DNA from: Candidatus Abyssobacteria bacterium SURF_5
GTDB taxonomy: Bacteria; Abyssobacteria; SURF-5
Direction of reading: 5' to 3'
NCBI GenBank assembly: GCA_003598085.1
Contig: QZKU01000110.1
Location: forward strand, 1-29,406
Length of the DNA stretch: 29,406 nucleotides
Shown: positions 1 to 29,406 of the stretch, one piece after another
Numbering within the stretch: the first letter of the stretch is position 1
Layout of the letters: each line of letters starts with the position of its first letter
Made by a program: the position numbers and the translations under genes
Notes under the pieces: model-generated
The model's input: the letters and a program-made list of their open reading frames with translations, nothing else
The model's database searches: none
Told to the model about the DNA's origin: nothing

Positions 1-450
1 TTCGTCGCCTCGGGCGGCATGGCCGATGGACGCAGCCTGGTCGCTGCACTCGCGCTCGGTGCGGAAGGCATGAACATGGGTACGCGTTTTATCGCAACCA
101 AAGAAGCGCCGGTCCACGAGAACGTAAAAAAGGCCATCGTCGCCGCCTCCGAACTCGATACCCGCCTGGTGATGCGCGGACTGCGCAACACCGAGCGCGT
201 GCTGATGAACTCGGGCGTCGAACGCATCCTGCAGATCGAGCGCGAGAAAGGCGACAAACTCGCCATCACCGACATCATTCAACAGGTCGCCGGCGTCTAC
301 CCCAAGATCATGCAGGATGGCGAAATGGAAGCCGGCGCCTGGAGCTGCGGCATGGTCGCAGGCCTGATCCACGACATACCGACGGTGAAGGAACTGATAG
401 ACCGCATCATGCGCGAAGCCGATGCCTTTATCCGGCAGCAAAATTTTTAA
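1..450 (+). CDS. Nitronate monooxygenase family protein (3' part only)
   Basis: The gene is open from the first base of the window, so its 5' part lies outside; 149 codons remain. The translation contains ASGGMADGRS followed by ALGAEGMNMGTRF, the phosphate-binding part of the FMN-binding TIM barrel in the nitronate monooxygenase / 2-nitropropane dioxygenase / FabK family. The C-terminal helical tail (…TVKELIDRIMREADAFIRQ) is also typical. Members oxidise alkyl nitronates using FMN, or act as flavin-dependent enoyl reductases; the catalytic histidine region is not in the window, so these cannot be told apart. The stop lies within a few bases of an abrupt change in base composition, so the last one to three residues may not be the original ones. 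Family call is firm; exact substrate is unknown. Confidence 0.88.
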   Translation, partial: FVASGGMADGRSLVAALALGAEGMNMGTRFIATKEAPVHENVKKAIVAASELDTRLVMRGLRNTERVLMNSGVERILQIEREKGDKLAITDIIQQVAGVYPKIMQDGEMEAGAWSCGMVAGLIHDIPTVKELIDRIMREADAFIRQQNF

Positions 451-704
451 AAGAATTTGCCGTAAAAGATTTGATTGTAGTGGATGATTACTGCTGCGGA
501 ATCGCCGGGTCTTACGGATTTAAAAAGGAAAAACACAGGCTTTCTATGGAAATAGGCTCACACCTCTTTAAAGCCATAAAAGACACCGGTCCCTCTTTAG
601 TGATAACCGACTGCGGGACCTGTAAAGTTCAGATAAAAGACGGAACGGGTATTTCAGTAAAACACCCGTCTGTGGTTTTACGGGAATATTTAAAGATGCA
701 ATAG
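447..704 (+). pseudogene. C-terminal fragment of GlpC-like CCG-domain iron-sulfur subunit
   Basis: The frame is recognisable from about 447 (L-K-E-F-A-V-K-D) and gives about 85 residues ending at TAG 702-704. It carries DDYCCGIAGSYGFKKEKH and then TDCGTCKVQI, the two cysteine clusters of the second CCG (cysteine-rich) domain of GlpC (anaerobic glycerol-3-phosphate dehydrogenase subunit C) and related HdrB/GlcF-like proteins. A full GlpC is about 400 residues with N-terminal 4Fe-4S motifs, all missing here. A TTG at 471 could be read as a start, but there is no good ribosome binding site and the homology continues upstream of it. It is best read as a 5'-truncated remnant created at the left edge of the AT-richer block. 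Confidence 0.7.
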
Positions 705-766
705 TTATCAGTTGTCAGTTATCAGTTGTCAGTTATCAGGAAGAACAAAAACTGACAACTGATAAC
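704..766. repeat. 14-bp tandem repeat with inverted copy (long stem-loop)
   Basis: Beginning at the last base of the GlpC-fragment stop codon, GTTATCAGTTGTCAG occurs at 704-718 and 718-732, with a partial third copy at 732-739. Its exact reverse complement CTGACAACTGATAAC is at 752-766. Copies 718-732 and 752-766 can form a perfect 15-bp stem with a 19-nt loop. It lies between two convergent gene ends and could act as a bidirectional transcript-end structure; there is no clear T-run. Repeats of this flavour are common between genes in some uncultured bacteria. Confidence 0.75.
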
Positions 767-812
767 CGATAACTATAAACTATTATTACTCATCAGCTTT
801 TAAGAGGAATAA

Positions 813-845
813 AAAAACTAAAAACTAAAAACCAAAAACCAACAA
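813..845. repeat. Degenerate heptad repeat (AAAAACT/AAAAACC)
   Basis: About four to five copies of a 7-bp unit (AAAAACT, AAAAACT, AAAAACC, AAAAACC, AACAACT) run up to the stop codon of the minus-strand reading frame at 846. It is a low-complexity repeat with no coding potential, part of the AT-richer block. Confidence 0.65.
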
Positions 846-1181
846 CTAATTCAACTCATACCAGCTCGCAATCCTCACATTGAAATCGTCACCCCGCAGC
901 TCCGTTACTCTCCCGAGACCGTCAACGCTGTGATTAAATGTTACGGTGCTTTCCTTTGTGCCTTTTATAAGTATGGAATTGTTCCCGTTCCAGTCATCAT
1001 TTTCAGCCAGATTTCCATTCATACCGATTACCGTACCTGAAACAGTAACGCCGGGTTTTTCCGATACCATGTCAAATGTGGTGGTAATAACATTACCTAT
1101 GCCATTCAGTATAGTCTGATCAAACGGCGGGGGAATTACAGCATGGCCTGCCTGATATACTGTTGTAATATACACTCGCAG
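846..1181 (-). pseudogene. C-terminal fragment of an unknown protein
   Basis: The minus-strand frame is open from 1181 (an in-frame TAA sits at 1182-1184, at the block edge) to the stop at 846-848, giving about 111 residues. It is rich in Asn, Thr, Val and Gly, with short alternating hydrophobic stretches ([32 protein letters not shown]) that suggest beta structure, as in the C-terminus of a surface or secreted protein. The only start candidate, GTG at 1173-1175, has no clear ribosome binding site. Codon use matches the AT-richer block. I do not recognise the family. Its 5' end appears to be lost at the right edge of the block. Confidence 0.45.
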
Positions 1182-1199
1182 TTAAACGAAAGGCCATGC

Positions 1200-2669
1200 A
1201 TGGTTGATTTGAATAATATCCGCGAAGGACTTTCTTTCGACGACGTGCTCCTGGTGCCTTCCCGCTCGGACATCCTGCCGCGCGAGGTGGATCTGAGCAC
1301 AAAACTCACGCGCAATATTTCCCTCAGAATTCCCATCGTCAGCTCTGCCATGGACACCGTCACCGAGGCTCGCCTCGCAATCGCGCTGGCGCAGGAAGGC
1401 GGCATCGGAATCATCCACCGGAATCTCCCGATAAATGAACAGGCGATCGAGGTCGACCGGGTTAAGCGATCGGAAAACGGTGTCATTACCGATCCCATTA
1501 CCCTGCGCCCGCATAACCGGATCGGTGAAGCTAACGATCTGATGGCGCGATATCATATCTCGGGCGTGCCGATAACGACCGAAGATGGAAAGCTCGTCGG
1601 TATCTTGACCAATCGAGACCTGAGGTTCCAGGACGATTACAACAGCCCCATTTCACAAGTGATGACAAAGGAAAACCTGGTCACGGCGCCCGTCGGCACC
1701 ACCCTCGAGCAGGCAAAAGCCATCCTTCACCGGAATCGCATTGAAAAGCTGCTGCTCGTCGATGAGAAGCAGTACCTGCGCGGGCTGATTACCATCAAAG
1801 ACATCAGAAAGATCATGGAGTATCCCAACTCCTGCAAGGATACCTATGGCCGATTGTGTGTCGGTGCGGCGGTAGGAACAGGCGACGACGCGCTGATGCG
1901 AGCCGAAAGACTCATCCAATCGGGCGTTGACGTGATTGCCGTTGACACGGCTCACGGCCACTCTACGCGCGTTCTTGAGACGGTTCGAAAGCTGAAACTG
2001 GATTTCGACGGCGTCGATATCATCGGAGGTAATGTCGCCACCGAAGAGGGCGCCCTTGAACTCATCGAGGCCGGCGCCGACGCCATCAAGGTCGGAGTCG
2101 GTCCCGGCTCCATCTGCACGACGCGCATCGTATCGGGCGCAGGCATGCCGCAGATAACCGCGATCAACGACTGCTCCAGGGTCGCCAAGGCTCATGGGGT
2201 CCCCGTTATCGCCGACGGCGGCATCCGGTATTCGGGAGATATAACCAAGGCGCTCGCCGCGGGCGCGAGTGCGGTTATGATCGGAAATCTCTTTGCCGGA
2301 ACCGAGGAAAGCCCGGGCGAAATCATGATATACGAAGGCCGCAGCTATAAAGTCTACCGCGGAATGGGTTCATTACAAGCATTGAGCAGGGGCGGCAGAG
2401 ACCGCTATTTCCAAGAAAACGAATTCAATATGGACAAGCTCGTCCCCGAAGGCATCGAAGGCCGCGTCGCCTACCGCGGCTCACTTGCCAATTTCGTCTT
2501 CCAACTCGTCGGCGGCGTCAAGTCCGGGATGGGATACTGCGGCGTGAAAGACATCCCTTCCCTCCAGGAAAAAGCAAGATTTATTAAACTCACAAATGCG
2601 GGCTTGCTCGAAAGTCATCCTCATAACATCACGATTACAAAAGAGGCGCCTAATTACCAGCGGTTCTAA
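1200..2669 (+). CDS. guaB: Inosine-5'-monophosphate dehydrogenase
   Basis: The 489-residue product oxidises IMP to XMP with NAD+, the committed step of guanine nucleotide synthesis. It has the usual length and order: N-terminal barrel strand ([17 protein letters not shown]), two CBS domains at about residues 95-205, then the rest of the TIM barrel with the active-site loop GPGSICTTR (catalytic Cys306), the phosphate site [10 protein letters not shown] and the flap [11 protein letters not shown] 1200 is chosen because GAAAGG at 1188-1193 is correctly spaced and the family's N-terminus begins here. An in-frame ATG at 1143 would add 19 residues that are unlike the family and lie in the AT-richer block. 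guaA follows after 162 nt, as in many bacteria. Any promoter would fall in or beside the anomalous block. Confidence 0.97.
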
Positions 2670-2831
2670 AGACCAACGGCATCAGATCGAAATTCTGGTA
2701 ATCCTGAACATATAGGCTCTCAGGAAAACCCCCGACTCGCTTTGAAATAACCGTTGTCCCCGGAATGTACTCGATCAAGAAACCGTTGCTTTAAGCCGCT
2801 TCCGATTTTGCGCCATGCGGAATTTCCCGAT

Positions 2832-4382
2832 ATGCAGACTGATCCTCATTCACAACGTATTCTTGTTCTTGATTTCGGCTCGCAATACAGCCAGTTGATC
2901 GCGCGTCGCGTGCGCGAATGCCACGTTTACTGCGAAATCCATCCGTTTGACCTCAGCGCGGCCGCGATTCAAGAAATGCGACCGAAAGGCATTATCCTGT
3001 CCGGCGGCCCCGCAAGCGTGCCCGAGGATGGATCACCCTTGCCAGATCCGGCAATACTAAAATTAGATCTTCCCATTCTCGGCATCTGCTATGGCCTGCA
3101 GGCGATCGGACAGATCATGGGCGGAAAAGTCATATCGGCCTCCCACAGGGAGTACGGCAAAGCTATTATCACCCACTTCGATCCGCAAGGGCTTTTCCAT
3201 GGGCTTGAATCGGAATTGACAGTCTGGATGAGCCACGGAGATCGGGTGGACCAATTACCCCCCGGCTTCCTTAACATCGCAATCTCCGAAAATTCACCCG
3301 TCTGCGCCATCAAACATGAAGCAAAGCCGATTTACGGAATTCAGTTCCATCCGGAGGTCGTTCACACTCCGCGCGGAATCGATATTCTGCGTAATTTCCT
3401 GTTCCGCGTTTGCGAATGCCGACCGACCTGGGACATGGGCTCGTTCTCGGAGGCTACCATCCAAAATATCCGTGAACAGGTGGGTAAAGACCGCGTTTTG
3501 TGCGCGCTCAGCGGCGGCGTCGATTCCTCGGTGGTGGCTGTGCTCCTCCACAAGGCCGTCGGCGATCAACTCCACTGTATCTTCGTTAACAACGGCCTTT
3601 TGCGAAAGAACGAGCCGCACCTGGTGGAAAATGTTTTTCGAAAGCATTTCTCCATTAATCTGGACGTCGTTGACGCCGAGGAGTGGTTCCTCCAGAAGCT
3701 CGAAGGCGTCGAAGACCCGGAAAAGAAGCGCAAAATCATCGGCAACGAGTTTATTCGGGTATTTGAAGAAGAAGCCGGACGGCTGGGCAACTTCAAATAC
3801 CTCGCACAGGGAACGCTGTATCCCGACGTCATCGAAAGCCGCTCGACCCGCGGACCCTCCGCCACAATTAAAACACACCATAATGTCGGCGGGCTTCCCG
3901 AACATATGAATTTCAAGCTGATCGAGCCGCTCAAAGAACTTTTCAAAGACGAAGTTCGCGAGGTCGGCCGGCAGCTTGGAATCCCCGACGACATCCTCTG
4001 GCGGCACCCGTTTCCCGGGCCGGGGCTCGCCGTGAGAGTGCTGGGCGAAGTAAATCGCGAGCGCCTGGATACCCTGCGTGAGGCCGATGCCATCGCCATC
4101 GACGAGATCAGAAAGGCAGGCCTCTATCGCGACATCTGGCAGGCGTTCGTCGTCCTGCTGCCGGTGCGCAGCGTCGGCGTGATGGGCGACGCCCGCACCT
4201 ATGAAAATGCCGTCGCCATTCGGGCCGTCACCAGCATGGACGGCATGACCGCCGACTGGTTTCGATTCCCTCACGACGTGCTGGCGAGAATGTCCAGCCG
4301 CATCATCAATGAGGTGCGCGGAGTAAATCGCGTCGTCTACGACATCAGCTCGAAGCCGCCGAGCACCATTGAATGGGAGTAG
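2832..4382 (+). CDS. guaA: GMP synthase (glutamine-hydrolysing)
   Basis: This 516-residue enzyme amidates XMP to GMP using glutamine and ATP. The N-terminal class I glutamine amidotransferase begins [20 protein letters not shown] and has the nucleophile in LGICYGLQ (Cys86) and the His173/Glu175 pair in QFHPEVVHT. The ATP pyrophosphatase P-loop LSGGVDSSV is at about 226-234, and the dimerisation domain ends in the conserved [15 protein letters not shown] 2832 fits the family N-terminus; the longer frame from TTG 2754 adds 26 residues without family similarity. The ribosome binding site is weak. It forms a guanine synthesis pair with guaB upstream; the next gene starts only 6 nt after the stop. 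Confidence 0.97.
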
Positions 4383-4388
4383 CGAACG

Positions 4389-4661
4389 ATGACTCACGGA
4401 GGCCCCGTCCAATGCGGCTGCTGCGGCGCGCTCGTTGCGCCGGAGGTCCCTCAATATTTTTTTGAAATAGAATGCTTCCGGCTTCTCGCTGAGCGCAATC
4501 GGGAAATCCCTCGGCGGGGATCACGGGAATATCATGAAGCGATGGAGGAGCTTCGGCCGGAGATCACAACCTCCTATTACCACAACGCCGAACTTTACAG
4601 GAACGGCCATTTGTGGTGCCCCGTATGCGGAAGCAGGTTGACTCCATCAAAAGAAGAGTAA
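4389..4661 (+). CDS. Small zinc-ribbon-like hypothetical protein
   Basis: A 90-residue protein with a CGCCG knuckle at residues 9-13 and a CPVCG knuckle near residue 77, a spacing suited to one zinc-ribbon fold split by a charged helical insert (REYHEAMEELRPEI). The four or five cysteines suggest structural zinc binding. I recognise no named family. It starts 6 nt after guaA and its stop is one base before the next ATG, so it is probably co-transcribed with both. GC-rich codon use matches its neighbours, supporting a real gene. Function is unknown. Confidence 0.75.
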   Translation: MTHGGPVQCGCCGALVAPEVPQYFFEIECFRLLAERNREIPRRGSREYHEAMEELRPEITTSYYHNAELYRNGHLWCPVCGSRLTPSKEE

Positions 4662-4662
4662 A

Positions 4663-5367
4663 ATGATTTCCGTCGTCATCCCCGCCTATAACGAAATGGA
4701 ATCGATTCGCCCGTTGGTTGACGAACTGCTTGAGGTAATGCACACGCTGGGCTCTGAATTCGAGATCCTGTTTGTCGATGACGGCAGCACCGACGGCACG
4801 CGCCAGGTAATGCGCCAACTCGCCGCTGAAAACCGCGAGGTCCGCTTCATCGGCTTCAAACGTAACTGCGGGCAAACTTCGGCGATGGCCGCAGGATTCA
4901 AAAATGCGCGCGGCGATATCATTGTCACCCTCGACGCCGATATGCAGAACGACCCGCACGACATCCCGCGCCTGCTGGAAAAGCTGAACACCTGCGACGT
5001 CGTCTGCGGCTGGCGCCGCAAGCGAAACGACAACCTTGTTCGCCGCGTTTCGAGCCGCGTCGCAAATTTCGTCCGAAACAAGCTGAGCAATGAACAGATT
5101 CTCGATGTCGGATGCTCACTGAAAGTGTATAAACGTCAATGCGTCGAGGACCTGAAACTGTTCGAGGGGATGCACCGTTTCCTGCCCACTCTGGTCAAGC
5201 TCGCAGGTTACACCGTGGCCGAGGTCCCCGTTAATCACCGCCCACGTAAATTCGGCGCCTCAAAATATAATATTCGTAGTCGTATCGTGAAAGCATTTTT
5301 CGATCTGCTGGCCGTCAGGTGGATGAAGAAAAGATACTTTCGCTACGAAATCGAGGAGGAGCGGTAA
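4663..5367 (+). CDS. GT2 glycosyltransferase, polyprenyl-phosphate (DPM1/ArnC-like)
   Basis: The 234-residue protein has a single GT-A catalytic domain of family 2: SVVIPAYNE at the N-terminus, VDDGSTDGT at about 38-46, the metal-binding DADMQNDP at 91-98 and FGASKYN near the C-terminus. This is the arrangement of dolichol- or undecaprenyl-phosphate sugar transferases, which move a sugar from a nucleotide to a polyprenyl phosphate. It lacks the two C-terminal membrane helices of ArnC/GtrB and so resembles short DPM1 enzymes that sit at the membrane surface. It begins one base after the preceding stop and is followed after 2 nt by a LAB_N membrane protein, so all three are probably one transcript. 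The donor sugar cannot be told. Confidence 0.9.
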   Translation: MISVVIPAYNEMESIRPLVDELLEVMHTLGSEFEILFVDDGSTDGTRQVMRQLAAENREVRFIGFKRNCGQTSAMAAGFKNARGDIIVTLDADMQNDPHDIPRLLEKLNTCDVVCGWRRKRNDNLVRRVSSRVANFVRNKLSNEQILDVGCSLKVYKRQCVEDLKLFEGMHRFLPTLVKLAGYTVAEVPVNHRPRKFGASKYNIRSRIVKAFFDLLAVRWMKKRYFRYEIEEER

Positions 5368-5369
5368 GC

Positions 5370-5675
5370 ATGCTTGAGCAATGGATGCGATTGGGCCTGG
5401 CCGACCGGATATGGATGTCCGCCGGTTTTCTCGGACAAACCGTCTTCTTCATGCGATTTCTCGTGCAATGGATCGCGTCGGAACGCCGCCACGAAAGCGT
5501 AATCCCCATTGCGTTCTGGTTCCTCAGCCTCAGCGGTTCCGCCATCCTGTTCACGTATGCCATCCACATCCGTGATCCCGTCTTCATTGTCGGGCAGGCA
5601 AGCGGATTCCTCATTTATATTCGAAACTTGATGCTGATTTATCGGAAACGACACAGTGAATTTGCAGAAAGTTGA
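5370..5675 (+). CDS. LAB_N domain membrane protein
   Basis: A 101-residue integral membrane protein matching the lipid-A-disaccharide synthase N-terminal-like domain (LAB_N): GQTVFFMRFLVQWIASE, a central SVIPIAFWFLSLSGS and the closing DPVFIVGQASGFLIYIRNL. About three membrane helices are visible (roughly 12-32, 44-62, 68-88). ATG 5370 is set by a strong GAGGAGGA at 5353-5360. Despite the name, it is not LpxB. These stand-alone proteins are often found beside lipid-carrier glycosyltransferases like the one 2 nt upstream, and are thought to help move or handle lipid-linked sugars; that role is inferred from context. Confidence 0.88.
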   Translation: MLEQWMRLGLADRIWMSAGFLGQTVFFMRFLVQWIASERRHESVIPIAFWFLSLSGSAILFTYAIHIRDPVFIVGQASGFLIYIRNLMLIYRKRHSEFAES

Positions 5676-5733
5676 CCCGTCACCGCAGAATGTGCCGGAC
5701 CGGTGTTTGTCTGAAAAGCGAGGAGTTGATCAA

Positions 5734-5943
5734 ATGGAACTACTGGAAAAAGAAATTGGAGAAGCGGCGGGAAGCATCTGGAAACTCCTGAAGGCGAACG
5801 GACCTATGCCGAAAAGCAGAATCCCGAAATCGGCGGAAATTTCTCCTCAGCTCGCTAATATGGCAATCGGATGGCTTGCGCGCGAGGGCAAGCTGACCCT
5901 CCGAAAAGAGAAGGCGAGCGACCTTATCGGACTCAAGGAATAG
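5734..5943 (+). CDS. Winged-helix protein, DUF2582 type
   Basis: A 69-residue protein starting MELLEKEIGEAAGSIWKLLK and containing SPQLANMAIGWLAREGKL, the pattern of the DUF2582 winged helix-turn-helix family (IGexAG..W..L, then alGWLAREGKi). It probably binds nucleic acid or a protein partner; targets are unknown for the family. ATG 5734 has AGGAG at 5721-5725 with 8-nt spacing. The same frame is open back to 5656 inside the LAB_N gene, but the extra residues do not resemble the family. It lies 58 nt after the LAB_N gene and may share its transcript. Confidence 0.82.
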   Translation: MELLEKEIGEAAGSIWKLLKANGPMPKSRIPKSAEISPQLANMAIGWLAREGKLTLRKEKASDLIGLKE

Positions 5944-6204
5944 GCGCGGCAGGTTACAGCGTTTCGTCAACGGACGTTCCAGTTTCGCCGGATATCGTTG
6001 CGGCGGCCGGCTTCGCGTCTCCGTTCTTCGACAAGCTCTCGATTTCGCCACGCCATTGGCTGATGACGCTTGGAGCGACTGCCCTTCTTTGCCGATCCAT
6101 GGGCCAATTCTCTTGATGACTTTGACTTCGGGAGTACTGGAACAGATTCCGAAGCAGCATTATTCAGAATCCATAATCACATCGCTCTCTGCGGAGGATA
6201 AGGT

Positions 6205-7329
6205 ATGACCTTCGAAGGAACCAGGCGCCTCCTCGCATCGCACGGATTGAGAACTCTGGTTCTGCGCCGGAAACCGGATGAAGGATGCCTCCTTATCGCG
6301 CCCGACCTCTCCGGGCGAATCATAGCAGTCTCGCTCGACGGACCAGGCGGCGAGAACTTCGGATTCGTGAAGGAGGAGGCGATCGCGAACAAGGGGAGAA
6401 ACCCGCAGTTCAACGCGTACGGCGGCGCCCTCCGCTGGTGGATCGGGCCTGAGGGCGGCCAATACGGGCTCGCCTTTCCGCCCGGAACAAACAGATTCGA
6501 TCTCGATTCCTGGCGCATACCGGAGGAGTACAATGGCAAGTCATTCAACGTGCTCTATCCGAAAGATACCGAAGGTTCAGCCGCTCTCCTTGGGGCGGAA
6601 TGCCGGCTTGAAAACGCCTCCGGCACTCGCTTCCATATCGGCGTCTCGTGCCGGATCGGGTTGATCGGATCGCCACTGCCTCCCAAAAAGAAATCCGCCA
6701 GTTTGAGACATTTCGGCTATCGCTGCGAGATGTGCTTCGAAAACCTCTCAAGCGCGCCGATGCGTCGCGAAACCGGACTCGTCAGCATCTGGATGCTGGG
6801 AATGTACATGCCAAGCGCACATGCGTTCGTCATCGCGCCATTTGAAAAAGGCGGCGCCAAAAAAATTGTGACCGATACCTATTTCAGTCCGAGCGGCCTC
6901 TCACGCCATAGATTGATGATTCGGGAAAACGACGGCTATCTCGTCTTCCGTGCGGATGGCAAGGAGCGCTCAAAAATAGGACTTTCGCGATCCCGAGCGT
7001 CCGCCACATTGGGCAGCATCGACTTCACAAGAAATCTGCTCACCGTCTGGCGGTTCCCCGTCCGGCGGCGCATGGCATACGTCAATTCGCTGTGGGAACT
7101 GCAGAAGCATCCCTATTCGGGCGATGTCGTGAATTCGTACAACGATGACGGCAAGATCGGCGACTTTTATGAGCTCGAATGTTCCTCGCCCGCACTCGCG
7201 CTTTTGCCGGGAGAACGAGCGCGTTTCCCGCTCGATATCCACCACTTCGACGGTCCTCACGAAGCCCTGTTAAAGACTACTAGCCGCCTTCTTGGCCGCA
7301 AGCTACGGGAAACTGATCTCCGAACATGA
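6205..7329 (+). CDS. DUF6786-like protein (mutarotase-type fold suspected)
   Basis: A 374-residue soluble protein with no signal peptide or membrane helix. The central motif GGALRWWIGPEGGQYGLAF (about 73-91), the following NRFDLDSWRIPEEYNG, and the beta-rich remainder resemble the DUF6786 family, whose fold is thought to be related to galactose mutarotase/aldose epimerase proteins. Members may bind sugars; no reaction is established that I know of, and the match is from memory. The start at ATG 6205 follows GCGGAGGA with good spacing. A 261-nt untranslated gap separates it from the winged-helix gene, so it is likely transcribed separately. Its 3' end converges with a GT-C gene 28 nt away. Confidence 0.6.
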   Translation: MTFEGTRRLLASHGLRTLVLRRKPDEGCLLIAPDLSGRIIAVSLDGPGGENFGFVKEEAIANKGRNPQFNAYGGALRWWIGPEGGQYGLAFPPGTNRFDLDSWRIPEEYNGKSFNVLYPKDTEGSAALLGAECRLENASGTRFHIGVSCRIGLIGSPLPPKKKSASLRHFGYRCEMCFENLSSAPMRRETGLVSIWMLGMYMPSAHAFVIAPFEKGGAKKIVTDTYFSPSGLSRHRLMIRENDGYLVFRADGKERSKIGLSRSRASATLGSIDFTRNLLTVWRFPVRRRMAYVNSLWELQKHPYSGDVVNSYNDDGKIGDFYELECSSPALALLPGERARFPLDIHHFDGPHEALLKTTSRLLGRKLRETDLRT

Positions 7330-7357
7330 TCAGGCTTGAGTCCCAAGAAAGAACGCA

Positions 7358-8941
7358 TTACCGCAGCATATAGATCAACTGAGGCCGAGTTCTCAACCCG
7401 GTAACCGGCCAAAACACCGAGTCATCTTCAAAAACCGGCCGCGTGGCGACTGCATAATGCTGCAGCCTCTCGCGCAACCACCCCGTCATCAATGGGTCCG
7501 AATCAAGGATCACCGCCGAAAAGGCGCCCTCCCGTAATGCCTGTTCGGTCTCGCAAACAAATTGCGCTATTTCCGGTTCTCCGGTGGTTCTGAGGAAATC
7601 GTCCACCGCCATCGCGTGGGCATAGCTTCTCTTGCCTGCCAGCGAAGCGAGGTAACCATGATACGGAATAAAAACCTCACCTTCCATTTGGGCTAACGTA
7701 TCCACGATTTTCCTTCCCGCCGCCAGGTCATTCTTGCCGGGAATTTGCGGAAACGGATCATACATAAGAATCGAAAACTGCGCCAATAAAGCGCAGCAAG
7801 TCGTGATCTCGGCGAATGTCTTCCTCTTCCTCGAAAGAGTCGAGCACCATTGGAAGAGATCATGGATTGCAATGCCAAACAGAATCGAGATGAAGGCGTA
7901 TGCCGGCATCGGGACATTCAGATAGCTGCCGTGCTTGAATCTGGAGAGCCACGGCACCCCAATCATTCCTATTCCTATCGCAGTATAAAAAAATCTGTGC
8001 TTCGGACTACGGATATCCCGCTTGACGAGATACCAAAGTGAAAGGAAACATGCTATGGGAAGGGCAAAAAACAGATCGTGGGTCCAATAGTAAGTTAACA
8101 TGTTCTTGAGTGTTTCCAAGCGGCGGGGGGAGCTGAAAATGTAGTAGAGATACCACCCATCGTTCAGATACGTGAACAAGACGGTACTTATGCCGAAGAC
8201 GCCGGCAACTGCCCCGATGAAATAGAGTGAGCGAGTGCGGTGAACGAGAAGGCAGTAGACCGCCATCGGCAAAGAGATGAACAGCGCCAGTTGCTTGGTC
8301 AGGAAGGACAGGGAGACCAGAAGTCCAGCAAGCATCAATGAATAAGCCGACTCTTTGAACCTGATCAGGTAAATGCAAGGCAACAGCAGCGCCACGAACA
8401 GCATATCGACTCTTCCAATGTCGAACCACGCGCCGCTTATGTGAAAAGTGGCGGCAAAAAGGCCGGCGGCCAAGGCCGCCGCAAATCTGCTCGCGGTCTC
8501 CCGTTTGACGATTAGAAAAATGAACAGAAGACTTGCAAGCGATGAAAGAAGAGAGACAAGCCTGAGCGGGAAAAATCCGAAACCGGTCGCTTTGGATACA
8601 GCCGCGCTGAGATAATAGTAAAATGGCGTATACAAGAAGGTAATGAAGTCCAGCGAGGGCCTCACGTACAGTTGTTCGCCGGAAAGAATCCGCCTGACAT
8701 GCTCCAGAACCCCGCCTTCCATCCATTCCAATTGGAAAGGGTACCGGATCCTGCACAAGGCAATGATGAGATACAACCCGATATATGCTGGAGAAAACAA
8801 CAGAAGGATATGCTTAAGAACGCGTACAACAGAGGCCGGCGCCTTATCCACATCCCTCGTAATATCTCTTTGATCCTGCAAAACAGGCAAGATACTTATT
8901 GCCGCCTCCTCGGCAGATAAACGTTTTATTCGCCCACCCAT
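7358..8941 (-). CDS. GT-C fold membrane glycosyltransferase (GT39-like)
   Basis: A 527-residue polytopic membrane protein with about ten hydrophobic helices and a soluble C-terminal region. Near the first periplasmic loop it has FQLEWMEGGVLEHVRRILSG, and later TPFYYYLSA and GAWFDIGRVDMLFVALLLPCIY, features of GT39/ArnT-like GT-C transferases, which take sugar from a polyprenyl-phosphate carrier on the outer face of the inner membrane. The conserved acidic residues in the first loop would be catalytic. ATG 8941 is preferred; a TTG two codons upstream is possible. A TTGAAA-18-TATAAG promoter lies just upstream. It is a plausible user of the lipid-linked sugar made by the GT2 at 4663-5367. The acceptor (lipid A, protein or glycan) is unknown. 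Confidence 0.8.
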   Translation of the reverse strand: MGGRIKRLSAEEAAISILPVLQDQRDITRDVDKAPASVVRVLKHILLLFSPAYIGLYLIIALCRIRYPFQLEWMEGGVLEHVRRILSGEQLYVRPSLDFITFLYTPFYYYLSAAVSKATGFGFFPLRLVSLLSSLASLLFIFLIVKRETASRFAAALAAGLFAATFHISGAWFDIGRVDMLFVALLLPCIYLIRFKESAYSLMLAGLLVSLSFLTKQLALFISLPMAVYCLLVHRTRSLYFIGAVAGVFGISTVLFTYLNDGWYLYYIFSSPRRLETLKNMLTYYWTHDLFFALPIACFLSLWYLVKRDIRSPKHRFFYTAIGIGMIGVPWLSRFKHGSYLNVPMPAYAFISILFGIAIHDLFQWCSTLSRKRKTFAEITTCCALLAQFSILMYDPFPQIPGKNDLAAGRKIVDTLAQMEGEVFIPYHGYLASLAGKRSYAHAMAVDDFLRTTGEPEIAQFVCETEQALREGAFSAVILDSDPLMTGWLRERLQHYAVATRPVFEDDSVFWPVTGLRTRPQLIYMLR

Positions 8942-8975
8942 TCTCAAAAAAGGACGCTCATTATTTCATCATTTA

Positions 8976-9005
8976 CTTATAACACATAAGGAAAATTGAT
9001 TTCAA
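8976..9005 (-). promoter_or_regulatory. Sigma70-like promoter for the GT-C gene
   Basis: On the minus strand TTGAAA (9000-9005) is followed after 18 nt by TATAAG (8976-8981), preceded by TGT as in an extended -10. Transcription would begin about 30-35 nt before the ATG at 8941. It lies in the 140-nt gap after the ClpX-like gene. Confidence 0.6.
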
Positions 9006-9081
9006 TGACGGGACTTCATGAAGGTCGCGAAAGCTGAAGCTTCGTCCGACATGAGGAAGCAATCTGTTTCTCTCTTGCCGG

Positions 9082-10134
9082 TCATCCGGATGCGACTAAC
9101 TTGCTCTCGACAAATCTTTTGCTGACGGTTACCTTCTTCCCTCGTGAGGCAGGCGCATCAAACATGACATCATGCATAACTTCCTCGAGGATGCCCCGTA
9201 ATCCACGCGCGCCCATCTTCGTCTTCATTGCGTGCCCGATCACCAGTTCAAGGGCGCCTTCAGTAAACTTCAATTCGATATCATCTATACTCAATAGGTG
9301 AGCATACTCCTTCAAAATTGAGTCCGGCGGTTCCTTGAGAATCCGCATCATCTCTTCCGCAGTCAGCGGCTCGAGCTCCACAAGGACCGGCAGTCTCCCA
9401 ACGAATTCCGCCAGCATGCCGTACTCGAGCAGGTCGTCCGTCGAAATCTTCCTGCGCTTTTCCCTCTCGATCCCCCGCAAACTCCGAAAACCCACCCGGG
9501 TGCTCTCGCGCTGTATAAGCGGCATATCCGAGAATGTGCCCGCACAAATGAAAAGGATCTCAGAGGTGTCGACAAGCACAAAGTCGTGTTTGCTCCAGTG
9601 CTGGGTGACGTTCATGGGAACAAAAATCTCCGAACCCTCCAGCAGTTTCAGGAGGGCCTGCTGCACACCTTCGCCTCCTATGTCACGGCTGCCCGCGCCG
9701 GTACGGGCGCCATGGCTGCGGCGCGCTATTTTGTCAATCTCATCGATGAAGATAATCCCCTTCTGGGTCTCCTCAGTTCGGCCGCCGGTCTTGAAGAGCA
9801 GTTCGGCAATCATCACTTCGACGTCTTTGCCGTAATAGCCGGCTTCCGTATATTCCGTCGCATCGACCACAGTAAACGGCATCTCAAGTATCGTTGCCAG
9901 ATTTCTCGCGATATGGGTCTTCCCGCATCCCGTGGGGCCAATCATCAGAATGTTCGATTTCTTGATCGGGTTCGGCTTGTCGTCCTTCTTCGTAAGAACC
10001 CGCTTCTGATGATTGTAGGCTGCAATCGCGATTACACGTTTCGCCCACTCTTGGCCGATCACGTAACTGTTCAAGTGCTCGTAGATTTGGGCGGGCGTGA
10101 GAAGGTTGGAATGTTCACGGCGGGCGGTCTTCAT
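9082..10134 (-). CDS. ClpX-like AAA+ ATPase lacking the zinc-binding domain
   Basis: A 350-residue AAA+ unfoldase of the ClpX family. It shows Walker A GPTGCGKT (66-73), the pore loop GYYG (99-102; GYVG in typical ClpX), Walker B IIFIDEIDK (127-135), GGEGVQQALLKLLEG, EFVGRLPV with the arginine finger, and sensor 2 GARGLR (308-313). A VGF tripeptide at 214-216 sits where ClpX has its IGF loop for docking on ClpP, so peptidase binding is possible. Typical ClpX is about 420 residues with an N-terminal four-cysteine zinc domain that binds adaptors; here the protein starts directly at LLTPAQIYEHLNSYVIGQE. The RKH substrate-gating loop region (about 173-186) is also altered. The start is supported by AAGGAG nine bases before ATG 10134. 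No clpP is nearby. It is probably a paralogue rather than the housekeeping ClpX. Confidence 0.88.
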   Translation of the reverse strand: MKTARREHSNLLTPAQIYEHLNSYVIGQEWAKRVIAIAAYNHQKRVLTKKDDKPNPIKKSNILMIGPTGCGKTHIARNLATILEMPFTVVDATEYTEAGYYGKDVEVMIAELLFKTGGRTEETQKGIIFIDEIDKIARRSHGARTGAGSRDIGGEGVQQALLKLLEGSEIFVPMNVTQHWSKHDFVLVDTSEILFICAGTFSDMPLIQRESTRVGFRSLRGIEREKRRKISTDDLLEYGMLAEFVGRLPVLVELEPLTAEEMMRILKEPPDSILKEYAHLLSIDDIELKFTEGALELVIGHAMKTKMGARGLRGILEEVMHDVMFDAPASRGKKVTVSKRFVESKLVASG

Positions 10135-10156
10135 ACCTCGATACTCCTTACTTCAC

Positions 10157-10173
10157 TGCATGATGACCATGCA
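10157..10173 (-). promoter_or_regulatory. Perfect dyad TGCATG-N5-CATGCA in clpX-like leader
   Basis: Six-base perfect arms (10157-10162 and 10168-10173) around a 5-nt spacer, lying between the predicted -10 box and the ATG of the ClpX-like gene. The position suits an operator or a small leader hairpin; no regulator is identified. Confidence 0.4.
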
Positions 10174-10182
10174 TCCTATCAA

Positions 10183-10211
10183 AGACTAACACTCGCCAGG
10201 TGCTTTGTCAA
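10183..10211 (-). promoter_or_regulatory. Sigma70-like promoter for the ClpX-like gene
   Basis: On the minus strand TTGACA (10206-10211) is followed after 17 nt by TAGTCT (10183-10188). The -35 is perfect and the -10 is weak. It lies in the 117-nt gap between the large GT-C gene and the ClpX-like gene, suggesting the ATPase has its own start. Confidence 0.5.
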
Positions 10212-10251
10212 CTTGAGAGAAATAGTTTTATCGCGATTCCGTAATCGAATC

Positions 10252-12228
10252 TCATGGGGAGGCGGTTGAAGCCGCTCGGAAGTTGCGAACAAGCACCATT
10301 TCCTGAAAGGAATCGCTCATGGCGGTATACAGATAATATTTTCGGCCGGGATACTGCTGCATCAGCAGTTGATTATCTTCGCCGAGATCTCGCGCATAAA
10401 TCACGTTCCCTGCAAGCGACGGCTCGTTCAGCCAGAACCCGGCGCCATATGCCATGCGGAACGGAAAATCGTTGATGAAAACAATTGCGTTGTCAGCGCG
10501 CGCCGCCTCCACATGCTGCTGTAATGGCGACGGCAACTGCTTGTGAATGAGAGATGAGACATTGTACAGGCGCAGTCTCGACGGCAGGAAGTACCCGAGA
10601 TTGAACGCGATACAGAGAAAGATCAGTATCGACAGAAACAGCCGCGACAGATCGAGGTCTTCCCTTCCGGTCAGCCGGCTCCACAACGAAGGCGCCACGT
10701 CGATCCCGCGCGCTACCAGTATCAGCAGGAACGGACCTGCCGCACAATAATACCGCGGACCAAATGCGGAATTCTCATGAAAAAAGAATAGGAAAACCAG
10801 GCATAATGAGAGCACGCTGCCCAGAAGCAGGTAGTCCCACCTGTTCTTCAGCGCAAGCGCAAAGGGAACCGCAGCGAAAATCAGCGAGAAAACCGGCCAG
10901 CCCAGCAGATAGATCCCGACATAATGCAGCCGGTTGTTCAGGTTCACCATTCCGTACAGAAGCCGTTGCGCCGTTTCCCGAATCGAGTCCATGAACGGAA
11001 ATGCAAAAAAACCCGCATGATACCCGCTCCCGAATGACGGATCGAATACCGGCCAATTTCTTCCCACAGCGAAACCATATAAGTAAAAAAGACATAACGC
11101 CAAAACGACGCCTATCATAAGTGCGCCGGCGCAGGAAAGTCCCGTTCGGCGCCTCCAGAAAAATACCGCAAGGTATAAAATCCATGGGAACACAACCGCA
11201 AAAGTGATCAGGGGATCAATCAAAACCCCGCCCCCAAACGACAGACCGCTCAAGAAAAAGGATGATCGAATCCCTCCTTCCACTCCCTTCGTTAAAAGAT
11301 AAACGCCAAGAAGATGAAAAAAAATAAGGGGGCTGTACGGAAGATACAAGGACAGGAGAAATAAAATGAACGGCGAAAGGATCATTAAGATCGCGGATCC
11401 TCGTGCAATATCTTCTCCGTACATTTTTCGAGCGCACAGGAACAAAAGCACGCAGCTCGCCGCAGCAAAAATCGGATTAACGATCCAGGGGGCTCCTACA
11501 AGCAGTCCCACCGCAAGAAGAAGGGGAAAACCCGGCGGCGCAGGCAAAAACCACTTGTCGCTCATGATGATATTGCCAAATGCGAAAAATTCGGCCAGCA
11601 GCGGAGCCTCCGCATAGATGCCCCCGTCGCTGAAAATGCGCGCCTGGAACAAATACCCAACCTCTTCGGGGAGAATGGGAAGGTGGCGAAACTGAAAAGA
11701 GGAAACCGCGTTTGTGGCGAGAAAAACCAGGAGAGCCGAGGTCGCAAGAAATCGGTTCCTCCGACTGCCGAACACCACCCTTTGAACCTTCAGGGAAAGA
11801 CCTCGGACGAAAGTCTCCAAACAAAGGACCATCAGCACGGCTATTCCGACAAGCGCCCCCGTCAGAAACATCTGCTGCACAAATGGGCGCGTGCTTTCCA
11901 TCAATCCCCACGCGATCCCGTTAAGAACCGCCTGGCTCCGCGGATAACTGACCATCGTCAAGAAGACGCCGAACGTGGCAACAAATGGGGCAATTGCCTC
12001 GCGTGCCGGAAGCGCCGACAGGCGCGCGATCCCTCTCTCGAGAGCATGCCCTTTCCAGAGAATCACTCCCAGCACAAGCAGGCCGGTCAACCCCAGGTGG
12101 ATCGCCTGCTGGATCGTCGAATTCTCCAGGCCCCGCGTGAAATAGTCCTCCTCCATCAATATCCAGCCAAGTCCGCAATAGCCGATTAAGCCCGCAGAAA
12201 CGGCGATCCTTTTCAGACGGTAAATCAT
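10252..12228 (-). CDS. Large GT-C type membrane protein (GT39-like)
   Basis: A 658-residue polytopic membrane protein with about a dozen or more hydrophobic helices. The segment LPEEVGYLFQARIFSDGG, followed by SDKWFLPAPPGFPLLLAVG and GAPWIVNPIFAA, matches the first loop and following helices of GT39-like transferases, with the acidic EE pair in the usual catalytic place. About 180 extra N-terminal residues with four to five helices precede this core. The C-terminal 100 residues are soluble and probably periplasmic. It likely transfers a sugar from a lipid carrier to an envelope acceptor. ATG 12228 has no clear Shine-Dalgarno. It begins 37 nt after the Ser/Thr kinase gene and is probably on the same transcript. 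Confidence 0.72.
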   Translation of the reverse strand: MIYRLKRIAVSAGLIGYCGLGWILMEEDYFTRGLENSTIQQAIHLGLTGLLVLGVILWKGHALERGIARLSALPAREAIAPFVATFGVFLTMVSYPRSQAVLNGIAWGLMESTRPFVQQMFLTGALVGIAVLMVLCLETFVRGLSLKVQRVVFGSRRNRFLATSALLVFLATNAVSSFQFRHLPILPEEVGYLFQARIFSDGGIYAEAPLLAEFFAFGNIIMSDKWFLPAPPGFPLLLAVGLLVGAPWIVNPIFAAASCVLLFLCARKMYGEDIARGSAILMILSPFILFLLSLYLPYSPLIFFHLLGVYLLTKGVEGGIRSSFFLSGLSFGGGVLIDPLITFAVVFPWILYLAVFFWRRRTGLSCAGALMIGVVLALCLFYLYGFAVGRNWPVFDPSFGSGYHAGFFAFPFMDSIRETAQRLLYGMVNLNNRLHYVGIYLLGWPVFSLIFAAVPFALALKNRWDYLLLGSVLSLCLVFLFFFHENSAFGPRYYCAAGPFLLILVARGIDVAPSLWSRLTGREDLDLSRLFLSILIFLCIAFNLGYFLPSRLRLYNVSSLIHKQLPSPLQQHVEAARADNAIVFINDFPFRMAYGAGFWLNEPSLAGNVIYARDLGEDNQLLMQQYPGRKYYLYTAMSDSFQEMVLVRNFRAASTASP

Positions 12229-12265
12229 GAGGAGTTTTGGGCCGGTAACTCTCTTTCTGGAAAAA

Positions 12266-13120
12266 TCAGATTTGAGAACGCGAAAGGCGCTTCAGATCAA
12301 GAACCATTTCCAGCATTGACTGATACCTGTCTGCCGGATTCTTCTCCAGCGACTTCATGATGACTTTGTCAAGGTAGTGGTGGAGACTAGGTTTGACTTT
12401 TGAAGGCGGGGTGGGTTTAATACGCCGGTCGATTATTTCGCGGGTTATCTCGTCGGCCGTTTTGCCCGTGTAGGGCGACTGCCCTGCAAACAATTCATAA
12501 CAGGATACGCCGAGCGAATAGATATCCGTCCGCACGTCCACTTTCTTTCGCGTCAGCTGTTCGGGTGCCATGTACCTCTTCGTTCCGCGCAATTTGTCTC
12601 GCGAGAGTCGGAAGAAGCTGTCTGCCTGCGATAACCCGAAGTCTGCGATCTTGATGGCTCCCGAACGCGAAATGAGAATGTTCTCCGGTTTCATGTCGCC
12701 GTGGACAATATTATGCTGATGAATATACTCCAGCCCATTACAGACGGTAATGATCAGGTCCACCGCTTGAAAAGTGGTCAGATCCTGCTCCTGTATATGC
12801 CTCCGCATATTCCAGCCATCGACCAGTTCCATGATCAGGAAGCCCTGCTTCACTTTTTTCCCGGGAACCTGAGCCTTAATGAGCCTGTAGAAGCGTATGA
12901 TGTTGGGATGGTTCAACTCGAGCGCAATCTTGAATTCATGATCAAGATACTGCGCTTTTCGCCGGTCTGCCAAAAAATCCGGCGGCAGAACCTTAATGGC
13001 GACAAGCTGGTCTTTCTTCTCGTCGAGAGCTTTATAAACGATGCCCATGCCGCCGCGGCCGATTTCAGCCAGGATTCGGAAGTTTTCAATCCGCTTTTCG
13101 ACATAGACTTCTTCGGCCAT
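12266..13120 (-). CDS. Ser/Thr protein kinase, non-RD (HGD) type
   Basis: A 284-residue cytoplasmic kinase of the Hanks/PknB type. The glycine loop GRGGMG is at 21-26, the ATP lysine in AIK at Lys43, the catalytic loop VHGDMKPEN at 139-147, DFG at 160-162 and APE at 185-187. The usual HRD is HGD: the arginine that ties catalysis to activation-loop phosphorylation is missing, so this is a non-RD kinase that may not need activation-loop phosphorylation. Asp142, Lys144 and Asn147 are intact, so activity is expected. There is no membrane helix or PASTA domain; the protein is essentially a bare catalytic domain. A very good promoter lies just upstream, and a GT-C membrane gene follows after 37 nt. 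Substrates are unknown. Confidence 0.92.
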   Translation of the reverse strand: MAEEVYVEKRIENFRILAEIGRGGMGIVYKALDEKKDQLVAIKVLPPDFLADRRKAQYLDHEFKIALELNHPNIIRFYRLIKAQVPGKKVKQGFLIMELVDGWNMRRHIQEQDLTTFQAVDLIITVCNGLEYIHQHNIVHGDMKPENILISRSGAIKIADFGLSQADSFFRLSRDKLRGTKRYMAPEQLTRKKVDVRTDIYSLGVSCYELFAGQSPYTGKTADEITREIIDRRIKPTPPSKVKPSLHHYLDKVIMKSLEKNPADRYQSMLEMVLDLKRLSRSQI

Positions 13121-13156
13121 AACTCTCGCCCTGCTGGTTGATTTGGGTAGGAAGTG

Positions 13157-13171
13157 GTGCTATTTTAGCAC
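13157..13171 (-). promoter_or_regulatory. Perfect dyad overlapping the kinase -10 box
   Basis: GTGCTA-TTT-TAGCAC has perfect 6-bp arms with a 3-nt centre. It covers the whole predicted -10 (13162-13167) of the kinase promoter, a place where a bound repressor would block transcription. The same sequence could form a small hairpin. Confidence 0.45.
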
Positions 13172-13191
13172 GACATCCAAAAAAGTGTCAA
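13162..13191 (-). promoter_or_regulatory. Strong sigma70-like promoter for the kinase gene
   Basis: On the minus strand TTGACA (13186-13191) is followed by an 18-nt spacer and TAAAAT (13162-13167). It predicts a leader of about 35 nt before ATG 13120. Both boxes are close to consensus. Confidence 0.68.
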
Positions 13192-13234
13192 TAAACACCA
13201 AAACAGCATCGCGGGCAAAATAAGCGCGGAAAAC

Positions 13235-13264
13235 TTGCGCGCTGCAGCGTGCGCCTGTTAGGAT
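13235..13264 (+). promoter_or_regulatory. Possible promoter for the dehydrogenase gene
   Basis: TTGCGC (13235-13240), 18 nt, TAGGAT (13259-13264), about 70 nt before GTG 13334. Both boxes are partial matches, so this is weak. It sits in the divergent 213-nt gap shared with the kinase. Confidence 0.3.
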
Positions 13265-13333
13265 AGTGCATTATTCCCTGCAATGCTTTACCTTTGCCGA
13301 TTCCTGCATTAATCAGAAAGTGAGGGAATCCTC

Positions 13334-14476
13334 GTGAGAAAACCGCTCTATCGGCTGCAGGTACATGATGAGACGCTGAAATTTACGGGGTACGTAGTTG
13401 TGGATTCGCTTGTCAACGGCCTGTCGGCGGGTGGTTTGCGCATGCGGCAAGGACTGCCCGAGCGCGAGGTCGGCCGCCTCGCCCGCGCCATGACCCATAA
13501 ATTCGCCGCGGCTCGAATCCCGCTCGGAGGCGCCAAATCCGGAATTGACGCCGATCCTCGCCGCCCCGACAAGGCGCAGGTGATCGCCCGTTTCGGCGAA
13601 CTGCTCCAGCCGATATTATCCTCGATTTATCTCGTCGGTGAGGATATGGGAACAATTAAGGCTGACATTCTCAATCTCTACCGGGCGGCCGGTCTCAATC
13701 CGGTCGCCGTGGCCAAACGAAAGATGTCGGCTAAAGGGTTCACCGTCGATCTGCCCGATGACTTCGACATGTTCTCGGATGAATCGAATCTCGAGGAGAT
13801 TATGACCGGTTTCGGAATCGCCGAGTGCGCCGAAGAAGCATGCGGCCGCCTCGGAATTCAACTCGCCGGCGCCACCGTCTCCATCCAGGGTTTCGGCACC
13901 GTCGGCGCCGGCACCGCTCAATTCCTCGTCCAGAAAGGCGCAACAATTGTCGCGGTCGCCGATATCAATGGAACCATCTATCGTCCGGAAGGCATTCCGG
14001 TCGAGCACCTGCTGAAGGCGCGCGACGAATTGGGCGCGATAAACCGGGCAGTTCTTGAATTCGATTACACAAAGATGCCGCGCGAGGATTGGCTGGCCGT
14101 CGACGCGCAGATACTGATTCCGGCCGCCATCGCCGACGCAATCCACAAGGACAACGTGCGCCGCATCTCCTCAAAACTCGTGATCGAGGCGGCCAATATC
14201 CCGGTAACCGCAGAGGCCGAAAAACATCTGCAAAAAATGAACGTTGCGCTGATTCCCGACTTCATCGCCAACGCGGGCGCGGCCTGCGGACTTGGCCTCA
14301 TCCTTTCGGGCCAATGCAAGTTCGATCCGCACGAGGTCCTGCAGGAGGTCGCTCAGCGGATTCGGACCGCAACTGCGCGAGTGCTCGAGATGTCCCACAG
14401 CAAAAAAATCCTCCCCCGCAAAGCCGCCGAAAAAATCGCGGAAGAGGAGTTGGCAAAAATCAAGCAAAGGTTCTAG
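13334..14476 (+). CDS. Glu/Leu/Phe/Val dehydrogenase family protein
   Basis: A 380-residue NAD(P)-dependent amino acid dehydrogenase, a class that reversibly deaminates glutamate or branched amino acids to the 2-oxoacid. The substrate domain has MTHKFAAARIPLGGAKSGI, with Lys56 and the catalytic Lys68, and VGEDMGT, whose Asp104 is the likely proton-transfer residue. The Rossmann motif GFGTVG is at 186-191, and a conserved EAANIP and IANAGA follow. It is shorter than hexameric glutamate dehydrogenases (about 415-450) and nearer leucine dehydrogenases in length, so substrate is uncertain. The usual NGP after EAA is NIP here. The GTG start has GAGGGA with about 7-nt spacing. A DUF2284 gene follows after 29 nt on the same strand. 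Confidence 0.9.
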   Translation: MRKPLYRLQVHDETLKFTGYVVVDSLVNGLSAGGLRMRQGLPEREVGRLARAMTHKFAAARIPLGGAKSGIDADPRRPDKAQVIARFGELLQPILSSIYLVGEDMGTIKADILNLYRAAGLNPVAVAKRKMSAKGFTVDLPDDFDMFSDESNLEEIMTGFGIAECAEEACGRLGIQLAGATVSIQGFGTVGAGTAQFLVQKGATIVAVADINGTIYRPEGIPVEHLLKARDELGAINRAVLEFDYTKMPREDWLAVDAQILIPAAIADAIHKDNVRRISSKLVIEAANIPVTAEAEKHLQKMNVALIPDFIANAGAACGLGLILSGQCKFDPHEVLQEVAQRIRTATARVLEMSHSKKILPRKAAEKIAEEELAKIKQRF

Positions 14477-14505
14477 TTTTTTCGTACAACGTACAAGGAT
14501 CAGAC

Positions 14506-15027
14506 ATGGCCCAGGAAACGATTCAAAAAGATCTCAACCGCCTCGAAATCTTCGCGCAGGAAAAAGGCGCCGTTGTCGCCAAAAAAATTGCCATCGAACA
14601 CGTGGTGACCGACGAGCGCGTCTATTATAAATGCCTCTATGGCTGTCCAAATTACAATTCCTCCAAGATGTGCCCGCCAAATACGCCGCCTCCCACCGAG
14701 TTCGAGAAAGCGCTCCGCAAATATGGCTGGGGAATCCTCGTGAAGACACGCCCCCACGAGATCAATGACATCGTGGTCGCGGTCGAGCGAGAAGCCTTTC
14801 TGCTCGGGCATTACCTCGCGCTCGGATTGCGCGGCGGACCGTGCCCCCTGTGCAGCGAATGCACCGACCCCGCCGAACACTGCCGCAACCCGGAAAAGGC
14901 GCGCCCTGCAATGGAGGCCGTCGGCATCGACGTCTTCGCTACCCTCAAAAACGCCGGTATCCCCGCCGAACTCAAAAAAGATTCCGAAGACGAATGGTTT
15001 TTTCACGGCCTGATTCTGGTGGAATGA
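14506..15027 (+). CDS. DUF2284 predicted metal-binding protein
   Basis: A 173-residue soluble protein with the cysteine pattern of DUF2284: C43-x3-C47 in YKCLYGCPNY, Cys56 in MCPPNTPPP, and C113-C116-C119-C126 in PCPLCSECTDPAEHC, followed by NPEKARPAMEA. Seven cysteines suggest an iron-sulfur cluster or another metal site. The family is common in anaerobes and its role is not established to my knowledge. ATG 14506 is chosen over upstream starts inside the dehydrogenase gene because AAGGA precedes it and the family begins here. It probably shares a transcript with the dehydrogenase 29 nt upstream. Confidence 0.88.
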   Translation: MAQETIQKDLNRLEIFAQEKGAVVAKKIAIEHVVTDERVYYKCLYGCPNYNSSKMCPPNTPPPTEFEKALRKYGWGILVKTRPHEINDIVVAVEREAFLLGHYLALGLRGGPCPLCSECTDPAEHCRNPEKARPAMEAVGIDVFATLKNAGIPAELKKDSEDEWFFHGLILVE

Positions 15028-15053
15028 CTTCTCGAGCAGCGCTATGAGAAAAA

Positions 15054-15614
15054 TTATCTCAGTCCCGCAATCCGTTCGCGGGCGTAACCGGCATATTTGG
15101 TCTTGGGGAATTCAGCTATGATTCGCGATAGGATTTCGACGGCGGCGGCAGGATCTTTTTTCCGCTGAAGATAAATGTCTGCCATGCGATTTATCAACGC
15201 GCAACGTTCGCTCATCGGCATCTTCCGGCAGGCGTCCAGCATCTCGTGCATCTGCTGTAAATACTTGTCGTAATCGCGCAGCTTGAAGTGCAGCTCGGCC
15301 AGTTTCAGCCTCGGTGCGGGATTCTTCCTGTCCTTCGAGATAATCTGCTGGTAAAGCCTGACCGCCTCTTCATACCCGCGTTCCAACTCGCTGCGCTCGG
15401 CCCGCGCGATTGCCCGGTCCGTCTTCCCGGACACCGGAATACCCGAGAGAAAATCGGCTATTCCGCCTGAAACTCTCCCCGCATACAGGAAGGCGACGAC
15501 CAGCGAGCCGATTATGCCGCCGTAAAACCCAATCGTTATCAGGATGTTCTCAAAAGAAGGGCCGGCTACCAGAAGCCCAATGATGAGGACAACAATTAAC
15601 AGTTGAAGAAGCAT
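15054..15614 (-). CDS. Membrane-anchored TPR protein
   Basis: A 186-residue protein with two N-terminal membrane helices (about 2-20 and 28-48) followed by a soluble alpha-helical part with TPR-like repeats at about 74-180 (EEAVRLYQQIISKDRKNPAPRL; later AAAVEILSRIIAEFPKTKYA). Its role is probably to anchor a protein-protein interaction scaffold at the inner membrane. ATG 15614 lies 3 nt after the stop of the thioesterase gene, and AAGGA abuts the ATG directly, so initiation may depend on ribosomes arriving from upstream. The partner is unknown. Confidence 0.75.
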   Translation of the reverse strand: MLLQLLIVVLIIGLLVAGPSFENILITIGFYGGIIGSLVVAFLYAGRVSGGIADFLSGIPVSGKTDRAIARAERSELERGYEEAVRLYQQIISKDRKNPAPRLKLAELHFKLRDYDKYLQQMHEMLDACRKMPMSERCALINRMADIYLQRKKDPAAAVEILSRIIAEFPKTKYAGYARERIAGLR

Positions 15615-15617
15615 TCC

Positions 15618-16112
15618 TTATCGCTTATCCGCAGACTTATCCGTCCGCGCTTGATATTGCGAGACATAGCCCGTCTTCAGCAGGTTGGATTCGCCGCGAG
15701 CGACCACAGTCCCCTCGTCATCGATAATCTCGCAAATCGCATGCGCAATCTGCCTGCCGGACCGGATGATCTTGGCGCGTGCCTTGATTGTCTGGCCTAC
15801 CTTCACTTTCCCTAGAAAATTGACGTGAAGATCGATGGTGAGCATGAAGCCTTCTTCGCCGAGGGTCGTTGACGTCATGCCGATGAGATCATCGATCATT
15901 GCCGCCTGCATTCCACCGTGCAGCAGTCCGGTCGGATTCGCCATTTCCGGCCGAACCGTGTACAGAATCTCCATTTCGCCCGGATTACACGAAACGATGC
16001 GCCCGTCCAACCACGTGGTGAAAGGCGGTCCCCCGTCAATCTTCCGCCCGATCATCGCGCGGAAAACCTCGACCATCGGATTAGTTTCATCTTTGTCGTT
16101 GCCCAATCCCAT
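15618..16112 (-). CDS. PaaI-type hotdog thioesterase
   Basis: A 164-residue single hotdog domain protein of the PaaI/4HBT group. ANPTGLLHGGMQAAMIDDLIG holds the HGG signature (65-67) at the start of the long central helix, with Asp74/Asp75 as candidate catalytic acids. The following strands (LTIDLHVNFLGKVKVGQTIKARAKII…GR) are typical. Enzymes of this group hydrolyse acyl-CoA thioesters in the cytoplasm; the substrate cannot be read from sequence. It is the first gene of a two-gene unit with the TPR membrane protein, 3 nt downstream. Confidence 0.88.
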   Translation of the reverse strand: MGLGNDKDETNPMVEVFRAMIGRKIDGGPPFTTWLDGRIVSCNPGEMEILYTVRPEMANPTGLLHGGMQAAMIDDLIGMTSTTLGEEGFMLTIDLHVNFLGKVKVGQTIKARAKIIRSGRQIAHAICEIIDDEGTVVARGESNLLKTGYVSQYQARTDKSADKR

Positions 16113-16463
16113 TTACCCCCGCCGCTCTTACGATCCCTCGTCTGCGTACGGCCGCATCATATTATACAACGAATCGCCAAACCGGTTAGGAGTATTGCGA
16201 TCCCTATTATGTTCTGCGGCACAGATTTCTGAGGCCCCCCTAAAATGACTGCCACCCCCGCCCGCACCCGGAAAACCAACCATCCTCCTCCTGATGTCGG
16301 CGCACGGACGCTCCCTCTCTGCTCATGATCATACCACGCATGCTGCCCTAAATTGCAGCCCCGGCAATTGCTTCCTCTTACGCTCTTTGCGATATTTAAG
16401 CAGGCTTAACAAAGTCGTTTTGTTGCCCTGAGGAAACGGCGCACATCGTAAGCGCGAAAGTCT
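16113..16463. other. Divergent intergenic region, 351 nt
   Basis: The gap separates the thioesterase (minus) from the AI-2E transporter (plus). I see no credible gene. On the minus strand TATAAT (16161-16166) lies 48 nt before the thioesterase ATG, without a good -35, a possible promoter. On the plus side no convincing promoter or strong ribosome binding site was found before ATG 16464. The middle (about 16240-16330) is C-rich on the plus strand. Confidence 0.5.
16161..16166 (-). promoter_or_regulatory. Possible -10 box for the thioesterase gene
   Basis: A perfect TATAAT on the minus strand within GTTGTATAATATG, giving a leader of about 45 nt. No matching -35 is visible at 16-18 nt, so only the -10 is supported. 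Confidence 0.35.
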
Positions 16464-17597
16464 ATGGCTAACAAAGAAAAAGCAGCCGAAACCGGTGAAC
16501 GACCTTACCTGAAACCGGGCTACTCCGAGTTCATCTTCAAAATCCTGATTGCGGTGGGGATAGTCGCCGCAACCACTCTCCTTGTCCTGTTGCTGATATT
16601 CGCCTCGTACGCTTTTCTCCTGATTTTCGCCGGGGTCCTGGTCACGATCTTCGTTCGAAGCTTGTCAGATTGGGTCAGCGAAACGCTGCGCATCTCGTCC
16701 GGATGGGCGCTGCTCCTTACGTATCTTTTCCTGCTGATCGTCATTGGAGCGACCCTCTGGTTAGTAAGTTCCACATTGATCAATCAGTTCACGCAACTGG
16801 CCGAAGAACTGCCGCGCGCAATCGAGCAGGTCGAGGAGACCCTGGAACAATTCGAGGTGGGAAGGACGTTCCTCCGCGCGCTGCCGGACCCGGAGGCTCT
16901 GATTTCTTCCGCAACCGATATCGCGGGAAGAGCCGCCGGCATTTTTTCAACTGCTTTGGGATTTATCAGCGCATTCTTGATTATTATCTTTATAGGAATC
17001 TATTTCTCCTTTGATCCCGACCTGTATGTAAGCGGATTCCTTCGATTGATCCCGATCGATAAGCGCAAGCATGCTCGCGAGATCCTGCACAACGTCGCCT
17101 TCGTGCTCCAGTGGTGGTTGATCGGCAGGCTGTTTTCAATGTTTGTTCTCGGTACTCTTACCGGAACCGGGCTGTGGATTCTGGGTATTCCTCTGCCCCT
17201 GGCGCTCGGCGCCCTCACCGGCGCGCTTACCTTCATCCCGTACATCGGCGCCATTCTCTCATACATCCCGATCCTGCTCCTGTCCCTTTCGCAGGGACTG
17301 AACTCGGCATTATACGCGCTCCTCTTATATCTGGGTATCCAATCGGTTGAAAGCTATCTTCTGGTGCCGATTGTCGAAAAGAAGGCGGTGGAACTTCCTC
17401 CTTCGCTGACTCTTATTGCGCAAGTTGTCGCCGGCATACTGTTTGGCATTTTCGGCCTCATCCTCGCTTCGCCGCTCACTGCAACCGCTATCGTCCTGGT
17501 GAGGATTCTTTACGTGAGAAACGTCTTGGGCGATGATATTCAGGCAACTCAGACGAGAAAGACGGACGCAAAATCGGAGGAAGGCGAATCAGACTGA
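16464..17597 (+). CDS. AI-2E family transporter
   Basis: A 377-residue membrane protein with the AI-2E (TqsA/PerM/YdiK) layout: two N-terminal hydrophobic segments (about 25-68), another at 82-106, a soluble helical region (TQLAEELPRAIEQVEETLEQ), then a helix with IIIFIGIYFSFDPD, and a C-terminal bundle with LGIPLPLALGALTGALTFIPYIGAIL and the terminal FGIFGLILASPLTA. The GALTFIPYIG segment is a hallmark of the family. Members export varied small molecules or ions; AI-2 export is proven only for a few, so the substrate is open. The C-terminus is charged and cytoplasmic. Its 3' end overlaps the convergent acetyltransferase gene by 9 nt. Confidence 0.9.
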   Translation: MANKEKAAETGERPYLKPGYSEFIFKILIAVGIVAATTLLVLLLIFASYAFLLIFAGVLVTIFVRSLSDWVSETLRISSGWALLLTYLFLLIVIGATLWLVSSTLINQFTQLAEELPRAIEQVEETLEQFEVGRTFLRALPDPEALISSATDIAGRAAGIFSTALGFISAFLIIIFIGIYFSFDPDLYVSGFLRLIPIDKRKHAREILHNVAFVLQWWLIGRLFSMFVLGTLTGTGLWILGIPLPLALGALTGALTFIPYIGAILSYIPILLLSLSQGLNSALYALLLYLGIQSVESYLLVPIVEKKAVELPPSLTLIAQVVAGILFGIFGLILASPLTATAIVLVRILYVRNVLGDDIQATQTRKTDAKSEEGESD

Positions 17598-18719
17598 GTC
17601 CAATCCCCAGATAAACAGCGGGATCGGAAAAAAGCGTTCGAGCGTCCGAATCATATCCGGCGGCGCCGCCTTCAGGATGCCCGACGCGCGCTCCGGCCCA
17701 AACATCAGGCGAACAAGCATGTTTTCCCTCTCAAGATGAGCACCCTCCTTGCCAACATGAATCCATATCCCACGATCATCTGAAATTATGCCGAAATGAC
17801 TCGATGCCTGCGGGAAAAAATAACTATCGACCACCCGCGAGAGCGCAGCCGCATCGATTACTTTCATCATTGCGAGATGCTCGAGCAGGTACGGTACCCG
17901 CTTGCTCATGAGCACATCCACAAACGGATTCACGGCTGCGGGGGCCAAAATCAGAACCTCTTTCAATCCCGCCGATACGGCCAGCTTCCGCACAAGATGA
18001 AAGAGATCGGCCGGATCGCCTCCCCATTCATGGACGCATCCCTTGAAGTCTTCGCCCTTGCCCAAAACCGCATAGGCAGTGACCAAATCTCCCCGCAGGC
18101 CAACCAGCGTCCTCGCCTTCGGAATCGAAAAATACTCCTCATACTCGCGCCGTGACCGCTCGGTCCGCAGCGATTCGCCTTCATGGATGCGCATGATTCC
18201 CGCCAGATGCTTCGGATCGTACGGAGCCACTCTGCAGAGCGGCTCATCCGCGATATCGGCTATCGTCAGCCGGAAAAGATATTCGGAGCCTGCGGCCTCC
18301 AATCCGAGGCGCCGGTAAAAGGAATGCCGCTGCGTCCACAGCACCGCCACATGGCATCCGGCCTCGCGCATCAGATCCAGGCAATCTCCAACAACCCGGC
18401 TGGCAAGTCCCCGCCCGCGGTATTCGGGATCGGTCGCGACCGACCCTATGCATCCCACTCGCAAAATCGCGTCTTGCGTTCGCAGATTGGAAAAATAAAC
18501 CGCCGCGTGCGAAACCACCCGGCCGTCATGCACAATGACGCGCATGTTCCGCAGGTTCCGTTCGCTCAAAACCAGGGGATACTCCTGAAGAATCGACGGA
18601 GGCCCTCCCGGGCGGAGAGTCCGATTGAGAAGATCGATCGCAGAAGCGTGTTCCGCCGCCTTCACTGAGCGGGGGCCGTCAAAAGAAAAACCGGCCTTCT
18701 GTTCGGTACGCTTTGCCAT
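17589..18719 (-). CDS. GNAT acetyltransferase with C-terminal extension (Eis-like)
   Basis: A 376-residue protein with an N-terminal GNAT domain. GCIGSVATDPEYRGRGLASRVV carries the acetyl-CoA pyrophosphate-binding R-G-x-G loop, followed by VLWTQRHSFYRRLGLEAAG, the usual last strand-helix. The remaining 200 residues include a second GNAT-like part, so the architecture resembles two-domain Eis-type N-acetyltransferases. It would acetylate an amine on a small molecule, sugar or protein. ATG 18719 is preferred over TTG 18728 because it lies 5 nt after the upstream stop. It is the last gene of the MerR/GT2-TPR cluster and could modify the product of those glycosyltransferases or their acceptor; this is inference. 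Confidence 0.8.
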   Translation of the reverse strand: MAKRTEQKAGFSFDGPRSVKAAEHASAIDLLNRTLRPGGPPSILQEYPLVLSERNLRNMRVIVHDGRVVSHAAVYFSNLRTQDAILRVGCIGSVATDPEYRGRGLASRVVGDCLDLMREAGCHVAVLWTQRHSFYRRLGLEAAGSEYLFRLTIADIADEPLCRVAPYDPKHLAGIMRIHEGESLRTERSRREYEEYFSIPKARTLVGLRGDLVTAYAVLGKGEDFKGCVHEWGGDPADLFHLVRKLAVSAGLKEVLILAPAAVNPFVDVLMSKRVPYLLEHLAMMKVIDAAALSRVVDSYFFPQASSHFGIISDDRGIWIHVGKEGAHLERENMLVRLMFGPERASGILKAAPPDMIRTLERFFPIPLFIWGLDSV

Positions 18720-18724
18720 AAAGA

Positions 18725-20062
18725 TCAAGTGGAAACGGAGGGACGGGCGGCGCCTGCCTGAATATTCAGAGCAGCCAGGTTCCGGCTGATATCTTCGCGG
18801 GAAGGATCAAGCGCAAGGGCCCGCTTGAAGGCTTGTCTTGCCTGATCAAGACGCCCGGTGCCGGCATGCAAAACTCCCAGGTTGTTCCACAACGGCGCAC
18901 TTTCGGGCGAGGATGCAAGCGCTTTCTCAAAAAACTGCTGCGCGGCTTCGGTTTTGCCTTCGCGCAGCTCAAGCGCCCCCAGGTTCAGCAGCGCCTTCGC
19001 GTTGGAGGGATTCAACCGGTAAACCATCATCCATTCTTTCCGGGCCTTTTCATATTGGCCCTCCTTCGCCCAAAGCGCTCCCAGGTTTACGCGCGCATCA
19101 ACAAGATGCGGATTTGCCGCGAGCGCCCGCTCGTAACAATGAACCGCCTTGTCGATTTTTCCGCGTTGCTCAAGAATTATACCACATAAAAACCACGCCG
19201 GCGCATTCTCGGGGGCTTTCTCGAAAATCTTCGCCAGGTGCTCCGCCGCGCCGGCTGCATCCTGCCGGAGATGGCACAACAGCGCCAGTTCAATGCGTGC
19301 ATCAACATGGTCCGGGTCCACCTCCAGCGCCTGTTCGTGAAGCGCCGCCGCTCCCCGTAAATCGTTCAGGATGTGCCGGCGAATCAGCCCCATATCAAAG
19401 AAAACCTTGGCGCTCGGCGCCTGCACGCGCAGACTCCGCTCGCACAGCCGCAAGTATTGGAGCTGTTTCTCACGCAGCTTCTCCTTTCCCTTCTTCTCAT
19501 GAAAATGGTGAATAATTATGCCTGTCGCCGCAATCTTCCCCCCGCACCTCCTGATCGAGGAATCCACGGTCTCATGAACCGCGCCTTCGAAACGGATGCG
19601 GGTATCCCGCCTGAACAGGCGAACCACCTGCCCCGCAATCCAGCCGTCCCACCCGTTTCCTTCCGCATATGAGCCGTCATTCGAGACCCAACGAACGTCG
19701 CGGCTGTCATTCGAATAACTGCGATAGGTGAAAAGATGCCCGGCGGCCCTGCCATTGAGCAGAGCGGCAATTGCCCTCTTGTCGCGTTCGGCGATGATCT
19801 CATCCGCATCGAGCACGAGAATCCAGCGGCCGCGCGCGAGCTCTATCGACCTGTTGCGGGCGCTGCTGAAATCGTCGTTCCACTCGTGCTCATATACCCG
19901 CGCCCCTAACTCCCGCGCGATTTTAGGTGAGCCGTCCGACGAACCGGTATCCACTACTATGATCTCATCGACAATATCCCTGACGCTCCGCAGGCAATGC
20001 GGGAGGAACTTGGCTTCGTTTCTGACGATCATGCATAGACTGATTTCGCACTCGGTCTTCAT
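18725..20062 (-). CDS. GT2 glycosyltransferase with C-terminal TPRs
   Basis: A 445-residue cytoplasmic protein. The N-terminal GT2 domain starts ISLCMIVRNEAKFLPHCLRS, has VVDTGSSDGS at about 37-46 and the metal-binding LDADE (84-88), and ends near IRFEGAVHETVDSSIRR and HHFH. About five TPR units follow from about residue 215 to 435 (NPHLVDARVNLGALWAKEGQ and similar). The GT2-TPR layout is shared with SunS-type peptide S-glycosyltransferases and other protein-modifying GT2 enzymes, where TPRs bind the acceptor; that role is inferred here. ATG 20062 lies 14 nt after the stop of the triple GT2-TPR gene; a GTG three codons earlier is possible. Confidence 0.88.
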   Translation of the reverse strand: MKTECEISLCMIVRNEAKFLPHCLRSVRDIVDEIIVVDTGSSDGSPKIARELGARVYEHEWNDDFSSARNRSIELARGRWILVLDADEIIAERDKRAIAALLNGRAAGHLFTYRSYSNDSRDVRWVSNDGSYAEGNGWDGWIAGQVVRLFRRDTRIRFEGAVHETVDSSIRRCGGKIAATGIIIHHFHEKKGKEKLREKQLQYLRLCERSLRVQAPSAKVFFDMGLIRRHILNDLRGAAALHEQALEVDPDHVDARIELALLCHLRQDAAGAAEHLAKIFEKAPENAPAWFLCGIILEQRGKIDKAVHCYERALAANPHLVDARVNLGALWAKEGQYEKARKEWMMVYRLNPSNAKALLNLGALELREGKTEAAQQFFEKALASSPESAPLWNNLGVLHAGTGRLDQARQAFKRALALDPSREDISRNLAALNIQAGAARPSVST

Positions 20063-20076
20063 CGCTTGCACGTGTT

Positions 20077-23000
20077 TCAGATCGCCTTTCGAATTTTGGC
20101 CGGCAAGCCCTTCTCCAATAGCTCCAGATACCGGTTCAGTTTCTCTCCAAGTTCCTTCAGATCGAGTGGAAGAATTGTCGGAGATACTCCTACCGACTTC
20201 GCCGTCTCGAGATGCGGAGAGGCGGCCTCAAGATCGCCTCCCAAAAACTTCCTCTCCCCGAGCAGGAAATGCGCAAGCCAGTTCTGAGGAGAAAGCTCAA
20301 TGGCTTCTTTCAACCACGCCTCGGCTTGGGCGGAATCGCCGCCGGCCGCCGCGCAATCTGAAAGCACAACGGCCGCAAGCCAGAAAACGTCTTTCCAGGT
20401 CTTCATGTCGACTTCTTCGCGCAGCCGCCACAATTCCCGAAGCCACCCGGCGGCCGCGTCCACCTGGCCGCAGAACAGGAAGCCCTGCGCAAGCGCAAAA
20501 AGAATGTAAGGGTCCTTCGGCCTGTTCGCCAACTCGCGAGAAAGCAGTTTCAGGTTTCGCAGATTCTTCCGCAAAACTTCTTCATCATCTGAATACCCGA
20601 CGTGACGAATCGTGAAGTCAGGACAGTTTACCAGGTCCACTCCGGCGGAAACCAGGCTTCGGACGACTTGTTCATGGACCGCCCCCTGCCACTTTAATTC
20701 CGACTTGTTCGGAAACAATCTCAGCGTGTAATTTCGTACTTGCGCTCGTCCCCTGCCAATCTCGGAGTCGAGCGGAAAGAATACTCCGCAGGCAGTCCCT
20801 CTCGCAATGAATTTGCGCAGCGTTTGGACCGCTTTCGGCTCAAGACGATCATCAGCGTCCAGCCAGAAAATCCACTTTCCCTTGCTGTGCCTGAGCGCAA
20901 CGTTTCTCGCCTCCGCAAAATTATCATTCCATTGATGCCGCAACACTGTAGCTCCGAGTGATTCAGCTACCTCCCTCGTCGAATCCGAAGAGCCGGTATC
21001 GACAACAACGGTCTCATCGAAAAGCGCTGCAATCGGCGCAAGCCCCTCCCTGAGGTTGCGCTCCTCATCTCTCACAATCATGTTCAACGTCAGATCGAGC
21101 CGCCGGGGATGAGCCCCCTTCAGCTTCGCATCAACATATTCGAGATTGTTCCGCGCAATCCGGTGATCCGGATCGAGCGCGAGCGCCCGCTCGAGCAGTC
21201 CCCGCGCCGCTTCAAATTCGCCGGCGCGAGCCTCCACATATCCGAGCTTCGCGAGCGCGTTCACATCGTGAGGATCGAGCGCCAGCGCCTTCCCGTATCG
21301 CTGTTCCGCTTCAGCCAGTCGCCCGCTTTTTTCCAGGACCACCCCGAGATTATAAAACGCGCAAGCCGACGCGGGATTTGCGGCGATAACCTCCTTAAGC
21401 AGTTCCTCCGCCTCGGATAGCTTGTTCAGGTGAATTTTCGCTATCGCGAGGTTCAGAAGGATTCGCTCATCCCGCGCTCCAAGTTCAAGCGCCCGCTCAA
21501 GCGGCCCCTCCGCCTGCCCATATTCGCCTACGTCCAAGTACTGTATCCCCAGCTCATACTGCGCCTGAGCGTTGGCGGGAGATTCCTCCGCCTTTCGTTT
21601 GCCAAGTTCCAGATAATAGCGCCTCTTCGCGTCCCGTCCTCTTACGTAGCCGTAATGATGCACCGGGACATCGATATTTTCGATCCGCTTTCCAGCCCTC
21701 AGAATTGAAGGCTCGACGCACTCGTGCACGCGCCCCTCGAACCTTACTCCCGGAACCTTCCTGAACAGCCTCACCTTCCTTGACGGAAACCAGCCCGGCT
21801 GTCCGCACGCGTACGGATCGGAAACCTCGACCTGCTGCCAGCCCACAATCCGGCGATCGGTCGAGTAGTTGCGGGTGAGCATGGAATAGCCCCACGTCTC
21901 GCCCGCCGGAGAGAGGGAAAGGATCTTCTCCAGGTCCCGACGAGCAATGATTTCATCGGCGTCAATCACCAGTATCCAATCCGAAGTCGCGGATTCCACG
22001 GCCGCGTTTCTCGCAGCGGAAAAGTCGTCTTTCCACTCTGCCCGCTCCACCTTAGCCCCGCAAGAACGCGCGACCTCGGCCGTGGCGTCCGCGGAACCGG
22101 TATCGATCACCACAATCTCATCGGAGATCGGCATCACGGATTCAATGGCCCGCTTTATCTGCTGTTCCTCATTTTTCACGATAAAACACGTGCTGAGGGT
22201 AAAAGACTTTCCCGCATTTCCCGAAGGCGCCGGTCGCATCGGGAAATTGGGAGGTTCGCATGAAGCTGACTGTCGTAATCTCTTGAGGTTAGCCTTCACG
22301 CTCGAACATTCCGGCGCGGCTTTCATAGCCTTCTGGAACGCCTCCTCAGCTTCAGTAACCCGGCCGATCGAAGCATAGAGGGCGCCAAGATTGTTCAATG
22401 CCTTGCTATCTGCGGGATATCTCTCAAGCAGCCTGCGGTATGCCGACTCGGCTTCCCGTTCCCTGTTCAGTCTTTGGAGCGTTACCGCCAGATTATACAG
22501 CGAGTCGTAATTCTTCGGATCAAGCTGCGAGGCGGCCTCAAATTCCTCCGCCGCCTCCCTCAGCCGCCCGGCACTTAAAAGGACGACGCCCAGATCATAG
22601 TGCGCCGGAGCAAAGCCATCCTCCAGTCTGAGAGATTTCTCGAATGAAAAATTTGCATCTTCCATCATGCCGAGACGAGCCTCGATGACTCCCAGCTCAT
22701 AGTGCGCCTTGTAATCATTCGGGCTTTCCTTGCATTTTATCTCGGCCAGCCTCCTCATCCGCGCCAGCTTCGCCCTCATCAGGGCTTCCGGTTTCAGATA
22801 GCCGAAATGGTGTACCGGAACGTCGAGCGGCTCGATTTTGCCGCCAACACGCCGAATCGAGGGCTCCACCAGCTCGTGCACCCGCCCCTCAAACCGTATC
22901 TGCGGCAGGTTGCGAAAGAGACGCACCTTCCGGGATTCCACCCAGCCGCGAAATCCAGCCGCCGGCGCAAATCTGCCGTCATTGAGGATGAAATTGGCCG

Positions 23001-23391
23001 AGGACGCGTCATCCGTATAATTTCTGGTTGGAAGCGTGAACCCTGCGGCGTCCGTCTCCTCGATCGCCCTGCGGATGGCAGGCGCCGCGTCGGGTGACAG
23101 AACCTCGTCGGCATCGAGAATCAGAGTCCATTCAGACCGCGCCATCTCAAGAGACGCATTCCGGGCACCACTGAAATCATCTGCCCATTGAATCGACTTC
23201 ACGTTCGCCCCCAGTCGCCGGGCAAGTGCGGCGGTTGCATCGGTCGAACCGGTGTCCACAACATTGACTTCCCAAACCAGCCCGCGAGCGCTTGCAACAC
23301 ATCGAGCGAGGTTTTCCTCCTCGTCCTTCACGATCATGCACAGCGAAATCGATCCCGGTGATGAAGACTTTTCTTCTTTTCTAGGGTTCAT
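20077..23391 (-). CDS. Triple GT2-TPR multidomain glycosyltransferase
   Basis: A 1104-residue protein made of three consecutive GT2-TPR modules. Module 1 has GT2 at about 14-200 (VVDTGSTDAT; metal site DADE 93-96) and TPRs at 227-362. Module 2 has GT2 at 397-582 (VIDTGSADAT; DADE 477-480) and TPRs at 609-755. Module 3 has a shorter GT2 at 765-935 (VVDTGSSDST; DADD 845-848) and helical repeats at about 958-1070. Modules 1 and 2 both keep SRKVRLFR…RFEGRVHE.VEPSI and a DVPVHH.GY end; module 3 is more diverged there (TLRLFPNKSELKWQGAVHE). All three DxD-type sites look intact. No signal peptide or membrane helix is present, so it is cytoplasmic. ATG 23391 overlaps the end of the MerR gene by 11 nt, implying coupled translation. 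The acceptor is unknown; a repetitive protein or peptide is one possibility. Confidence 0.9.
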   Translation of the reverse strand: MNPRKEEKSSSPGSISLCMIVKDEEENLARCVASARGLVWEVNVVDTGSTDATAALARRLGANVKSIQWADDFSGARNASLEMARSEWTLILDADEVLSPDAAPAIRRAIEETDAAGFTLPTRNYTDDASSANFILNDGRFAPAAGFRGWVESRKVRLFRNLPQIRFEGRVHELVEPSIRRVGGKIEPLDVPVHHFGYLKPEALMRAKLARMRRLAEIKCKESPNDYKAHYELGVIEARLGMMEDANFSFEKSLRLEDGFAPAHYDLGVVLLSAGRLREAAEEFEAASQLDPKNYDSLYNLAVTLQRLNREREAESAYRRLLERYPADSKALNNLGALYASIGRVTEAEEAFQKAMKAAPECSSVKANLKRLRQSASCEPPNFPMRPAPSGNAGKSFTLSTCFIVKNEEQQIKRAIESVMPISDEIVVIDTGSADATAEVARSCGAKVERAEWKDDFSAARNAAVESATSDWILVIDADEIIARRDLEKILSLSPAGETWGYSMLTRNYSTDRRIVGWQQVEVSDPYACGQPGWFPSRKVRLFRKVPGVRFEGRVHECVEPSILRAGKRIENIDVPVHHYGYVRGRDAKRRYYLELGKRKAEESPANAQAQYELGIQYLDVGEYGQAEGPLERALELGARDERILLNLAIAKIHLNKLSEAEELLKEVIAANPASACAFYNLGVVLEKSGRLAEAEQRYGKALALDPHDVNALAKLGYVEARAGEFEAARGLLERALALDPDHRIARNNLEYVDAKLKGAHPRRLDLTLNMIVRDEERNLREGLAPIAALFDETVVVDTGSSDSTREVAESLGATVLRHQWNDNFAEARNVALRHSKGKWIFWLDADDRLEPKAVQTLRKFIARGTACGVFFPLDSEIGRGRAQVRNYTLRLFPNKSELKWQGAVHEQVVRSLVSAGVDLVNCPDFTIRHVGYSDDEEVLRKNLRNLKLLSRELANRPKDPYILFALAQGFLFCGQVDAAAGWLRELWRLREEVDMKTWKDVFWLAAVVLSDCAAAGGDSAQAEAWLKEAIELSPQNWLAHFLLGERKFLGGDLEAASPHLETAKSVGVSPTILPLDLKELGEKLNRYLELLEKGLPAKIRKAI

Positions 23392-23821
23392 ATGAGGTCT
23401 GCTCCTGCTCGTTTTCTGACGGGGAATATTGAAGGAAACGCAGAAGTCTTTCCTTTAAAAGCGCGGTAATCTCCAGAACAATCGAGTCGATCAGGTCGGA
23501 GCGGATGTCGACTTCCCGGCTAACCGAAGGAGGCGGAGAAGAAAAGGCAACTTCCGCCTTCAGCCGGCGCCCTATGGCCGCCAATGAGTACCCGTGCACC
23601 TCCGACAGACGTTTGATCTCCAGCACGCACTCGACCGCCTGCCGATCATAGCGGCGCTGTCCCCCCGCCGTCCTCTGCGGTTTCAGAACATGCGGCATTA
23701 CCCGCTCCCAAAATCTGAGCGTATGGGGCGGGACACCCGTTAAATCGCTGACGCGCCGGATCGTAAGCGCATTTTCCTGTTCTACCGCCGCGCCCGGTTT
23801 CTCCTGTAATTGCGCCTGCAC
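23381..23821 (-). CDS. MerR-family transcriptional regulator
   Basis: A 146-residue DNA-binding protein. The N-terminal MerR winged helix (about 19-88) reads LTIRRVSDLTGVPPHTLRFW then GGQRRYDRQAVECVLEIKRL, with HGYSLAAIGRRL as the third helix. The C-terminal half is short, with a final helix (DLIDSIVLEITALLKERLLRFL) likely for dimerisation; there are no cysteine ligands of the metal-sensing MerR type. The GTG start at 23821 is set by AGGAGG a few bases upstream. Its end overlaps the triple glycosyltransferase gene by 11 nt, so it probably controls its own cluster, and perhaps the divergent histidine kinase as well. Confidence 0.9.
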   Translation of the reverse strand: MQAQLQEKPGAAVEQENALTIRRVSDLTGVPPHTLRFWERVMPHVLKPQRTAGGQRRYDRQAVECVLEIKRLSEVHGYSLAAIGRRLKAEVAFSSPPPSVSREVDIRSDLIDSIVLEITALLKERLLRFLQYSPSENEQEQTSYEP

Positions 23822-23872
23822 CGCGTCCTCCTCATAGAGGAAAGAATTTCTTCCTTCCCCTTATCTATCGGC

Positions 23873-23891
23873 AAAGTTGAACGTTAACTTT
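23873..23891. promoter_or_regulatory. Candidate MerR operator dyad
   Basis: AAAGTT-N7-AACTTT has perfect 6-bp arms in the divergent gap between the MerR gene and the histidine kinase. A further TAACTTT follows at 23890-23896. The position suits autoregulation of the MerR gene, but no clean minus-strand -35/-10 pair was identified, so this is tentative. Confidence 0.4.
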
Positions 23892-23919
23892 AACTTTTTC
23901 CTTGTCTTTTTCCCAAGAG

Positions 23920-23949
23920 TTGCCAAATCCCGCGGATGAACTGTATAAT
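23920..23949 (+). promoter_or_regulatory. Near-consensus sigma70 promoter for the histidine kinase
   Basis: TTGCCA (23920-23925), 18 nt, TATAAT (23944-23949). Transcription would start near 23956. Because an in-frame ATG at 23936 lies within this promoter, the protein must start downstream of it if this promoter is the one used. Confidence 0.7.
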
Positions 23950-23995
23950 CTTTTCGCTTGAAAGATCCGTTCTTTTGGCCATGGGAGCGTTCATC

Positions 23996-25690
23996 ATGCC
24001 TTTTCTGGAGATTTCCTCGGGCTCAAAGGAACCAACCGTCTATCACCTCCGCTCGGGACGCGTGACAATCGGACGGTCGCGCCAAAACGATGTCGTGATC
24101 GAGGACGATACAGCTTCCTCCCACCATGCAGTGATTTCCCTCATTAACCGCGCATACTTTATCGAGGACACCGAGTCCGCAAACGGCACGTATGTTAACG
24201 GGATTCAGGTCCGCAGAAAACGCCTGCGCGACCGGGATCGGATATCCATCGGAAGGACCTACCTGCGATACTTCGTCAATCCAAAACCCGATCGGCAAGA
24301 GGAGGTGCCGGTCAAACGAGCCGATTCGAAAAAGATCCTCCGTGCTTTCGCCGCGGACACCCCATCCCCAAAAAGCCTGGTCGCGCTGCGGCAGGCCCAC
24401 GAAAATCTGAAACGCATCTACGAAATCAATGCAATCATCTCTTCCATTTTCGATGTGAGAGAACTCGCGGAAAAAATCCTGGAAATCATCTTCTCGCTCT
24501 TCAAGGCCGACCGCGGCTATATCATGCTCCTCGAGACGGGACAGTCCGAGCTGAACCTGGTCGCCTCAAAGAAAAAAAACGGCGCCGGCGCTGAGACCGG
24601 CGTCGATTTCAGCCGTACCATCGCTCAGCGCGTGCTCGAGACGGAAGAGTCCGTCATCACCTGTAACGCTCCGGAAGATGAACGCTTCCCCGACAGGCAA
24701 AGCATCCTCGGCGGCCACATCAAGTCCGCCATGTGCGTCCCCATCCGCGGCAGAAACGACAAACTCGGCATCATCTACGTTGACCACCGCGGGGCGCCCG
24801 ATCACTTCTCCGAAGAACACCTCCAGTTGCTCACAATGGTCGCCAATTCCGCCGGCATCGCCATCGATAATATCCGCCTGTATGAGGAAAATCTCAAGAT
24901 CCAGGTGCTCAAAGCCATCAACGAGGAGATGCAGGAAAAAAACCGCAAATTGATGGAGCTCGAATCGCTGAAGGAAGACCTCATCAATATGGTCGTCCAC
25001 GACATGAAAAATCCGGTCACCAACACCATGATGGCCCTCGACCTGGTGGCCCTGGACCCGCAGGCGCAACTCTCCGAACAGCAGCGGGAATACATACAAC
25101 TCGCAAAGCGAAATCAGTTTAAATTATCTGAAATGATCGCCAACCTGCTCGAACTCTCGAAACTCGAGAGCGGACGCATGCAGATCGAGCGCGCTCCGCT
25201 GGACCTCGCCAACCTGCTCGACCGCGTCGTCGAGCGCTATGCGGCCGTCTTGAACAAAGAAGACCAGTCCGTTATCGCTGATATCAAACCCGCCGCCCGG
25301 GAAATCGTCTCCGACGAGCGGCTCCTGGAGCGCGTTCTCTCCAACATCCTTTCCAACGCCATGAAGCATAGTCCGCCAAGAGCCGAAATACATGTTGCCG
25401 CCGCGCCCGCCGCCGACACCGGTGAGATCGTCGTCTCCGTCCGCGATTTCGGAGACGGCATTCCTTCCGAATTTCATCAGAAGATCTTCGAGAAATTCTG
25501 TCAGGCAGGACTCCGCGAATTGGGACACCGAACCGACACCGGCCTCGGACTCGCCTTCTGCAAAATGGCCATCGAAGCCATGGGCGGACGCATCTGGGTC
25601 GATAGCAAACCCAAAAAGGGAAGCTGCTTCTCCTTCTCTCTGCCGCGCCAACCTGTCGCCGAAACCGCCAGCGACCAAACCTCTAATTAG
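23996..25690 (+). CDS. FHA-GAF sensor histidine kinase
   Basis: A 564-residue soluble kinase. An FHA domain (about 14-95) has GRVTIGRSRQNDVVI…SSHHAVI…NGTYVNG, with the Arg, Ser and His residues that bind phosphothreonine. A GAF domain follows (about 150-295; ADRGYIMLLE…CVPIRG…GIIYVDHR). After a coiled-coil linker, HisKA carries the phosphoacceptor His335 in VVHDMKNPVTN, and the ATPase domain has the N box (450-458), DFGDGIP (484-490) and TGLGLAFC (515-522). There is no receiver domain, membrane helix or adjacent response regulator. ATG 23996 is chosen because GGGAG at 23983-23987 is well spaced and the upstream ATG 23936 is inside the promoter; ATG 23981 is an alternative. FHA suggests a link to Ser/Thr kinases such as the one at 12266-13120. 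Confidence 0.92.
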   Translation: MPFLEISSGSKEPTVYHLRSGRVTIGRSRQNDVVIEDDTASSHHAVISLINRAYFIEDTESANGTYVNGIQVRRKRLRDRDRISIGRTYLRYFVNPKPDRQEEVPVKRADSKKILRAFAADTPSPKSLVALRQAHENLKRIYEINAIISSIFDVRELAEKILEIIFSLFKADRGYIMLLETGQSELNLVASKKKNGAGAETGVDFSRTIAQRVLETEESVITCNAPEDERFPDRQSILGGHIKSAMCVPIRGRNDKLGIIYVDHRGAPDHFSEEHLQLLTMVANSAGIAIDNIRLYEENLKIQVLKAINEEMQEKNRKLMELESLKEDLINMVVHDMKNPVTNTMMALDLVALDPQAQLSEQQREYIQLAKRNQFKLSEMIANLLELSKLESGRMQIERAPLDLANLLDRVVERYAAVLNKEDQSVIADIKPAAREIVSDERLLERVLSNILSNAMKHSPPRAEIHVAAAPAADTGEIVVSVRDFGDGIPSEFHQKIFEKFCQAGLRELGHRTDTGLGLAFCKMAIEAMGGRIWVDSKPKKGSCFSFSLPRQPVAETASDQTSN

Positions 25691-25971
25691 CTCCGTCTGC
25701 CTATCACCCGTCTCAACATTCCATCGCATATCCGGACACCTCTTGCCAAGAAGATTGAAAAAAAGATTCAAGCAACGTGACCTTGTGCTGTGTATCTCTT
25801 TCTCTGCGCTCTCTGGGCCTCTGCGGTAAAAAAAAATTCTTGTTACGATAACCTCAAGTTTAGTTACTCCAATCTAGTCTTGGAAAACATGGTTTTCTTT
25901 CAGAACCAGAATGCCATCTTTAAAATAATCTTGGACAGCAGTGTATGCGGATCATCAATCCCCCTCGTCTG

Positions 25972-25988
25972 CCACGCGCCTCGCGTGG
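25972..25988. other. Perfect 7-bp hairpin with 3-nt loop
   Basis: CCACGCG-CCT-CGCGTGG forms a perfect GC-rich stem. It is not followed by a T-run, so it is not a standard intrinsic terminator. It lies 282 nt after the histidine kinase stop and may mark a transcript end or a protein-binding dyad. Confidence 0.5.
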
Positions 25989-26048
25989 TCAGGCCATTCG
26001 CATTATCTCTAATGACCTCCCCCTTATCCGGCGCCTGGAATCCTTGGT

Positions 26049-26128
26049 CCCCTTCTCCCTTTCCCCTTCCGCTTTTTCTCTTTTCCCTTTTACTTTTCAC
26101 CTTTTCCCTTTTACCTTCCTCCCCTCCA
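26049..26128. repeat. Polypyrimidine tract with 14-bp direct repeats
   Basis: About 80 nt are almost entirely C and T on the plus strand. Within it CTTTTCCCTTTTAC occurs at 26080-26093 and 26101-26114, exactly 21 nt apart. The tract ends about 85 nt before the aldo/keto reductase start. It is probably an intergenic low-complexity repeat. Confidence 0.6.
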
Positions 26129-26212
26129 TTAGCCAACATAAAAGCCTTATGGGCATACTTGTATCAGAAGAGGATTTTCCCCGAGAACCCCGAGAACCAA
26201 TGGAGGCGAAAC

Positions 26213-27670
26213 ATGGGCCGTCGACAGAGAAACACCCAAAATGGATTGATGACCAGGATGCTCGGGAAAACCGGCCGAATGGCGACCACCTTCGGTCTCG
26301 GCGGGCAAGGCTCTATCCAATGGCCCCGCCGCGGGGTGGACGGCGAGAAAATCATCGACAAAGCATTGGGGAAGGGCGTCACCTATTTTGATACCTCCAA
26401 CATCTACGGCCCGAGCCAATTAACCTTCGGAAAAGCCTTCCGGCGGCTTCACCTTGTTCCCGAAGTACCCGGATACGACCGGCGCCTCCGCAAGAACCTG
26501 TTTCTCGCGTCCAAAACTCACATGCGCTACTCCGTTGCAGCAAGCGAGGCCCTGGGACCGAACTCAGTCTCCAACGGCGCCCGCGTCCGCAACGCAATAC
26601 ACGACGTGCGCAGGTCTCTCTCACAAATATTCGGGGACGGCAGGGGCGGCTATCCCAAGGGAGCATATCTCGACCTCGTCCAGATTCATAACATCAATAC
26701 ATTGGAGGAAGTCGACGCCATATTCGAAGGCCTTGAAAATCCCGATCCCCATGCCGAACACATCGGCGCGCTCGCCGGCCTGCTCGACCTGCGAGACGGC
26801 ACAAACCGAACGGGCGCAAATCCCGCCGAAGAAAAACTGGTCCGCCACATCGGGATAACAGGTCATTGGAACTCGCCGGCATACATGGAGGCGATTCAAC
26901 GCGACAGACTGGGAATCATCGACACCCTGCTTATCGCGATCAATCCAAACGATAAACTGTACCTGAATCACCAGAACAACGTCATCCCCGTCGCCAAGGC
27001 CAAAGGACTCGGCGTGATCGGCATGAAGATATTCTCCGACGGCGTCATGTACGGCCGCGACTCCGGCTCCCGCACGTTCTCGCATCAGCCCGAGGACGTC
27101 TACATGAAGGTCGGCTCAAAAGAACTGCCGTCACCGCCGCTTATACAGTACGCCCTCAGCGTGCCAGGAGTCGACATACTTATTGCGGGAATCGGAAATA
27201 TCGACGATTCCGACGACCCGCACGTCGATCAGCTCGTCTCAAATATCGATGCAGCCCAGCTCCGCGAACCGCTTTCGCCGGATGACATGCGGCGCATCGA
27301 GGAGCGAACCTATGAGATAGCCGGCGGCGACACCAACTACTTTCAGCGGCCGGCCACAGGCCTGACTCCGCCCCGCGCGCTCCGCGCCGACTGCGACAGC
27401 GGATACTACGAGTATAAAATAGGAACCCCCGCAATCTATCTCGCCTGGGATTGCAGCTATGCCGGCGCTTCGCCGCTGGCGTCTTACGAGATCTTCCGCA
27501 ATGAACAAAAAATCGGCGAGGTAGCGCATCATCCACAAACCACACAGGACCCGTTCCGCTTCAGAATCGAGGATTCGCCGGGACTGCACATTTATCGCGT
27601 CCGCGCGGTCGACCAAGGCGGCAACCGCAGCCCTTGGGCCGAAGTCCCCATTACCTGCCCCTCCGCCTGA
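26213..27670 (+). CDS. Aldo/keto reductase with C-terminal FN3-like domain
   Basis: A 485-residue protein. The first 375 residues are an aldo/keto reductase TIM barrel with the catalytic tetrad visible: Asp60 and Tyr65 (VTYFDTSNIYG), Lys101 (FLASKTHMRY) and His159 (DLVQIHNIN); later RHIGITGHW and GLGVIGMKIF are typical. Such enzymes reduce aldehydes or ketones with NAD(P)H. Residues about 385-483 (TPPRALRADC…YLAWDC…YEIFRNEQKIGEV…YRVRAVDQGGNRSPW) look like a fibronectin type III domain, which is unusual on this enzyme. ATG 26213 is chosen because GGAGG lies 6-7 nt upstream; no signal peptide is present from this start. The FN3 part is common in secreted proteins, so location is puzzling. Reaction class is firm; substrate is unknown. 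Confidence 0.87.
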   Translation: MGRRQRNTQNGLMTRMLGKTGRMATTFGLGGQGSIQWPRRGVDGEKIIDKALGKGVTYFDTSNIYGPSQLTFGKAFRRLHLVPEVPGYDRRLRKNLFLASKTHMRYSVAASEALGPNSVSNGARVRNAIHDVRRSLSQIFGDGRGGYPKGAYLDLVQIHNINTLEEVDAIFEGLENPDPHAEHIGALAGLLDLRDGTNRTGANPAEEKLVRHIGITGHWNSPAYMEAIQRDRLGIIDTLLIAINPNDKLYLNHQNNVIPVAKAKGLGVIGMKIFSDGVMYGRDSGSRTFSHQPEDVYMKVGSKELPSPPLIQYALSVPGVDILIAGIGNIDDSDDPHVDQLVSNIDAAQLREPLSPDDMRRIEERTYEIAGGDTNYFQRPATGLTPPRALRADCDSGYYEYKIGTPAIYLAWDCSYAGASPLASYEIFRNEQKIGEVAHHPQTTQDPFRFRIEDSPGLHIYRVRAVDQGGNRSPWAEVPITCPSA

Positions 27671-27681
27671 GAGTTGCAAAC

Positions 27682-27697
27682 GATAATCATTATTATC
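27682..27697. promoter_or_regulatory. Fur-box-like dyad
   Basis: GATAAT-CATT-ATTATC has perfect 6-bp arms. Read as a 19-mer (27676-27694), it matches the E. coli Fur consensus at about 15 of 19 positions. It starts 11 nt after the reductase stop and about 195 nt before the PRC-barrel gene. Iron control of the PRC gene is possible but unproven; a simple AT-rich palindrome could also arise by chance. Confidence 0.4.
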
Positions 27698-27818
27698 TCT
27701 CTGATTTCCACCCTCATGTTCGCCAAATCAATCAACATTATTTTCCTTTCCCTCTCAGGAAAAGACCCTAGATGCGGGTATGGGTGGATGACATAGTATG
27801 TAAAAGAGAAATAGAGAG

Positions 27819-27847
27819 GAGACGCGATGATAAAGAGACTGCGTCTC
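27819..27847 (+). promoter_or_regulatory. Leader stem-loop upstream of the PRC-barrel gene
   Basis: GAGACGC (27819-27825) and GCGTCTC (27841-27847) form a perfect 7-bp stem with a 15-nt loop. The left arm overlaps the end of the ribosome binding site of a tiny ORF, and the right arm lies within that ORF, so folding and translation would exclude each other. Confidence 0.45.
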
Positions 27848-27862
27848 AAAGAAAATCGATGA
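27827..27862 (+). CDS. Possible 11-residue leader peptide
   Basis: ATG 27827 to TGA 27862 encodes MIKRLRLKENR, a very basic peptide. A purine-rich AGAGAGGAGA (27812-27821) stands at good spacing before the ATG. It ends 29 nt before the PRC-barrel ATG and is in a different frame from it. An upstream ORF that overlaps a stem-loop suggests a translation-dependent control element. A chance ORF of this length is quite possible, so confidence is modest. Confidence 0.35.
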   Translation: MIKRLRLKENR

Positions 27863-27891
27863 GGCGAATCCAATAAAAGGAGAAACCAACA

Positions 27892-29286
27892 ATGAAAATG
27901 CTTGGCCTTTTAGTCGCGATGGCATTTGCCGTGAGCACGTTGTTTACGGCTCAGACGTTCGCCGGAGACATGTATTCCAGCGGCAAAATGCATGGTGCAG
28001 CTAAAATGCACAGCTTCTACAAAGCCGATGAAATCATTGGCAAAAATGTCTTGAGTAAAGATGGAGAAACGCTCGGAGAAGTCGAGAACCTGATCATTGG
28101 GAGAAACGGCGATGTGAAGTTCCTCCTGATTTCGAGTGGAGGAGTGTTCGATATCGGTGAGAAAGTCGTCGCAGTTCCCTGGTCGACGGTTCAGACTCCT
28201 GTCACCGACACGCTGATGCTTTCGCTTGGGAGCAGCACCGTTCGTAATGCGCCCGCTTTTGCGGAAGGCGAATTCACCGCCGACTTGGAGCGGGAAGTGA
28301 ACGCATATTATGAAGAAGAAGGAGCAAAAAGCGGCTCCACTGAATTCGAGCATCAGGGCGAATTCGAAGGCAAGAGCAAATACGAGCATAAAAGCAAAAT
28401 GATGCACGAGAAAGGCGCCATGAGCAAGGAATTCCACGGCGCTTTCCGCGGAAGCGAATTGTTGGATAAGCCGGTCCTCACAAAAGAGGGTGAGAGGGTC
28501 GGCCAGCTTCAGAACATCATCATTGGTGCAAATGGCGAAGCGAAGTATGCGCTTATTGCTTCGGGAGGTTTCTTGGGTTTCGGCAGCGAACTCATAGCTG
28601 TCCCCTGGAGCATGATTGCGCCGAGCACGGAGGAAGACGCACTTACATTGAGTGCATCCGCTGAAAAACTCCGAAATGCTCCGAGCTTCGACGAACAGAG
28701 CTACGGCCCCGAATGGGAGCGCGAAATCCATACCTATTACGGAACCGATGAAGGAATGGAATATAAATCGCGCGACTTCGAAAAGACCGGGAAAATGGAA
28801 AAAGGTCGATTCGGGGAAGATGCTGGAATGAAAGGGTCCGCCTCTTTTGAAGGCGCGGAATATGGCATTTTCAAGAGCGGCGACCTGATGAAGAAAACGG
28901 TCCTTGACCAGCAAGGACGCGAAGTGGGAACCGTTCACGATTTCGTCATTAGCAAGGACGGGAAAATAAAATACCTGATCCTTTCCTTCGCGGATGAGAG
29001 AGGCGAATTCGTCGCCGTCCCGTGGCAAGTCGTGAAAGTGGGACCTGAAAAAGACATGCTGTCTCTGAACGTCACCCATCAGAAACTCATGAACGCGCCG
29101 AGGTTCGTGGAAGCCGATTGGCAGAACCTCGACGATCCTGCCTGGAACCGCAGAATCCACAGCTATTACGGCCTGGATGCTGAGGGCAAAAACTTCATGC
29201 ACAAAGACAAGATGCACGAAGGCATGAAGGATAAGGGCATGATGTACAACAAAGGCAAGATGGACGACCGTAAGAGCGGCTACTAA
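27892..29286 (+). CDS. Exported protein with three PRC-barrel repeats
   Basis: A 464-residue protein with a clear signal peptide (MKMLGLLVAMAFAVSTLF, likely cleaved after AQTFA, residue 24). Three PRC-barrel units begin near residues 42, 185 and 327, a period of about 142. Each has the pattern LxxKxVLxxxGExxGxVxNxIIGxxGxxKYLLI, then VAVPW, and each is followed by NAPxF…W.REI..YYG. Linkers and tail are rich in Met, Lys, His and Glu (KMHEGMKDKGMMYNKGKMDD at the end), which could bind metal ions. Proteins of this type are often found in environmental bacteria; some are linked to photosynthetic reaction centres or RNA processing (RimM), but exported ones have no settled role. AAAAGGAGA at 27876-27884 precedes ATG 27892. 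The preceding leader holds a Fur-like dyad, a tiny ORF and a stem-loop. Confidence 0.88.
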   Translation: MKMLGLLVAMAFAVSTLFTAQTFAGDMYSSGKMHGAAKMHSFYKADEIIGKNVLSKDGETLGEVENLIIGRNGDVKFLLISSGGVFDIGEKVVAVPWSTVQTPVTDTLMLSLGSSTVRNAPAFAEGEFTADLEREVNAYYEEEGAKSGSTEFEHQGEFEGKSKYEHKSKMMHEKGAMSKEFHGAFRGSELLDKPVLTKEGERVGQLQNIIIGANGEAKYALIASGGFLGFGSELIAVPWSMIAPSTEEDALTLSASAEKLRNAPSFDEQSYGPEWEREIHTYYGTDEGMEYKSRDFEKTGKMEKGRFGEDAGMKGSASFEGAEYGIFKSGDLMKKTVLDQQGREVGTVHDFVISKDGKIKYLILSFADERGEFVAVPWQVVKVGPEKDMLSLNVTHQKLMNAPRFVEADWQNLDDPAWNRRIHSYYGLDAEGKNFMHKDKMHEGMKDKGMMYNKGKMDDRKSGY

Positions 29287-29338
29287 TTCATACTGATCAT
29301 AGATAGTCGGTAGTGTAGGCTAATTTCTGTAAAAGTAG

Positions 29339-29357
29339 ACAAAGCGGCCAGCTTTGT
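29339..29357 (+). terminator. Hairpin after the PRC-barrel gene (weak terminator candidate)
   Basis: ACAAAGC-GGCCA-GCTTTGT is a perfect 7-bp stem with a 5-nt loop, 53 nt after the PRC stop. The following sequence (GCTCCAATCTTTGG) has no solid T-run, so termination is only possible. It could also be part of the next gene's leader. Confidence 0.35.
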
Positions 29358-29396
29358 GCTCCAATCTTTGGTTGTAGTTGTAGGGAAATCAAAGAG

Positions 29397-29402
29397 AGGA
29401 GG
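29397..29402 (+). promoter_or_regulatory. Consensus ribosome binding site for a gene beyond the window
   Basis: AGGAGG at 29397-29402 lies within AGAGAGGAGGACAC at the very end of the window. The next gene on the plus strand most likely starts at, or a few bases after, position 29407. Nothing of its coding sequence is visible. Confidence 0.55.
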
Positions 29403-29406
29403 ACAC

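Follow-up and report, generated by a model that had tools for sequence, protein, structure and literature searches.

The window, by which we mean the whole stretch of 29,406 nucleotides that was analysed (contig C110 of its genome), carries an operon in the order MerR-type regulator, array of three fused glycosyltransferase modules, separate fourth module and GNAT acetyltransferase, and this operon probably encodes a machine for the O-glycosylation of flagellin in the cytoplasm, transcribed by sigma-28 RNA polymerase and with modules that would act in order. Each module consists of a GT2 domain followed by TPR helices. The features on which this reading is based are collected in Table 1.

Table 1. 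Coordinates, strand and assignment of the operon's features in the window
Feature	Position	Strand	Remarks
Sigma-28 (FliA)-like promoter, TAAAGTTA-n12-GCCGATA	23866..23892	minus	45 nt before MerR start
MerR-type regulator, first gene	23381..23821	minus	Pfam MerR_1 5e-18
Three-module GT2-TPR chain, P0001	20077..23391	minus	1104 aa
Module 1 GT2 domain	22699..23358	minus	type I; corresponds to A1 of G002 and G001
Module 1 TPR helices	22261..22698	minus	match the TPR after A1; the missing A2 would come next
Module 2 GT2 domain	21556..22206	minus	type I; corresponds to A3 of G002
Module 2 TPR helices	21118..21555	minus	Pfam and structure model
Module 3 GT2 domain	20497..21102	minus	type II; corresponds to A4 of G002
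Module 3 TPR-like helices	20092..20496	minus	structure models
Fourth, separate GT2-TPR module, P0002	18725..20071	minus	type I; corresponds to B of G001 and G002
GNAT acetyltransferase (Acetyltransf_9), last gene	17589..18728	minus	Pfam 7e-18

The frame of P0001 begins with ATG and runs through 1104 codons with no internal stop. Pfam Glycos_transf_2 matches three separate stretches of its product (E 1.4e-63), each followed by matches to TPR families, and the GT domains (residues ~12-231, 396-612 and 764-965) all contain the motifs DTGS.D, W.D/N.F..ARN, DAD and VHE. An earlier note, made from the letters of this stretch, had described three complete GT2-TPR modules fused in one 1104-residue protein, each with its own metal-binding acidic motif, and had proposed a structure prediction of the full chain; the reading frame, the domain matches, the motifs (DAD is present in each GT domain) and the model all bear this description out. 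The full-chain model has a mean pLDDT of 87 and is composed of three GT-A plus helical-repeat units, confidence being low only at residues 1-8, 378-395, 759-763 and 1101-1104; the full-chain pTM is 0.39, the arrangement of the modules is not predicted and both joints are of low confidence. In the PDB this model is closest to SunS and ThuS (Z 25-26, rmsd 2.6-3.2 over 283-301 residues). The fourth module had been placed 14 nt downstream of the array, which is correct for a start at ATG 20062; for the other candidate start, GTG 20071, the gap is 5 nt. Elsewhere the genes of the operon overlap, MerR with the array start by 11 nt and GNAT, given a TTG start, with the end of module 4 by 4 nt. No other close copies of the modules of P0001 and P0002 were found in the organism's own genome. 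Beyond the operon, the window also holds a divergent histidine kinase with FHA and GAF domains (23936-25690), whose own sigma-70-like site (11/12) lies at 23920-23949, in and next to the shared intergenic region, and two genes for large proteins that match PMT_2 (mannosyltransferase-like) weakly (7358-8947 and 10252-12228), with a protein kinase gene and an AAA ATPase gene nearby.

A long frame of this kind could be an artefact of assembly or of a frameshift, and the earlier note had named the joining of separate genes by sequencing errors as grounds for giving up its interpretation. Checked against two sister genomes of the same family, G002 and G001, this is not what was found, and the artefact is ruled out by the same chain in both. 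G002 encodes a frame of 1592 residues with four modules, A1-A2-A3-A4, plus a separate module B, and in G001 A1, A2 and a module like A4 run across two contigs that share an overlap of 141 identical bases, again with a separate B. Because the frame is also there in G002, with four modules, and window residues 193-1098 align with it without a break at 51% identity, a false join appears unlikely. The correspondence between modules is the same by blastp and in two trees, each set having bootstrap support of 100: modules 1, 2, 3 and 4 of the window (M1 to M4) are the counterparts of A1, A3, A4 and B, respectively. The window thus lacks A2, a type II module present in both sisters, G001 lacks A3 and G002 has all four, so that the module order in the array is I-I-II in the window, I-II-II in G001 and I-II-I-II in G002. 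A search for relatives with the same module count, another proposal of the earlier note, turned up three fused modules in G001, in a different order, and four in G002.

The first TPR segment of the window was considered as a hybrid of those of A1 and A2, a possibility that was rejected: up to residue ~360, sliding windows show it to be 30-60% identical to the TPR of A1 versus 17-40% to that of A2. Since the match is better to A1, what was lost or gained would be approximately a whole module. Since both sisters have A2 and two of the three species have A3, the simplest ancestral state that we infer is I-II-I-II plus B; the window and G001 would each have lost one module, a different one in each case. 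An outgroup carrying this array was not found.

The resemblance between modules 1, 2 and 4 had suggested that they arose by tandem duplication and fusion. A recent tandem duplication is rejected. AU tests reject the four window modules as one clade (p 2e-102), modules 1 and 2 alone as a clade (p 2e-4) and a clade uniting all twelve family modules that the tree then contained (p 5e-5). They do not reject an older joint origin of A1 and A3, the lineages of modules 1 and 2. In the separate phylogeny of the four GT2 domains, which had been proposed as a check, the closest relative of each window module is the module at the same position in a sister genome, so that the modules of the window are not each other's closest relatives, the very outcome that the note had said would count against it. 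Together, the rejections and the position-wise grouping with the sisters make the duplications older than the three species and, as judged from these trees, some of them older than the family. The companion idea, that one chain with several glycosyltransferases probably serves one acceptor, is supported.

The main well-supported split in the trees separates two classes of module, type I (M1, M2, M4, A1, A3 and B; support for the clade 100/99, in one of two trees) and type II (M3, A2 and A4). The classes also differ in the distance from DAD to HE, which is 76-82 residues in type I versus 56-64 in type II, with 60 in module 3; counted by hand on alignments, it is 63 in GmaR and 60 in SunS. These numbers bear on module 3, which had been called shorter, diverged and possibly regulatory. 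Shorter it is, relative to modules 1, 2 and 4, and that is what speaks for taking it as a non-catalytic or regulatory remnant. It is in modules 1, 2 and 4, however, that some 18 extra residues sit, module 3 being of canonical length, with the spacing of its class and of GmaR and SunS, intact motifs and all of the residues that are invariant across the type II alignment. Modelled alone (pLDDT 91, pTM 0.85), it gives a confident GT-A fold that matches SunS and ThuS (PDB 7msn, 7msp, 7msk) with Foldseek E ~1e-17 and TM 0.62-0.69 (query-normalised). A remnant is accordingly most improbable; with its class, its complete motifs and SunS and ThuS as its best PDB matches, degradation of module 3 is ruled out, and on the trees and alignments we assign it to an old second class.

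Type I followed by type II within one chain recurs outside the family, in L059 (twice, in consecutive genes), L060, L108, G049, G292 and G155. Since the orders I-I, II-II and II-I occur as well, I-II is a frequent pattern and no rule. Fused chains are also seen in two genomes of an unrelated family that are sisters of one another: in G129 (L177:6450-13895) a protein of 2482 residues with two GT4 domains, four GT2 domains and TPRs adjoins flagellin, and G396 (L178:7396-13404) has a form of 2003 residues with three GT2 modules, which likewise lacks a short module between two long ones. The short modules of these two fall outside the main type II group in the tree, and their class therefore rests on length. 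As the modules of G129 and G396 do not group with those of the window family, multi-GT chains must, on this phylogeny, have arisen more than once.

The link between the operon and the flagellum, which the earlier note had not noticed, begins with its promoter. The sigma-28 pattern has a single match in the window, with 0.03 expected, and the organism's own genome has nine matches, three of which begin TAAAGT, and encodes FliA (242 bits). The spacer of the operon's site is 12 nt, compared with 11 in the E. coli consensus, TAAAGTTT-n11-GCCGATAA (PMC2859248), and the site of the organism's own flagellin gene, on contig C72, also has a spacer of 12. A sigma-70 scan found a single site, which belongs to the divergent histidine kinase. 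In the 4.6 Mb of G002 there are exactly two sites of the form TAAAGT-n13/14-GCCGATA, and they form a divergent pair, one facing flagellin and the other facing MerR and an island that ends with the array, B and GNAT; the site before this island is identical to that of the window at 25 of 27 bases. No exact sigma-28 site was found upstream of the G001 array.

The G002 island (L139/L150, G002:C44:7483-26227) consists of twelve genes on one strand, mostly overlapping. In order they are MerR (the counterpart of the window's, 47% identical), a GT2-TPR gene, a GT4 gene, a SPASM radical SAM gene, two methyltransferase genes, a B12 radical SAM gene, a GT4 gene, a TPR protein, A1-A4, B and GNAT. The two radical SAM proteins, one SPASM and one B12-binding, and the two methyltransferases suggest an unusual modification of sugar or protein; the accessory genes of the island are absent from the window. 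In both sisters a GNAT gene whose product is 48-52% identical to that of the window follows directly after B, and the array is on the same contig as flagellin. In the organism's own genome the flagellin locus on C72 (flagellin, FliD and the gene after it, an arrangement shared with G001 and G002) has no adjoining GT gene, and the array is on a different contig, so that physical linkage between array and flagellin is observed in the relatives only. From this comparison it seems that either the array or the flagellin locus moved away, and that promoter, MerR, array, B and GNAT stayed together.

Proximity to flagellin extends well beyond this family. GT2-TPR genes lie 7-663 bp from flagellin in ten other loci of other phyla (gaps in bp: L059 178, L108 229, L073 288, L065 180, L118 210, L127 7, L083 98, G049 663, G056 337 and G026 328) and, in G292 and G155, at 100 bp or less. 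Among eight genomes chosen by the similarity of their glycosyltransferases, and not by flagellin, flagellin was inside the fetched region in six, versus 0.22 expected. In G026, which belongs to an unrelated family, a GNAT gene related to that of the window (31%; L145:8572-9219) adjoins GT2-TPR genes and flagellins, a placement that supports a predicted functional link between GNAT and the GT2-TPR transferases. Three tandem GT2-TPR genes of similar size occur repeatedly in Paenibacillus (L086-L136, e.g., L092:9926-16513). No flagellin was found within the fetched 10 kb around these three-gene sets, and for this reason we take the wider GT2-TPR family to have, on genomic context, acceptors besides flagellin too.

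Some observations lend weight to the idea that the acceptor in the window species is another cytoplasmic protein or peptide (a pilin, a surface protein or a glycocin-like peptide): its array is not beside flagellin, some relatives occur in genomes with no flagellin match, e.g., in Woesearchaeota, and SunS and ThuS, which are close in fold, modify peptides. We consider this unlikely in view of the sigma-28-like promoter before the operon, the conserved island headed by MerR, which in G002 runs divergently from flagellin, and the adjacency to flagellin across many phyla. That promoter, the divergent pair in G002, the adjacency in other phyla and the match to GmaR make flagellin a well-supported predicted acceptor; that it serves as acceptor in the window species itself, like the division of labour between modules, the order of transfer and the role of GNAT, is what we infer from these comparisons.

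By sequence, the PDB entry that best matches the GT2 domains of modules 2 and 3 is GmaR of Listeria monocytogenes (PDB 22ao), a protein of the GT2-TPR type that attaches GlcNAc to flagellin (PMC9638930). The array resembles it in the order of its parts, all four modules having TPR after a GT2 domain that carries DxD and HE motifs, and in its flagellar context, namely the sigma-28-like site and, in the sisters and not in the own genome, location on the flagellin contig. GmaR differs in having a single GT module and an antirepressor domain, compared with three fused modules of two classes plus a fourth. SunS and ThuS, peptide S-glycosyltransferases, are like module 3 in fold and in module layout but, unlike the array, are single modules with a bacteriocin peptide as acceptor; against the SunS family model TIGR04195, P0001 scores 176.1 bits over its three modules and P0002 62.8, both below the cut-off of 350. 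FlmG of Caulobacter crescentus combines a TPR part, which binds flagellin, with a GT part, and glycosylation of flagellin requires both (PMC7591256). It shares with the window the combination of TPR and GT, but in FlmG the TPR comes first and the GT is C-terminal in a single module, an order found in none of the window's modules, where GT2 is first. Predicted GT2-TPR flagellin transferases of Clostridium are encoded between flagellin genes; unlike the array they are separate genes, and the available part of that paper contains no fused array (PMC13317340).

Chains with more than one GT2 domain are also known from chondroitin synthase K4CP (PDB 2z86) and heparosan synthase PmHS2, each of which has two such domains, without TPR segments like those of the window. 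A repeating polymer made by type I and type II in turn, after the manner of these synthases, would be in keeping with the alternation of two distinct GT2 classes in the G002 chain and with a weak match of module 3 to chondroitin synthase. No close kinship to the two-domain polymerases was found, however, module 3 scoring 26.5 bits to K4CP versus 80 to GmaR; the far stronger matches are to GmaR, SunS and ThuS, enzymes whose acceptors are proteins or peptides, and neither G001 nor the window alternates strictly, which leaves a polymerase very unlikely. Single GT2-TPR flagellin transferases are already known (GmaR) or predicted (Clostridium). In the literature searched no fused GT2-TPR arrays acting on flagellin were found, which is no proof of absence, and it is relative to that literature that the fused arrays of three or four modules, the two classes and the loss of modules at species level are new.

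In the mechanism that we propose for the operon, RNA polymerase with sigma-28 (FliA) would transcribe it along with flagellin at a late stage of flagellar assembly. Flagellin awaiting export from the cytoplasm would be held by the TPR segments, a role that has been proposed in the case of GmaR and found in that of the TPR part of FlmG. Each GT2 domain, with its GT-A fold, DAD metal site and HE motif, would move a sugar from a nucleotide donor, and GNAT may acylate a sugar. Types I and II would carry out different transfers in order, e.g., first the protein-linked sugar and then its extension, which is probable because the two classes are distinct and old and are found repeatedly as I-II pairs within a single chain; the fused chain would keep partly glycosylated flagellin in place from step to step. 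Taken as a whole, an assembly line in which fused type I and type II modules act in order on tethered flagellin, and in which gain or loss of modules rewrites the glycan on a conserved flagellin, is a tentative proposal. It is also conceivable that each module places one monosaccharide on its own Ser/Thr sites of flagellin, with no order among them, fusion serving to raise local concentration: GmaR, a single module, adds GlcNAc (PMC9638930), and the number of modules varies between sisters as if they were optional. The old difference between the classes and the recurring I-II order suggest, against such parallel action, that the transfers are different.

Separate transferases, working as sets, are the usual means of glycosylating flagellin; in this family up to four GT2 modules are combined in one chain. 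The sister species differ by a whole module on flagellins that are 76-78% identical, and they thus constitute a natural experiment on how the number and class of modules relate to the length and make-up of the glycan. If the assembly line is real, the window species without A2, G001 without A3 and G002 with all four would carry different glycans.
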